A DNA stretch of 64,000 nt from Prochlorococcus sp. AG-418-G23 (GTDB taxonomy: Bacteria; Cyanobacteriota; Cyanobacteriia; PCC-6307; Cyanobiaceae), in the NCBI GenBank assembly GCA_003214195.1, contig QCLY01000001.1, forward strand, positions 1-64,000. The letters are read 5' to 3'. Positions 1-64,000 of the stretch are shown piece by piece. The notes under the pieces were generated by a model. It saw only the letters and a list, made by a program, of their open reading frames with translations. It was not told the origin of the DNA and made no database searches. A program made the translations under genes and the position numbers. Position 1 is the stretch's first letter, and every line of letters starts with the position of its first letter.

Positions 1-62
1 AAAGAAGTACTATAAAAAACTAAAGATAATTAAAAAAAAAAATTGAACATATATTACTACTA

Positions 63-296
63 TTAAAATTCAATTTTTTCATTTGGCGTAAATACTGAGC
101 AATATTTTCTTACTAAATCCTTTGGCTGATTAGAAGATGAATTCTTTAATTTTAATTTTTCTATAGTCTCATCAGCATTAATCTCACCAAGTCGATATCT
201 TGCACAGGTATCCAATACTTTAAACATTTTTGTGGTGACGGCCTCGGCTGGATAAATTAGAAAAATTAGATAAAAAACAACAAATAAGTACTTCAT
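63..296 (-). CDS. Small secreted hypothetical protein (77 aa)
   Basis: I do not recognise a family. Residues 1-19 form a clear signal peptide: one lysine, a long hydrophobic run and an AEA cleavage site before V20. The mature part of about 58 residues is Lys/Glu-rich and carries two cysteines (C31, C66) that could form a disulfide after export. It is therefore probably periplasmic or thylakoid-lumenal. It is transcribed away from the tatA region, with no close neighbour on its strand inside the window. Confidence 0.65.
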   Translation of the reverse strand: MKYLFVVFYLIFLIYPAEAVTTKMFKVLDTCARYRLGEINADETIEKLKLKNSSSNQPKDLVRKYCSVFTPNEKIEF

Positions 297-462
297 TTTT
301 TTATTTGGAAATTTGATATTTAGTGATTAGATTTAATAATTAGGAAGAAAAATAGTTTAAAAAATTTTAGTAGGGAAATCTAATTTGACTTGAGTTTATA
401 ATTTCTCTAAAACAATAATAAAAGAAATTGAGATAAAATAAGTGATAGTAAAAATTATCTCC

Positions 463-606
463 GTGAAAATAAGAAAATTAATTGAAAAACACAAAACTTT
501 TATAAATTGGTATAAAAAAAAATTAAATTTGAGTGATTATCAATTACTTTGGCTAGTTTTCTTTAAAGGGGTATTTATAACAATGACAATTTTCAAAATT
601 TTTTAA
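463..606 (+). CDS. Small protein with one membrane segment (47 aa), GTG start
   Basis: An open frame starting at GTG 463 encodes a basic N-terminal half rich in lysine followed by LSDYQLLWLVFFKGVF, an amphipathic or membrane-inserted helix. The W-Y-K-K-K then LSDYQLLWL..KG pattern reminds me of small cyanobacterial membrane proteins, but I cannot name a family. It lies in the otherwise empty 400 bp between the secreted protein gene and tatA. No strong Shine-Dalgarno is visible, which is common in this genome. Confidence is limited by the short length and GTG start. Confidence 0.45.
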   Translation: MKIRKLIEKHKTFINWYKKKLNLSDYQLLWLVFFKGVFITMTIFKIF

Positions 607-696
607 TATTAATAAAGCTATTCCAAGAAAGATTTTTTAAAGTGATTTGACTATATTTAATAATATATTTCCACATAAATTAATTAGTTATCAGCC

Positions 697-987
697 ATGA
701 ATATTTTTGGTGTAGGTTTACCTGAAGTTACTGTAATACTGATCTTAGCTCTTTTAATTTTTGGTCCCAAAAAGCTTCCAGAATTAGGAAAACAGCTTGG
801 TAAAACTTTAAAAAGTCTTAAAAAAGCGTCGAATGAATTTCAAAATGAAATCGATCAAGTTATGAACGAAGAAGATAAAGAGGACTCTCCTAAATCTATA
901 GAAAGTAATCATACAAATGAAATTGATCAAGAAAAAACAGATTCAGAAGACAAGAATTTTTCAAATCAAGAAAAAAGCAATAACTAA
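697..987 (+). CDS. tatA: Sec-independent protein translocase subunit TatA
   Basis: Pore-forming component of the twin-arginine translocase, which exports folded proteins across the thylakoid and plasma membranes. Residues 1-20 form a short hydrophobic helix (EVTVILILALLIFGPKKLPE) ending in the FGPKKLPELG hinge typical of TatA/TatB/Hcf106. A Lys-rich amphipathic helix (about 27-50) and an acidic Ser/Asn-rich tail follow. The 96-aa length and hinge fit the TatA type used by cyanobacteria, though TatA and TatB cannot be fully separated by eye. The next gene begins 4 bp after its stop, suggesting co-transcription. Confidence 0.9.
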   Translation: MNIFGVGLPEVTVILILALLIFGPKKLPELGKQLGKTLKSLKKASNEFQNEIDQVMNEEDKEDSPKSIESNHTNEIDQEKTDSEDKNFSNQEKSNN

Positions 988-991
988 TATC

Positions 992-1384
992 TTGTATAGG
1001 CCCATAACCCCCATTGAAGAATTTGAGAGAGCATTAGATAAAGCAGCTCTTACTAAAGAAGAATATGAATTAATAGACTATATCCGCTATACAAGCGTTT
1101 TTACACAACTAAGTCTTACTAGAGATTTAAAAAGGCCATCAAAGCCTCCTCTTTTATCAGTTCTATGTCAAATTTGCAGAAAGATTGGTTCAGAGATGCC
1201 AGATCATTTCAAAAAAGTAATTGAGTGGTCAATTGAAATTAGTGATCACGATACAAAATGGGATGCTCATTTAATTTGCGCAGAAGCATTAAATATAGAC
1301 AAAATCCCATTAAGTCCTATTCATGGAACAACTTTATTTGATGTGCTTGTTGTACACAAAGAATTATTTCTTGGATTTAATTGA
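992..1384 (+). CDS. Conserved hypothetical protein, downstream of tatA
   Basis: Soluble, mostly helical protein of 130 residues with no domain I can name. The frame is open back to an ATG at 917, but that would overlap tatA by 71 bp with a low-complexity Lys-rich extension. I prefer the TTG at 992, 4 bp after the tatA stop, because protein-like sequence (RPITPIEEFERALDKAAL) begins there. It has three cysteines and a C-terminal segment ending VVHKELFLGFN. Its position suggests an operon with tatA; a role in export is only a guess. Confidence 0.7.
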   Translation: MYRPITPIEEFERALDKAALTKEEYELIDYIRYTSVFTQLSLTRDLKRPSKPPLLSVLCQICRKIGSEMPDHFKKVIEWSIEISDHDTKWDAHLICAEALNIDKIPLSPIHGTTLFDVLVVHKELFLGFN

Positions 1385-1400
1385 ATTAAGTTTGATTAAA

Positions 1401-1718
1401 TTAATCATCTACAGGCACAGAATCGGTATCTATAACCTCCGAATCATCATACTTATTTGTTTTTTTTTCAATCCAATTATTAATATAACTAACTAAAGGC
1501 AATGATCCTCTAAAAATAAATATAGAAGTAGGCAAAGCGCTTAATAAACCTACTACAGGACTTTTGAAAAGTAATCTTCCAGCTTTAATGTTAAATAAAA
1601 TAATAAGCGCTGATGGAATTATAACTTTGACTACTGTTTTGATCGCCTCAAGCCATCCAACACGATATATCCACCATATTAAAATTATGCCAACTATATA
1701 GAGGAATAGGTAAGTCAT
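1401..1718 (-). CDS. Small integral membrane protein of unknown function (105 aa)
   Basis: Two or three hydrophobic segments are visible: residues 2-20, about 28-43 and about 57-72. A short acidic Asp-rich tail ends SVPVDD. There is no catalytic motif. It converges on the preceding plus-strand gene with a 16-bp gap. The acidic C-terminus after the last membrane segment suggests a cytoplasm-facing tail, which is an inference from charge only. Confidence 0.65.
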   Translation of the reverse strand: MTYLFLYIVGIILIWWIYRVGWLEAIKTVVKVIIPSALIILFNIKAGRLLFKSPVVGLLSALPTSIFIFRGSLPLVSYINNWIEKKTNKYDDSEVIDTDSVPVDD

Positions 1719-1805
1719 AAAAATAGTATAATGATTATCTATTTATCTTGTTCTTACTAAGAAAAAGATTTTTATAAATTTTTTAACATCAATCAAATTA
1801 CAGTA

Positions 1806-2021
1806 ATGAGTTTTTCTGAGATAAGAAAATTTTTAATTAAGATGCAATCTGATGAAGAGTTAAAAAAGCAAGTTACTACATCCTCTACAGCAGATGATGT
1901 AGCCCTGATAGGTCAACGCTTAGGTTATGACTTTTCAGGAGATGATCTATTAAGATTTAATGGACAAAAAGTTGATAAAGTTACTGTAAGAAAGGTAGAT
2001 CATCCAGGAGAATACCACTAA
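1806..2021 (+). CDS. Nif11-like small protein without a core peptide
   Basis: A 71-residue protein whose first 50 residues match the Nif11 / Nif11-like leader pattern: hydrophobic-residue-spaced helix (IRKFLIKMQSDEELKKQV), an ADDVALIGQRLGYDFSGDDL segment and short linker. In marine picocyanobacteria this domain is used as the leader of lanthipeptides (prochlorosins). Here there is no double-glycine cleavage site followed by a Cys/Ser/Thr core; the tail is KVTVRKVDHPGEYH and there is no cysteine. It is therefore more likely a stand-alone Nif11 protein of unknown role. The stop is 1 bp from the stop of the convergent gene. Confidence 0.75.
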   Translation: MSFSEIRKFLIKMQSDEELKKQVTTSSTADDVALIGQRLGYDFSGDDLLRFNGQKVDKVTVRKVDHPGEYH

Positions 2022-2022
2022 A

Positions 2023-2508
2023 TTAAGACTTAACCCATATTGCAATCCCTCCGCCTCTGCCTCGAGCACATAACCAATTATCTTTAGTGCTAATTCCTAT
2101 AAGTGAGAAAAAAGGCATTTTTTTATCTTCAGGTTTTTTTAAGCCCTTATTAAATATTTGAAAACTACTAATACTAATTTTCAATTCTTCAAAATAAAAA
2201 GATAATAGAGGTCTAAGCCCTTTTAATTCTGCACTGCCTGAAAAGGTAATATTTAATAATCCGAAATTAATTGAATTTTTTATCTCATAATTTATTTGAT
2301 CCTTTTTATTTTTACTTGTTAATTCAAGTTTTGCCGACAATACTTGGAGAATCGAACTAGGTATATTTTTGATTTCACCTGAATCCTTTCCCCATACATA
2401 CTTAAACTTCCATATTCCTAGCAATTCGTCATATACAATTCCGCTACCATTTTTTTGAGAATTTTTTTCTAAAAGTTTTATCTTTTTGATATCGGGGTAG
2501 TCTTTCAT
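2023..2508 (-). CDS. Conserved cyanobacterial hypothetical protein (161 aa)
   Basis: Predicted soluble beta-rich protein. It opens with a charged helix and then GSGIVYDELLGIWKFKYVWG, which resembles the start of lipocalin/PAP-fibrillin-type barrels. It ends with WLCARGRGGGIAIWVKS, a Gly-rich strand pair. The fibrillin comparison is a weak impression, not an identification. It converges on the Nif11-like gene with a 1-bp gap. Confidence 0.7.
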   Translation of the reverse strand: MKDYPDIKKIKLLEKNSQKNGSGIVYDELLGIWKFKYVWGKDSGEIKNIPSSILQVLSAKLELTSKNKKDQINYEIKNSINFGLLNITFSGSAELKGLRPLLSFYFEELKISISSFQIFNKGLKKPEDKKMPFFSLIGISTKDNWLCARGRGGGIAIWVKS

Positions 2509-2678
2509 AATAGATTTTAATCTAAGAATTAAATACTAAGATAACTTCAAAAAAGTTCATAATTACTTAAATCCGTCCAAAAGATTTCTTTGTTTCAATA
2601 TATTTCTAAAAAAATAATTTTTTGGCACACATAAGGAACATGATCTCGTTATTATGTTTACATAAGTTAACTAATCTA

Positions 2679-2789
2679 ATGGATTTCATTTCTAAAAGCC
2701 AAGGATACATACCTCTAAAAGCAGTTCCTTACATATTTTTCTTAGCTGTTGTATTAAGTATTACAACCTCAACTAATACAATCGTATAA
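2679..2789 (+). CDS. Very small membrane protein (36 aa)
   Basis: ATG 2679 to TAA 2789 encodes 36 residues. A polar, basic N-terminus (MDFISKSQGYIPLKAVP) is followed by a single hydrophobic segment (YIFFLAVVLSI) and a Thr/Asn-rich tail. This layout is typical of single-pass small membrane proteins of cyanobacterial photosynthetic complexes, but I cannot match it to a named subunit. It sits 38 bp upstream of the flavoprotein gene on the same strand and might share its transcript. Confidence 0.5.
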   Translation: MDFISKSQGYIPLKAVPYIFFLAVVLSITTSTNTIV

Positions 2790-2827
2790 AGCTAATTTGC
2801 ATATAAGCAGAGAATAATCAATATTTA

Positions 2828-4357
2828 ATGAATAATTATGATGTAGTAATAGTGGGTAGTGGTATTGGTGGATTATGTTGTGGATCAATTTTAGCTTTAT
2901 CAGGAAAAAGAGTTCTTATCTGCGAAGCACATACCAAGCCTGGAGGAGTTGCTCACAGTTTCAAAAGAAAAGGTTACACTTTCGAATCAGGCCCCTCATT
3001 GTGGAGCGGAATAGGTAAGTGGCCGACAACTAATCCCTTAGGACAAATACTTAAATTACTTGATGAAGAAGTTGAACTATTGCAATACAAAGGGTGGCAA
3101 GTAATTGTGCCAGAAGGTAATTTTAATCTTGATGTTGGAGAAGAACCCTTTAAACAAAAAATAAAAACTTTAAGAGGTGATCAATCTGTTAAAGAATGGG
3201 AATCATTTATTTCAGGAATAAAACCTCTTAGCCAAATAATAAATGAAATCCCTTTACTCTCATTTTCTCCCGAATCAATAAATTTCTTAGATCTAATAAA
3301 TTTAACCTCAAAATTTTTACCTAATATCAAACATATACCAAAAATTAATAAGGGTTTTGGGAATTTAGTGAATAATCATCTAAAGGATCCTTTTCTCAAA
3401 AATTGGGTTGATTTATTGAGCTTTTTGATAAGTGGTATGTCAATGAATGATACAAATACAGCTGCAATGGCTACTTTATTTAACGAATGGTTTGAACCTA
3501 ATGCATACCTTGAATACCCTAAAGGAGGTAGTGAATCCATTGTAAAAGCCTTAATTAATGGATTTAAAAAAAATGGAGGAGAATTAATTCTCTCTTCGAG
3601 AGTAAAGTCAATCAACTTCAATAAAAATTTAGCGTCAGGCATAACTCTAAATAACGGTACAAGTTATAGTTGTGAATTTGTTGTCACGAATACTGATGTT
3701 TGGAATTTAAAAAAGTTAATTCCAAATGAAATTTCAAAAAAATGGAAGACAAAAGTTTTGAACCCCAATAAATGCGATTCTTTCCTTCATATACATCTAG
3801 GTTTTCATGCTGATGGTCTTGAAGATTTGCCAATACATGCGATACATGTTGATGAGTGGGAAAAAGGTATAACTGCAGAAAGAAATATAGCTGTATTTTC
3901 AATACCATCTGTTTTAGATAAAAATATGGCCCCTAAAGGGAAACATGTTCTTCATGGATATACACCCGCAAATGAGCCTTGGGAAATTTGGGAAAACCTA
4001 AATCCAAAGGAATTAGCATATAGAAATTTGAAAGAAGATAGATGTTCGATATTCCTTAATGCAGTACGAAAATTCATCCCTGACATAGATGAAAGGGTTG
4101 ATTTAAAGATGCTAGGAAGCCCAATAACTCATAAAAAATTTACCAATACCCATTGCGGCAGTTATGGCCCTGCATTATCTGCAGCAAAAGGTCTTTTTCC
4201 AGGCTGCAAAACTCCAGTGAAAAATTTATTTACTTGCGGTGCAAGTACATTTCCTGGTATTGGAATTCCTGCTGTTTCAGCAAGCGGTGCTTACGCAGCT
4301 GAAAAAATTATCGGTAAAAAAGAATTTAAAACTCTTCTTAAAAAAATAAATTTATGA
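2828..4357 (+). CDS. FAD-dependent oxidoreductase, CrtISO/phytoene desaturase superfamily
   Basis: A 509-residue flavoprotein. The N-terminal dinucleotide fold has GSGIGG at residues 10-15 followed by an acidic strand end (ICEAH) and PGGVAHSFKRKGYTFESGPS. The C-terminal FAD-binding block is LFTCGASTFPGIGIPAVSAS. Length and both blocks fit the carotenoid isomerase/phytoene desaturase/retinol saturase superfamily (COG1233). The GPSLWSGIG segment differs from canonical CrtH, so I do not assign prolycopene isomerase. The substrate is probably a carotenoid or another polyene, but this is inference. A non-membrane-spanning, membrane-associated enzyme is expected. Confidence 0.85.
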   Translation: MNNYDVVIVGSGIGGLCCGSILALSGKRVLICEAHTKPGGVAHSFKRKGYTFESGPSLWSGIGKWPTTNPLGQILKLLDEEVELLQYKGWQVIVPEGNFNLDVGEEPFKQKIKTLRGDQSVKEWESFISGIKPLSQIINEIPLLSFSPESINFLDLINLTSKFLPNIKHIPKINKGFGNLVNNHLKDPFLKNWVDLLSFLISGMSMNDTNTAAMATLFNEWFEPNAYLEYPKGGSESIVKALINGFKKNGGELILSSRVKSINFNKNLASGITLNNGTSYSCEFVVTNTDVWNLKKLIPNEISKKWKTKVLNPNKCDSFLHIHLGFHADGLEDLPIHAIHVDEWEKGITAERNIAVFSIPSVLDKNMAPKGKHVLHGYTPANEPWEIWENLNPKELAYRNLKEDRCSIFLNAVRKFIPDIDERVDLKMLGSPITHKKFTNTHCGSYGPALSAAKGLFPGCKTPVKNLFTCGASTFPGIGIPAVSASGAYAAEKIIGKKEFKTLLKKINL

Positions 4358-4475
4358 ATCCTGTTCTTTTTTTATAACTCTACAAATACTTAGTTAAGAA
4401 ATAAGAATAAAGAAAGCAAAAACGTTCAACAATGATAATCTTTATCTGAACATAAACTTAACTTATAGCTCTTAT

Positions 4476-4679
4476 ATGTTTTTCTTATCAATTCCTCAAG
4501 CCTGGCATTTAGTTGGTACTTGGTCAGAACAACTTCCAAGCGAGTCAAATCTTATAGGAATGGGCCAAACAGAATTAATGATGACTTTACATTCAATATT
4601 TGTTCCTCTCTTACTTGTAATTTCATATTACCTATTCAATCGACTTAATAAAAACGAATCAAAGAAAATTAAAGGATAA
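4476..4679 (+). CDS. Small single-pass membrane protein (67 aa)
   Basis: An N-terminal polar part with three tryptophans or bulky aromatics (IPQAWHLVGTWSEQLP) precedes one clear transmembrane helix at about residues 37-57 (LHSIFVPLLLVISYYLF). A basic Lys-rich tail (NRLNKNESKKIKG) follows, predicted cytoplasmic by the positive-inside rule. I recognise no family. It converges on the next gene with a 13-bp gap. Confidence 0.65.
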   Translation: MFFLSIPQAWHLVGTWSEQLPSESNLIGMGQTELMMTLHSIFVPLLLVISYYLFNRLNKNESKKIKG

Positions 4680-4692
4680 TCTTTTTTAAAGT

Positions 4693-4983
4693 TTATTTAG
4701 CTGAACTTCTTCTAACTACTTTTCTGCCTGTGGAAGTATCAACTCCGTCTGAGTCCTTGATTTGTGTATTAGCTTCAACATTATCAACATCACTCTTATC
4801 CATTTCTGCGCAAACACCTACTACCATGGCAGCCTGCATTTGGTCTGGCAAGTCGCCAATAGTTAGTAAAGCTTTTAAAACTAATTGAAGTCGAGTTTGC
4901 CGATCAATATCTGGTCTTAATTTTTTTACCGTTTTCCAAAGTTCTTGGGTAACTTCCTTTAAAAGTTCTCGATCTACAGCCAA
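4693..4983 (-). CDS. Conserved hypothetical protein of marine cyanobacteria (96 aa)
   Basis: The first 65 residues are a compact helical region (RELLKEVTQELWKTVKKLRP, then LQLVLKALLTIGDLPDQMQA) and look well conserved in style. The last 30 are acidic then basic and disordered (DGVDTSTGRKVVRRSSAK). There is no catalytic motif or membrane segment. I do not recognise a function. Confidence 0.7.
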   Translation of the reverse strand: MAVDRELLKEVTQELWKTVKKLRPDIDRQTRLQLVLKALLTIGDLPDQMQAAMVVGVCAEMDKSDVDNVEANTQIKDSDGVDTSTGRKVVRRSSAK

Positions 4984-5073
4984 ATTAAATCCTTCTTGTA
5001 TTTATACTAATCTACCAAAAAATTGGATCTCTTAAAGTAATATTCAATAAAAAAATTGTTAGTTGATATTTTT

Positions 5074-5280
5074 CTATCCGAATACGAGTTGCATTTGTTG
5101 ATGCAATTCATTTTTCTCTTGCAAAAGTTCATCATTTGCAATCTTTTTTAAATTAAAAGTTCTATAAAATTTTTTTTGAAACTTTATTGGAGAATTTTCA
5201 TACTTTGCACTTTTGCTTACTAGAGAATTCCACTCCTTTGAATTAAAAGGGGCATAAGGAGAAGATGAAATCACTTTCAT
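5074..5280 (-). CDS. Small hypothetical protein (68 aa)
   Basis: The frame is open back to an ATG at 5334, but that extension would run through a perfect 16-bp inverted repeat. I choose the internal ATG at 5280, giving a protein beginning MKVISSSPYAPFNSKEWN. The product is basic, helical and without cysteine, ending in a Gln/Glu-rich helix (QEKNELHQQMQLVFG). Family unknown. The inverted repeat sits 7-44 nt upstream of this start and probably controls it (see the separate entry). Confidence 0.55.
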   Translation of the reverse strand: MKVISSSPYAPFNSKEWNSLVSKSAKYENSPIKFQKKFYRTFNLKKIANDELLQEKNELHQQMQLVFG

Positions 5281-5286
5281 GTCTAA

Positions 5287-5324
5287 ATAGTAAATCTGTA
5301 CTAATAATAGTACAGATTTACTAT
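5287..5324. promoter_or_regulatory. Perfect 16-bp inverted repeat upstream of the 68-aa gene
   Basis: Arms 5287-5302 and 5309-5324 are exactly complementary, with a 6-nt spacer (AATAAT). The left arm reads ATAGTAAATCTGTACT. No T-run follows on either strand, so it is not a standard terminator. It is either a protein-binding operator at the promoter or a strong 5'UTR hairpin just ahead of the minus-strand start at 5280. Confidence 0.7.
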
Positions 5325-5579
5325 AACGCAACAACTCTGTTCTATTATTTTATTTTCAAGGTATCTTTGAAAGTAGATTGATTTTTTTTATCTTATTTGT
5401 AAGATTTATAAGTTTCATAAATGAATAAATGTATAATTTATAACTTATTGATGCTTTTTTTAAGTGTTTTAAGACTTTCCTTGCTAAAAACCCTCTAAAA
5501 TAGTGAATTTGTTGAAATTAACATTGACAAGATATTTTTAATAATCCTTCCTATAAAAAATTAAATGAATTGATCGAAA

Positions 5580-5888
5580 ATGCTTCTTAGTAACCAAAAA
5601 AGACTAAAGATCCAAGGAATAATAAAAAGAATTGCTCAAGATAAATCAATTACATTAGAAGAAAGGATATATGTTGAGAAATTTGCAAACCATAATTCTA
5701 CAATTTCTCTTTGGCTAAAAAAAGCTAACAGCTTTAGAAGAAATGGCATAAAAAATGATGGGGGAATTGATAACCTCTTACAATCATTTGGGATAGATGG
5801 GCTAGATAAAGAAAATCATTTCAACCCAAACGAAGATGATATATCTGATTGGTTTGGAGGTGCTCCTGGTTGGCTAAGGAGAAGTTAG
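5580..5888 (+). CDS. Conserved hypothetical protein (102 aa)
   Basis: Basic helical N-terminal half (QKRLKIQGIIKRIAQDKSIT, then LEERIYVEKFANHNSTISLWLKKA). The C-terminal half is acidic and ends DISDWFGGAPGWLRRS, with a W-x-GG-AP-GW pattern. No membrane segment, signal or catalytic motif. The repeated tryptophans at the C-terminus are a distinctive feature that could anchor a search. Confidence 0.65.
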   Translation: MLLSNQKRLKIQGIIKRIAQDKSITLEERIYVEKFANHNSTISLWLKKANSFRRNGIKNDGGIDNLLQSFGIDGLDKENHFNPNEDDISDWFGGAPGWLRRS

Positions 5889-5900
5889 ATTATTAACTAT

Positions 5901-6014
5901 TCAACTTATCCAAGCTGTCTTACACAAATATATACTCATAAAAAATATAAATACCCAGAAAACCCATGGTATAAATTTAATCGGAACTAAATATTTTTTT
6001 GAAAATGTTTTCAT
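5901..6014 (-). CDS. Very small membrane protein (37 aa)
   Basis: ATG 6014 to TGA 5901. A basic start (MKTFSKKYLVPIKF) is followed by a strongly hydrophobic aromatic helix (IPWVFWVFIFFMSIYL) and a short CKTAWIS tail. One transmembrane helix with the N-terminus in the cytoplasm is expected. It is convergent with the 102-aa gene, 12 bp apart. No family recognised. Support comes from the clean topology rather than homology. Confidence 0.5.
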   Translation of the reverse strand: MKTFSKKYLVPIKFIPWVFWVFIFFMSIYLCKTAWIS

Positions 6015-6161
6015 ATATATTTTTCTTTTAGATTATTTCTTTCTTACCGTTTTTGAGAATAGGTTTAATTGCTCTATTTACAGATCCAACAACATTTGAA
6101 TACTAAAAGATATTAAATCACTTTTAGAAGATAAAAATTAATCAGCCCTAATCATCAAAAA

Positions 6162-6308
6162 CTAAGCAACATTATTTTCAATTTTCACTGTAAAATTTAC
6201 TATTTTTGCCTCATCATGGTCATCATCTGAATCATTCCAATATTTTATTAGTCTTTCTAATTCATCAATCCTCTTTTTCGCATTTGCAATTTTTTCAGTG
6301 GTTTTCAT
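6162..6308 (-). CDS. Small charged helical protein (48 aa)
   Basis: ATG 6308 to TAG 6162. The first half is a continuous amphipathic helix, MKTTEKIANAKKRIDELERL, that looks able to form a coiled coil. An acidic run (NDSDDDHDE) and a short strand (AKIVNFTVKIENN) follow. It resembles the many short conserved proteins of Prochlorococcus but has no function I can name. Confidence 0.55.
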   Translation of the reverse strand: MKTTEKIANAKKRIDELERLIKYWNDSDDDHDEAKIVNFTVKIENNVA

Positions 6309-6463
6309 ATAAAATTTTAATCTATCCAATTAATGCATGAAAAAAAAATATTTCAATAGAGGTCACAATTTTTGGAGCGTAGATATTAATTTTTAGTTAA
6401 TAACTTGAATATACTGTAGACCTTGAGCGGCTAAGTAATTATACTTAAAGAAAAAGGAAATTT

Positions 6464-6973
6464 ATGAAGAAATTAAATTCTTTTATTTTGAATAACACTG
6501 TCAAATTCTTGGACTTCATATACTACGGTAGATCTTTACAAAGATTTTGGGTTTTAGAAGTAATAGCTAGATCACCTTATTTTGCATTTCTTTCAGTTCT
6601 TCATTTTAAAGAATCCTTAGGGATTAAAAATGAAAAAACAATGATTTTAATGAAAGAACATTTTTATCAAGCTGTTAACGAAACTGAGCATCTTAAAGAA
6701 ATGGAGAAAAGAGGAGGAGATAGGTTCTGGATTGATAGATTCTTTGCGAGACACCTTGTGCTTGTTTACTACTGGATCATGGTTTTTTATTATTTCTTCT
6801 CTCCAGCTAATGCATATGATATCAACATAAAAATTGAAGAACATGCATTTGAAACTTATTCCAAATATTTAAACGACAATCCAAATGATCAAAAAATAAA
6901 AGAAATCGCTCAAGATGAATTAAATCATGTCCAAGAACTTAACGAAGCTTTGTCAATGCTTACTAAAGTTTAG
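6464..6973 (+). CDS. ptox: Plastoquinol terminal oxidase (PTOX, alternative oxidase family)
   Basis: Di-iron quinol oxidase that passes electrons from plastoquinol to oxygen, relieving over-reduction of the photosynthetic chain. All six expected iron ligands are present: E32 in LEVIARSPYFAF, E73 and H76 in NETEHLKEME, E125 in IEEHAFETY, and E152 and H155 in DELNHVQEL. WIDRFFARH and the hydrophobic stretch 98-112 match the family's interfacial membrane helices. At 169 residues it is far shorter than plant PTOX. It lacks the transit peptide and the segment between the fourth ligand and the C-terminal EH pair is compact. It probably sits on the thylakoid membrane. Its stop codon overlaps that of the convergent membrane protein gene. 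Confidence 0.93.
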   Translation: MKKLNSFILNNTVKFLDFIYYGRSLQRFWVLEVIARSPYFAFLSVLHFKESLGIKNEKTMILMKEHFYQAVNETEHLKEMEKRGGDRFWIDRFFARHLVLVYYWIMVFYYFFSPANAYDINIKIEEHAFETYSKYLNDNPNDQKIKEIAQDELNHVQELNEALSMLTKV

Positions 6974-7404
6974 ATGAGCGCTGAAACATCTATAAGCAAT
7001 ATTGAGATAATTACCGCAGAAGATATTAATCCTAGGGTAATCATCAATGAAACATAACCTTGTTTTCTAGGTAATTTATAAAAAGATAATCCTATTATAG
7101 ATACCATTATTAATGAGAAAAAAATTATTATTTTCTCATTCACTAAATTGAGATGTATTACTAAATTTGTTTCTTCAAAAAATTTAAGGAATTCAGATAA
7201 AACTAATTCTTTTTCTATTTTCTGAAAATAGTCAATTGAGCTTATTAAAGCAGAACTTAATATAGATAATGCAAGAAGCACCGTGACTGGTTTTGTTAAC
7301 CTATTTAGTGTTCTGTTAAAACTTACCAATAAAGTAAAAATAAATAAAGTCGTTACTAGAGGTATTAAAGGTATAAGAATTGTTGGATTTATGAGATCCC
7401 CCAC
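6970..7404 (-). CDS. Integral membrane protein of unknown function (144 aa)
   Basis: Four hydrophobic segments are visible: about residues 9-28, 41-57, 90-106 and 118-140. A polar loop (about 60-88) lies between the second and third. The pattern resembles small cyanobacterial membrane proteins or the ends of NDH-type antiporter subunits, but no conserved charged residue in a membrane helix supports the latter. The stop codon overlaps the ptox stop on the opposite strand. Confidence 0.65.
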   Translation of the reverse strand: MGDLINPTILIPLIPLVTTLFIFTLLVSFNRTLNRLTKPVTVLLALSILSSALISSIDYFQKIEKELVLSEFLKFFEETNLVIHLNLVNEKIIIFFSLIMVSIIGLSFYKLPRKQGYVSLMITLGLISSAVIISILLIDVSALI

Positions 7405-7550
7405 GGGAATAATATGTATCTAACTTAAAATTTTATATTATTTCGACGCCTTATTTTATTCAGTAAGATTTTTCAAATCTAAAATGTAATTAGTACCTAT
7501 TGCATTATGTGTAAATTGATACCAAAATTCAAATAGTATTGACAAATAAA

Positions 7551-7652
7551 ATGTTAGCCATTTCTGAAATTATTATTGCAAGTTCAATCTTCCTAGGGAT
7601 TGTATATTGGGAAGTTAAATTCTTATACGCCAAAACTACAGTAGCAAAATAA
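7551..7652 (+). CDS. Very small membrane protein (33 aa)
   Basis: ATG 7551 to TAA 7652 gives MLAISEIIIASSIFLGIVYW and then EVKFLYAKTTVAK. This is a single N-terminal transmembrane helix followed by a short basic cytoplasmic tail, the layout of small thylakoid subunits. I cannot match it to a named photosystem, cytochrome or NDH subunit. It stands alone between a membrane protein gene and the poly-Gln gene. Confidence 0.5.
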   Translation: MLAISEIIIASSIFLGIVYWEVKFLYAKTTVAK

Positions 7653-7767
7653 TTTTCTAAAAAAAGCAAACTTAAAAAAGTAGAAAATTTAAATAAAATT
7701 TAATAATTTAAGTTGTCAAAAAAAGCTCTGAATATGAGAGAATAAACACAAATATTCAAGTCTTCTA

Positions 7768-7905
7768 ATGAGCGAAGTCCAAAATCCTAATACTAACTCA
7801 ACTCAGCAGCAACAACAGCAACAGCAACAATCCTATTCAGACAGCAAAATTAATTCCGCTGAGAGCGAAAAACTATATCTTGAGATGAAAGAGGCTTGGC
7901 TTTGA
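7768..7905 (+). CDS. Small protein with a nine-residue polyglutamine tract (45 aa)
   Basis: ATG 7768 to TGA 7905. The N-terminus is Ser/Asn/Thr-rich, residues 13-21 are nine consecutive glutamines encoded by mixed CAG and CAA codons, and the C-terminus is a helix ending SEKLYLEMKEAWL. Mixed codons argue that the tract is kept at protein level rather than being a simple triplet expansion. No function is known to me. It lies 122 bp upstream of an hli gene on the same strand. Confidence 0.55.
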   Translation: MSEVQNPNTNSTQQQQQQQQQSYSDSKINSAESEKLYLEMKEAWL

Positions 7906-8027
7906 ATTTAATTAGTTTTTAAAATAATATTTCTATAAATTTAGTAAAATTTTTTTTTAATTTTGAAGTAACCAATACTTTTTTATTTACTATACCCACT
8001 AAATTTTGTTTAACTACAAAAATAAAT

Positions 8028-8162
8028 GTGTTGAGAAAACTAAAACAGTTAGAGAAATTTAACGGAAGACTCGCAATGGGAGGGTTGATATATTTAGTTT
8101 TTACAAAATTAGTTTCTAACCGTGCCGACATTTTAGACCAACTTAAATCTTATTTAATTTAA
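8028..8162 (+). CDS. hli: High-light-inducible protein (HLIP/SCP family, 44 aa)
   Basis: The reading frame contains LEKFNGRLAMGGLIYLVFTK, the chlorophyll-binding signature of one-helix LHC-like proteins (E-x-x-N-G-R-x-A-M-x-G, with E9, N12 and R14). The single membrane helix is followed by a polar tail ending QLKSYLI. HLIPs bind chlorophyll and carotenoid and protect photosystems under light or nutrient stress. The start is uncertain: GTG 8028 or TTG 8031. The frame stays open upstream to 7923 without an ATG. A longer open frame on the opposite strand (7919-8131) is a shadow of this gene. Confidence 0.8.
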   Translation: MLRKLKQLEKFNGRLAMGGLIYLVFTKLVSNRADILDQLKSYLI

Positions 8163-8178
8163 AAATGAATTGTAAATA

Positions 8179-8271
8179 TTATCCTGGAATATTTCTTTTT
8201 ATATAAGCGTCTTTTAAAGGTAAAATTAATCCCAATAATGTAGAAAATATAGCAATTTCAGTAGTTCCCAT
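8179..8271 (-). CDS. Possible very small membrane protein (30 aa)
   Basis: ATG 8271 to TAA 8179 encodes MGTTEIAIFSTLLGLILPLK and then DAYIKRNIPG. One hydrophobic helix is followed by a basic tail. Size and topology are those of small thylakoid proteins, but with 30 residues chance cannot be excluded. It converges on the hli gene with a 16-bp gap. Confidence 0.35.
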   Translation of the reverse strand: MGTTEIAIFSTLLGLILPLKDAYIKRNIPG

Positions 8272-8368
8272 TTGATTATTGAATTATCTCTAGTTTGAAA
8301 ATAAATTCAAAGTTCGCCAACAAAACCAATAACTTGCTATAGTACATTTATACTATTAGCTTGTTATT

Positions 8369-8620
8369 GTGAGCTCGGCAACTCCTGAGTTTCTTTTTGT
8401 TAGGCCTGGTGATTATGTAGTAATTAAAAATGAAGAAAATTGCGAGAATTCTAAAGAAAAGAATAAAAATTATTGGGTCGGTCAAGTCATCGACTGTATT
8501 GGAGGAGCTAGAAATCCAAATTCATGGACTTTGTTCCAAGTAGCCAATATTGATAATGGAGAGATCACTATAATCAACGCAGATATTGTAGAAAAAATTT
8601 TGAAACCTTCTGAAGGTTAA
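8369..8620 (+). CDS. Small picocyanobacterial protein, DUF3104-like (83 aa)
   Basis: GTG start at 8369. The core is FVRPGDYVVIKN, then NYWVGQVIDCIGGARNPNSW and TLFQVANIDNGEITIINAD, a beta-rich barrel-like pattern. I associate it with DUF3104 proteins of Prochlorococcus and Synechococcus. The W-V-G-Q-V and GGAR-P motifs are its hallmarks. No enzymatic residues are obvious. The family assignment is from memory of the motif and needs a profile search. Confidence 0.6.
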   Translation: MSSATPEFLFVRPGDYVVIKNEENCENSKEKNKNYWVGQVIDCIGGARNPNSWTLFQVANIDNGEITIINADIVEKILKPSEG

Positions 8621-9023
8621 CCTTATTGATAGCAAGTACTTTCCAAAAATAATTTAAAAATTAAAATAATTATCTAGCTTTTTTAAGTTTAATTTCTCTT
8701 CAAATCAATAAACCAATAACAACAGCACACATATTCAGAATAAATGGGTCTAATAGCATTAATAAAGTGAATAGCTATGTAAAAAGCAAAAATTATGATT
8801 TACCAATTTATAAAGAACACTAATATTCAAATATAATGTTATTTGTATCCATACAGAGTTAATCAATAGCCTCCTCCTTATCTACAAAATTCCAAATATA
8901 TAAGATTTCTTCTTTTGTAATCTAGTAAGTTCATTTTTTATTATCTAAAATGGCAAAACATATTTGATAAATTTGATAATGCCTCTAAAAGGTGGCTTAT
9001 TTAATATTCAAAAATTTGAAAAC
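8621..9023. other. Gene-poor AT-rich stretch
   Basis: About 400 bp with no convincing gene. On the minus strand a perfect Shine-Dalgarno-like AAGGAGGAGG (8870-8879) precedes a TTG at 8866 and a 35-codon frame to 8759, but the product has no recognisable design. Fragments resembling small membrane peptides occur in other frames, so this may hold decayed small genes. I see no hairpin terminator here. Confidence 0.4.
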
Positions 9024-9125
9024 TTATCTCAAGTAACTAGACCCTCTATATGTAAGCTTTACTGTTTTCTCTTCTTGTTTCTTACAATATACAAATGACT
9101 TGCCATTAAAATACATGTTAACCAT
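9024..9125 (-). CDS. Small YRG-motif peptide (33 aa), possibly DUF4278-like
   Basis: ATG 9125 (or the second ATG at 9116) to TAA 9024. The sequence is VYCKKQEEKTVKLTYRGSSY near the C-terminus. The KLTYRGxxY element recalls the DUF4278 family of small cyanobacterial proteins, which includes the PII-binding regulator PirA; that link rests on a short motif only. The gene starts 10 nt after a T-run that ends a terminator-like hairpin on the same strand, so it looks like the target of the structured leader at 9136-9223. Confidence 0.45.
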   Translation of the reverse strand: MVNMYFNGKSFVYCKKQEEKTVKLTYRGSSYLR

Positions 9126-9135
9126 AATGCAGTTC

Positions 9136-9223
9136 CTAAAAATGCTCAAGTCCCCGTCCTATGACTTGAGTCGTACTGCGGTCTATCAGGTGGTAGATCG
9201 GACGATTATGTAGTGTTTACTAC
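9136..9223 (-). ncRNA. Candidate structured leader RNA or small RNA (about 90 nt)
   Basis: On the minus strand three hairpins follow a promoter. H1: TGTAGT/ACTACA (9224-9219 with 9214-9209). H2: CGATCTA/TAGACCG (9200-9194 with 9185-9179), enclosed by TCGT/ACGA (9205-9202 with 9174-9171). H3: CTCAAGT/ACTTGAG (9170-9164 with 9151-9145), followed by CATTTTTAG. CGTCC beside H2 can also pair with GGACG in the H3 loop, a possible pseudoknot. The segment is near 50% GC in a roughly 25% GC background. It may be a free small RNA or an attenuating leader for the YRG peptide gene. No known class was recognised; it does not fit the glutamine riboswitch layout. Confidence 0.55.
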
Positions 9224-9229
9224 AATTTA

Positions 9230-9258
9230 TTTGTAGATTATTTGCACTTAACTGTCAA
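9230..9258 (-). promoter_or_regulatory. Sigma-70-type promoter for the structured RNA
   Basis: Read on the minus strand, a perfect -35 TTGACA (9258-9253) is followed after exactly 17 nt by TACAAA (9235-9230), a 4/6 match to TATAAT. Transcription would start near 9223, at the first hairpin of the candidate RNA. Confidence 0.55.
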
Positions 9259-9707
9259 CCCTTACGTGAAGCTAATCTTCAATTTAGACTTGGATGCTTC
9301 ATTTAAAAAATTCCTAAAAAGAATAAAACACAAATAAGTACGAGTAAATCCTATAAATACGAAAATAAACGCAAGAACAACACATATAGGGCAATGTGGG
9401 AATTCCATTATTAGTTATCCAATATAAACTTCAACTGAGTTTCTGCACTTATAATATCGATTCTTCTTTGAAATGATTTCAACAATTTAATTATTTTTTT
9501 CAAAATCAAACCTTTTTTATTCTTGATAATAATATTATTTGTATAGTAAATTTATCAATGAGCAAAAATACTGACTCTGTTGATATAACTAAACTCTTGT
9601 AACGTAAATATACAATAATTAGCTAAAATTATATACTTAAAATTTTCTCTTAGTTTGCTTCACTTGTCATATTTCAAGGTAAGATTTTAATGGTGTTTCT
9701 TTGGAAG
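9259..9707. other. AT-rich intergenic stretch
   Basis: No gene is supported. A 14-codon frame (ATG 9558, MSKNTDSVDITKLL) is present but too short to call. A loose TGAAGC/GCTTCA inverted repeat lies at 9267-9301. The stretch ends at the hairpin at 9719-9738. Confidence 0.4.
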
Positions 9708-9718
9708 AGTTTCACCAA

Positions 9719-9738
9719 GAGGGGCTATTTAGCCCCTT
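9719..9738 (+). terminator. GC-rich terminator-like hairpin
   Basis: GAGGGGCT and AGCCCCTT flank an ATTT loop, giving 7 pairs plus a G-T pair, followed by TCTTCCCAAT. It is the most stable hairpin for several hundred bases. No annotated gene ends just upstream, so it may terminate an unannotated small RNA transcribed from about 9600 onward. The trailing sequence is only moderately T-rich. Confidence 0.45.
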
Positions 9739-9865
9739 CTTCCCAATAATTATTTTACAGTCAACAATTAATCTGAAATTATATAGTTGAAACTCTCTTT
9801 TTTTTCACAGTAAAAAGATTTGTATCTGAAAAAACGATGACTCTTCTTATTTATTTAATCAGCTA

Positions 9866-9982
9866 ATGAATATTTCACCTCACCTTTTAATTGATGCTGT
9901 AATACTTAGTGCTGCACTTACAATTACTTTATTGTTAAGAGCTAAAGGTAATGCTGCCAGAAAAGAAAAAGAAAAAAACTGA
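9866..9982 (+). CDS. Small membrane protein (38 aa) ending at a slippery A AAA AAC site
   Basis: ATG 9866 encodes one membrane helix (HLLIDAVILSAALTITLLLR) and a basic tail (KGNAARKEKEKN), ending at TGA 9980-9982. The last codons are GAA AAA AAC TGA, so an A AAA AAC heptamer in the correct phase for -1 slippage sits directly before the stop. The -1 frame continues to TAA 10054-10056 with KLKLDKAREKWGKF, then IAQGWRQSKVVW, a plausible continuation. Either the ancestral 63-residue gene has lost one A, or frameshifting makes both forms. A 9-codon frame ends in TAATG at its start. Confidence 0.6.
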   Translation: MNISPHLLIDAVILSAALTITLLLRAKGNAARKEKEKN

Positions 9983-10056
9983 AGCTTGATAAAGCTAGAG
10001 AAAAATGGGGGAAATTTATTGCTCAAGGGTGGAGGCAATCAAAGGTAGTTTGGTAA
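9979..10056 (+). pseudogene. Out-of-frame C-terminal part of the preceding small gene
   Basis: This is the -1 frame continuation after the A7 run: 25 codons, Lys/Arg-rich helix then GWRQSKVVW. It has no start codon or ribosome binding site of its own. It is meaningful only if joined to the 9866 frame by one extra A or by ribosomal -1 frameshifting. A single-base assembly error in the homopolymer would explain it equally well. Confidence 0.45.
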
Positions 10057-10287
10057 ATAAATTAATGATGGAAAGTCAATCTAAACTCGAAGGAGATTGA
10101 TTGATTTTTTCTAGCAAATTGGTATCTCTTTCAACCAAAACTTAAAAAGTTTTTTAACTAATAAATAGGAGGCATTTTGTTTTTGGAATTTGAATCGTAT
10201 GCACCTTATATTTACTATCCACAAAATTTTTGAAGTAATTAAAATTCCTACATTATTTCTTCACTTTATGAATAAAACCAGATAGTG
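10057..10287. other. Intergenic stretch with no supported gene
   Basis: Very AT-rich. A 29-codon frame from ATG 10200 (MHLIFTIHKIFEVIKIPTLF) is hydrophobic but without supporting signals. Nothing else is visible before the palindromes at 10288. Confidence 0.4.
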
Positions 10288-10323
10288 ATAAATACAATAA
10301 AGTATTTATAAGGTATTAATACC
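10288..10323. promoter_or_regulatory. Two adjacent palindromes upstream of the SD-rich small genes
   Basis: First, ATAAATAC (10288-10295) and GTATTTAT (10302-10309) are perfect 8-bp arms around AATAAA. Two bases later comes the 12-bp perfect palindrome GGTATTAATACC (10312-10323). They lie 35-70 bp upstream of the 10358/10382 starts, the usual place for operator or promoter elements. Low-complexity AT sequence makes chance palindromes more likely, hence modest confidence. Confidence 0.4.
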
Positions 10324-10381
10324 CTATGAATTTAAATTAGAAAGGAGGATAATAAAAATGTTAGAGATTAAAGGAGGTTTT

Positions 10382-10546
10382 ATGAAACTCACTACTCCAT
10401 TCACCGCTCTTAAAAACGCTACTTCAGATATTTGGAAAATGCATGATTTCAATTATGAATTGCCCAAAAAAGATGAAAAAGAATATTGGAATCAAGAATG
10501 CATAACTCATCCTACCAATAGTCATTGTAAGATTTATTGCGATTAA
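10382..10546 (+). CDS. Small Cys-tailed hypothetical protein (54 aa)
   Basis: The frame opens at ATG 10358, but ATG 10382 follows AAAGGAGGTTTT with ideal spacing, so I choose it. The upstream ATG also has a consensus AAAGGAGG at 10341-10348, an unusual double arrangement. The product begins MKLTTPFTALKNATSDIWKM and ends with a Cys/His-containing tail (NQECITHPTNSHCKIYCD) with three cysteines and two histidines. It could bind metal, but I know no function. Similar short Cys-tailed proteins occur in picocyanobacteria as far as I recall. Confidence 0.65.
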   Translation: MKLTTPFTALKNATSDIWKMHDFNYELPKKDEKEYWNQECITHPTNSHCKIYCD

Positions 10547-10632
10547 TATTTATCTTTTTTAGGTATTCTTACGCTTGATTTTTATATATCATCCGTACTA
10601 AATCATACGTAAATAGAAAGGAGGACAAACAA

Positions 10633-10734
10633 ATGACTAATTTAATTATAGAAATTCTATTTTGGGCAATTTTAATTTCTTACATAGGATTAAGATTTTC
10701 TCAAACTTGGGATGGCTACAAAAAACAGTATTAA
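10633..10734 (+). CDS. Very small membrane protein (33 aa) with consensus SD
   Basis: ATG 10633 preceded by GAAAGGAGG at 10617-10625, near-perfect Shine-Dalgarno spacing. The product is one hydrophobic helix (LIIEILFWAILISYIGLRF) with a polar tail (SQTWDGYKKQY). The strong ribosome site makes this a credible gene despite its length. It follows the Cys-tailed gene by 86 bp and precedes another SD-led frame by 12 bp. Function unknown. Confidence 0.6.
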   Translation: MTNLIIEILFWAILISYIGLRFSQTWDGYKKQY

Positions 10735-10746
10735 TTAGGAGGAAAG

Positions 10747-10836
10747 ATTAAACTTCAAGAACATTTCACAGTTCCAAACGAAGATCTTAGAGATCTAGAT
10801 TATGTAAAAATTAAAAGTCCTAGAAGAAACTTTTAA
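10747..10836 (+). CDS. Possible tiny gene with an ATT start (29 aa)
   Basis: AGGAGG (10738-10742 region) is followed at normal spacing by ATT rather than ATG, then an open frame to TAA 10836 encoding KLQEHFTVPNEDLRDLDYVK and IKSPRRNF. No ATG, GTG or TTG is available. Either ATT is used as a rare start, or the start codon has mutated and this is a decaying gene. The polar, Asp-rich product has no recognised family. Confidence 0.3.
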   Translation: MKLQEHFTVPNEDLRDLDYVKIKSPRRNF

Positions 10837-10963
10837 GAAAGAATATCAAGATTAACCAACGAAAGAAGATGCTTTAGTTCGTAGTAACTGAAGATTCATT
10901 AATCTTTTTTCAAAGCTTCCATATTCTAAAAGATACCTAAATGTATTTAATGAGAGGTGATTT

Positions 10964-11482
10964 ATGAATTTAAGATTCTTACCAATAACTATTTTTCGAG
11001 AGACTCCAAAAGTCACATTCTTTGATGCAGGTTTGGATTCATCTAATGGTTGTGATGTGGTAATTCATTCTGAAGAGGCCATTTCGCCTCCAAATGAATT
11101 TAATGATGAACAATATTACTTACACAATCATCAAACTGATTACAACTTAGTTGTTACTGGAAAAAGAACATTTATTTTAATAAATCCTTCGTGGGATGAA
11201 CCCCATCATGAAATTTTTTTAAATAGATCTATGGGGGCACTAGAAATTCCTATTGGGACCTATCACAGATCAATCTCAGGGGAAGAAGGTAGTGTTGTTT
11301 TAAATCAACCAAAAAGAGATGCATTTTTTGATCCCGCTAAAGAATTTATACCTCAAAAATTAGACAGAAAAAATTTAGTTAAAGCAAGAAAGAGTCAACC
11401 CGTTTATTGGTTTTACGAAAACAATCAAATTAAAAGAGTTTGTTTGAATCCTCTAGAAAACAAAGTTAAAGCAATTTCTTGA
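10964..11482 (+). CDS. Cupin-fold protein (172 aa)
   Basis: A double-stranded beta-helix protein. Cupin motif 1 is visible as HNHQTDYNLVVTG (H54, H56, with the usual Glu position not conserved), and motif 2 as PIGTYHRSIS at 96-105 (H101). The histidines could hold a metal, but the missing Glu makes enzyme activity uncertain. GAGAGGTG before ATG 10964 supports the start. The LOG-family gene starts 1 bp after its stop, so the two are almost certainly co-translated. Substrate unknown. Confidence 0.75.
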   Translation: MNLRFLPITIFRETPKVTFFDAGLDSSNGCDVVIHSEEAISPPNEFNDEQYYLHNHQTDYNLVVTGKRTFILINPSWDEPHHEIFLNRSMGALEIPIGTYHRSISGEEGSVVLNQPKRDAFFDPAKEFIPQKLDRKNLVKARKSQPVYWFYENNQIKRVCLNPLENKVKAIS

Positions 11483-11483
11483 T

Positions 11484-12377
11484 ATGGATAAAACACAAAA
11501 AGATATTTTACATAAAACTAATGATTTACAGAATCTGAATTTGATTGTTAATTCTGATTCCTATAAATTGGCTCATGAAGATTTTAACTTGCTCGGCAGA
11601 AATGAAATGCGTGGGGTCAGAATGATGCTTGAAATTACTAAACCAGATTTAATTCTTGAAGAAAATAAAATCCATTCAACAATAATAATTTTTGGAGGTG
11701 CAAATATTTCAAAAAAATCAAAAACAATAGAAAAGATTAACGAAGTACAACAGTTAATTGATATAAATCCTTCATCCAAGTTACTTAAACGAAATCTGAA
11801 TAGATTAAAAAATTTACTATTGATGAGTCACTTCTATCGATCCGCCAAGGAGTTTTCTAAACTAGTTTCAATTAATAATCAAAACAATAACATTAATTCT
11901 CATGTGATCATGACAGGTGGTGGGCCAGGGATTATGGAAGCTGCTAATAGAGGAGCATTTGAAGCAAATTGCAAATCTATAGGGTTAAATATAAGTCTCC
12001 CAAATGAACAAATTCCAAATGCTTTCATAACTCCTGGTCTTTGCTTTAAATTCAATTATTTTGCATTAAGAAAAGTCCATTTCGTCATGAGAGCAATCGC
12101 AGCTGTATTCTTCCCTGGAGGTTTTGGAACACTTGACGAATTATTTGAACTGTTAACACTCTGTCAAACAGGCATGAAAAATAAAATTCCAATAATCCTA
12201 TTTGGAAGAGAATATTGGGATAAGGTAATTAACTTCAAATATCTAGCTGATCTTGGGTTAATTTCGGATGATCACTTAAATCTTTTTGAATATGCAGAAA
12301 CTCCCTTAGAGGCCTGGGAAATTATCAAATCATCAAATATATCAGATAAGAATATTAATGAAGAAAAAAAGAATTAG
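11484..12377 (+). CDS. LOG family protein (cytokinin-activating/lysine decarboxylase-like)
   Basis: Rossmann-fold protein of 297 residues with both LOG signatures: GGGPGIMEA at 145-153 and PGGFGTLDE at 211-219. Characterised members remove ribose 5-phosphate from N6-modified adenosine monophosphates or from AMP and pyrimidine nucleotides. The long N-terminal part (1-138) with a first Rossmann strand (STIIIFGGANIS) places it with the larger bacterial LOG-like proteins rather than the minimal 200-aa form. It forms a pair with the upstream cupin. The physiological substrate cannot be read from sequence. Confidence 0.85.
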   Translation: MDKTQKDILHKTNDLQNLNLIVNSDSYKLAHEDFNLLGRNEMRGVRMMLEITKPDLILEENKIHSTIIIFGGANISKKSKTIEKINEVQQLIDINPSSKLLKRNLNRLKNLLLMSHFYRSAKEFSKLVSINNQNNNINSHVIMTGGGPGIMEAANRGAFEANCKSIGLNISLPNEQIPNAFITPGLCFKFNYFALRKVHFVMRAIAAVFFPGGFGTLDELFELLTLCQTGMKNKIPIILFGREYWDKVINFKYLADLGLISDDHLNLFEYAETPLEAWEIIKSSNISDKNINEEKKN

Positions 12378-12463
12378 AAAAATTTTTCATATAAATAATG
12401 AAGAAATATCAAGCAAAATGACTCTGGAGATATGAAAAGAGGCAATTCAATCAAATATTTTTT

Positions 12464-12679
12464 TTACTTTTTATCTTTAAAGAAATAATGATTAATTAAA
12501 TTCCAACCCCCAACTATTAATGCAATCTTGATTAATCTTGCCCATCTAAATCCCTCTTTTATGACCTCTTTGTTTGAACCAACATCAGCAGAACTAAAGT
12601 CCAAGAAAATACCTAGGATGGCAGCTGTAATAAAAATAAAAATATATAATTTATTTTTTTTTAAATAATTTTTAATCAT
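12464..12679 (-). CDS. Small membrane protein (71 aa)
   Basis: Two hydrophobic segments, at about residues 11-28 and 50-65. Between them is a polar loop (DVGSNKEVIKEGFRWARL) and at both ends basic residues. A hairpin with both ends in the cytoplasm is likely. It lies 36 bp downstream of the M48 peptidase gene on the same strand and may be co-transcribed with it. Family unknown. Confidence 0.6.
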   Translation of the reverse strand: MIKNYLKKNKLYIFIFITAAILGIFLDFSSADVGSNKEVIKEGFRWARLIKIALIVGGWNLINHYFFKDKK

Positions 12680-12715
12680 GATTAAATTTAATTAGATTAA
12701 ATTTTTTAAATAATA

Positions 12716-13636
12716 TTATTTGATTGGGATGAATATTAAGGAATTTATTTTCCTTTTATATTTCCATTTCCAACTATAGGGTTTAAATGAATTTAAGTAA
12801 GCAAATTTATCATAATTATCTATAGATTTCTCAAGAGATTTATATCTCTCTAAATATCCAGGATGGGTGCTTTCCATATTAGTCTCAGTCTCTAATTTTT
12901 CAAATTCGGTGAGAAACTTAAGTTCTTTTAAACAAGTATCTTTAGGGAAACCTGCATTGATTAACATTTTCGCCCCTTCAAAATCAGCTTTTTTTTCAGA
13001 TTGTCTACTCAATTCCATTTCAACAAAATTTCTTTCTTCATTCTTATAATCTTCATTCTTATTATCTTCTTTATTGTTGTCTTTTTTTAAATAATTATTA
13101 TTCTCTATCTCTATGTTCTTTAAATTTTCAGATAATTTTATTGAATCATTTATGTGGCTATCGAAAATAACATGAGATATCTCATGTCCTATGGTACAAG
13201 CCAATAAATCTGTTTTTTCTCCATACGAACGAAATGTAGATCTACTTAACCAAACAATGCCTCTCCAAGCATAACCCTCTATTCCTCCATACAAATAAGC
13301 TTGTTTGCCAAGCTCATTAAGATTAATACCTCTTAGATTTTTATATTTTTTATATGGATTTAAATTATTGAAATACCAACACTCATCCTCTTTACATAAA
13401 TCTAGTTCTTTTGCCCTCCATGACATATATCTTCCATTAGCGATAGAAAATATTATTTCTTTATCACCCAAATTATTTTTAGCTGCAATTTTATTAACTA
13501 ATTTCTTTATAGTTTTATATTCTTTAGGCATAAAAAGAGTTGAATTATTTCTAACGAAATTAAAGACAAATATTAAAAACAAAAAAACAGGTAAACAAAT
13601 TATTATTTTATTTAAGATAGTTTTCTGATTTTGCAT
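12716..13636 (-). CDS. M48-family metallopeptidase
   Basis: Zinc-dependent endopeptidase. The HEISH motif at residues 151-155 supplies two zinc histidines and the catalytic glutamate; the downstream SEKKADFEGAKML supplies the third ligand (Glu). An N-terminal hydrophobic segment (about 11-28) is an uncleaved anchor or signal. A Lys/Asn/Glu-rich low-complexity insertion (about 170-205) lies between the two halves of the active site. M48 members of this layout (Oma1/BepA-like) act in membrane or envelope protein quality control. Residues up to 306 hold a C-terminal basic domain. Confidence 0.85.
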   Translation of the reverse strand: MQNQKTILNKIIICLPVFLFLIFVFNFVRNNSTLFMPKEYKTIKKLVNKIAAKNNLGDKEIIFSIANGRYMSWRAKELDLCKEDECWYFNNLNPYKKYKNLRGINLNELGKQAYLYGGIEGYAWRGIVWLSRSTFRSYGEKTDLLACTIGHEISHVIFDSHINDSIKLSENLKNIEIENNNYLKKDNNKEDNKNEDYKNEERNFVEMELSRQSEKKADFEGAKMLINAGFPKDTCLKELKFLTEFEKLETETNMESTHPGYLERYKSLEKSIDNYDKFAYLNSFKPYSWKWKYKRKINSLIFIPIK

Positions 13637-13710
13637 TTTATAGTATTAATTGAGTAAGACTTATGATTAATTCCATTTAACAAATCAATCTATTAGGATT
13701 CAATAAATAT

Positions 13711-14373
13711 TTAAATAATGACAAAAAGGGAACTATAAATTATAAAAAATATGATACAGATCCATAAATCAATATGTTTAATTTCCTTTGTTAATGAATC
13801 CCAAACTAAATAAGGATAAATTTGCCCAAGAATTATATGAAATCCCCATAACGCGATTGTTGAAAATATTCCAATCCTTGCAATTGTTGAACCTGATTCA
13901 TACAAATTTGAGAAATCAATACCTAAGCCTCTTATTAAGATTTCATATATTAAATCAACAATCACAATTAACATTACATATCCCCAGTTTTTAATCTTTA
14001 TAAAAAAAACAATAGGAAATAAAAAGGCTAACCAAGAAAATTTAGGAAACTTATAATCAACATACTCACTTCGATTTTTTCCAGATAAGCCATAACCTAA
14101 TAAAGGGACCCAATCCCAGAGATTTACAGGTACTCCATCTGGATCTGTGAGTGTCTGTTCTTTAACCGAACCTTTTACTTCAAAACCATTTTGAAATAAT
14201 AAGTCAATTTTTTTCATATTTCTTCTCATCCTATTACTTAAGCTTTTAAAAGATAATGTACTTTGATCTATCCCACTATCGGATATTTTATTAGTGTCAT
14301 TTGCAGGTTGTTGATTATCAAACTTATCGTTAGATTGGTAAGCTCTCAAATTTCCAGAATTCTTCTTAATCAT
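13711..14373 (-). CDS. Membrane protein of unknown function (220 aa)
   Basis: The N-terminal 50 residues are polar and Asn/Gln/Ser-rich. A helix (MRRNMKKIDLLFQNGFEV) and a TDPDGVPVNLWDWVPLLGYG segment follow. Four membrane helices then occupy about 105-120, 125-145, 160-180 and 200-219. It may be related to small DUF2628-type membrane proteins, but I am not confident. It lies upstream of the M48 peptidase gene on the same strand. Confidence 0.6.
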   Translation of the reverse strand: MIKKNSGNLRAYQSNDKFDNQQPANDTNKISDSGIDQSTLSFKSLSNRMRRNMKKIDLLFQNGFEVKGSVKEQTLTDPDGVPVNLWDWVPLLGYGLSGKNRSEYVDYKFPKFSWLAFLFPIVFFIKIKNWGYVMLIVIVDLIYEILIRGLGIDFSNLYESGSTIARIGIFSTIALWGFHIILGQIYPYLVWDSLTKEIKHIDLWICIIFFIIYSSLFVII

Positions 14374-14646
14374 TCAAATTAATTTAATAAATTGTTAACC
14401 TTAAGTTTATTAAAAATTTTTTAAATAATAATTAATAAATTTTGTCAACATAATAGTTCTACGAATAAAGCACCTAATGAAAAAAAATTAAAAAAAAAGA
14501 TAAGTATCTAGCGGTCTGTTTCTATTGTTTTTAAATTTATTTTTATACGGTAAATTAGATTAAATAAATTAGATGATTTGGATCTAACGAAAGATGAGCA
14601 AAGCTCACTCTATTCACACATCTTAACTTTCTTCTAAATAGTTGAC

Positions 14647-15105
14647 ATGAATGAGATTAACTACTGGCTAATGAAAAGTGAGCCTGACGCATACAGTATA
14701 GAAAATTTAAAAAATGATGGTGTAACTTTATGGGATGGGATAAGAAATTATCAGGCTCGTAATTTCATGAGAAACATGAAAAAAGGAGATAAAGTCTTTT
14801 TCTATCATTCAAACTGCATGCCTCCTGGAATAGTTGGGCTTATGGAGGTAATAGATTTAAATATTATAGATCCTACTCAATTTGATAAAAATTCAAAGTA
14901 TTTCGATCCAAAATCTAAAACTGACAATCCAAGATGGGATTGTGTAAAAGTAAAATATATATCTAAGTCAAAACAGATTCTGAGTTTACCTGAATTAAAA
15001 GTTTTATTTAGTGAGGATGAATTATTAGTCGTAAAAAAAGGGAATAGATTATCTATTCTTCCTGTCCCTAATGATATTGCAAAATTACTATTAGAAAAAT
15101 TATGA
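14647..15105 (+). CDS. EVE-domain protein (thymocyte nuclear protein 1 family)
   Basis: A 152-residue single-domain protein that starts NYWLMKSEPDAYSIENLKND and continues LWDGIRNYQARNFMRNMKKG and DKVFFYHSN. These are the diagnostic EVE-domain segments. EVE domains belong to the PUA superfamily and are thought to bind modified bases in DNA or RNA. The conserved aromatic cage is consistent with W29-region, Y36-region and F54-region residues. It converges on the DUF2811 gene with a 6-bp gap. Its ligand is unknown. Confidence 0.88.
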   Translation: MNEINYWLMKSEPDAYSIENLKNDGVTLWDGIRNYQARNFMRNMKKGDKVFFYHSNCMPPGIVGLMEVIDLNIIDPTQFDKNSKYFDPKSKTDNPRWDCVKVKYISKSKQILSLPELKVLFSEDELLVVKKGNRLSILPVPNDIAKLLLEKL

Positions 15106-15111
15106 AAGATT

Positions 15112-15363
15112 TTATTTTTTAAAATTCATTGAAAACATATTTCCAATATAGAGTCTGGTTAAGTCCCTACTTTGAAAACCTTTTTGCATTAAGAAACCTG
15201 CAATTGCAGCTTGTATTATCCTGTATTGATCCCAATTAGGATGTTCATCTACAAATTTTTTCATTGCCTTTTGAAGGTTTTCTTGGAGTTCACATTTGAA
15301 ACTAATTACTTCTTCTTTATTATTTAAAACTACTTGATTTGCTTCACAATTTAATTTTTGCAT
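15112..15363 (-). CDS. DUF2811-family protein (83 aa)
   Basis: Small cyanobacterial protein. The pattern ELQENLQKAMKKFVDEHPNW then DQYRIIQAAIAGFLMQKG and a final helix with LTRLYIGNMF fits DUF2811, whose members resemble ribbon-helix-helix or other small helical regulators. There is no experimental function known to me. Its upstream region carries two DnaA-type boxes, which may be relevant to its regulation. Confidence 0.75.
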   Translation of the reverse strand: MQKLNCEANQVVLNNKEEVISFKCELQENLQKAMKKFVDEHPNWDQYRIIQAAIAGFLMQKGFQSRDLTRLYIGNMFSMNFKK

Positions 15364-15559
15364 ATCTAAAAATTTCTCTAAAAATAAATACTACAAGACT
15401 TAGTTTTCTTCAAAATTTCAAAATCGTCAAGCGGTGTTAATTTAATACAGTCTCAAGTAATAGAATAATGAGATTTAAGTCATCACAGGGGGTACTAAGA
15501 AAACCATTTTTTAATAAATAAGCTTTTATAAAATATGAAGAATTATATAAAATCAACAG

Positions 15560-15612
15560 TTTTCCACAAACTGTAGTTCAACCTTAATTTTGTAAAAACT
15601 TACTGTGGAAAA
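15560..15612. promoter_or_regulatory. Pair of perfect cyanobacterial DnaA boxes
   Basis: TTTTCCACA, the consensus cyanobacterial DnaA box, occurs at 15560-15568 on the plus strand, and its exact complement TGTGGAAAA at 15604-15612. A third one-mismatch copy (TGTGAAAAA) is at 15615-15623. The first box lies inside an inverted repeat, ACAGTTT/AAACTGT (15556-15562 and 15568-15574). They are in the 312-bp gap between the DUF2811 and DUF1818 genes, which otherwise contains no gene. An accessory DnaA-binding or replication-control site is possible. Confidence 0.5.
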
Positions 15613-15675
15613 GTTGTGAAAAAATTTTTTGGCTTCGGGGAAATAATTTTCAAAATTTCCAATTTTATTTATCTT

Positions 15676-16053
15676 TCAATCCATTGATTCCCACATTTGT
15701 TTTATTTCATTTAATAAATTTTGTGCTAATGGTATCGGCCAATACATTTCGAAAGAGCGAGTTTGATCTTGGCTTTCAAAAACAAATCTTAAACTCCATT
15801 CACTTTTTTTTCCTTCTAACTCAATATACCAAGGTAGTTGTTCTAGTTGTAAAGTAATTGACTCCTCATCCATTAGATCATTCTTTATACCTAATAGTTG
15901 TTCATTAATTCTTAAAAGTAAAAGATAAAGTGAATGAAATTCACTTTTTTGCAACTCAATTGACCAATGATCAACGCCAATCAAAAAACAAAATTTGCCT
16001 TTTTTATAATCTTTAAGTAATCTCCACCTTTTCTGGTCTTTTACCAAAATCAA
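15676..16053 (-). CDS. DUF1818-family protein (125 aa)
   Basis: Cyanobacterial protein with the family's features: N-terminal [12 protein letters not shown], central [20 protein letters not shown], then [20 protein letters not shown] and a C-terminal [18 protein letters not shown] helix. DUF1818 belongs to a PUR-alpha/Whirly-like nucleic-acid-binding superfamily by structure, as I recall. Its ATG overlaps the rpoZ stop by 4 bp, so the two are translationally coupled. A link to transcription is a contextual guess. Confidence 0.8.
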
Positions 16054-16286
16054 CCTGGAAGTAAATCTGGTTGGTCTTGTTCGTCGCTTAGCTCAATAAT
16101 TGACCTCTGAACAGGTTTAATAGTTGACTCTTCTAACAAACCATCAAAATCATCAAATCGTCTTTGTTTGGCTCTAAAAGCAATTTTCACAGTAGTTAAG
16201 TATCTATTAGTTGATTTTCGTATTAAACTTTCACCTCTTTTCGCAAGATCATTAGCGTCAATACCTGAGTTACTTGATATGTTCAT
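16050..16286 (-). CDS. rpoZ: DNA-directed RNA polymerase omega subunit
   Basis: Small subunit that assists folding and assembly of beta'. The 78-residue product has the cyanobacterial omega core: [20 protein letters not shown], then [20 protein letters not shown], where the tandem basic helix (RAKQRR) is diagnostic. The Asp/Glu-rich tail is typical of the cyanobacterial version. It heads an operon with the DUF1818 gene. Its partner rpoC2 is at the far end of this window. Confidence 0.88.
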
Positions 16287-16386
16287 TAAAGAATTTTTTT
16301 TACTATAAAATGTATTTTACAGCTTATTTAACCAAATCAAAACATAAATTACAAAAAGAACTTAATTGATTCATAAGAATTTAAAA

Positions 16387-17955
16387 ATGGAAAAAAATTT
16401 ATCCGGAACGCTTGCTATTGACTTAGGGAATACTAATACTGTCGTAGCTTTTCAATATGAAAAAGATATGAATTTAATTCTAGTTGAAATACCGAATATT
16501 ACATCATCTCCAGGTGTTGTCCCTACAGCTGTTTGGTTCGAAGAGCCTTCAAAAATTCTGAAAATTGGCAGTGGTGCATTGAAGATGAGGGATAGTTCTA
16601 ATTCGGATTTATTTTTTCATTCAAATTTTAAAAGATTAATTGGAAATCCTATCGAAAAAATTAAACAAAAAAATATTTTAAACCCTACTGAAAGTGGTGA
16701 AAAATTTTTTAAATTTTTGTGGGAAAACATTCCTCAAAAATATTTAATTAAGAGACTTGTTTTAACTGCTCCAATTGATACTTATAAGGGTTATAGAGAA
16801 TGGTTAGTTAATCTATGCGGAGAATTTTCTGTAGATGAAATAGCGCTAGTTGATGAGCCTACAGCAGCAAGTTTAGGCATTAATATACCATCTGGCTCTA
16901 AAATCATGACCTTAGATATTGGCGGAAGCACAATCGACATGAATATAGTCAAAATAGAAGGGGGAGAAGGGAAAGCTAGTCCAATAGCTGAACTATTAAA
17001 ATTCAAAGGAAATGATGTTAGCTCTATCTCAAAACAAAAAATAAGGTGTGCTGAAATAATCAGTAAAACAGGTTCCAAAATTGGCGGTAAAGATATTGAC
17101 CAATGGATTGTTGATTATCTTATGCCAAATAACAAATATGCGATTAATCTTTCAAAAGCAGAAGAAATAAAGTGTAAACTCAGCAGCTCTGAAATAAAAT
17201 TTGATACTAAATATCCAATACAATTATTAACTGAAGAGTATCAAGAAAAAGATTTTTACTTAAGTAGAGAAATATTTGAGAAAATTATTATAAAAAATAA
17301 TCTTCTTAATCACCTTAACTCTTTACTCAAAGATTTATTAAATATCGCAAGGGGCAAATTTTGTACAGTAGATGACTTGAACGCAATCATTTTAGTTGGA
17401 GGGGGAACGCAAATACCATTAATTAAAGAATGGATAACAAAAAAAATTCCAAAAATTCAAATAAAGTCTCCTCCTCCCATTGAATCAATAGCTTTGGGAG
17501 CTTTAGCAATGACCCCAGGTGTAAAAATTAAAGACATATTAAATAAAGGATTATCCATAAGATTATTCAATAGAAGAGACCAAAAACATTTCTGGCATCC
17601 TATTTTTTGCAAAGGTCAAACATGGCCAACTGAAAACCCATATAAATTGATTGTTCAAGCAAGTAAAAATAACCAGGAAATATTTGAAATAATTATTGGA
17701 GAAACAAAAAAACAAAGAGAATTTGACGTGATTTTTGAGAATGGATTACCAAAATTATCAGAAGTTCAAAGTGAAGAGAAAGTTATAAAATGGGACAAAA
17801 AATCAGTCAAAATATTTGTTAAAGATAAATCTAAAATTGGAGAAGATAACTTAAAACTTTTCTTTAAAATTAATAGTAAAGCTGATTTATTAGTTAAGTG
17901 TTTAGATTTTCAAGATCAATTTATAGGGGAATATAATTTAGGAAATATTTCCTAA
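16387..17955 (+). CDS. Hsp70/DnaK-like protein (522 aa)
   Basis: Hsp70-superfamily ATPase. Phosphate-1 motif LAIDLGNTNTVVAF is near the N-terminus; IALVDEPTAASLG, LDIGGSTIDMNIV (phosphate 2) and ILVGGGTQIPLIKEWI (adenosine) follow in order. It is over 100 residues shorter than DnaK: after the ATPase domain comes a beta-rich substrate-like region but no long helical lid or EEVD-type tail. The frame is open from TTG 16366; I choose ATG 16387, where homology to actin-fold strand 1 begins 8 residues on. It is probably a divergent cyanobacterial Hsp70 with an unknown client. Confidence 0.85.
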   Translation: MEKNLSGTLAIDLGNTNTVVAFQYEKDMNLILVEIPNITSSPGVVPTAVWFEEPSKILKIGSGALKMRDSSNSDLFFHSNFKRLIGNPIEKIKQKNILNPTESGEKFFKFLWENIPQKYLIKRLVLTAPIDTYKGYREWLVNLCGEFSVDEIALVDEPTAASLGINIPSGSKIMTLDIGGSTIDMNIVKIEGGEGKASPIAELLKFKGNDVSSISKQKIRCAEIISKTGSKIGGKDIDQWIVDYLMPNNKYAINLSKAEEIKCKLSSSEIKFDTKYPIQLLTEEYQEKDFYLSREIFEKIIIKNNLLNHLNSLLKDLLNIARGKFCTVDDLNAIILVGGGTQIPLIKEWITKKIPKIQIKSPPPIESIALGALAMTPGVKIKDILNKGLSIRLFNRRDQKHFWHPIFCKGQTWPTENPYKLIVQASKNNQEIFEIIIGETKKQREFDVIFENGLPKLSEVQSEEKVIKWDKKSVKIFVKDKSKIGEDNLKLFFKINSKADLLVKCLDFQDQFIGEYNLGNIS

Positions 17956-17962
17956 AAATAAT

Positions 17963-18499
17963 CTATTCAATAAATACACCTTCTTCATTATCAACATTAT
18001 TTAAACGTAAACTTATACATTCATCTTTACTAGTTGAAACTCTTATACCGCAAAAATCAGGCTGAATAGGAAGTTCTCTATGTCCTCTATCTACCATTAC
18101 TAATAACATAACTCTTTGAGGTCTACCCCAAGAATATAAAGCATCAATAGCAGCTCTAATTGTTCTACCTGTATAAATTACATCATCTATCAAAAGAATT
18201 TCTTGTTTTTCAATGGGTGTAGGAATATTAGTTGCTTTTATTAGGCGAGTTCCAACTCTATTTTGATCATCTCTATAAAAAGTTGGATCAATTATTCCCT
18301 TTTTTATTTTTACACCTGTCTTCGAGAATAATTGTTTTCCAAAAACTTCTACTAGATTAATTCCTCTAGTGGGAATCCCAACCAAAAGAAGGTTATCTAG
18401 GTTTTTTACGTTTTCAATGATTTCAGAAGTTAAACGCGAAATGGTTTTTCTAAGCTCAACTTCTGTTTGTATCACAATTCTTTTCGATTTATTGGACAT
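17963..18499 (-). CDS. pyrR: PyrR: uracil phosphoribosyltransferase / pyrimidine regulator
   Basis: Type I phosphoribosyltransferase of 178 residues. The PRPP-binding motif LLIDDVIYTGRTI is at 102-114; the N-terminal LLLVGIPTRGINLVE and the C-terminal VMLLVMVDRGHRELPIQPDF are characteristic of PyrR. In Bacillus PyrR attenuates the pyr operon by binding mRNA; no pyr genes or leader are adjacent here, so the protein may mainly serve as a uracil phosphoribosyltransferase. It converges on the Hsp70-like gene with a 7-bp gap. Confidence 0.9.
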   Translation of the reverse strand: MSNKSKRIVIQTEVELRKTISRLTSEIIENVKNLDNLLLVGIPTRGINLVEVFGKQLFSKTGVKIKKGIIDPTFYRDDQNRVGTRLIKATNIPTPIEKQEILLIDDVIYTGRTIRAAIDALYSWGRPQRVMLLVMVDRGHRELPIQPDFCGIRVSTSKDECISLRLNNVDNEEGVFIE

Positions 18500-18628
18500 T
18501 TTTTATCAAAATTTAAATTCGTTCAATTTTTTTATAAATTAGCAAAAGCTAACTATTTTAAATATAAATTGTTAAAAAGTAGCGTTTAAAGCTAAATTTA
18601 GATTGGTAATTATGAAATTGATGTAAAT

Positions 18629-20251
18629 ATGTCAAAGATTAGCAGTAAAAATATAAATAAATTAAGTTCTCCACAGAGCCCTGTAGTTCTTGCAATTCTT
18701 GACGGATGGGGATATCGAGAAGACATATCAGACAATGCCATAAAAAATGCTAATACACCAATCATGGATTCACTATGGCATGCCTATCCTCATACACTTA
18801 TAAGCGCTAGCGGCGCTGATGTAGGCCTACCAGATGGTCAAATGGGTAACTCAGAGGTGGGGCACCTCACCATTGGTTCGGGGAGAATAATCCAACAAGA
18901 ACTCGTAAGGATTTCAAATGTTATAAAAAACGACCAGTTAGGCTTGGTTCAGGAGTTGAAGGAGATAGCTGATTCAATAAAGAAAAATAATGCAACGCTA
19001 CATATTACGGGATTATGTTCAGATGGAGGTGTACATAGTCATATCGATCATCTATTAGGTTTAATAAAATGGGCATCTGATAATGGAATCAAAAAAGTTG
19101 CAATTCATGTTATTACTGACGGGAGAGATACTCCGGCAAAAAGTGCTTCAAAATATCTAAAGCAAATAGAGTCATGCATAAAAAAATTCAATACAGGTGA
19201 AATTGCTTCTATATGCGGGAGATATTGGATAATGGATAGAAATCTTTTATGGGACAGAACAGAAAAAGCATATGCGAATTTGACTGATCCAAATATCAAA
19301 ATAACTAATTTATCTCCTGAGGATTACATCAAAAATAGCTATAACAAAAACATAACTGACGAATTTATAGAGCCAATGCGAATCACTAAAAACTATCTTA
19401 AGGATGGTGATAGTTTGATTTGTTTTAACTTTCGTCCTGATAGAGCAAGACAAATAATTAAATCCCTTTCAGAGGAAACATTCTCAGACTTTGAAAGAAA
19501 ATTTTTCCCAAAACTAAATTTAGTAACTTTTACCCAATATGATGCAACCTTCCCAATTAAAGTGGCATTCCCTCCTGAATCTCTAAATAATTTTGTTGGC
19601 CAGATAGTCTCAGAAAATGGACTCAAGCAATATAGGACAGCAGAAACAGAAAAATATCCTCACGTAACATATTTTTTCAATGGAGGAGTAGAAATTCCAT
19701 TACCTGGAGAAGAGAGACATTTGATTCCATCACCAAGAGTGGCAACTTATGATAAGGAACCTGAAATGTCCGCCGAAGAGTTAACTATTAGTTGCTCCAA
19801 GGCAATTAAAAGTGGAAACTATGCCTTTATTGTAATCAATTTTGCTAATCCGGATATGGTAGGTCATACAGGCAATATGAGTGCAACAATAAAAGCAATA
19901 GAAACTGTTGATAGATGTATAGGTCAAATAGTTAACGCTACTGGAGAAATGGGTGGGAGCATTCTTATAACAGCTGATCATGGTAACGCAGAAGTAATGA
20001 AAGGCTCTGCAGGAGAGCCATGGACAGCACACACTACAAATAAAGTTCCATTAATTTTAATTGAGGGTGAAAAAAGAAAAATACCTAATATGGGAAATGA
20101 AATTTATTTAAGAGAAAACGCTGGCTTGGCAGATATTGCTCCAACCTTATTGCAATTATTAAATCTCCCAATACCTAAAGAAATGACAGGAAAATCTCTT
20201 ATTAAAGAAATAGAGTTAAAAGGTTATAATAAAGTAATACAACATGTTTAA
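18629..20251 (+). CDS. gpmI: 2,3-bisphosphoglycerate-independent phosphoglycerate mutase
   Basis: Glycolytic and Calvin-cycle-linked enzyme interconverting 3- and 2-phosphoglycerate; two Mn2+ ions in an alkaline-phosphatase-like fold. Visible residues: D25 in [10 protein letters not shown], nucleophile S75 in [11 protein letters not shown], the phosphatase-domain [10 protein letters not shown] and [11 protein letters not shown], and late metal ligands in ITADHGNAE and AHTTNKVP. The 540-residue length is normal. secG follows after 23 bp in the same direction. Confidence 0.96.
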
Positions 20252-20274
20252 AGCTAATACTAGCTTCTAAAGTA

Positions 20275-20502
20275 ATGATTCAAATTTTTAGTTGGATATG
20301 GGTAATTTCCGGTGTTCTTTTGATACTTTTAGTTTTACTTCATAGCCCTAAAGGCGATGGAATGGGCGGAATTGCTGCGAGTGGAAGTTCTATGTTTAAC
20401 AGCGCAAGTAGTGCAGAGGCATCTCTCAACAAAATTACTTGGACCTTTTTAATTATATTTTTATCTCTAGCAATTATCATTAGCGCTGGTTGGATATCAT
20501 AG
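20275..20502 (+). CDS. secG: Preprotein translocase subunit SecG
   Basis: Accessory subunit of the SecYEG channel. Two membrane helices (about residues 4-20 and 53-72) flank the conserved cytoplasmic loop LLHSPKGDGMGGIAASGSSM. This loop and the 75-residue length identify SecG. It is the second gene of a gpmI-secG pair. The strong hairpin downstream belongs to groEL on the other strand. Confidence 0.93.
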   Translation: MIQIFSWIWVISGVLLILLVLLHSPKGDGMGGIAASGSSMFNSASSAEASLNKITWTFLIIFLSLAIIISAGWIS

Positions 20503-20538
20503 AAAAAAAAAAAAAAGGGATCATAATACTGATCCCTT
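20503..20538 (-). terminator. Intrinsic terminator of groESL
   Basis: On the minus strand the perfect 8-bp stem AAGGGATC/GATCCCTT (plus-strand 20515-20522 and 20531-20538) with an 8-nt loop is followed directly by a run of 12 or more T residues. It is a textbook rho-independent terminator placed 34 bp after the groEL stop. On the plus strand there is no T-run, so it should not terminate secG. Confidence 0.9.
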
Positions 20539-20571
20539 AAGGAGATAAATAACTTATTTACTAATTTTTAG

Positions 20572-22236
<1,665 letters not shown>

Positions 22237-22260
22237 TTAATAATTTTTGAAACAAATATT

Positions 22261-22572
22261 TTAGCCTACAACAGCCAAAATATCCTTTTCTGAGAGCAAG
22301 ACATATTCGTCTCCGCCCAATTTAATGTCTGTTCCAGCATATTTGCTGTACAAAACTTTATCGCCAATACTCACTTCTGGAGTTTGTCGAGAGCCATCGT
22401 CATTAAGCTTCCCAGGTCCTACCTGGGCAACTTCTCCTACCTGTGGTTTTTCTTTTGCTGTATCAGGCAAAAGAATGCCCCCAGCAGTTTTTTCCTCAGA
22501 TGCGGAAACTTTAATGAAGATTCTATCTCCCAGTGGTTTAACTGTAGAGACTGTAAGTGAAACAGCTGCCAT
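22261..22572 (-). CDS. groS: Co-chaperonin GroES (Cpn10)
   Basis: Heptameric lid of GroEL. 103 residues with [20 protein letters not shown], the mobile loop [13 protein letters not shown], and [20 protein letters not shown] before the C-terminal [13 protein letters not shown]. These are the conserved Cpn10 segments. It is the first gene of the groESL operon, divergent from atpD across a 218-bp regulatory region containing a K-box and several hairpins. No strong Shine-Dalgarno precedes the ATG. Confidence 0.98.
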
Positions 22573-22596
22573 AGATTAATGGAGGATCATAATTGA

Positions 22597-22752
22597 GACG
22601 CTTCGCGTCATATAAATGGAACGAGAGATTCTCGATCCGTATCTTCAACAACATAATCCGCGAAGCAGCAATTAAACCATACTTCAACTGTGCGGTTGGC
22701 CGAACCCATTTAACGAATACACCCATGAGGTGGTAGTATTTTCGGATTATGT
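22597..22752. other. Structured, GC-elevated groES-atpD intergenic region
   Basis: Inverted repeats are dense: GACGC-TTC-GCGTC (22597-22609), CGAGA-GAT-TCTCG (22622-22634) and a 10-bp perfect pair ACATAATCCG (22651-22660) with CGGATTATGT (22743-22752). In addition GCTTCGCG (22600-22607) can pair with CGCGAAGC (22659-22666), which is incompatible with the first hairpin and the 10-bp stem. The region is clearly richer in GC than neighbouring intergenic DNA. It may form the groES leader, the atpD leader, or an independent RNA. Confidence 0.55.
22690..22705 (-). promoter_or_regulatory. K-box for groESL transcription
   Basis: Read on the minus strand, GTTCGGCCAACCGCAC matches the cyanobacterial groE K-box consensus GTTCGG-NNAN-CCNNAC at every specified position. 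It is 118 bp upstream of the groES start. In Synechocystis this element mediates light- and heat-responsive groE transcription independently of HrcA/CIRCE. No CIRCE inverted repeat is visible here. Confidence 0.75.
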
Positions 22753-22787
22753 GCTGTTTAAATCAGCTAATCATCACCAATTCATAA

Positions 22788-24251
<1,464 letters not shown>

Positions 24252-24292
24252 ATATTTATAAATTTATATAACCCTCAATAATTTTAAAATCT

Positions 24293-24697
24293 ATGGCAAT
24301 TTCTCTTAAAGTTTTAGCACCTAACAAAAATGTTTATCAAGGTGAGGCTGAAGAAGTAATCCTTCCAAGTACTACCGGTCAACTTGGTGTGCTTCCAGGA
24401 CATATTTCTTTAGTCACGGCTATAGATATTGGTGTTTTGAGGCTAAGGATGAATTCTCAATGGAAATCGATAGCTTTAATGGGTGGCTTCGCAGAAATTG
24501 AATCAGATGAAGTCATAGTTTTAGTAAACAATGCAGAAGTAGGATCAGAAATTAATGTTGAGAATGCTGAACGAGATCTAAAGGAAGCAAAATTAGCAAT
24601 TAGTAAATTTTCTGAAAATGAAAAAAATCCAGAGAAAATCAAAGCTTTAAAACAGATTTCAAAGGCCGAGGCTAGGATTCAAGCTGCAAAGAATTAA
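24293..24697 (+). CDS. atpC: ATP synthase F1 subunit epsilon
   Basis: Central-stalk subunit that couples rotation and inhibits ATP hydrolysis. The 134 residues comprise an N-terminal beta-sandwich ([34 protein letters not shown]) and a C-terminal two-helix region ([17 protein letters not shown]). It is 41 bp after atpD. Its stop is 3 bp from that of the convergent PSRP-3 gene. Confidence 0.97.
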
Positions 24698-24700
24698 TTT

Positions 24701-25177
24701 TTAAGCAGTCCCACAAAAAGTTACTTCAGGAAATTTCAACTTGGCTTCTTCCAATTTCTTTGTTTTCCCCTCTTCTTGCCAATAATTTATTACTTCAGTA
24801 GCTTTATTCAATATTTCAACTCTCTCATTATCCGTAATCCACCCTTTATTTTCTAGTTCATTTTTTAATTTTTCCCAAGCATCATCCCTTGGCCAAAAAT
24901 AATAAGCAGTTAAAGGGCTTGGACCTCCTCCTACTATTTGATCAACAGCTAAAGCAACATTATCAGGTAACCACAAAACTTTAATAATGAACCTACCTTC
25001 GTCAGGTTTTGGGGTATACCCAGTTGGCACTCCATCTTCATCAATTGTGGCAGCTGCCAATACAGCATTAGCACCCATCATCCCAGAATTAGGAGAGGAA
25101 TTTTGAGATTTTGGGTTATCACCGTTTTTTTCTTTTTTTTCTGTGGAATTTTGGTTAATTTTATCTGATGAGGTCAT
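24701..25177 (-). CDS. ycf65: Ribosomal protein PSRP-3/Ycf65 (cS23)
   Basis: A ribosomal protein restricted to cyanobacteria and plastids, bound to the small subunit. The conserved core at about residues 62-145 is [39 protein letters not shown], and [14 protein letters not shown]. The first 55 residues are a low-complexity Ser/Asn/Lys extension, longer than the plastid form. It converges on atpC and lies downstream of a 52-aa gene and pepP on the same strand. Confidence 0.9.
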
Positions 25178-25281
25178 TCACTTTTTTTGGTTCATTAAGT
25201 AATTTATCAGTTTATGGTCACATTTTGATTGATTTTTCGGAAATTTCTTGATTTTAGTAATTGATACTCTAAAAAAAATTT

Positions 25282-25440
25282 TTATTTATCATGAGAAACT
25301 TGATAAAAATCATAAATTGTTGCTTCCAAAGCATCCCAAAGATCTTTTGGGATATCATTTTCTTCTGCAAACATTCCAAGCTGACTAGTCAATCCTCGTG
25401 CTTTGGAAAGTTTAGAATCATATGAATCTGACTTATTCAT
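25282..25440 (-). CDS. Small acidic helical protein (52 aa)
   Basis: ATG 25440 to TAA 25282 encodes MNKSDSYDSKLSKARGLTSQ, then LGMFAEENDIPKDLWDALEA and TIYDFYQVSHDK. It is soluble and helical with no cysteine. It is 54 bp downstream of pepP and 104 bp upstream of ycf65, on the same strand as both. I know no function; the regular amphipathic pattern and clean start support its reality. Confidence 0.6.
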   Translation of the reverse strand: MNKSDSYDSKLSKARGLTSQLGMFAEENDIPKDLWDALEATIYDFYQVSHDK

Positions 25441-25494
25441 TTTTAAACTTTAAGCTTAATAAAAAATAAATCTATTGCAAAGATAAGTCAAATT

Positions 25495-26820
25495 TTAAAA
25501 TTCTAAATCAGAAATTTCTTTAAGTGCAGCAATACTTAAAACTTCTGGGTTTTTATCTTTGACCAAAATATCATCTTCGATTCTTATCCCTATACCTTTC
25601 CATTTCTCATCAATGTTTGGTTGTCCCTTGGGGACTGGGATCCTATCACTTATATAAATACCAGGCTCTACAGTTAGAATCATTCCATTCTGTAGTGGCA
25701 CTTCATAGTCTCCCATTCTATATGCTCCAACATCATGGACATCTAAGCCTAACCAATGTCCAGTTCTATGCATGTAAAGATGCTTATATGATTTATTATT
25801 TATTATCTCCTCAGTACTACCTGACAATAAACCAATTTCTTTTAATCCTTCTATGAGGATTGTTAAAGCAACATTATGAACAGTATTAGAATTCGATCCA
25901 GTTACAACACTTTTTATTGCGCTTTTCTGCGCACTTAATACAATTTCATATATAACTTTTTGCTCATTAGAAAATTTCCCTCCTATTGGAATAGTTCTTG
26001 TTATGTCACCATTGTAATAATCTTCGAGGGAGCACCCAGCATCCACCAACAATAAGTCTTTCTTATTCAATGGAGAGTTATTTTTGGTGTAATGCAAGAT
26101 ACACGCATTATCTCCTGAAGCAACAATAGAGTTATAAGCAGGTCCTCTTGCTCCTTTTTCAAGAAAGAATCCTTCAAGAAGACCCTGAATTTGTCTTTCA
26201 TTTTTCTTTGTTACAATAGATTCTCTCACTAATTCATGAGCTTCTGCTGAAATCTGGATTGCCTCCCTCATTCTTTTGATTTCAAATTCACTTTTTATTA
26301 ATCTCATCTCATTTAAATAAATTTCTGGAGATTTTATTGAATCTCCACCAATTCCCAATCTTGAGCGATTTTCAAGTTGCTGTGAAAATATATCAAGCAC
26401 TATTTTTTCAATAAATGGATGCTTACCTATTGAAAAGACAATTTCATCAGAGCCATTTAAATAGCCTGGAAGTAAATCTTTCAGTTCATTTATTGAGTGA
26501 GCCTTATCAGCGTTAAACTCTTTTTCAGCTCCTTCCAAACCCCATCTAAAGCCATGCCATACTTCGCTAATAACATCTTTGGGAGAAACGAATAAAATAA
26601 ATCTCTCTCCCTTTGGCTTATGCGATAGAAAAAGAGCGATCGAATCTGGCTCATCAAAACCTGTTAAATACCAAAAATTACTATCTTGCCTGAAAGGATA
26701 TTCACAATCAGCATGATGATTTACAAGCCTAGCCCCAGGAATAATAGCTGCTTTCCCTCCCAATTTATCGAGAAAAATTTCTCTTCTTTTTTCAAAAACT
26801 TTATGGTCAGGTTTAAACAT
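25495..26820 (-). CDS. pepP: Xaa-Pro aminopeptidase (aminopeptidase P, M24B)
   Basis: Metallopeptidase that removes an N-terminal residue preceding proline. The N-terminal half (about 1-170) is the creatinase-type domain. In the pita-bread domain the metal ligands are visible: two Asp in LLVDAGCSLEDYYNGDITRT, His in HRTGHWLGLDVHD, Glu in LTVEPGIYI and Glu in GIRIEDDILV. Length 441 is normal. ATG 26820 is preceded by the plus-strand CNNM gene in a divergent arrangement 73 bp away. Confidence 0.95.
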   Translation of the reverse strand: MFKPDHKVFEKRREIFLDKLGGKAAIIPGARLVNHHADCEYPFRQDSNFWYLTGFDEPDSIALFLSHKPKGERFILFVSPKDVISEVWHGFRWGLEGAEKEFNADKAHSINELKDLLPGYLNGSDEIVFSIGKHPFIEKIVLDIFSQQLENRSRLGIGGDSIKSPEIYLNEMRLIKSEFEIKRMREAIQISAEAHELVRESIVTKKNERQIQGLLEGFFLEKGARGPAYNSIVASGDNACILHYTKNNSPLNKKDLLLVDAGCSLEDYYNGDITRTIPIGGKFSNEQKVIYEIVLSAQKSAIKSVVTGSNSNTVHNVALTILIEGLKEIGLLSGSTEEIINNKSYKHLYMHRTGHWLGLDVHDVGAYRMGDYEVPLQNGMILTVEPGIYISDRIPVPKGQPNIDEKWKGIGIRIEDDILVKDKNPEVLSIAALKEISDLEF

Positions 26821-26893
26821 GAATGTGTATTGGCGTGTTTTTAAAAAAAATGGAAGAATGAATTAAAACAGATTTTATATTTAACCTATCTTA

Positions 26894-27874
26894 ATGGAAC
26901 CAAGTGTTTACGGTTTAATCTTACTTATTATTTTTATTTTAATTGGGTCAGCATGTTGTTCGGGAGTAGAGGCAGCCTTTTTAGCTGTAAATTCAATTAG
27001 AATACTAGAAATAGCCACAAGGCAGAAGCCTAAGAGTACAGCAAATCAACTTCTTAAACTTAGAAAGCACCTTGGGAGAACATTAGCTGTTATTACAATT
27101 ACTAATAATGGGTTTAACATAATTGGAAGTCTTATTTTGGGAGTATATGGAGCCTTGGTAATTAATAGTAGTTATGGTTTAACCTTTTTTTCAATTGCTT
27201 TTTATATTCTGGTCGTTTTAGTTGGAGAAGTCTTACCTAAAGCTCTCGGTACAAGATTTTCTTTACAAATCGCATTATTATCCGTTCCAGTACTAAGAAT
27301 ACTAAATACTATACTGAGACCATTTTTAATATTAATAGAACAAATATTCCCAGTAATTACAGCAGAAAACGAAATTTCAACTGATGAAGAGGAAATTAGA
27401 CAAATGGCAAAAATTGGAAGTCAGAAAGGTTTGATAGAGGCTGATGAGGCAGCAATGATATTTAAGGTTTTTCAATTAAATGATTTAAAAGCCAAAGACT
27501 TAATGATCCCAAGAGTATCAGTGCCTTGTCTTGATGGGTCTTCAAATCTTGACGAAATTTCAGAACTTATAATTTCAGATAATGCACCATGGTGGGTAAT
27601 TTTGGGAGATAAAGTAGACAAAATACAGGGTGTAGTCAGACGTGAAAACATTTTGAAAGAATTGATTAATGGGAAAAATAAAAAATTATTGTCTGAAATT
27701 TGCGAACCTGTGGACTATATTCCCGAAATGATTAAAGCAGATCAACTATTAACAAGATTTGACAAGGATCATAAAGGAGTGAAAGTAGTAGTAGATGAAT
27801 TTGGAGGATTCGTGGGGATTATTGGAGCAGAAGCTGTATTATCTGTATTGGCAGGTTGGTGGAAAAACAAATAA
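26894..27874 (+). CDS. CNNM/CorC-family membrane protein (DUF21 + CBS)
   Basis: Probable magnesium or other divalent-cation exporter-like protein. The DUF21/CNNM membrane domain occupies about residues 1-150 with LIGSACCSGVEAAFLAVNSI and VGEVLPKALGTRFS, the two family signatures. A tandem CBS pair follows (about 180-320: LMIPRVSVPC...VDEFGGFVGII). The C-terminal CorC_HlyC domain is absent, so it is short for the family. Its stop overlaps the start of the GTPase gene (TAATG). Confidence 0.88.
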   Translation: MEPSVYGLILLIIFILIGSACCSGVEAAFLAVNSIRILEIATRQKPKSTANQLLKLRKHLGRTLAVITITNNGFNIIGSLILGVYGALVINSSYGLTFFSIAFYILVVLVGEVLPKALGTRFSLQIALLSVPVLRILNTILRPFLILIEQIFPVITAENEISTDEEEIRQMAKIGSQKGLIEADEAAMIFKVFQLNDLKAKDLMIPRVSVPCLDGSSNLDEISELIISDNAPWWVILGDKVDKIQGVVRRENILKELINGKNKKLLSEICEPVDYIPEMIKADQLLTRFDKDHKGVKVVVDEFGGFVGIIGAEAVLSVLAGWWKNK

Positions 27875-29115
27875 TGAAAGAGTTGGAAATGAATAGAAAT
27901 TATTCACTTTTAAAAAATTGGTGGGAAAGTATTGATCTTACTAACTATGAAAAGAGTTTTTTTAATAGAGAAATCATTTCTTTTAATCAACAACTTTTTA
28001 GACTCAAAGAAAAAAAAATAAGAATTGGAACATACGGCAAGTCAGGGGTAGGTAAATCCTCTGTTTTAAATTTTTTATTAAATAAAGACAGATTCAAAAC
28101 AGATATCATCAACGGCTCTACAACGGAAGTACAAGCAGTAGAGATGCCTCTTAAAAATCAAACTCTCAAAAGCATAGAGTTTCTTGATTCGCCCGGATTT
28201 GATTTCTGTAATATTAAATCCCCCGATAAAATCTACTCTCGTATAAATAATTCAGATTTTATTTTATTTGTAGTTGCAGGAGATATAAATAGAAATGAAG
28301 TAAGAGAAATAAGCTCCTTTATTAAAGATGGGAAAAAAATTATTATAGTATTAAATAAAATTGATCTTTTAAAAACAAATGAATTAAAAGAAATAATAGA
28401 AAATATAAAGTTCAAGCTGCCAAAAGATTTAAATATCCCCTTAATTATTAATAATGAAAACAATCTTAAAAACTACTTTACAAATACAATAAATGAACAC
28501 GGAGAAATTCTATTAACACTAAATTCTCTTCAATTGGCTGACAAATTATTTTTAAAAATAAAAGAGCAAAGATTAAAAAAAAGGAAGAAATTAGCTCAAT
28601 CAACTATTGGCAAGTTTTCTACCATAAAGGCATCTGCAGTTGCCATTAATCCTTTTATTCTGTTTGATGTCGCTGGTAGTTTTGCTCTAGATACAGCATT
28701 AATTAGCGAATTAAGTAAGATTTATGGCTTGAATTTGAAGAGTAAATCCATAACCAAAATATTCAAAAATATATCCATTAATAATTTATTTCTAGGAGTA
28801 ACTCAAATTAGTATAAATACATCTTTCAATATTTTTAGGAAAATAATTTTATTAGCAGCCCCTTTTACCAACGGGCTATCATTATTACCCTATGGACCCA
28901 TAGCAATTGCTCAGGCAGCAATAGCAATTCACTCTACAAAAATCCTTGGGAAATTAGCAGCTAAAGAGATATTTATAAGAAGTAAAGTTTCTTATATTGA
29001 ACCTTCAGCTATTATTCAAAATATAACTTTTAAAGATAAAGATATTTTTAACCACATTAATATTTATTTATCAAACAGAAATTTAAATAATAACTTTATG
29101 AGTTTTCTGCCATAA
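27874..29115 (+). CDS. Era-like GTPase with C-terminal membrane-associated region
   Basis: P-loop GTPase. G1 is GTYGKSGVGKSSVLNF, G3 is FLDSPGFDF (DxxG variant DSPG), G4 is LNKID. The first 60 residues form a helical lead. After the G domain (about 45-190) the C-terminal half has hydrophobic helices (INPFILFDVAGSFAL; AAPFTNGLSLLPYGPIAIAQ) like DUF697/YcjF-type membrane GTPases. I start it at ATG 27874, which overlaps the previous stop as TAATG, rather than the ATG at 27856. Function unknown; translational coupling suggests partnership with the CNNM protein. Confidence 0.8.
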   Translation: MKELEMNRNYSLLKNWWESIDLTNYEKSFFNREIISFNQQLFRLKEKKIRIGTYGKSGVGKSSVLNFLLNKDRFKTDIINGSTTEVQAVEMPLKNQTLKSIEFLDSPGFDFCNIKSPDKIYSRINNSDFILFVVAGDINRNEVREISSFIKDGKKIIIVLNKIDLLKTNELKEIIENIKFKLPKDLNIPLIINNENNLKNYFTNTINEHGEILLTLNSLQLADKLFLKIKEQRLKKRKKLAQSTIGKFSTIKASAVAINPFILFDVAGSFALDTALISELSKIYGLNLKSKSITKIFKNISINNLFLGVTQISINTSFNIFRKIILLAAPFTNGLSLLPYGPIAIAQAAIAIHSTKILGKLAAKEIFIRSKVSYIEPSAIIQNITFKDKDIFNHINIYLSNRNLNNNFMSFLP

Positions 29116-29123
29116 ATCTTGAA

Positions 29124-29690
29124 ATGGATAATAGCATCGCTTTATTTGGTACTAGTGCTGATCCCCCTACTATTGGCCATAAAAAAATACTTCAAGAATT
29201 ATCCAAAATTTACGCTTTTACTATAAGTTATGTAAGTAACAACCCTAATAAAAAGCACAAAGAAAATATTTCTATTCGTAGCCATTTGTTAAAAATTCTA
29301 ATTGAAGATTTAGATAATCCCAAAATTTTATTTAATCAAAGAGTTAGTAGTAAATGGGCAATAGAGTCAATCAAAAAATGTAAGAAAATTTATGAATTTA
29401 ATAACCTAGATTTTGTTATAGGAAGTGATTTAATTAAAGATATTTTCTGTTGGAAAAATTTTGATAAAATTATTAAAGAGGTAAGTTTTTTGGTAATTAT
29501 CAGAGAAGGTCATCCTATTGAATCAAGTACTCTTAAAATGTTAGAAACTTATAAAGTGAAATTTAAGATTTCAAAAATAAAAATCCCAAATATTTCAAGT
29601 TCAAAGTTCCGACTAGATTCTAACTATTCTAATTTACCAAAATCATTAATAGATATTGTTAAAAAGAATAATTTATACTTATCTACTTAA
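29124..29690 (+). CDS. nadD: Nicotinate-nucleotide adenylyltransferase
   Basis: Converts nicotinate mononucleotide and ATP to deamido-NAD. The nucleotidyltransferase motif is FGTSADPPTIGHKKI near the N-terminus (the GxFDPxHxGH motif in diverged form), and the C-terminal ISSSKFRL corresponds to ISSTxIR. Length 188 fits NadD. nadE follows after 8 bp, so two consecutive steps of NAD synthesis are in one operon, together with the GTPase gene 8 bp upstream. Confidence 0.9.
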   Translation: MDNSIALFGTSADPPTIGHKKILQELSKIYAFTISYVSNNPNKKHKENISIRSHLLKILIEDLDNPKILFNQRVSSKWAIESIKKCKKIYEFNNLDFVIGSDLIKDIFCWKNFDKIIKEVSFLVIIREGHPIESSTLKMLETYKVKFKISKIKIPNISSSKFRLDSNYSNLPKSLIDIVKKNNLYLST

Positions 29691-29698
29691 TTGGTTGA

Positions 29699-31396
29699 AT
29701 GAAGTTTTTACTTGCCCAAATTAATCCAGTTGTTGGTGATTTAGAGGGTAATGCAAGAAAAATATTTGATATCGCTTCGAAGGCTTACTCAATCTCTGCT
29801 GATTTTGTTCTTACTCCAGAATTATCATTATGGGGATATCCAGCCAATGACTTACTTCTAAAAAAAAATTTAATCCAAAATCAGTATCAAATACTTGACC
29901 AATTAGCATTAGATATTAAGAAAACATATGGGAATTTAAGTGTCACCATTGGAATGGCAGAGATAATAAATGATTCATTTTTCCCAAATCTTTATAATTC
30001 TATTGCATTGCTTGAGCAAGGCGAATGGAAAATAATTGCTCGTAAAATTATTCTTCCCACTTATGAAGTATTTGACGAGAAAAGATATTTTAGATCAGGA
30101 GAAAAAGTTTCTGTTTTAACAAAAGAAATTAATAATAAAACTTGGCGACTTGGTTTTACTATATGTGAGGATTTATGGGTAAACAAAAATATAGACGGTA
30201 GAGGAATTCATAAAAAAAATCCTATTTTCGATTTAAAGAAAAAAAAAGTTGATATCTTAGTTAATTTTTCTGCCTCCCCATATACTTTCAAAAAGTTAGA
30301 GCTAAGATCCAAAGTCTCAAGTTTTGCTGCTCAATATCTCCAAGTACCCCTAATATATGTAAACCAGATTGGAGCAAACGATAATTTAATTTTCGATGGA
30401 AATAGTTTTATTCTTGATAAGAATGGATCTAAAATTAAGCAACTAAAATCTTTTTCAGAAGACCTCTCTAGCTGGGACATTAAGCAAACAAAACCTCAAA
30501 AAAATTATTTTGAAAAGCCTATGATGTCATCAATTTTTGATGCATTAGTACTTGGCGTTAGGGATTATGCCCAAAAATGCGGTTTTAAAACAGCTTTAAT
30601 TGGACTAAGTGGCGGTATTGATTCAGCACTAGTTTCAGCAATTGCGACAGCTGCTCTTGGCAGTAATAATATCTATTGCGTCTCAATGCCATCTAAGTGG
30701 AGCTCATCTCATTCAAAGAGTGATGCGAAGGATTTAGCGAGAAGATTAAAAATAAATTTCAATAGCATACCAATTGAAAACTTGATGAGCTCTTTTGAAG
30801 AATCATTTATTAAAACCATATCTTTCGAGATGGCTGAAATAACAAATCAAAATATCCAATCAAGGATAAGAGGAACGCTTCTGATGGCTTTAGCAAATCA
30901 AGAAAAACATTTATTACTTTCCACAGGAAATAAATCAGAGCTTGCTGTAGGATATTGCACACTTTATGGCGATATGAATGGGGGATTATCAGTAATTGGG
31001 GATTTATATAAAACTAATGTTTTTAAATTATGCAATTGGCTTGATAGTGAAGAATCAATTAATCATAGAAAATCATACATGTTAGATACTAATGTAAATA
31101 TAATTGGAGAAAATATACGTACTAAAGCTCCAAGTGCCGAATTAGGTCCTAATCAACTAGATACTGATTCTCTCCCACCTTATTCTATTTTGGATAATAT
31201 ACTTAAAAAAATTATTGAAGAGAAAAAAGATTTAAAACAACTAGAAGATGATGGTTATAAAAAAGAATTAATTTTAAAAATAATCTCGCTGATAAAGAAA
31301 GCAGAATTCAAAAGAAAGCAAGCCCCCCCTATTCTTAAACTAAGCTGCCAATCATTGGGAAGTGACTGGAGAGTTCCAATCGCAATATCTTATTAA
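29699..31396 (+). CDS. nadE: Glutamine-dependent NAD+ synthetase
   Basis: Amidates deamido-NAD using glutamine. The N-terminal nitrilase-type glutaminase domain shows the triad E41 (TPELSLWGYP), K116 (RKIILPTYEVF) and C156 (GFTICEDLW). The C-terminal ATP-pyrophosphatase domain has the SGGIDSA motif at 304-310, and LLSTGNKSELAVGYCTLYGD. Length 565 is typical. Its stop overlaps by 4 bp that of the convergent DUF3326 gene. Confidence 0.96.
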   Translation: MKFLLAQINPVVGDLEGNARKIFDIASKAYSISADFVLTPELSLWGYPANDLLLKKNLIQNQYQILDQLALDIKKTYGNLSVTIGMAEIINDSFFPNLYNSIALLEQGEWKIIARKIILPTYEVFDEKRYFRSGEKVSVLTKEINNKTWRLGFTICEDLWVNKNIDGRGIHKKNPIFDLKKKKVDILVNFSASPYTFKKLELRSKVSSFAAQYLQVPLIYVNQIGANDNLIFDGNSFILDKNGSKIKQLKSFSEDLSSWDIKQTKPQKNYFEKPMMSSIFDALVLGVRDYAQKCGFKTALIGLSGGIDSALVSAIATAALGSNNIYCVSMPSKWSSSHSKSDAKDLARRLKINFNSIPIENLMSSFEESFIKTISFEMAEITNQNIQSRIRGTLLMALANQEKHLLLSTGNKSELAVGYCTLYGDMNGGLSVIGDLYKTNVFKLCNWLDSEESINHRKSYMLDTNVNIIGENIRTKAPSAELGPNQLDTDSLPPYSILDNILKKIIEEKKDLKQLEDDGYKKELILKIISLIKKAEFKRKQAPPILKLSCQSLGSDWRVPIAISY

Positions 31397-32451
31397 TCAC
31401 TATGAGAACACTCCTTGATTTTTTTCAAAGGTCGTTTAACTGAATCTAGGTTGATACCCTTTTTGATAGCAAGAATTATACCCGCAGCTTCTAAATAATT
31501 CTCCACTTCAAAAAGATTGGGATAATCATAAAACTCATTTGTCACTTTTAATATATTTTGATTTTTTACAGAAATAATATTTAAACCTTTATCAATCCCT
31601 GCTAGTACTGCTTCTCCACCTAGTGCCCCATTAGGAACAACAATAGTTTCAATCTGATCAGGGTGTATTGAGATTAATTCATTTTTGGCAGGCAATTCAA
31701 CAATGTCAGGTGCATTGCTTAACCCAATCAGTACTGATGGTAAAAAGGTGTATCCTATTTCTTCTGCAGCTGCTCGAGGATCTAATTCTGAATTCAATTC
31801 AATTGGATTTAAAGCAGGTGCGTGCGCACAAGGAACTTTTAAGAATTTGCTTATTAAATGACTTATAACTGCTTCGACTCCAGAAATAGGATCAACCCCT
31901 TTTCCCTCTCGATAAATATTTGTTTTTAAACAATCTGGATCATCTGGAAATTTTGCCACAATTGCTATTGCAGTAACTCCTTTTTCTATTAAACATTTTC
32001 CAGCATTAATTAGAGTATCAGGATTTTCAATTGTGCCACTACTGATTTTTGAAAAATCAGAATCAATAACTACGTTTAAAGGCTTTTTTGTAATCACATA
32101 AGAATGGACATTAATCCCTAAAGTAGAAACACATGCATCAGCAACTTGTAGATGTCTTGCTAGTATTTCTTTTTCAATGGCTGAATCAAAAATTATCCCA
32201 ATTTTCTGTTGCTTTACCCTTTTTAAAGCGATTTCTCCTTTAGCAAGTCGGTCTAAACTATAACCCTCAACATAAAAAATATTTTTATCTTTTTCAGAAA
32301 GAGTACCACCATTCATAACATTTGGATGAGTAATTAAACATCCACTTGCCGATGCTAATAGTTTAGCGGTAGGAAGTGCATCCCCCGCAAAACCTCCTAC
32401 TTCACAACCAATACCAGTTGGGACAATGAATATTGTTGGTGAATTTTCCAT
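31393..32451 (-). CDS. DUF3326-family protein (352 aa)
   Basis: Cyanobacterial/plant protein of unknown function. It begins FIVPTGIGCEVGGFAGDALP and contains ITHPNVMNGGTLS, EPDPRA-like NSELDPRAAAEEIGYTFLPS, and NGALGGEAVLAGIDKG, the features I associate with DUF3326. No cofactor site or membrane segment is obvious; the many Gly-Ala turns suggest a Rossmann-like fold. It is last in a run ferredoxin-63 aa-DUF3326 that lies immediately downstream of the ATP synthase operon. Confidence 0.8.
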   Translation of the reverse strand: MENSPTIFIVPTGIGCEVGGFAGDALPTAKLLASASGCLITHPNVMNGGTLSEKDKNIFYVEGYSLDRLAKGEIALKRVKQQKIGIIFDSAIEKEILARHLQVADACVSTLGINVHSYVITKKPLNVVIDSDFSKISSGTIENPDTLINAGKCLIEKGVTAIAIVAKFPDDPDCLKTNIYREGKGVDPISGVEAVISHLISKFLKVPCAHAPALNPIELNSELDPRAAAEEIGYTFLPSVLIGLSNAPDIVELPAKNELISIHPDQIETIVVPNGALGGEAVLAGIDKGLNIISVKNQNILKVTNEFYDYPNLFEVENYLEAAGIILAIKKGINLDSVKRPLKKIKECSHSD

Positions 32452-32478
32452 TATTAAAAATATTTCAATTTATATTTT

Positions 32479-32670
32479 TTAATTAGCTATGACAGCTTTA
32501 ATTTTAAGTTTTTTTGTTCCAAAAGAGTCAATAGAATTTTGAATATCAACAATTGACCATCGAATCAAGTCTCCTTTTTTTTCTAAATTTGCAATGATAA
32601 ATTCCCTCAAACCTTTTAATTTTATTGAAACTGGCCAATCTAAATAATAATCAACAGAACTTAATTTCAT
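32479..32670 (-). CDS. Small hypothetical protein (63 aa) coupled to ferredoxin
   Basis: A soluble alpha/beta protein (MKLSSVDYYLDWPVSIKLKG ... LIRWSIVDIQNSIDSFGTKK). Its ATG overlaps the ferredoxin stop by 4 bp, so translation is probably coupled. No cysteines. I know no family function; conserved operon position with a [2Fe-2S] ferredoxin is the only clue. Confidence 0.7.
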   Translation of the reverse strand: MKLSSVDYYLDWPVSIKLKGLREFIIANLEKKGDLIRWSIVDIQNSIDSFGTKKLKIKAVIAN

Positions 32671-32993
32671 TTTTGATATTTACCAAATTGATCATTATAT
32701 AAATCATCTTCGACTTCTTTACCGATAATAATATTTAAATCTGACTTAGGATATGCCACACACAAAAGTGCAAAGCCCTTTTCCCTCAAATCATCATTTA
32801 ATCCCATGGCATCTTCTTGATTTACAAATCCTTCAATTATCATGGACGCACAATCTGTACAAACTCCTGAACAACAACTACTTGGTAAATCTATTCCATT
32901 CATTTTTGCCGCTGAAATAATATCTTGATCCTCAGAACATAAAAAACTAAAAGTCTTTTGCTCAAATTGAACTTTAATATTGTATTCAGGCAT
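32667..32993 (-). CDS. Plant-type [2Fe-2S] ferredoxin (108 aa)
   Basis: Soluble electron carrier. The cluster ligands are C40, C45, C48 (SSCCSGVCTDC) and C78 (LLCVAYP), with the canonical x4-x2-x29 spacing; C41 is an extra cysteine. The Thr/Asp residues replacing the usual RAGACST loop and a slightly longer chain separate it from the major photosynthetic ferredoxin PetF, so its partner is uncertain. It starts 16 bp downstream of atpG, in the same direction, and may be read from the atp operon. Confidence 0.9.
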   Translation of the reverse strand: MPEYNIKVQFEQKTFSFLCSEDQDIISAAKMNGIDLPSSCCSGVCTDCASMIIEGFVNQEDAMGLNDDLREKGFALLCVAYPKSDLNIIIGKEVEDDLYNDQFGKYQK

Positions 32994-33009
32994 ATCCTAA
33001 ATCGTATTG

Positions 33010-33960
33010 CTAAACTGCTGAACCTCCAACAACTTCTAATATTTCTTGAGTTATGGCCGCTTGTCTGGCTTTGTTGTAGGTTAGATTCAAAGTACTTGCT
33101 AATTCTTTAGCATTATCACTCGCATTATTCATAGCAGTCATCCTGCAAGCGAGTTCTGAAGCTGCCGACTCTTGAAGAGCTCTTAGTACCTGATTCTGTA
33201 AATATAATGGTAATAACGAATCTAATAGTTGATCAGGACTTTGTTCAAAAACAATATCTGATGGCAATTTCTCTGAATCACTTTTTTCAATATTTGATTT
33301 TTCAACAAGTAACTTACTATCTTTTGTAGTCAACCTAAAAATTTCATCATTTTCCTCAGCAATTCCTTGAGGATCAAGTGGCAAAAGTGTTTGAACAACA
33401 GGTGCACAGCTAACAAGAGTGATGAACTTCGTGTAGATAATTTCCACCCTATCAGAATTTTCAGAAAGAAATTCAGCTAAAATCTCATTTGTAACTCCTT
33501 CAGAGTCCTTGACTGTGGGTACCTGTTCTAGTTCTTTGAAAGTACTTTTAATTACATATCTATCCTTTCTATTTTGAAAATATCCAATAGCTTTCTTCCC
33601 TACCAAAATTAAATTTGGCTGATACCCTTTTTTGACTAATTCTGCGTACCTTATTTCTACTTTTTTTATTATATTCGTGTTGTAACCTCCGCATAAACCT
33701 CTATCCGCAGTTATGCAAACCAAGGAGATGCTCTTTACTTCTCTCTTAGATAATAAAGGAGAGTCCACAGCCTCGAATTGTACTCTAGATTGAATATTTT
33801 CTAAGACCCGTGCAAGTTTATCTGCAAAAGGTCTACTCTTAAGAACTTGATCTTGAGCTCTCCTGACTTTTGCAGCCGCAACAAGCCTCATAGCCTCCGT
33901 TATTTTTCTTGTATTTTTAACGGAAACGATTCGATCTCTAATCTCTTTAAGATTTGCCAT
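33010..33960 (-). CDS. atpG: ATP synthase F1 subunit gamma
   Basis: Rotating central shaft. The N-terminal helix is MANLKEIRDRIVSVKNTRKI and the C-terminal is AITQEILEVVGGSAV-type with NKARQAAITQE, both diagnostic. The 316 residues include the extra central segment (about 200-235) found in photosynthetic gamma subunits, but with no CxxxxxC redox pair as in chloroplasts. It follows atpA by 19 bp as the last structural gene of the operon. Confidence 0.98.
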   Translation of the reverse strand: MANLKEIRDRIVSVKNTRKITEAMRLVAAAKVRRAQDQVLKSRPFADKLARVLENIQSRVQFEAVDSPLLSKREVKSISLVCITADRGLCGGYNTNIIKKVEIRYAELVKKGYQPNLILVGKKAIGYFQNRKDRYVIKSTFKELEQVPTVKDSEGVTNEILAEFLSENSDRVEIIYTKFITLVSCAPVVQTLLPLDPQGIAEENDEIFRLTTKDSKLLVEKSNIEKSDSEKLPSDIVFEQSPDQLLDSLLPLYLQNQVLRALQESAASELACRMTAMNNASDNAKELASTLNLTYNKARQAAITQEILEVVGGSAV

Positions 33961-33979
33961 GGTAACTCCTTAAATAAAT

Positions 33980-35509
<1,530 letters not shown>

Positions 35510-35527
35510 TTAAGGTTGATTTAAAAG

Positions 35528-36070
35528 TTACTTGGAGAGAGATAAGCCAAGTTTTCTTATTTGTGAGGCAAGGGAAGCATCAATTACTTTTGATCCTACA
35601 CTGGCGACGAAGCCACCAATAAGAGATGGATCGATTTTAGTTACAAGTTCTAATTTTTCTGTTCCAGCAATATTGATGATCTTTTTGGTAATTAAACCTT
35701 TCTGTTCATCAGTAAGCTCGACTGCAGAAGTAACAGTTGCCAAAGCAATATTACTATTTTCTCGGTAAATCTCTAAAAACCTATTAAGAATTGAAGTAAG
35801 AATTCCAATTCTTTGCCTATCGGCCAATAATTTTAAGAAATTCAGTAAAGAAGAATTCACCTTATTTGAAAAAATTTCAATAATGATTTTCTTCTTAGCA
35901 TCTGTCTCTAAAACGGGAGAGGATAGTGCTTTCTCTAATTCGGGGGAATCATTTATTAATTCCAAAAGTTGTTTAACCTCAGTAACCATCTCTTCAGTTT
36001 GCGAATTTTCATTCACAACTTGAAGTAATGCCTCTGCGTATGGTGTAGTAACTGAATTTAAAAGTGGCAT
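35528..36070 (-). CDS. atpH: ATP synthase F1 subunit delta
   Basis: Peripheral stalk cap (OSCP homologue) connecting F1 to the b/b' stalk. The N-terminal helical domain begins VTTPYAEALLQVVNENS and the C-terminal half has TSAVELTDEQKGLI and KIDPSLIGGFVASVGSKVID, the conserved OSCP signature. 180 residues is normal. It overlaps the end of atpF by 1 bp (start A of ATG shared with the previous stop). Confidence 0.96.
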   Translation of the reverse strand: MPLLNSVTTPYAEALLQVVNENSQTEEMVTEVKQLLELINDSPELEKALSSPVLETDAKKKIIIEIFSNKVNSSLLNFLKLLADRQRIGILTSILNRFLEIYRENSNIALATVTSAVELTDEQKGLITKKIINIAGTEKLELVTKIDPSLIGGFVASVGSKVIDASLASQIRKLGLSLSK

Positions 36071-36582
36071 TAGTTCACCTCAATATTGTTAATTGATTGA
36101 GTTACCAAATTTTCTTGTGTTTTTTTATCAAGTCGATTTGGTAGAGAATCTAAAGCTTTCTTAATTGCTAGCTCTACGGCTTCTTTTCGAAGTTGAGAAA
36201 TTGCTCTGGATGCTTCAGAGCTCTCATCAGAGATTGCACTTTGTTTAATTCGTGCCATCTCCTCTATGGCTTTTTTCTCACTTTCCATTCTGATTGATTC
36301 AGATCTTTTAAGGGAATCTGCTTTTATTTGAGAAGCTTTATCTTCTGCTGAAGATAAATCTTTCTTCGCCTTTTCTAAGGCTTGAGTAGCATTTAGGAGT
36401 CGATCTTCAGCATCTTTTAATTCAAGAAGGATTCCTTCTCTCCTTTTTTGAAGCATTTTACCTAAGAAACCAGGCAAAAATTTATAAAGACCGAAAACCA
36501 CTACAGCCCAATTAAGGATATTAGTTTCGAATAAATTAAAGTTCAATCCAAAACCTTCTGTGGCTAAAAGAGTTAAATTCAT
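36070..36582 (-). CDS. atpF: ATP synthase Fo subunit b
   Basis: Peripheral stalk subunit. A single membrane helix at about 20-45 ([20 protein letters not shown]) is followed by a long charged coiled coil ([20 protein letters not shown] onward to 165). 170 residues. It overlaps b' by 4 bp and atpH by 1 bp. Cyanobacteria use one b and one b' rather than a b homodimer. Confidence 0.95.
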
Positions 36583-37049
36583 TTTTCTGGAATCAATCTA
36601 TTAACAATAAGTTCGCTTAGATCATCAGCCTGCTTAGAAAGTTGATCACGAGCAACAGATGTCTGACTTTCAATCTCTAGTCTCGCTTTTTCTTTTGAAG
36701 CATTTGCTTCATTGTTAGCAAGTTCTAGTGCTTCTTTATAAAGCAAGTCAGACTCATGCTCAGCTTCGCTCACAATTCTTTGGGCTTCTGTACGAGCACT
36801 TTGAAGCTGAGTTAATAAATCAGCTTCTAATTTTTTAACCTCAGATAGTTTATTTTTGGCCTCAATAATATTATTACTTACAAACTTTTCTCTTTTTTCT
36901 ACGATATTGCCAACAGGCTTAAAAAAGAGAGAATTTAAGATGTAAGTAAGCGCAACAACTTGTATCGCCATCAGTGGCAAAGTGGCATTTATATCAAATA
37001 ACCCACCTTCTGTAGCACCAAAAAAATTCAAGGCCAACATATGATTCAA
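36579..37049 (-). CDS. atpF2: ATP synthase Fo subunit b' (second b-type subunit)
   Basis: Second peripheral stalk subunit, specific to photosynthetic organisms. One membrane helix at about 22-45 ([20 protein letters not shown]) is followed by [14 protein letters not shown], the conserved junction, and an alpha-helical coiled coil to residue 150. 156 residues, starting at ATG 37049, 59 bp after atpE. Called atpG in cyanobacterial/plastid nomenclature. Confidence 0.95.
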
Positions 37050-37108
37050 TTGAAGTTAAAAAATTTAATTTAAATACTGCTAATAAGGATTAGAAGCAAT
37101 ATTTACTT

Positions 37109-37372
<264 letters not shown>

Positions 37373-37432
37373 TTAATACTTGTGATAATCTTTGTTGTCA
37401 TACACGCTTGGACATCCTTTCTTTTAAGAATG

Positions 37433-37451
37433 GGTCTGATATTTTCAGACC
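37433..37451 (-). promoter_or_regulatory. Hairpin between subunit a and subunit c genes
   Basis: GGTCTGA and TCAGACC form a perfect 7-bp stem around TATTT. On the minus strand no long T-run follows, so it is not a full terminator. A stabilising or processing hairpin ahead of atpE would help supply the many c subunits needed per complex. That role is an inference from position. Confidence 0.5.
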
Positions 37452-37518
37452 TACGCGATTAGATATTTTGCCAGATCATAGACCCTTTGTAAAAGCGTCT
37501 GAATGTATTAGAAGAAAG

Positions 37519-38244
37519 CTAATGATGTTCTTCAACAGCTTCTCCAATGTAGTAGGCCGCCAAAGTTGCGAAAATCAAGGCCTGAATTGCACTAGTAAAT
37601 AATCCTAGGAACATTACAGGTATTGGGAGAATTAGCGGAACTAAAAAGACTAAAACACCAACAACTAGTTCATCAGCCAAAATATTTCCAAATAGCCTGA
37701 AAGAGAGTGATAAAGGTTTCGTAAAATCCTCAAGAATTTTAAAAGGAAGCATAATCGGAGTTGGGTGGACATAGTATTCGAAGTATCTCCAACCCTTATT
37801 GCTTAAACCTGCATAAAAATAAGAAAGTGAGACCAATAAAGCCAAGGCTATAGTTGTATTGATATCTGCAGTAGGTGCTCCAAGTTCTCCACTTGGTAAC
37901 TTAATCAATCTCCAAGGAATTAAAGCACCCCCCCAATTACTAACAAAGACGAATAAAAATAAAGTGCCTATAAATGGCATCCAATCTCTATAAACTTTTT
38001 CACCTATTTGAGTCCTAGCAAGATCTCTTATGTAATCCCAGAGGAACTCAAGCAAGTTTTGAAGGCCTTTAGGATCATTTTCCATTTTTTTAGTTCCTAA
38101 AGAAATAAAAACTAATAACGCTCCTAATAAAATCCAAGATGTTAAAAATACCTGCCCATGAAGTCTGATATTTCCAATTTGCCAATAAAGATGTTGACCA
38201 ACTTCTAATGCTGCAAAATTTGTTAGCAAGGAATTAAAAAACAT
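37519..38244 (-). CDS. atpB: ATP synthase Fo subunit a
   Basis: Stator channel subunit carrying protons past the c ring (atpI in plastid nomenclature). 241 residues, five to six membrane helices. The essential arginine is in [28 protein letters not shown] and [12 protein letters not shown] at the C-terminus are typical of cyanobacterial/plastid subunit a. It follows the atp1-like gene by 19 bp. Confidence 0.97.
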
Positions 38245-38263
38245 TTGTTTTGAAAAAATTTAC

Positions 38264-38740
38264 TTAAGAACGTGAAAAATAAAGAATGAGTGAAGGCTTA
38301 TAAATAAAAAAACCTATCATTGCAGGAAAAATATCCAAAGATCCTAGCTTGCTCGCAAAAATAAAGAGGCAAACTGGAACTAATAGTTGCAATTTTGATA
38401 CACCTGATGATTCTTTACCAAGTTTTCCAATACTTTTGGCAAGCAAACGTAGATAAAAAATGCCGGCGATTGCACCTATAAAAATACTAAAACCAAAAGT
38501 AAATCCTAGAAAAATTGCAGTTATTGATGCTAATAAAATAGAAACAATAAAAGTAATTCCAAAAATTGTTAATTGCAATTTTGTGTATTCATCATTTTGA
38601 GAAAGCAAATTATCTATTTGATTGGCAATGCCAGATTTACTTTCTTTGATGATCGAATTATTCAGGGATTGAGGAAATTGAACATTCTCATTAGAAGGAT
38701 GCTCAAGTTTTTTTCTATTTGAGTCCACTGATGTGAACAT
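38264..38740 (-). CDS. atp1: Atp1-like assembly protein heading the ATP synthase operon
   Basis: Membrane protein at the position of atpI/atp1 (often called subunit i), thought to assist c-ring assembly. The first 60 residues are polar. Four hydrophobic segments occupy about 57-75, 78-97, 120-138 and 140-155 (LTIFGITFIVSILLASITAI, FLGFTFGFSIFIGAIAGIFY). Sequence similarity in this family is low; the call rests on topology and being the first gene of the atp operon. Confidence 0.7.
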   Translation of the reverse strand: MFTSVDSNRKKLEHPSNENVQFPQSLNNSIIKESKSGIANQIDNLLSQNDEYTKLQLTIFGITFIVSILLASITAIFLGFTFGFSIFIGAIAGIFYLRLLAKSIGKLGKESSGVSKLQLLVPVCLFIFASKLGSLDIFPAMIGFFIYKPSLILYFSRS

Positions 38741-39007
38741 AGTTTAGAAACCCTCTCTAAATGGATGAAGTAAGTATATAAACTCACGGAATCTATCACG
38801 GAGAGGTACCTTTTAGCTAGTTTTTTTCTATAAAAAATTAATTCTTAAGATTTTAGATGAAGCTCATAGACCATTTATTGGTTTATTCTTCAAAGATATA
38901 TTTTATGAAAAGTTATCTTTTTTAATTAATTTACACTTTAAAACGTTAATAAAAGACTTGGCAAAATATCAATTAAACGTCTCAATAGTAAATATACAAA
39001 TAGACTA

Positions 39008-40243
39008 TTGGAGATTTGGGAAGAAAAAATAAAATATAAAAGGATTTCTAAAAGAAAAAAAAACCTTAGTTCTAATTACAAAAAAAGTAAAAGCGATTTA
39101 GAAGAATCTATACTTCCTTTACCTTGGACGATATGGCCGTTTGAAGCAAAAATTCTAATATTAATTATTGGAATTTGGTCAATATTAGGAATATGCATTC
39201 TTGGATCATCAAGTTGGTGGATTGCTAGTAGGCAGATGGGGAATTGGGCTTACTTTTTAAAAAAACAAATTATTTGGACAATTCCGAGTATTGGTCTATT
39301 TTATTTTGTTATTAACACCAACATTAGAAATCTTTTAAAATTTTCAAGAATAATATTTTATATCTTATTCTTTTTGATTTTCTTAACAAATATAAGTGGA
39401 ATAACAGTCAATGGATCTTCAAGATGGCTAGTTCTAGGAAATTTAAGTCTACAACCATCTGAATTAATTAAACCTTTTTTGATTCTTGAGACTTCTAACC
39501 TCTTTGCACATTGGAATCTTGTGAATAATGAAAGGAAATTAATTTCTATATTTTCTTTTGGTTTATTAATTTTGTTAATACTTAAACAGCCTAATTTAAG
39601 TACTGCTTCATTAACTGGAATTTTTGTTTGGATTATGGGTTTATGTGGAGGCGTCAAACTTAGTTCTCTATGTTCATTTGCCGGAATTGGATTTACTACT
39701 GGATGTTTTAGCATCCTCAGCAATGAATATCAAAAACTTAGAGTTACTTCATTTATAAATCCTTGGAAAGATGCACAAGAGAGTGGATTTCAATTGGTTC
39801 AAAGTTTATTAGCAATAGGTTCAGGTGGTATTTTCGGAGAAGGGTTTGGACTATCTATACAAAAATTACAGTATTTACCTTTTATGTATACAGATTTTAT
39901 CTTTGCCATTTTTGCAGAAGAATTTGGTTTGCTAGGCTGCACTTTATTTTTGGGACTTTTAGCAGTTTTCTCCTACATAAGCCTAGAAATCTCTCTGAAA
40001 TGCAGGAATAATTATACAAAATTAGTTGCTATCGGATGTGGCGTATTGTTGACAGGTCAATCAATAATGCATATTGCTGTAGCAACTGGTTCAATGCCTA
40101 CTACAGGCTTACCACTTCCTTTTATTAGTTATGGTGGAAATTCATTAATCGCATCTTTTTTTATAGCAGGAATGTTGCTGAGATGTTCATTAGAATCAAC
40201 AGGATTGATAGGTATGATTAGTACACGAAAGACAATTAATTAG
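39008..40243 (+). CDS. ftsW: FtsW/RodA-family peptidoglycan polymerase (cell division)
   Basis: SEDS glycosyltransferase that polymerises septal peptidoglycan with a class-b PBP. About ten membrane helices from residue 45 onward. Diagnostic motifs: NGSSRWLVLGNLSLQPSELI, GFQLVQSLLAIGSGGIFGEG and LPFISYGGNS. The N-terminal 40 residues are Lys/Ser-rich and cytoplasmic. The only upstream start in frame is TTG 39008, though a later ATG (for instance near 39135) cannot be excluded. ccdA follows 82 bp downstream. Confidence 0.93.
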   Translation: MEIWEEKIKYKRISKRKKNLSSNYKKSKSDLEESILPLPWTIWPFEAKILILIIGIWSILGICILGSSSWWIASRQMGNWAYFLKKQIIWTIPSIGLFYFVINTNIRNLLKFSRIIFYILFFLIFLTNISGITVNGSSRWLVLGNLSLQPSELIKPFLILETSNLFAHWNLVNNERKLISIFSFGLLILLILKQPNLSTASLTGIFVWIMGLCGGVKLSSLCSFAGIGFTTGCFSILSNEYQKLRVTSFINPWKDAQESGFQLVQSLLAIGSGGIFGEGFGLSIQKLQYLPFMYTDFIFAIFAEEFGLLGCTLFLGLLAVFSYISLEISLKCRNNYTKLVAIGCGVLLTGQSIMHIAVATGSMPTTGLPLPFISYGGNSLIASFFIAGMLLRCSLESTGLIGMISTRKTIN

Positions 40244-40325
40244 GTAGAATTTAGGAGATTAAATTTGAGCCATCGAATCATTTAACTTAGTTATTTCAGA
40301 ATTATCTCAAAAGGGTAATCTGCTT

Positions 40326-40982
40326 ATGCAAAATGGTCTCGATAGTCCTGGTCCATTTACTATATTTTTGGTTTTCAGCGCAGGGCTTTTAACAAGTCTT
40401 GGGCCATGCTCATTATCATTACTGCCAGTGACAATTGCTTATATAGGAGGTACAGAGAAAAATAAATTCAAACTTATTAGTTTTGCAGGAGGAGTAGTTT
40501 TTTCGCTTGTTGCATTGGGGGCTGCTAGTGGATTCCTGGGTAAAATATATGGGCAAATTCCATCATACTACACTTCATTTGTTGCCCTAATAGCAATAAT
40601 GATGGGTTTAAATTTATTAGGAATTCTAAAGTTTCAGTTTCCGAATGGACCTGATCTAAAAATAGTAGAGGACAAAATACCATCCCTAATAGAGCCTTTT
40701 ACAATAGGAACTACTTTTGGACTAGCTTCTTCACCTTGCATTACTCCAGTTTTAGCGACTCTTCTAGCTTGGGTATCGCAAGCAAAAAACCCGATAATCT
40801 CAATTGTTTTTTTATTTTTCTTTGGAATAGGACAAGTCACTCCATTAATTATTGCCGGAGCCACAGCAGAAAACTTAAAGAAATTTTTAGAGCTTAGAAA
40901 ATTTAGTCAAATAATTCCCACCTTAAGTGGGATATTTTTAGTAGCTCTTGGATTATTAAATTTATTTTCAAATTGGATTTAA
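40326..40982 (+). CDS. ccdA: Cytochrome c biogenesis protein CcdA
   Basis: Membrane thiol-disulfide carrier delivering electrons to the lumen for apocytochrome c reduction. 218 residues, six membrane helices. The two redox-active cysteines are in SLGPCSLSLLP (helix 1) and ASSPCITPVLATLLAW (helix 4). ccs1 begins at the next base after its stop, so the two system II cytochrome c assembly factors are co-expressed. Confidence 0.92.
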   Translation: MQNGLDSPGPFTIFLVFSAGLLTSLGPCSLSLLPVTIAYIGGTEKNKFKLISFAGGVVFSLVALGAASGFLGKIYGQIPSYYTSFVALIAIMMGLNLLGILKFQFPNGPDLKIVEDKIPSLIEPFTIGTTFGLASSPCITPVLATLLAWVSQAKNPIISIVFLFFFGIGQVTPLIIAGATAENLKKFLELRKFSQIIPTLSGIFLVALGLLNLFSNWI

Positions 40983-42269
40983 ATGATTATTTTTAAGAAT
41001 CTAATTTTAAAAATATCAAGTTTAAGATTCTCAATATCACTGATAATCTTCATAGCTATTGCTAGTGGCATAGGTACTTTTATACCGCAAGGTAGTAATA
41101 ATAAATTCTATATTGATAATTTCGATAGTGCTCCCATTTTTGGATTTTTAGATGGAGAAAAAGTCTTAAAACTTCAATTGGATCATATATATACAAGTTT
41201 TTGGTTTATATTTACATTAATTCTTCTTTGCATTTCCCTAGCAGCTTGTAGTTTCAGGAGGCAAATCCCTTCATTAAAAGCTTCTTTAAAATGGGTTGAA
41301 TACAAGAGCGAAAAAAAATTTAGCAAACTACAGTTATCTTCAAGTCACCCAATCAATCAAGATGGAGACGTTTTATCAATAGTTGATTTATTACTTAAAA
41401 AAAGAGGATGGAAAACGTACAAATTTAAAAGTCATATTTCTGCAAGAAGGGGTTTAATTGGCAAAATTGGACCTTTAGTTGTACATATTGGATTAATAGT
41501 TTTACTTATAGGTTCAGCATATGGAAGTTTTACAAGTCAATCAAAAGAACAATATTTACTGCCTGGAGAAAGTTTGGATCTTGTTAATGAGAGCACAAAC
41601 TCAAAAGCCAATGTAAGATTAGTCAATTTTGCTATAGAACGAGAAAGTGATGGTATACCCAAACAGTTTATTTCAAAGTTAAATTTTTCTTCTGAAGATC
41701 TAAATTTAAATGAAATAAAAACCGCCAAAGTAAATCACCCAATAAGGTTTAAAGGTTTAACTATTTATCAAGCCGATTGGGCAATATCAAATGTTGTTTT
41801 AGAAATAGATAATATCCTTTATCAATTACAATTAAAAGAGATTCCCGAAATTGGCAATCAAGTTTGGGGAGTTTTAGTTGAATTAGGATCAGAGACTAAA
41901 AAAAATTTCCTCCTAACAATAGATAATGAAAATGGTCCACTAAAAATTGCCAATACAGAAAATTTTTCCGGGTATAATCTTTATACCAATGACAATCCTA
42001 TAGAAATCAACTCTTCAAAATTATCTTTGAAAAAAATAATACCTAGCAGTGGATTAATAATTAAAAATGATCCGTCTATACCGTTTATTTACTTTTCTTT
42101 TATTTTAATAATTTTTGGAACAATAATAAGTCTTATACCAACAAACCAATTATGGATTCTTGTAAATAATGAATCACAAAAGCTATTCATTGGAGGTCTT
42201 AGCAATAAAAATCTAGTTGGTTTTAAAAAAGAATTTTTTAAATTATCAGAAGAAATAAAAAATTTTTAA
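40983..42269 (+). CDS. ccs1: Cytochrome c biogenesis protein Ccs1 (ResB family)
   Basis: System II cytochrome c synthase partner, working with CcsA to transport haem and attach it to lumenal apocytochromes (for example cytochrome f). Helices at about 14-33, 77-95 and 160-180, then a large lumenal domain (about 185-365) and a last helix at about 362-383. The segment [20 protein letters not shown] and [20 protein letters not shown] are typical of ResB/Ccs1. The stop overlaps that of queF by 4 bp. Confidence 0.93.
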
Positions 42270-42676
42270 TTTTTTTTCTGTCCGTTAAAAATATCTAACT
42301 GCATAGAAACATTTCCTCTCGGGTTAAATGCAGCATTTAGATGTATCCAGTGAGGCGAGCCTTCATTCACTAAATCATCCATAATTCTGTTAACAACTTC
42401 CTCATGTGAAATCTTTATATCTCTAAAATTATTAATATAAAGCTTTAAAGATTTCAACTCATAAACTTTCAAATTAGGTTGATAAATAATATTTAGCTTT
42501 GCAAAATCTGGATAACCAGAAAAAGGGCACTTACATGTAAATTCAGGTAACTGGATAGAAATTTCATAAATTCTTTTCTTATTTGGGTTCTCGAAACAAA
42601 TTATTTTTGATTCTTCAATAATTCTCTCACCATAAAGTGGTCTTTGCGTCGAATCATCTAATTTAGCTGTACTCAT
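42266..42676 (-). CDS. queF: NADPH-dependent preQ0 reductase QueF
   Basis: Reduces 7-cyano-7-deazaguanine to preQ1 in queuosine synthesis. It is the unimodular 136-residue form. The catalytic cysteine C50 and proton-donor D57 are in CPFSGYPDF, and the NADPH-binding motif [14 protein letters not shown] follows. The convergent 4-bp overlap with ccs1 is typical of this compact genome. Confidence 0.95.
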
Positions 42677-42788
42677 TTTTAGTAGAACTTATTTACTAAA
42701 CCTATATAAAAAGATCGAAATCTGCAAAAATCTCAACAAGCTTAAGTATTACAATTGAATAAGCCAAAAGCTGTTAAATCTTATTTTT

Positions 42789-42802
42789 GTATCAACTGTA
42801 AC
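42789..42802 (+). promoter_or_regulatory. ntcA box: Possible NtcA-binding site upstream of the glnB operon
   Basis: GTA-N8-AAC (GTATCAACTGTAAC) is one base from the NtcA consensus GTA-N8-TAC. It lies 53 bp upstream of the 81-aa gene and about 24 bp upstream of a TTATAT -10-like element, matching the usual NtcA-activated layout. NtcA control of glnB is known in other cyanobacteria. The imperfect half-site keeps this tentative. Confidence 0.4.
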
Positions 42803-42854
42803 ATTCATAATATCGGTTAAAAGGGTTATATGGGTTTAATTCAATGAAAAATTA

Positions 42855-43100
42855 ATGGACATCTGTTTGATAACTATTGATAACGATTTAAATAAATCCC
42901 TTCAACCAAAAAGCGCGATTGGAATGTTATGGCTTCAAACACACTTTGAGAATGATCAGTGGGAAGCATTATCAAATAGTACAGTAATAATTTCTGAAGA
43001 AAATTCCCAATTATTAATTGAAGACGCTACTAGCGCAGGACTTGATATTAAATGTTTTTCTGATATTTCAATCTTGGATGTTTTCCCAAAAAACAATTAA
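42855..43100 (+). CDS. Hypothetical protein (81 aa) upstream of glnB
   Basis: Small alpha/beta protein: MDICLITIDNDLNKSLQPKS, AIGMLWLQTHFENDQWEALS, and TVIISEENSQLLIEDATSAGLD. No membrane segment, no catalytic motif. It ends 24 bp before glnB on the same strand, so it is probably transcribed with PII and might belong to nitrogen regulation, which is only contextual. Confidence 0.7.
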   Translation: MDICLITIDNDLNKSLQPKSAIGMLWLQTHFENDQWEALSNSTVIISEENSQLLIEDATSAGLDIKCFSDISILDVFPKNN

Positions 43101-43463
<363 letters not shown>

Positions 43464-43464
43464 T

Positions 43465-44277
43465 TCAAAGAGTTTCTTTTACTAGATTTTGTATATATTC
43501 ACTATTAATCCTTTTATTTGATTTATTTCCCAATGTCATCCAAGCTAGATATTCATGATTTCCAGCAGGGCCAATTAGCGGAGAAGCTATCAAATTCTTT
43601 ATATTCCATTGGAAATTCTTAGCAGCGTAAATAACAGACTCTATAGCCTCAGAATGGAATTTAGGATTACGAACAACGCCTCCTTTACTGACTTTTTCTT
43701 TGCCCACCTCAAATTGGGGTTTAATTAAAAATATTCCCTCAATACAATCACCTTCTAATAAATTACTAATTGATTTAAAAACTAACTTCAATGAAATAAA
43801 AGACAAATCAGCAACCACAAAATTTGGCAATTCATTACTTCTAGATAAAAGATCATTAGGTTTTAAATTTCGAATATTAGTTCGTTCAAAAAGTATGACT
43901 TTTGGGTTATTTCTAATCTTCCATGCAGTTTGTCCATAACCAACATCTATCCCAAAAACTAACTTTGCTCCTTGTTGCAATAGGCAATCAGTAAATCCAC
44001 CAGTAGAGATTCCTGCGTCAATACATATTTTGTCTTTTACTTTAATTTCAAGTTTTTTAAATGCCTCCAATAATTTTTCACCGCCCCTTGATACAAACAT
44101 AGGTGCGGAATCAATAAAAAATTCAGATCCAATTAATACTTGTTGTCCAGGTTTATCCAATACTTTTCCATTAATATCTCTAACCTTGCCCGCAAGAATT
44201 AAACCTTGGGCTTTTTGACGAGTTTCACATAAACCTTTATTTAGAAGATAAAGGTCTAATCTACTTTTTTTAATCAT
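43465..44277 (-). CDS. tlyA: TlyA-family rRNA 2'-O-methyltransferase (S4 + FtsJ)
   Basis: Often annotated as hemolysin A, but the family methylates rRNA cytidines. An N-terminal S4 RNA-binding domain (RLDLYLLNKGLCETRQKAQG) is followed by the FtsJ methyltransferase fold with the SAM motif CIDAGISTGGFTDCLLQQGA and DLSFISLKL. 270 residues is standard. It converges on glnB with a 1-bp gap. Confidence 0.93.
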   Translation of the reverse strand: MIKKSRLDLYLLNKGLCETRQKAQGLILAGKVRDINGKVLDKPGQQVLIGSEFFIDSAPMFVSRGGEKLLEAFKKLEIKVKDKICIDAGISTGGFTDCLLQQGAKLVFGIDVGYGQTAWKIRNNPKVILFERTNIRNLKPNDLLSRSNELPNFVVADLSFISLKLVFKSISNLLEGDCIEGIFLIKPQFEVGKEKVSKGGVVRNPKFHSEAIESVIYAAKNFQWNIKNLIASPLIGPAGNHEYLAWMTLGNKSNKRINSEYIQNLVKETL

Positions 44278-44555
44278 CTATTAATCAAAAAAAAGAATGA
44301 ATAATGAACTTCTATAAGATTAAGATCCAGATTCTTTAATATACTCCAATCTTAAATAAGAACTAAAAAATTACCCATTATTACCGAAAGGAATAAATGC
44401 AACCATTTTTATATTTAAGCTTTATTTTTAGCTAGATAAATGTTACATAAGAAAATAATAATCAGACAAATATGTTCAATGACAAGTACATCTTTAAGGA
44501 ATAGGGCAATAATTCGATTTTGTTATAAAGTTTAAATTGATAATAAATAAAAATT

Positions 44556-45851
44556 GTGATCGAGCGTTACACTTTACCCGAAATGGGGAAAATCTGGACT
44601 GAAAGCGCAAAATTCCAGAGTTGGCTTAAGGTTGAAATCGCTGCATGTGAAGCAAATTTTTCGCTCGGGAAAATTCCTGCAAATGCTATGAAAGATATTC
44701 GTTCAAATGCAAAGTTTGATGAATCTAGAATTATAGAAATTGAGAAAGAAGTTAAACATGATGTCATAGCATTTCTTACAAGTGTTAATGAATTTGTAGG
44801 AGATTCTGGAAGATACATACATGTTGGTATGACCAGTAGTGATGTACTTGATACTGGCTTATCTCTTCAGTTAAAAGCCTCTTGCGAATTGTTATTAGAA
44901 GAAATTGAGAAATTAGAAAATGAAGTCAGATTATTAGCAAGGAAGCATAAAAATACATTAATGATTGGCAGATCCCATGCAATCCATGGAGAGCCAATTT
45001 CCTTCGGTTTTAAACTTGCTGGATGGTTAGCAGAAATAATAAGGAACAAAAAAAGATTGTTAACACTGAGAGAATCTGTAGCAATTGGACAAATAAGTGG
45101 TGCAATGGGAACTTACGCTAATACTAATCCGAAAGTAGAACAAATAACATGTGATTTACTCGGCTTAAAACCTGATACAGCAAGTACGCAGGTTATATCG
45201 AGAGACAGACATGCTGAGTATGTGCAAACTATTGCACTAGTAGGCGCTTCTTTAGATAGATTTGCAACTGAAATAAGAAATTTACAAAGAACTGATGTTT
45301 TAGAAGTTGAGGAAGGCTTTACAAAAGGGCAAAAAGGAAGTTCTGCCATGCCTCATAAAAGAAATCCCATTCGAAGTGAAAGAGTAAGCGGGTTGGCAAG
45401 AATTTTGAGGAGTTACGTCTTAACAGCACTGGAAAATGTTCCACTTTGGCACGAAAGAGATATAAGCCATAGTTCAAATGAACGTATCATGTTACCTGAC
45501 GTATCAATCTGTTTGCATTTTATGCTCAGGGAAATGAAAGATATAGTAAGCAATTTGGAAGTTTATCCAAAAAATATGCTCAAAAATTTAAATATATATG
45601 GTGGTGTAATCTTTAGTCAGAAAGTTTTACTTTTGCTTGTAGAGAAGGGCTTGACTAGAGAAAAAGCTTATAGCTTGGTGCAAAAAAATGCTCATCAGGC
45701 CTGGAATACTCAGAATGGGAATTTCAAACAAAATATAGAAAGAGATAATGAAATAATGGATTTTATTAATCAAAGTGACTTAGAAGAATGTTTTAATCCT
45801 TCAATTCATCTCAATAATTTAGGTGTAATATGGGAGAAGTTAGGTATCTAG
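44556..45851 (+). CDS. purB: Adenylosuccinate lyase
   Basis: Catalyses two fumarate-releasing steps in purine synthesis (SAICAR to AICAR, adenylosuccinate to AMP). 431 residues, all-helical. The superfamily signature KGSSAMPHKRNPIRSE is present, as are VGMTSSDVLDT and GRSHAIHGEPISFG. The start is GTG 44556, giving MIERYTLPEMGKIW, the conserved N-terminus. fumC, from the same superfamily and also linked to fumarate, follows 48 bp downstream. Confidence 0.96.
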   Translation: MIERYTLPEMGKIWTESAKFQSWLKVEIAACEANFSLGKIPANAMKDIRSNAKFDESRIIEIEKEVKHDVIAFLTSVNEFVGDSGRYIHVGMTSSDVLDTGLSLQLKASCELLLEEIEKLENEVRLLARKHKNTLMIGRSHAIHGEPISFGFKLAGWLAEIIRNKKRLLTLRESVAIGQISGAMGTYANTNPKVEQITCDLLGLKPDTASTQVISRDRHAEYVQTIALVGASLDRFATEIRNLQRTDVLEVEEGFTKGQKGSSAMPHKRNPIRSERVSGLARILRSYVLTALENVPLWHERDISHSSNERIMLPDVSICLHFMLREMKDIVSNLEVYPKNMLKNLNIYGGVIFSQKVLLLLVEKGLTREKAYSLVQKNAHQAWNTQNGNFKQNIERDNEIMDFINQSDLEECFNPSIHLNNLGVIWEKLGI

Positions 45852-45899
45852 TATTACTGAAAACCTTATCTAAGTTAAACCAGTGTTTTCAGAGGAATA

Positions 45900-47285
45900 A
45901 TGACAAAAAACTTTAGGATTGAAAAAGACAGTATGGGAACAATAGAGGTTCCCATGGAAGCTTTGTGGGGTGCTCAAACACAAAGATCGATAATAAATTT
46001 TTCTATTGGAGAAGAATTAATTCCAATTGAGTTAATTTATTCACTCACCCTCATAAAAAAAGCTGCTTCAATTGCAAATTTCAATTTAGGTTTATTAGAT
46101 AAAAGGAAAAAAGATTTGATTGTAGAGGCATGTACGGAAATACTTAATGGGCTTCACGATTCACAGTTTCCCTTAAAGGTTTGGCAAACAGGTAGTGGCA
46201 CGCAAACGAATATGAATGTTAATGAGGTTATTTCAAATATTGCTGCTTTAAAGACTAATTCAGAGCTTGGCAGTCATAAACCAATTCATCCGAATGATGA
46301 TGTAAATAAATCTCAGTCAACTAATGACACTTTTCCTGCGGCTATTCAAATATCTGTCGTTAATGAAATAATCAAAAATTTAGTTCCAACGATCAGAGAA
46401 CTGACTAAGATCCTCGATAAAAAAAGTGAAGAATGGAAAGACCTTATAAAGATAGGAAGAACCCATTTTCAAGATGCAGTTCCCCTTACTTTTGGGCAAG
46501 AAATATCAGGATGGTCAGAGCAACTTAAAGATGCTGAGAATGCAATTATCATGAGTCTGAATGAATTGTATTTCTTACCTCTTGGAGGAACTGCAGTTGG
46601 TACAGGGATTAATTGTCCAAAAGGATTTTGTGAAGAGTCTATTAAATCAATTTCCAAAGATACTAATTTAATCTTCTATAAATCAAAAAATAATTTTTCT
46701 ATCATGGCCTCGCATGACCGTCTAGCTCAAGTAATGAGTCAGATAAAAATATTAGCAGGTGCTTTATTTAAAATTTCAAATGATATAAAAATTCTATCTT
46801 CTGGTCCAAGATCAGGAATATATGAACTAATTATTCCTCAAAATGAACCTGGAAGTTCTATCATGCCGGGCAAAGTGAACCCAACTCAATGTGAAGCCTT
46901 ATCAATGGTTTGCACACAGATAATGGGTCTTGAATATGCAGTTTCAATGGCAAATTCTAGCGGCACTTTACAGATGAATGAATATAAGCCTCTAATTGGA
47001 TTTAATATTCTCACAAGTTTAAAATTACTTAAAAATGTAATAGAAAACTTCAGAATAAAATTAGTGGATGAGATGGAACCTAATCAAAAGAAAATGAAGT
47101 TAAATTTAGAAAATTCACTAATGTTGGTTACAGCCATAGTGCCAAAAGTTGGTTATGAAAAAGCAGCTGAAATTGCAAACCTTGCCTTCAAAGAATCATT
47201 AAATTTAAAAGAGGCAACACTTAAATTAGGTTATTTAAACGAAGATGAATTTGATAAAGCAATGAATATCAATTCAATGATTTGA
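45900..47285 (+). CDS. fumC: Class II fumarate hydratase
   Basis: Iron-free fumarase converting fumarate to malate. 461 residues. Signature GSSIMPGKVNPTQCEALS; also SGTQTNMNVNEVI and IGRTHFQDAVPLTFGQE, which carry the A-site residues. It lies directly behind purB, whose product releases fumarate, a metabolically sensible pairing. It converges on the helicase gene with a 10-bp gap. Confidence 0.97.
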   Translation: MTKNFRIEKDSMGTIEVPMEALWGAQTQRSIINFSIGEELIPIELIYSLTLIKKAASIANFNLGLLDKRKKDLIVEACTEILNGLHDSQFPLKVWQTGSGTQTNMNVNEVISNIAALKTNSELGSHKPIHPNDDVNKSQSTNDTFPAAIQISVVNEIIKNLVPTIRELTKILDKKSEEWKDLIKIGRTHFQDAVPLTFGQEISGWSEQLKDAENAIIMSLNELYFLPLGGTAVGTGINCPKGFCEESIKSISKDTNLIFYKSKNNFSIMASHDRLAQVMSQIKILAGALFKISNDIKILSSGPRSGIYELIIPQNEPGSSIMPGKVNPTQCEALSMVCTQIMGLEYAVSMANSSGTLQMNEYKPLIGFNILTSLKLLKNVIENFRIKLVDEMEPNQKKMKLNLENSLMLVTAIVPKVGYEKAAEIANLAFKESLNLKEATLKLGYLNEDEFDKAMNINSMI

Positions 47286-47295
47286 TTAAAAAAAT

Positions 47296-50022
47296 TTAAG
47301 AATTATTATCAATTCGTTTTGTTGCAGGATTAATATCTTCAAAGACTTTTATAAGATCATTGGATTCAGAAACAGGAAAACGATTAATAGCTTTTAATGC
47401 TAGCTTTGCTTTGCTTTTTAATTTATTACTAACACCAATACAGTATTGCACTTGAGAAAGGACATCAATTGATCTTCTAATAATCCTCACTACATCACCT
47501 TCGTCTAATGAAGTATTAAAAACCAAATCTTTCCATTTTTTTCCTCTTGCCCATTCAGAAATAATTCCAGTCAACTCTGTTTCTAAATAGATAGGAATTT
47601 CAATATGAAACTTATTTTGTTGAAAAGAGACTAATTTTCTTAAACCATCTAATTCATTAAAAACATCCATTACCTTTAAAGAAGGCTTGAAATTACACCA
47701 AAGATTAGGTCTCCTTACATCAACACATATAGCTTGAATAATTGCAGCTAACTCAGGAGGATCTAAATCGTCTAAATAACCACTAACTAAAACAAGACCA
47801 ATCCATAATTCATTTTCACTTCTTATTGCACCAACTGTTTGTCCAACATCTGTCAATTCCAAATCATTTAAACAACCAAAATGATTCAAAATTTTAATCA
47901 AATCGGTAAAAGTTCTCCAGTTATGATTTTCTTTATCTTCAAGAAGTTTTTTTCTAATATTTATTTCTTGTTCAACATCAATAATTCTTTTTCTATATTT
48001 CTTTAATTTCTTGGAGTCTCCAAATCTGTGTACGGGATGATTAGTAACTGTCTCTTCTAAATTATTAATTTGTTGCTGTTGTGCCAAAACTTCCGTTGTC
48101 AAATCATATTGTGGAGTTTGTAAATCATTTTTTTTAGAAACTTCTAAAATTCGATCTACATAAAACTGCGACATATCATCTCCCCTAAATACCTCTCCAG
48201 AAAAATACATCTTTGGCACTTCAAGTCCTAAGATATCAATTGCATCCAAATCATTAAAAATGCTTACTATGTTTGAGGGTTTTATAAGAATAAATAAATT
48301 ATCAATTGTCAAACATAATAAACCCTTAATTTTTTGGGATTCATATATTTTCTTACAAATTAATCCTGGAATAATTTTTCTTTTAATTTGAGGAGCTTTG
48401 ATTGAAATTAAGCTTCCATCTTTAATATATGGGAGTGCATTAGTTATCTCCTCTGATAATTTCTCTGCTGCTTGTTTTTCTAAAATTTTCAAGAGTCTTC
48501 TCTCTTCTCTAAGACGATTTCTTAACTTTTCGTATTCATCAAAATCTTTCCATGAAACGGAAGATGTAATTTTTTTTAATTCAACTAAATCCTTACCTAA
48601 ATTTTCAATAATTATATTCTCACCTGATGATTCACCTAAATATAAAAAACTACCAAAACTTCTTTTGATTAATTCTTGAGACTTCTCTAAAGTATAACTT
48701 TGTAAAAGATTAAGTACCATTCCATAGCTAGGAGTGAATTGACTTTCTAAGGAATTTGGTTTGCTAATAGCCAGTGCACTTGCTTCTTTGGCACCTTCGA
48801 ATCTTGTTTGTAATGTAACAACATATCCCTGGTTATCTTTTCCTCTTCTTCCAGCTCTTCCTGACATTTGCAAAAATTCACTGCTAAATAATAATCTATG
48901 CCCATCTTCTGTCCTTTTTGATAAAGAAGAAATAACAGTTGTTCTTGCAGGCATATTTATTCCTGCCGCAAGAGTTTCAGTTGCAAAAACAACTTTTATT
49001 AAACCTTGCTGAAATAATTCCTCAACCAATTCTTTCCATGCAGGCAATAATCCAGCATGATGAGATGCAATACCGCGTTTTAATGCCTCGCATTGAGATT
49101 TATCTTTAATTGCCTCCTGATTATTTTTAAGATAAACATCTAATTTTTGGGATATCATACTTGCTTCTGAATAACTTACTAAAGTTAAATCTTTTATATT
49201 TTCAATAGCCTTATCACACCCTCTTCTACTAAAAATAAAATAAATAGCTGGCAACATATTTCGATCAGCTAGTTTCGAGATTACAAAGCCAATTGAGGGA
49301 GACTTTGGTTGCATTACCCTTCCCACTTTTCCTCTTATTTTCTGTCCTTTAGGAGCTCTCCAAATCTTACAGTTTGGATGAATTCCATTACCCTTATTAT
49401 TTAAAAGTGGATGGAGGCCTTTAACACTACAAAAAATAAAATCAAGTGGGACTGGTCTCTTATCACTATTAATTAGTACTGTAGGCCCATGAACTTTTTC
49501 TATCCAATTTTGTAGTTGATCTGCATTGGCTATTGTTGCTGATAAAGCTATTATTTGAGTTCTAGTAGGGCAATGGATTATAGTTTCTTCCCAAACTGTG
49601 CCTCTTTGGGGGTCATTCATATAATGACATTCATCAAGAATCACAGATTCTAAATTTTCTAAGGGATCATCAAATTCATCAAATTCGCCATAAAGCATGT
49701 TCCTAAAAATCTCAGTCGTCATGACTAAGATTGGTGCTTCTCTATTTATACTTATATCTCCAGTTAAAAGACCAACTTTATTCTCACCGTATTGATTAGC
49801 AAAATCTCTAAACTTTTGGTTTGATAAGGCTTTTAAAGGCGTTGTATAAAAAACCCTACTGTCATGAGATAAGCCTCTATATATAGCAAATTCACCTATC
49901 AATGTTTTACCTGAACCTGTCGGCGCCGTTAAAACAACAGAATTTCCGCTATTTATAGCTCGTATTGCTTCTAATTGGAAGTCATCTAGCGGAAAAGGGA
50001 AATATTCCTCTAAATTAAGCAA
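47296..50022 (-). CDS. Ski2/Mtr4-like DExH RNA helicase with DSHCT domain
   Basis: Large superfamily 2 helicase of 908 residues. Walker A APTGSGKT at 33-40, DECH box in VILDECHYMND, motif III LSATIAN, and motif VI QMSGRAGRRGKD. After the helicase core (1-430) come a beta-barrel-like insertion and the helical C-terminal DSHCT domain with QAICVDVRRPNLWC and the closing helices. Such helicases unwind RNA for processing or decay; in cyanobacteria the partner nuclease is unknown. It is divergent from bioF across 139 bp. Confidence 0.92.
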   Translation of the reverse strand: MLNLEEYFPFPLDDFQLEAIRAINSGNSVVLTAPTGSGKTLIGEFAIYRGLSHDSRVFYTTPLKALSNQKFRDFANQYGENKVGLLTGDISINREAPILVMTTEIFRNMLYGEFDEFDDPLENLESVILDECHYMNDPQRGTVWEETIIHCPTRTQIIALSATIANADQLQNWIEKVHGPTVLINSDKRPVPLDFIFCSVKGLHPLLNNKGNGIHPNCKIWRAPKGQKIRGKVGRVMQPKSPSIGFVISKLADRNMLPAIYFIFSRRGCDKAIENIKDLTLVSYSEASMISQKLDVYLKNNQEAIKDKSQCEALKRGIASHHAGLLPAWKELVEELFQQGLIKVVFATETLAAGINMPARTTVISSLSKRTEDGHRLLFSSEFLQMSGRAGRRGKDNQGYVVTLQTRFEGAKEASALAISKPNSLESQFTPSYGMVLNLLQSYTLEKSQELIKRSFGSFLYLGESSGENIIIENLGKDLVELKKITSSVSWKDFDEYEKLRNRLREERRLLKILEKQAAEKLSEEITNALPYIKDGSLISIKAPQIKRKIIPGLICKKIYESQKIKGLLCLTIDNLFILIKPSNIVSIFNDLDAIDILGLEVPKMYFSGEVFRGDDMSQFYVDRILEVSKKNDLQTPQYDLTTEVLAQQQQINNLEETVTNHPVHRFGDSKKLKKYRKRIIDVEQEINIRKKLLEDKENHNWRTFTDLIKILNHFGCLNDLELTDVGQTVGAIRSENELWIGLVLVSGYLDDLDPPELAAIIQAICVDVRRPNLWCNFKPSLKVMDVFNELDGLRKLVSFQQNKFHIEIPIYLETELTGIISEWARGKKWKDLVFNTSLDEGDVVRIIRRSIDVLSQVQYCIGVSNKLKSKAKLALKAINRFPVSESNDLIKVFEDINPATKRIDNNS

Positions 50023-50161
50023 TAATTGTGATTGAAGAGAGGATGAGTTAACTTCTTAATATATGATCTATATAGATATTAATAAACAAAAAATACCTTG
50101 CAAACTTTAATAGTAAATCTAAATCTTTTTATTTAAATCCACCATATCTTATTTTGCCAAA

Positions 50162-51301
50162 ATGAAAAAAGCAAAAATTCCAAAAAATAGAATCCGTAAA
50201 TTAAAAACATTTTCTTTAGGTAAAAAATCATTCGAACTTCTAAGTTTAAATTCGCAAAATAAAAAACTTATAGACTTATGCAGTAATGATTATTTTGGAT
50301 TAAGTAGAGACAAGGATTTAATAAAAGCTGCTTACGAAATAAGCTTGTTAGAAGGTATTGGTTCAGGAAGCTCTAGGTTTATTACAGGTTCAAGACCAAT
50401 ACATAAATTATTAGAAACAGAACTTGCCAAGTGGCTTGATCAAGAGAAGGTATTAGTTTTCCCAAGCGGATTTCAAGCAAATATAGCCGCTATCCAGGCT
50501 TTAGCAAACAGAAATAGTATCGTAATAGCAGATAAATTGATCCATAACTCTTTATTGGTTGGAGTCAAAGCTGCTCAAGCAAAACTGGTTCGATTTTCAC
50601 ACAATAATTTAAAAGATTTAGAAGACAAAATTATTAAATCTAACCCCACAAAAAATTCCATTTTAGTTGTTGTTGAATCTCTTTATAGCATGGAGGGATC
50701 AATTGCTCCTCTCAGAGAAATAACGGAAATTTGCAAAAAAAATAGTGTTCAATTATTAGTTGACGAAGCTCACGCAATTGGGATCTTGGGCTCTGAAGGC
50801 AGGGGTTTAAGTTTTAATTGTCGTTCAGATATAACTATGATTACTGGAACTTTTGGAAAAGCATTTGGAAGCGGTGGAGCTTTCATAGCTTCAAATTCAG
50901 AAATTGGAGAATATCTTATCCAAACAAGTGGTGCATTTAGGTATACAACCGCACTTGCGCCATCTTTAGCTGCTGGGGCGCTAGAAGGTTTAAAAAAAAT
51001 TTTAGAGAATAAAGAATGGGGTAATGATTTGTTATCTTCTGCAAATATATGGAAAGATGAAATTATTAAAAATTTTAGTTTTCCAGTTCAGGGAGATTCT
51101 CAAATTTTATCAATTATTGTTGGCAAAGAAGAGAAGGCAATTTATCTGCAAAAATATCTCGAAGAAAATGGGTTTTTAGCAATTGCGATAAGACCTCCAA
51201 CTGTTCCAGTGGGTCAATCAAGAATCAGAATAACAATACGAAGAAACTTAGATTTTAATATGCTAAAGAATTTCATTGCAGTATTAAAAGAGTTTAAATG
51301 A
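50162..51301 (+). CDS. bioF: 8-amino-7-oxononanoate synthase
   Basis: PLP enzyme joining pimeloyl-ACP and alanine, the first step of biotin ring assembly. 379 residues, fold type I. PLP lysine K233 in TGTFGKAFGSGG; LVDEAHAIGILG holds the Asp-His of the cofactor site; SNDYFGLSRD and GSGSSRFITGS are family motifs. First gene of a five-gene biotin operon; its last codon overlaps the next start by 4 bp. Confidence 0.95.
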   Translation: MKKAKIPKNRIRKLKTFSLGKKSFELLSLNSQNKKLIDLCSNDYFGLSRDKDLIKAAYEISLLEGIGSGSSRFITGSRPIHKLLETELAKWLDQEKVLVFPSGFQANIAAIQALANRNSIVIADKLIHNSLLVGVKAAQAKLVRFSHNNLKDLEDKIIKSNPTKNSILVVVESLYSMEGSIAPLREITEICKKNSVQLLVDEAHAIGILGSEGRGLSFNCRSDITMITGTFGKAFGSGGAFIASNSEIGEYLIQTSGAFRYTTALAPSLAAGALEGLKKILENKEWGNDLLSSANIWKDEIIKNFSFPVQGDSQILSIIVGKEEKAIYLQKYLEENGFLAIAIRPPTVPVGQSRIRITIRRNLDFNMLKNFIAVLKEFK

Positions 51302-52002
51302 AACAAATTATTACTCAACATGGGTGGGGACTAAATAAATATTTCTGGGATTATTATAAAGTTGATTTTTTAAAAAATAATTGGCATTGGCAAGATAATG
51401 AAAGGGGCTATTTTTCGACAAATAATTATCAATCAAAATGGATTAAAAGTGAATCTAAAAAAGAAATCAGAATGACTTTATGCCATTCATTTGGTTTTCA
51501 TCTAATGCAAAAAAAAATTTTAAAAGAAGCAACTCATATTGTTCTTATAAATTCTTTTAATAATTTTCTTCCTTTAAGTAATAAGAGAAACCTTATTTTG
51601 AGGTCTATAAAAAGAATGGAAACAAAAATCATAAAAAATGAACCTAAGGATATGTTGAAAGAATTTATACATAGATCATTTATGCCAAATCATATGAATA
51701 ATAGTTTTCAAAATATCTTTTATAAAAGTCTAGAGAGTTTAAATAAAACTCTTCTTTTAAATGATTTAAAACAACTTTACATCCATAGAGATTTTCCAGT
51801 ATTTTTAAGAAAAGATTGCAAAATTATTTTTATAAAATCAGAAAATGATTTAATTCTTGACAACGAATCAAATAATAACTTTTTACATTCCCTAAATAAA
51901 ACACTGGATAGAAAGCCAATTTTAATTAAATTAGCTCGACAAGGTCATTGTTTGAATAATTTAAATTTATACGAGATCTTACTTAATACACTTAATGATT
52001 GA
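51298..52002 (+). CDS. bioK: Probable pimeloyl-ACP methyl ester esterase (BioK-like)
   Basis: Position between bioF and bioC in a biotin operon points to the esterase that demethylates pimeloyl-ACP methyl ester and ends BioC-dependent chain building. The 234-residue protein has an alpha/beta-hydrolase look: nucleophile S64 in LCHSFGFHL, an Asp in FIKSENDLIL and His in ARQGHCLNNL near the C-terminus. It is not BioH by overall sequence. Cyanobacterial BioK was described for this step in Prochlorococcus and Synechococcus. Note that bioK also names an unrelated Bacillus aminotransferase. Confidence 0.75.
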   Translation: MKQIITQHGWGLNKYFWDYYKVDFLKNNWHWQDNERGYFSTNNYQSKWIKSESKKEIRMTLCHSFGFHLMQKKILKEATHIVLINSFNNFLPLSNKRNLILRSIKRMETKIIKNEPKDMLKEFIHRSFMPNHMNNSFQNIFYKSLESLNKTLLLNDLKQLYIHRDFPVFLRKDCKIIFIKSENDLILDNESNNNFLHSLNKTLDRKPILIKLARQGHCLNNLNLYEILLNTLND

Positions 52003-52765
52003 AATGGATAGTAAAAAGTGGAATGAGAAAATAAAAAATAATTTCAATGATGCCGCACATCGGTATTTAGAACATTCAAATATTCAGAAATTTTTTGCAA
52101 AAAAGATTGTTCAATTTACCAAAGAATTAAATCCCAAAAAAAAAGGGGAATGGATAGATTTAGGATCAGGACCAGGATTATTAGCTGACGAAATAGAAAA
52201 AGAATTTTCTTCTCAAAAAGTATGCAGAATTGATTTCAGCAAGAAAATGCTTCTTGAGAATAAATTATCTAGTAAAAAGATTTTATGGGATTTAAATAAT
52301 GATTTACCATCTGAGATCAAAAACTGTTCTCTCATAACATCTAACTTTTGTATACATTGGTTAAACAACCCAGAAAGAATAATAAAAAATTGGTTTAGTA
52401 AATTAGTTACTGGTGGTTTTTTAATTATTTCATATCCAACAAAAGATTGTTTCCCTGAATGGAAAGATACCTGTAGAAAAGTTGATATTAAATATAGTGG
52501 TCTTAGTTTTCTCTGTTCCAAAGAATTATTAAAAGATTTCGAAACAAATGAAATACATTATTCAGAAAAGTTTAATTATGTAGAAAATTTTGACGATGTA
52601 TATAAGCTTTTCAGAAGCATAAAAAATGTAGGCGCACAATCAACAAACTGTAAACGCAAGACAGTGAAAGAGTTCAAAGAAATTCAAAAGTTTTGGCCAA
52701 AGACTTACAATAATAAAGTTAACCTTTCATGGGAAATTGATATTCAAATAATAAAGAAATTATGA
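51995..52765 (+). CDS. bioC: Malonyl-ACP O-methyltransferase
   Basis: SAM-dependent enzyme that methylates malonyl-ACP so that fatty acid synthase can build the pimelate chain. 256 residues. Methyltransferase motif I is WIDLGSGPGLLADEI; the N-terminal NNFNDAAHRYLEHSNIQKFF and later SNFCIHWLNNPERI match BioC. It overlaps the esterase gene by 8 bp (ATG 51995; an alternative ATG at 52004 lies just after the upstream stop) and bioD by 4 bp. Confidence 0.9.
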   Translation: MIEMDSKKWNEKIKNNFNDAAHRYLEHSNIQKFFAKKIVQFTKELNPKKKGEWIDLGSGPGLLADEIEKEFSSQKVCRIDFSKKMLLENKLSSKKILWDLNNDLPSEIKNCSLITSNFCIHWLNNPERIIKNWFSKLVTGGFLIISYPTKDCFPEWKDTCRKVDIKYSGLSFLCSKELLKDFETNEIHYSEKFNYVENFDDVYKLFRSIKNVGAQSTNCKRKTVKEFKEIQKFWPKTYNNKVNLSWEIDIQIIKKL

Positions 52766-53427
52766 ATAGTATAGATAGCATTTTCAAATTTATAATTTGC
52801 GGCACAGATACTGATATTGGTAAAACTTTAATAAGCTCTTTTTTTGTGAGAGGATTAAATTCTTATTATTGGAAGCCTATACAAAGTGGAATTGAAACAA
52901 AAACTGATAGTCAAACTGTTGAAACACTTGCACAAGTTAGTAGAGAGAAAATAATTAAAGAAGCTTATGTGTTCACAAAACCTCTATCCCCTCATTGGGC
53001 TGCTGAAATAGATCAAAAAACTATTAATTCTAATAACTTACGACTACCAGAAGTAAAAGGGTCATTAATTATAGAAACAGCAGGTGGATTAATGGTTCCA
53101 ATAACACGGAATTTTTTGCAAATAGATCAAATAAAGCAATGGAATCTCCCAGTAATACTTGTATGTAAAAGCTCACTTGGCACTCTTAATCATACCCTGC
53201 TTAGTATTGAGGCCTTAGAACGAAGAAATATTGAGATTTTAGGTTTAGTTGTTAATGGTGAGAAACATCTAGATAATCCAAAAACGCTAGTTGAATTTAG
53301 TGGAATTCCTTTAATTACTGAATTTCCTTACATAAAAAAATTTGGCCCAAATACTTTAGATATACTATGGAAAGAACTTGATATCAAAAATAAGTTGGTC
53401 TCACTTTTAAATTCAAAAATAAATTAA
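52762..53427 (+). CDS. bioD: Dethiobiotin synthetase
   Basis: ATP-dependent carboxylation of 7,8-diaminopelargonate to dethiobiotin. 221 residues with P-loop GTDTDIGKT at 14-22, YWKPIQSG, and IIETAGGLMVPI. It overlaps bioC by 4 bp and directly abuts bioA (no gap), as expected for a tightly packed operon. Confidence 0.94.
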   Translation: MNSIDSIFKFIICGTDTDIGKTLISSFFVRGLNSYYWKPIQSGIETKTDSQTVETLAQVSREKIIKEAYVFTKPLSPHWAAEIDQKTINSNNLRLPEVKGSLIIETAGGLMVPITRNFLQIDQIKQWNLPVILVCKSSLGTLNHTLLSIEALERRNIEILGLVVNGEKHLDNPKTLVEFSGIPLITEFPYIKKFGPNTLDILWKELDIKNKLVSLLNSKIN

Positions 53428-54729
53428 ATGAAACCTTTGGATTCAGAAACCCCAAATCAATATTGGCATCCAAATATTTGGCCCCCCTTTACACAAATAA
53501 ATACTAGTAAACCTCAGATAGAAGTAACTCATGGTAAAGATGCGATTTTATTTACTAAAGATCCTAAAAAAAAACTTATAGATGCAATTAGTAGTTGGTG
53601 GGTAACTCTTCATGGTCATAGCAACGAATACATTGCAGATGCCATTTTTGATCAAGCAAAAAAACTTGAGCAAGTAATCTTTGCCGATTTCTTACATCCG
53701 CAGGCAAAAGAATTGGCTGAAAGACTTAGTAAATTAACAAAACTAGAAAGATTATTCTTTTCTGATAACGGTTCTACTGCAGTCGAGGTAGCTTTAAAAA
53801 TTGCCTTCCAATCATGGCAAAATAGAGGTGAGACAAGATCGCAAATAGTAGCTTTTGATGGGGCATATCATGGTGATACTTTTGGAGCAATGGCTTTAGG
53901 TGAAAGAAATATTTTTAATGAAAATTTCGCTAATCTTATGTTTCCGGTTAGAAGAGTGCCATGGCCTTCAACTTGGATGAACGATGAAGAAGTAGAAAAC
54001 AAAGAAAATGAGGCTATCCAAAAATTAGAAAGACTACTTAAAACTCCCACAGTTGCGGTAATCCTTGAGCCACTTGTTCAAGGGGCAGGAGGAATGAATA
54101 TGGTTAGACCTCAGTTTATAAAAAAAGTTTCAGAAATTATAAAAAATAATAATTCTTTATTAATTGCTGATGAAGTAATGACTGGTTTTGGAAGATGTGG
54201 AAGCCTTTTTGCGTTTCAAAAAGCAAAAATTATTCCTGATTTAATAAGTATTTCAAAAGGCTTAACTGGTGGATTTCTACCAATGGGAATAACTTTATGT
54301 AAAGAAAAGATTTTTCAGTCCTTTATTGATGAATCTCCAAAAAAGACTTTTTGGCATGGTCATAGTTTTACTGCTAATCCTTTAGGTTGTGCTGCTGCAA
54401 ACGCTAGCCTTGATTTATTAGAGAAAGATCCCCACAAATACCTTTCTCTTGAAGAAAAACATTTATCTCATTTAATTCAATTTAAAAATTTGCCCTTTAT
54501 AAAAAAAATAAGAGTTTCTGGCACCATTGCAGCATTCGATTTAGATAGTGGGAACAAAACAGGTTACTTTAATAATATTGGGAAAGAGATAAAGAGTCTT
54601 GCCATAGAGCAAGGTTTATTCATTAGGCCCCTCGGGAATGTTATTTACCTCTTGCCCCCTCTTTGTATTACAGATGATCAATTAGACAAAAGTTACTGGA
54701 TAATAAGGCAAATCCTAGAAAATCTATAG
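53428..54729 (+). CDS. bioA: Adenosylmethionine-8-amino-7-oxononanoate aminotransferase
   Basis: PLP-dependent transamination of 8-amino-7-oxononanoate using SAM as amino donor. 433 residues. PLP lysine K277 in SISKGLTGGF and D248 in LIADEVMTGFGRCG; YHGDTFGAMALGE and WHGHSFTANP are class III aminotransferase motifs. Last gene of the operon. bioB, which makes biotin from dethiobiotin, is not in this window. Confidence 0.95.
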   Translation: MKPLDSETPNQYWHPNIWPPFTQINTSKPQIEVTHGKDAILFTKDPKKKLIDAISSWWVTLHGHSNEYIADAIFDQAKKLEQVIFADFLHPQAKELAERLSKLTKLERLFFSDNGSTAVEVALKIAFQSWQNRGETRSQIVAFDGAYHGDTFGAMALGERNIFNENFANLMFPVRRVPWPSTWMNDEEVENKENEAIQKLERLLKTPTVAVILEPLVQGAGGMNMVRPQFIKKVSEIIKNNNSLLIADEVMTGFGRCGSLFAFQKAKIIPDLISISKGLTGGFLPMGITLCKEKIFQSFIDESPKKTFWHGHSFTANPLGCAAANASLDLLEKDPHKYLSLEEKHLSHLIQFKNLPFIKKIRVSGTIAAFDLDSGNKTGYFNNIGKEIKSLAIEQGLFIRPLGNVIYLLPPLCITDDQLDKSYWIIRQILENL

Positions 54730-54737
54730 ATACGAAT

Positions 54738-54995
54738 TCAAGGTCCTTGCAGTATTGCATTTTCCACATCTTCTCTATTAATACAATAAGAAAATAGTCT
54801 CTTAGTTTCTTGGCCTTCACTCTCCCAGATAACACTTAAATCTTCTTGTTCAAAAATAATAGTTGCATTCCAATTTGAAAGTAGCAGATACCATTTAGAT
54901 GGATTATTAATATCCTTCACAGCACCTAAATTAGTTAGCCACAATTCTAATGATTGAAGTGAATTTTGATTAATAGGTTTTTTAGAGGGATTCAC
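54738..54995 (-). CDS. DUF3143-family protein (85 aa)
   Basis: Small cyanobacterial protein. The conserved stretch is LQSLELWLTNLGAVKD, PSKWYLLLSNWNATIIFEQE and DLSVIWESEGQETKRLFSYC, which I match to DUF3143. No known role. It is 16 bp downstream of a J-domain protein on the same strand, a linkage that suggests co-expression; DUF3143 and J-domain genes being adjacent in cyanobacteria is something I recall only loosely. Confidence 0.75.
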   Translation of the reverse strand: MNPSKKPINQNSLQSLELWLTNLGAVKDINNPSKWYLLLSNWNATIIFEQEDLSVIWESEGQETKRLFSYCINREDVENAILQGP

Positions 54996-55011
54996 AGAAT
55001 TTTTTAAATAA

Positions 55012-55452
55012 TTATTTTATTAACCAAAGAGGTATTGTATCTAATTCTTTTCCAGTAAAAGACGCAAAAAGAATTGTGGAAATCAAACAAATAGAAATGA
55101 TGATGATTAAAAGAAATAACGAAAACAATTCTCCATTTGAAAAAGGCCTTCTATTCCCTAATAAACTTTGATTATTAGATTCGATTATTAAATTATTTAA
55201 AACGTTTGTATTATTTTTAATTCTAGATTTTGCTTTTATTTTCTCATCATATATTTTCCTCAAATTACTATTATTTAGATTTTCATAAGCTTCTAAAACT
55301 TCTTGGAATTTACTTTTGGCAACTTCTATTTCTAATGAAGTTGTATCAGGATGAAGCTCAATTGAAAGCTTACAAAATGCCTTTCTTAATTCATTATTTG
55401 ATGCATTTTTGTTTACACCTAAAATTTTGTAATAGGAAGTTTCCGATTTCAA
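55012..55452 (-). CDS. J-domain protein with C-terminal membrane anchor
   Basis: Hsp70 co-chaperone of 146 residues. The J domain (about 4-68) reads SYYKILGVNKNASNNELRKA, with the essential HPD motif in LHPDTTS and a final helix YENLNNSNLRKIYDEKI. A Lys/Asn linker and one transmembrane helix (LFSLFLLIIIISICLISTIL, about 109-130) follow. It probably recruits an Hsp70 to the membrane. There are no zinc-finger or C-terminal peptide-binding domains, so it is a type III DnaJ. Confidence 0.88.
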   Translation of the reverse strand: MKSETSYYKILGVNKNASNNELRKAFCKLSIELHPDTTSLEIEVAKSKFQEVLEAYENLNNSNLRKIYDEKIKAKSRIKNNTNVLNNLIIESNNQSLLGNRRPFSNGELFSLFLLIIIISICLISTILFASFTGKELDTIPLWLIK

Positions 55453-55541
55453 AATAATTTTTTATTAATATTGTAATTCTAATAAATTTTTACTTAATAG
55501 AATATATTTAATGAAAAGTAAAAATTTATATTCATCAAGAA

Positions 55542-56255
55542 ATGCAAAAACATAATCTTCCCGAAGAAATTTATGCCTTAATAACTAAAGAAGAAATAAA
55601 TATTTTTCAAGAGTTACAAATTAAAATTAAAGAATTAAATAATAAAACAAATCTAACTAGATTAATTGATGGAGATGATTATTGGGTTTCTCAAGTTTTT
55701 GATAGCATTTGGCCATTTAAAGCTTTCCCGGATATTGATTTTAATAATAAAAAATTTTTAGATATTGGATCGGGCTGTGGCTTCCCGGGTTTAGCTTATG
55801 CCATAATTCACCCTAATTCAGAGATATACCTGATTGATTCTTCAAAAAAGAAAACAGATGCATTGAAAATCTTAATCCAAGAGATAAATTTCAAAAACAC
55901 TATTCATGTCATCAATGATCGTATTGAAAACTTAGCGCATCAATCTTCAATGAGAAATAGTTTCAATATAGCTACAACTAGAGCGGTTAGTAACCCGTCA
56001 ACAGTTTCAGAATATATACTCCCAATGCTAAAAAAAGAAGGATTAGGAGTGTTATATTGTGGAAAGTGGACTGATGAAGAAAGTAAGAATCTAGATAAAA
56101 CTTTAGAAATATTAGAAGGAAAATTTGAAGGGAAAAAGAAAATTTTCTTACCAAGAAGTAAAGGTACTCGAAACGTTATTCTTATTAAACCAAAAAGATT
56201 TTGCCCCGAAATTTACCCAAGAAAAGTTGGCAAACCTGAAAAAAATCCGTTATGA
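55542..56255 (+). CDS. rsmG: 16S rRNA (guanine-N7)-methyltransferase RsmG
   Basis: Methylates G527 of 16S rRNA. 237 residues; SAM-binding motif FLDIGSGCGFPGLAYAI, then IYLIDSSKKKTDALKIL and the catalytic-face TTRAVSNPSTV. All match RsmG (GidB). It converges on the aldo/keto reductase gene with a 2-bp gap. Confidence 0.95.
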   Translation: MQKHNLPEEIYALITKEEINIFQELQIKIKELNNKTNLTRLIDGDDYWVSQVFDSIWPFKAFPDIDFNNKKFLDIGSGCGFPGLAYAIIHPNSEIYLIDSSKKKTDALKILIQEINFKNTIHVINDRIENLAHQSSMRNSFNIATTRAVSNPSTVSEYILPMLKKEGLGVLYCGKWTDEESKNLDKTLEILEGKFEGKKKIFLPRSKGTRNVILIKPKRFCPEIYPRKVGKPEKNPL

Positions 56256-56257
56256 AA

Positions 56258-57451
56258 TTATTTTCTTGATAATCTTTTGACAGCCTTATCTCCAAACTTT
56301 TCTTTTAAAGTTCTCAATTTTCTAACAACTTTTTTTGGATTTATATGACCATCTAATACTTTCAATAATTGTCCTTCAGAAACATTTACATCTAGCAAAT
56401 TTGCATTAAATCCAGGGAACCAGTGACTTCCATTACCAAGCAATTGATATCTAGCTTTTGCAAATCCTTCCATATCCAACCAATCAATTAAATTTGAAAG
56501 CCAAAGCAGAGCGGGAATATTAATATTTCCTGGCGTGTGTTCCCAACTCGGCAAATTTCTATTCCAATATTGATGCCACTCTAGGCCTAAAGAATTAATT
56601 GATTCTTGTCTTAATCTATTTATTATCTTTGGTACATACTTCTCAGCATCTGATAACAACGAGACAGCCTCTAAATGCAAATCAAAATCTCCCTCTTTTC
56701 CAATACCCACACTAAGAGTATGGACATTTTGATTGCTTAAGCAAAAAAGATCATTAAAAACTATAGGATGAAGTGGCTTACAAAGTTCCAACATTTTGTT
56801 TGAAGGCGAATGAAGATGTCCCCCTTTATCAGTAGGACTTATTATAAAAACCCCAAGATCATACTTATTTGCAAAATTTATAACCTTTGTATTTTCTTGA
56901 TTGATGAAATACCAGTGCAAATTTACATAATCAAAAAAGTTTGTTGATATGGCCTTCTCAATGAGTGAAGATTTTCCATGAGTTGAAAATCCAATAGATC
57001 CAATTAAATTTTCTTTTTGCAAATTTCTTAAGATGTCAATACAGCCACCATCTTTAATAGCCTGATGTAAATGTTCATCTGTATTAATGCCATGTATTGC
57101 TAGCAAATCAATTTTTTTAACTTTTAATTTCTCTATACTTGTCATAACATCTCTCTTAAAAATTTTTGGATCATTATTTGGAGGAATTTTTGTTTGAATA
57201 ATGTCAGGTATTTTTTCTATATTTTTAAAACCCATTCCTAATTGCACCTCAGAAGTCCCATAATACTTAGCAGTTTCAACATGACTTAAGCCAAATTTGC
57301 TTGCCAGATTTAAAATATTTTCTACTTTATTTTGTTCTTCATATGAAATCTCAGAAAAATCTAATTGTTCCCAACTTTTTTGAAATCTCATCCCACCTAA
57401 AGATAAAACAGGCATCTTTAGATTGGTTCTTCCAAATCTGCGATAATGCAT
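56258..57451 (-). CDS. Aldo/keto reductase family protein
   Basis: TIM-barrel oxidoreductase of 397 residues. The N-terminus YRRFGRTNLKMPVLSLGGM and LSHVETAKYYGTSEVQLGMG are typical of this family (the usual DTA is VETA here; the catalytic Tyr is the Y in KYYG). A C-terminal extension beyond about 300 residues contains WLSNLIDWLDMEGFAKARYQ, as in larger ferredoxin-linked AKR proteins, though no 4Fe-4S cysteine set is present. It is the last gene of a tight cluster with a [4Fe-4S] ferredoxin 10 bp upstream, suggesting a redox partnership. Confidence 0.85.
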   Translation of the reverse strand: MHYRRFGRTNLKMPVLSLGGMRFQKSWEQLDFSEISYEEQNKVENILNLASKFGLSHVETAKYYGTSEVQLGMGFKNIEKIPDIIQTKIPPNNDPKIFKRDVMTSIEKLKVKKIDLLAIHGINTDEHLHQAIKDGGCIDILRNLQKENLIGSIGFSTHGKSSLIEKAISTNFFDYVNLHWYFINQENTKVINFANKYDLGVFIISPTDKGGHLHSPSNKMLELCKPLHPIVFNDLFCLSNQNVHTLSVGIGKEGDFDLHLEAVSLLSDAEKYVPKIINRLRQESINSLGLEWHQYWNRNLPSWEHTPGNINIPALLWLSNLIDWLDMEGFAKARYQLLGNGSHWFPGFNANLLDVNVSEGQLLKVLDGHINPKKVVRKLRTLKEKFGDKAVKRLSRK

Positions 57452-57461
57452 CCTTTTGATA

Positions 57462-57821
57462 TTAATGCTTATTCATTCTTGGTGGTTTTCCAAAAGATTG
57501 AAACATATCTCGATCAAGACTATTTTCTAAATCATCCAATTTTTCAAACTTTACCCAGTGAATACAATCAACAGGGCATGTATCTATTGCTTCTTGTATA
57601 ACATCAACGCTATCACCGTCCTGTCTAACAGCTCGACTCCTGCCATGGAATTCATCTACTACAAAAGTGTTTGAAGCAACGTGTATGCAGTATTTACAGC
57701 CAATACATTTGGACTCATCCACCCAAACAGCTTTTTCAGCTAACTTACCTCCAAGTACAGGTTCGAATCCTGTGATTTGAATGTTTTCTCGAACATTATC
57801 AAATGGATCGATAGAATCCAT
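57462..57821 (-). CDS. [4Fe-4S] ferredoxin (119 aa)
   Basis: Single-cluster ferredoxin. Cluster ligands C39, C42, C45 (SKCIGCKYCIHV) with distal C82 in DTCPVDCIHWV; C86 is extra. The normal fourth cysteine of the first motif is missing, so only one cluster is expected. N-terminal ITGFEPVLGGKLAEKAVWVD is conserved in style with cyanobacterial members. It lies 9 bp after ycf35 and 10 bp before the aldo/keto reductase, in an operon that also has a DUF2997 protein. Confidence 0.9.
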   Translation of the reverse strand: MDSIDPFDNVRENIQITGFEPVLGGKLAEKAVWVDESKCIGCKYCIHVASNTFVVDEFHGRSRAVRQDGDSVDVIQEAIDTCPVDCIHWVKFEKLDDLENSLDRDMFQSFGKPPRMNKH

Positions 57822-57830
57822 ATTTTGATA

Positions 57831-58223
57831 TCAATTATCCCACTTGGTTAAAACCAACTCAATAGAACCATCATTTTTATTTGTTTCTTCAACAACTTGA
57901 TATCCTTCCTCTTTAGTTTTGGAAATAATTGTTTGATAAGCATACATCTGAGTAATTTTTGAAATAAATCTTTCAACTGGGATTTCAAATTTCCATAGAT
58001 CAAGATCAGTAACTAATTCATAAGAATTTGAATTCTTATTCCATTTAAATCCAACTTTAGTATCCCCAGATAAATTCATGCTTATGTCAACAGGAGTAAA
58101 CTTGCCTCTATAACCTTTAACGAACTTTTCTTCTTGATTAATTGTGTAACCGAGATTATTTAATGCCTTAATTAATGGCTCCGCTTCTATAAGTTGCGTT
58201 TTAATGGTACTAAAATGTGACAT
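57831..58223 (-). CDS. ycf35: Ycf35 (DUF1257) protein
   Basis: Conserved plastid and cyanobacterial protein of unknown function. 130 residues starting MSHFSTIKTQLIEAEPLIKA, then LNNLGYTINQEEKFVKGYRG and VGFKWNKNSNSYELVTDLDL, the recognisable DUF1257 blocks. It overlaps the DUF2997 gene by 14 bp and precedes a ferredoxin gene by 9 bp. DUF1257 and DUF2997 genes are commonly neighbours, suggesting that the products act together. Confidence 0.88.
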   Translation of the reverse strand: MSHFSTIKTQLIEAEPLIKALNNLGYTINQEEKFVKGYRGKFTPVDISMNLSGDTKVGFKWNKNSNSYELVTDLDLWKFEIPVERFISKITQMYAYQTIISKTKEEGYQVVEETNKNDGSIELVLTKWDN

Positions 58224-58425
58224 TAGATTCGTGTGTTTTTTGTTTTAAATTTTCATTTTGACTAGAGATGAAAGCATCAGATGTTCGCCTCTTAACTGTT
58301 ACTTTGCCAAGAGCATCTTCGAGATTTTTTGTAGCTTCATTACATGAATTCCCAATAAATCCCTCGACAGTCTCTTCAACTCTTCCATCTTGATGAATTT
58401 TGAATCTCAATGTTTTTTGAGGCAT
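58210..58425 (-). CDS. DUF2997 protein (71 aa)
   Basis: Small protein of the DUF2997 family: MPQKTLRFKIHQDGRVEETV, then EGFIGNSCNEATKNLEDALG, a ferredoxin-like alpha/beta pattern. I start it at ATG 58425, since the residues before it come from a TTG at 58434. The tail (SDAFISSQNENLKQKTHESN) is longer than usual. First gene of the DUF2997-ycf35-ferredoxin-AKR cluster and overlapping ycf35 by 14 bp. Confidence 0.82.
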   Translation of the reverse strand: MPQKTLRFKIHQDGRVEETVEGFIGNSCNEATKNLEDALGKVTVKRRTSDAFISSQNENLKQKTHESNVTF

Positions 58426-58573
58426 TAAATTCAAGTACTAAGTACTTTTACTTTATATAGAATAACGAAAATTTTTTGTTTCAGTTGGTACAAGTTAATT
58501 AATTTTAATTTTTATATTGAATATCTGATAAATTATTTTTTTTTTAGAATTTTAGCAAAAGTAATTGGGAAAT

Positions 58574-59341
58574 TTAATTATAAAAACCTTGCATCCCCAT
58601 TGAATCTAAGGCGGTTTTAGCTTCTTCCATAACAGATGGCTCTTTATCGAAAAGAGCTATTTTAGTGCATTCATCAACGAAACTTTCTTGAAATGTATTG
58701 TTTAATTTTTCGTACAACCTACACAATGACCAAATACAATTACTCCTTACCCCAGATTCACTATCTATCCTTAAACTGATTAAAAGCTGTTCTGCTGCTA
58801 ATTTTGCGTTTTCTAAAGAAACATTTCCAATTTCTGCTAAAGAACTAGATGACCATAACCTCACTGCTGCTACATCATTCTTCAAAGCATTTATTAATGG
58901 TTTTAAAACAATTTGGTCATCATAATTAGCCAAGCTCCATGCAGTAGCTCTTCTAACATAAGCGTTATCATCAGTCTCCAAAAGACTTACAAGTTTCTTT
59001 ACAGCACTAGGACATGGATTACGACCTAAAGCATATACTGCACTCATTCTCTCAACAGGACAAGGCTGATCCAGTAATGGTAATAAAAAAGGAAAAGATC
59101 TTTTATCTCTATATTCACAAAATATTCTTAAGCCTTGTATTCTTTCTTCTTTATTCCCTTCTAGCATTTTTAAGGCTTCATTGCACTCTTGAGTTATGTT
59201 TAAACCTTTTGAAAAAGGATCTTCATCAATTTGTTCTAAAGGGTCTATTTCAATCTCTAAAGCCAATTCTCTAGCCAAAACATCTGGATCAACAGCAATT
59301 TCGGCTAGGCTTTCTTTTTTAGGATCTTTATTTTGTGTCAT
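58574..59341 (-). CDS. HEAT-repeat protein (PBS lyase-like repeats)
   Basis: 255-residue all-helical repeat protein (ATG 59341; the frame also offers TTG 59347). Repeat units are visible as RSFPFLLPLLDQPCPVERMS-AVYALGR, PSAVKKLVSLLETDDNAYVR-RATAWSLA and VLKPLINALKNDVAAVRLWS-SSSLAE. Such repeats are found in phycobilin lyases and in scaffold proteins. Prochlorococcus has almost no phycobiliprotein, so an adaptor role is as likely as lyase activity. Confidence 0.85.
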   Translation of the reverse strand: MTQNKDPKKESLAEIAVDPDVLARELALEIEIDPLEQIDEDPFSKGLNITQECNEALKMLEGNKEERIQGLRIFCEYRDKRSFPFLLPLLDQPCPVERMSAVYALGRNPCPSAVKKLVSLLETDDNAYVRRATAWSLANYDDQIVLKPLINALKNDVAAVRLWSSSSLAEIGNVSLENAKLAAEQLLISLRIDSESGVRSNCIWSLCRLYEKLNNTFQESFVDECTKIALFDKEPSVMEEAKTALDSMGMQGFYN

Positions 59342-59358
59342 TATCAAAACCTAAAATA

Positions 59359-59484
59359 TCAATTCATAGGAGCAGGCGACATCATATCTCCAGGCAACCA
59401 GATTCTTGCACTAACTGCAAGGAAGGCAATCCCAAAAAGTGCGACTATGGCGAAAGGTAAAATTTTTGTCTTGATAAAACCCAA
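59359..59484 (-). CDS. Small conserved membrane protein (41 aa), TTG start
   Basis: TTG 59484 to TGA 59359. A basic N-terminus is followed by one membrane helix (ILPFAIVALFGIAFLAVSAR) and the tail IWLPGDMMSPAPMN. The LPGDMM-AP element at the end of the helix is one I associate with small conserved proteins of marine cyanobacteria, but I cannot give a name. It ends 11 bp before the HEAT-repeat start codon. Confidence 0.6.
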   Translation of the reverse strand: MGFIKTKILPFAIVALFGIAFLAVSARIWLPGDMMSPAPMN

Positions 59485-59552
59485 AGATTAGTAATTAATT
59501 AAATCAATGATAACCTTTTTAATATACTTTTAAAAAATTTTCTAAGTTAATT

Positions 59553-60605
<1,053 letters not shown>

Positions 60606-60630
60606 TTATTTTTAGTTAAAAGAACTAGCT

Positions 60631-60786
<156 letters not shown>

Positions 60787-60837
60787 TTACAAAATTGAAA
60801 TTCTATTCTAGTAATTAAAAATAATAATAGATAATAT

Positions 60838-64000
<3,163 letters not shown>

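Follow-up and report, generated by a model that had tools for sequence, protein, structure and literature searches.

Organization of the locus

The window (the whole 64,000-nt stretch of Prochlorococcus sp. AG-418-G23 DNA that was analysed) carries on its minus strand a promoter, a structured leader and a 33-aa open reading frame (Table 1). Together they are a homologue of Yfr6 and therefore already known, an identity drawn from the anatomy and the published description rather than from comparison with the MED4 sequence. Yfr6 was published in 2005 as an RNA of 244 nt in MED4 and 239 nt in SS120 (Axmann 2005, PMC1242208). A conserved 33-aa frame begins at its nt 97, and nitrogen depletion lowers the amount of Yfr6 RNA in MED4 (PMC1242208). 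In 2010 the 5' portion was identified as a Downstream-peptide RNA (PMC2864571). The window locus corresponds to this anatomy, with a 33-aa frame at about nt 97 behind the same leader.

Table 1. Positions of the Yfr6 features in the window
Feature	Position	Strand	Basis or remark
Promoter	9230-9258	minus	TTGACA 9258-9253, 17-nt spacer, TACAAA 9235-9230; from sequence
5' hairpin GUAGU-AAAC-ACUAC	9210-9223	minus	Found in all aligned orthologues
Glutamine-II aptamer (RF01704)	9145-9207	minus	Whole-model Rfam match; PK and P2 pair counts in 126 aptamers
PK 5' strand, CGUCC	9204-9200	minus	
PK 3' strand, GGACG	9159-9155	minus	
P1	about 9199-9181	minus	
Linker CGCAGU	from 9180	minus	
P2 arms CUCAAGUC/GACUUGAG	3' arm ends 9145	minus	
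CATTTTT, terminator T-run of the initial annotation	9138-9144	minus	Most likely no terminator
Shine-Dalgarno AGGA (9137-9134) and spacer ACUGCAUU	9126-9137	minus	Alignment, folding and swap test (suggestive only)
33-aa Yfr6 peptide gene, MVNMYFNGKSFVYCKKQEEKTVKLTYRGSSYLR	9024-9125	minus	Frame and length kept in orthologues; pN/pS
Candidate antisense promoter, -10 TATATGT (9047-9053), start about 9060	9047-9060	plus	Inferred Yfr14 homologue

Homologues of the 341-nt stretch were found in 25 of 60 relatives within the genus (own genome included), mostly with 79-87% identity. In the alignment of orthologues, the promoter, 5' hairpin, aptamer, Shine-Dalgarno sequence and frame were all conserved, so that the hairpins and the peptide frame, whose conservation the initial annotation had named as a check, are kept in relatives. 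Column agreement was about 91-98% over promoter, aptamer, Shine-Dalgarno sequence and frame (97.8% mean in the aptamer) and dropped on both flanks (77% ahead of the promoter, 74% beyond the stop codon).

The promoter described in the initial annotation (TTGACA and TACAAA separated by 17 nt) was present. Its -35 element TTGACA is invariant across 26 aligned orthologues. The -10 element is mostly TATAAA among relatives, and the TACAAA of the window copy is weaker. A TATA element likewise lies ahead of the mapped transcript start of MED4 Yfr6 (PMC1242208). By analogy with MED4, where nt 97 is the ATG, the transcript would start at about 9221-9223, at or near the 5' hairpin. This hairpin, whose closing pair occurs in U-A, U-G and C-G forms among the orthologues, forms with P1 and P2 the three hairpins that had been noticed on this strand.

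The promoter spacer of Yfr6 orthologues contains a conserved inverted repeat between -35 and -10, AAGTA-N4-TACTT or in some cases GAGTA-N4-TACTC. It has an operator-like look and is degenerate in the window (9249-9236, minus). The same 14-mer lies upstream of an open reading frame that by eye is DoxX-like at six loci (L189, L191, L192, L197, L201 and L203). We rejected the repeat as a shared operator: a reversed control pattern also occurs up to once per genome, so the recurrence may be chance.

The leader is a glutamine-II aptamer

When the whole window was searched with cmscan against Rfam 15, the leader matched RF01704, the glutamine-II class formerly known as the Downstream-peptide motif. 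The match (9207-9145, minus) spans model positions 1-60 of 60 and scores 54.9 bits where the cut-off is 33, with an E-value of 1.5e-10 calculated over both strands of the window and all families. The initial annotation had proposed a compact pseudoknotted riboswitch before a YRG peptide gene, with glutamine riboswitches as a parallel, and had stated that the fold did not match the glutamine class. The match bears out the riboswitch and the parallel, the leader itself being RF01704, and contradicts the last statement. The riboswitch spotted by eye was thus true and its class misjudged, and the suggestion of a new regulator falls, because the RNA class and the locus are both known.

The CGUCC/GGACG pairing suspected as a pseudoknot is the PK helix of the glutamine-II class. 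Using the aptamer numbering and glutamine contacts of the crystal-structure paper (structure 6QN3, PMC6698751), we found all glutamine-contact nucleotides (C1 at 9204, G2 at 9203, G18 at 9179, C39 at 9156 and G40 at 9155) and also the core nucleotides C19 (9178), A33 (9162), A38 (9157), G41 (9154) and G42 (9153). Among 126 aptamers, the PK pairs were kept in all 126 at four positions and in 125 at the fifth. At pair 4, 105 of them have T-A and 21 have C-G, and P2 pairs 2-8 were kept in at least 95 of 96 aptamers, so that pair-preserving changes back PK and P2. Thermodynamic folding alone gave no signal for the leader (z -1.10). We also considered the glutamine-I class and rejected it, since a covariance-model search of the whole genome gave no match to RF01739.

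The glutamine-II class binds glutamine, as described in a review (PMC6316151) and in the crystal-structure paper, where the construct has a Kd of 190 uM (PMC6698751). By analogy with the members for which binding is published, the window aptamer is most likely an L-glutamine sensor.

Such a riboswitch before a 33-aa peptide gene is an ordinary find for Prochlorococcus. RF01704 occurs in 99 of 101 sampled genomes of the genus, most of them with several copies, and in 42 of 61 genomes at the family level; the own genome has three copies. Another copy of the own genome (L004) and the loci L157-L168 precede a different peptide of about 54-56 aa (MNNLLQIREKIKRANRLYEAQ...). This peptide matches nothing in Pfam, and inspection by eye showed no clear Shine-Dalgarno sequence. 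At four further loci (L077, L079, L080 and L169), an ATG follows P2 by only about 7-8 nt; the protein that it opens (MKFSHITIMS...) is membrane-like, which is unusual among glutamine-II targets. Elsewhere in the window, an ATPC RNA motif (RF01067) was found at 37403-37493 (minus) with 93.5 bits. Phage records contained no DNA similar to the Yfr6 locus.

The 33-aa peptide

The YRG frame noticed in the initial annotation is a real gene by its pattern of change. In all 25 full-length orthologues the frame has 33 codons and an intact stop, variable sites fall 9, 11 and 26 on the first, second and third codon positions, and pN/pS is 0.18. Judged from this alignment, the peptide is under purifying selection and its frame bears the mark of translation.

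The window peptide had no match in Pfam and NCBIfam scans, staying below the DUF4278 (PF14105) cut-off of 25.3 bits, and a divergent Yfr6-type peptide reached 14.1 bits against this model. The paralogous peptides behind other riboswitch copies mostly contain two or three YRG motifs (MTLTYRGQKY...LTYRGKQY), and the three that were scanned scored 29-34 bits, all above the cut-off. On visual inspection the Yfr6 peptide resembles a two-repeat DUF4278-like protein, although it is not a filed member of the family. It probably acts in nitrogen metabolism as a small regulator of the DUF4278-like kind. The parallel with PirA drawn in the initial annotation is weak, PirA being completely absent from marine picocyanobacteria according to the PirA paper.

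Yfr6 was put forward in 2005 and 2008 as mainly a regulatory small RNA, either a dual-function RNA like RNAIII or the toxin partner of the antisense RNA Yfr14 in a toxin-antitoxin pair (PMC1242208, PMC2518516). In MED4, Yfr14 starts opposite Yfr6 nt 162 (PMC1242208, PMC2518516), which maps to about 9060 in the window, and a -10-like site lies at the matching place, in agreement with this proposal. However, the conservation is accounted for by aptamer, start region and frame and declines after the stop. Other loci with the same riboswitch have paralogous peptides, most with a YRG motif, a pattern more in keeping with a family of regulated peptides than with a small RNA on its own. We therefore regard a mainly regulatory small RNA as improbable and Yfr6 as the mRNA of a riboswitch-controlled peptide. 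The TATATGT of the candidate antisense promoter reads TATAAGT in most relatives. It is antisense to the TYR codons, where coding sequence and possible antisense promoter overlap.

Control is most likely translational

The initial annotation read the last hairpin and the CATTTTT behind it as the terminator of a possible attenuation-type regulator. The T-run was present, 12 nt rather than 10 nt before the ATG, and in the window P2 is indeed an 8-pair hairpin followed by CAUUUUU, as an intrinsic terminator under aptamer control would require. However, the hairpin with its U-run is not conserved: none of the other aligned orthologues has the T-run, and the intact ones read CAAGTTC or similar at this position. 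An exact-pattern search of 266 genomes of the genus found the T-run version in only three others; two of these were inspected, and both hold degenerate second copies in which aptamer and frame are broken. This absence from intact orthologues and recurrence in decayed copies makes attenuation by termination unlikely. Moreover, P2 belongs to the ligand-bound aptamer, so that the ligand would favour the terminator, contrary to the published ON direction, and the MED4 and SS120 transcripts extend through the frame (PMC1242208). We rejected the attenuator, to which we give hardly any chance. Decayed second Yfr6 copies, with a broken aptamer core and a disrupted frame, were seen at L060, L061 and L062 (genomes G015, G012 and G010); the first two retain the upstream AAGTATAAATACTT and the T-run.

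In the orthologues, an almost invariant CTGCAT and the Shine-Dalgarno sequence (AGGA in the window copy, AGGAG in relatives) occupy the interval from P2 to the ATG. This arrangement and the unconserved T-run agree with translational control, which is thought probable for the glutamine-II class (PMC6698751). According to the review, glutamine raises expression through the type 2 glutamine riboswitch in Prochlorococcus (PMC6316151), and at the window leader glutamine most likely turns translation ON.

A candidate for the OFF state lies in the linker. Its GCAG(U) is complementary over 4-5 bases to (R)CUGC beside the Shine-Dalgarno sequence in 20 of 21 Yfr6-type leaders, and the minimum-energy folds of most of these leaders contain a linker helix around an intact P2. 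Across 41 leader clusters, pairing between linker and leader exceeded that in shuffled leaders (mean 4.70 versus 3.86 expected pairs; Wilcoxon P 0.007) and in swapped leaders (3.65 versus 3.13; permutation P 0.022, paired Wilcoxon P 0.078), with P values that are optimistic because the clusters are related. The helix is short, with 4-5 pairs, and is not found in every copy (the L148, L057 and L002 types are weak). Given this relatedness, and since the pairing is lacking in several clusters, we regard the evidence for the helix as suggestive. It fits the published account, in which P1 and P2 are already formed without ligand, the PK is loose, and the PK is predicted to compete with a structure covering the ribosome site (PMC6698751).

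With plentiful nitrogen, glutamine would sit in the PK groove and lock the linker strand CGCAGU into the pseudoknot, leaving the Shine-Dalgarno sequence exposed and translation ON. At low glutamine, the PK would loosen while P2 remains folded, and the linker GCAGU could base-pair with the ACUGC that lies just downstream of the Shine-Dalgarno sequence. The resulting helix, enclosing P2, would hinder initiation (OFF).

A base-triple change marks Yfr6-type aptamers

Of the 126 distinct aptamers, 105 have U, A and G at positions 4, 37 and 35, and the other 21 have C, G and A there. A YFNGK/R-type peptide follows each of the 21 C/G/A aptamers and no aptamer of the U/A/G kind. In 6QN3 these positions form the G35 > A37:U4 triple, which makes no direct contact with glutamine (PMC6698751). 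The coordinated C4:G37/A35 subclass mark is a small new observation. Since the 21 aptamers are related, the three-base change may be one ancient coordinated event.

Such a strict division (21 of 21 versus 105 of 105) could mean that the Yfr6-type aptamer has moved to another ligand or to a clearly different affinity. However, the altered triple does not touch glutamine, every direct contact is unchanged, and the change is coordinated, so that the triple may be kept. A shift of ligand or affinity is thus very unlikely, and we retain glutamine as the predicted ligand. We tentatively suggest, as a possibility that is itself rather unlikely, that the Yfr6 type is a distinct glutamine-II subclass, defined by the base-triple change, an invariable YFNGK-type peptide, the linker:Shine-Dalgarno OFF state and a glutamine threshold of its own relative to paralogous riboswitches in the same cell.

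Relation to known systems

Taken together, we are highly confident that the window contains a Yfr6 locus in which a sigma-70-type promoter drives a short mRNA with a glutamine-II aptamer as its 5' UTR and the 33-aa peptide as its only frame, with glutamine turning translation ON and the linker helix as the putative OFF state. Although catalogued as non-coding and as a possible toxin-antitoxin component, Yfr6 is better read as a glutamine-switched peptide mRNA. The remaining novelty is small: the subclass mark and the linker:Shine-Dalgarno helix, a concrete candidate for the expression platform of glutamine-II riboswitches.

The window copy shares with Yfr6 of MED4 and SS120 (PMC1242208; Steglich 2008, PMC2518516) a frame of the same length, 33 aa, that opens roughly 97 nt from the transcript start, a TATA-type -10 element before the start, the leader type and a variable genomic location. 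It differs in having AGGA where Yfr6 has AGGAG and in its degenerate promoter inverted repeat. With the glutamine-II structure 6QN3 (RF01704), it has in common P1, PK, P2, the linker, the long-range C19:G41 pair and the glutamine contacts, whereas C4:G37 with A35, common to all Yfr6-type members, replaces U4:A37 with G35. The peptide shares the LTYRG.SY motif with the small DUF4278 (PF14105) proteins encoded behind glutamine riboswitches; unlike the two-YRG paralogues, it carries YFNGKSF at the position of the first YRG, and its Pfam score, where there is one, falls short of the cut-off.
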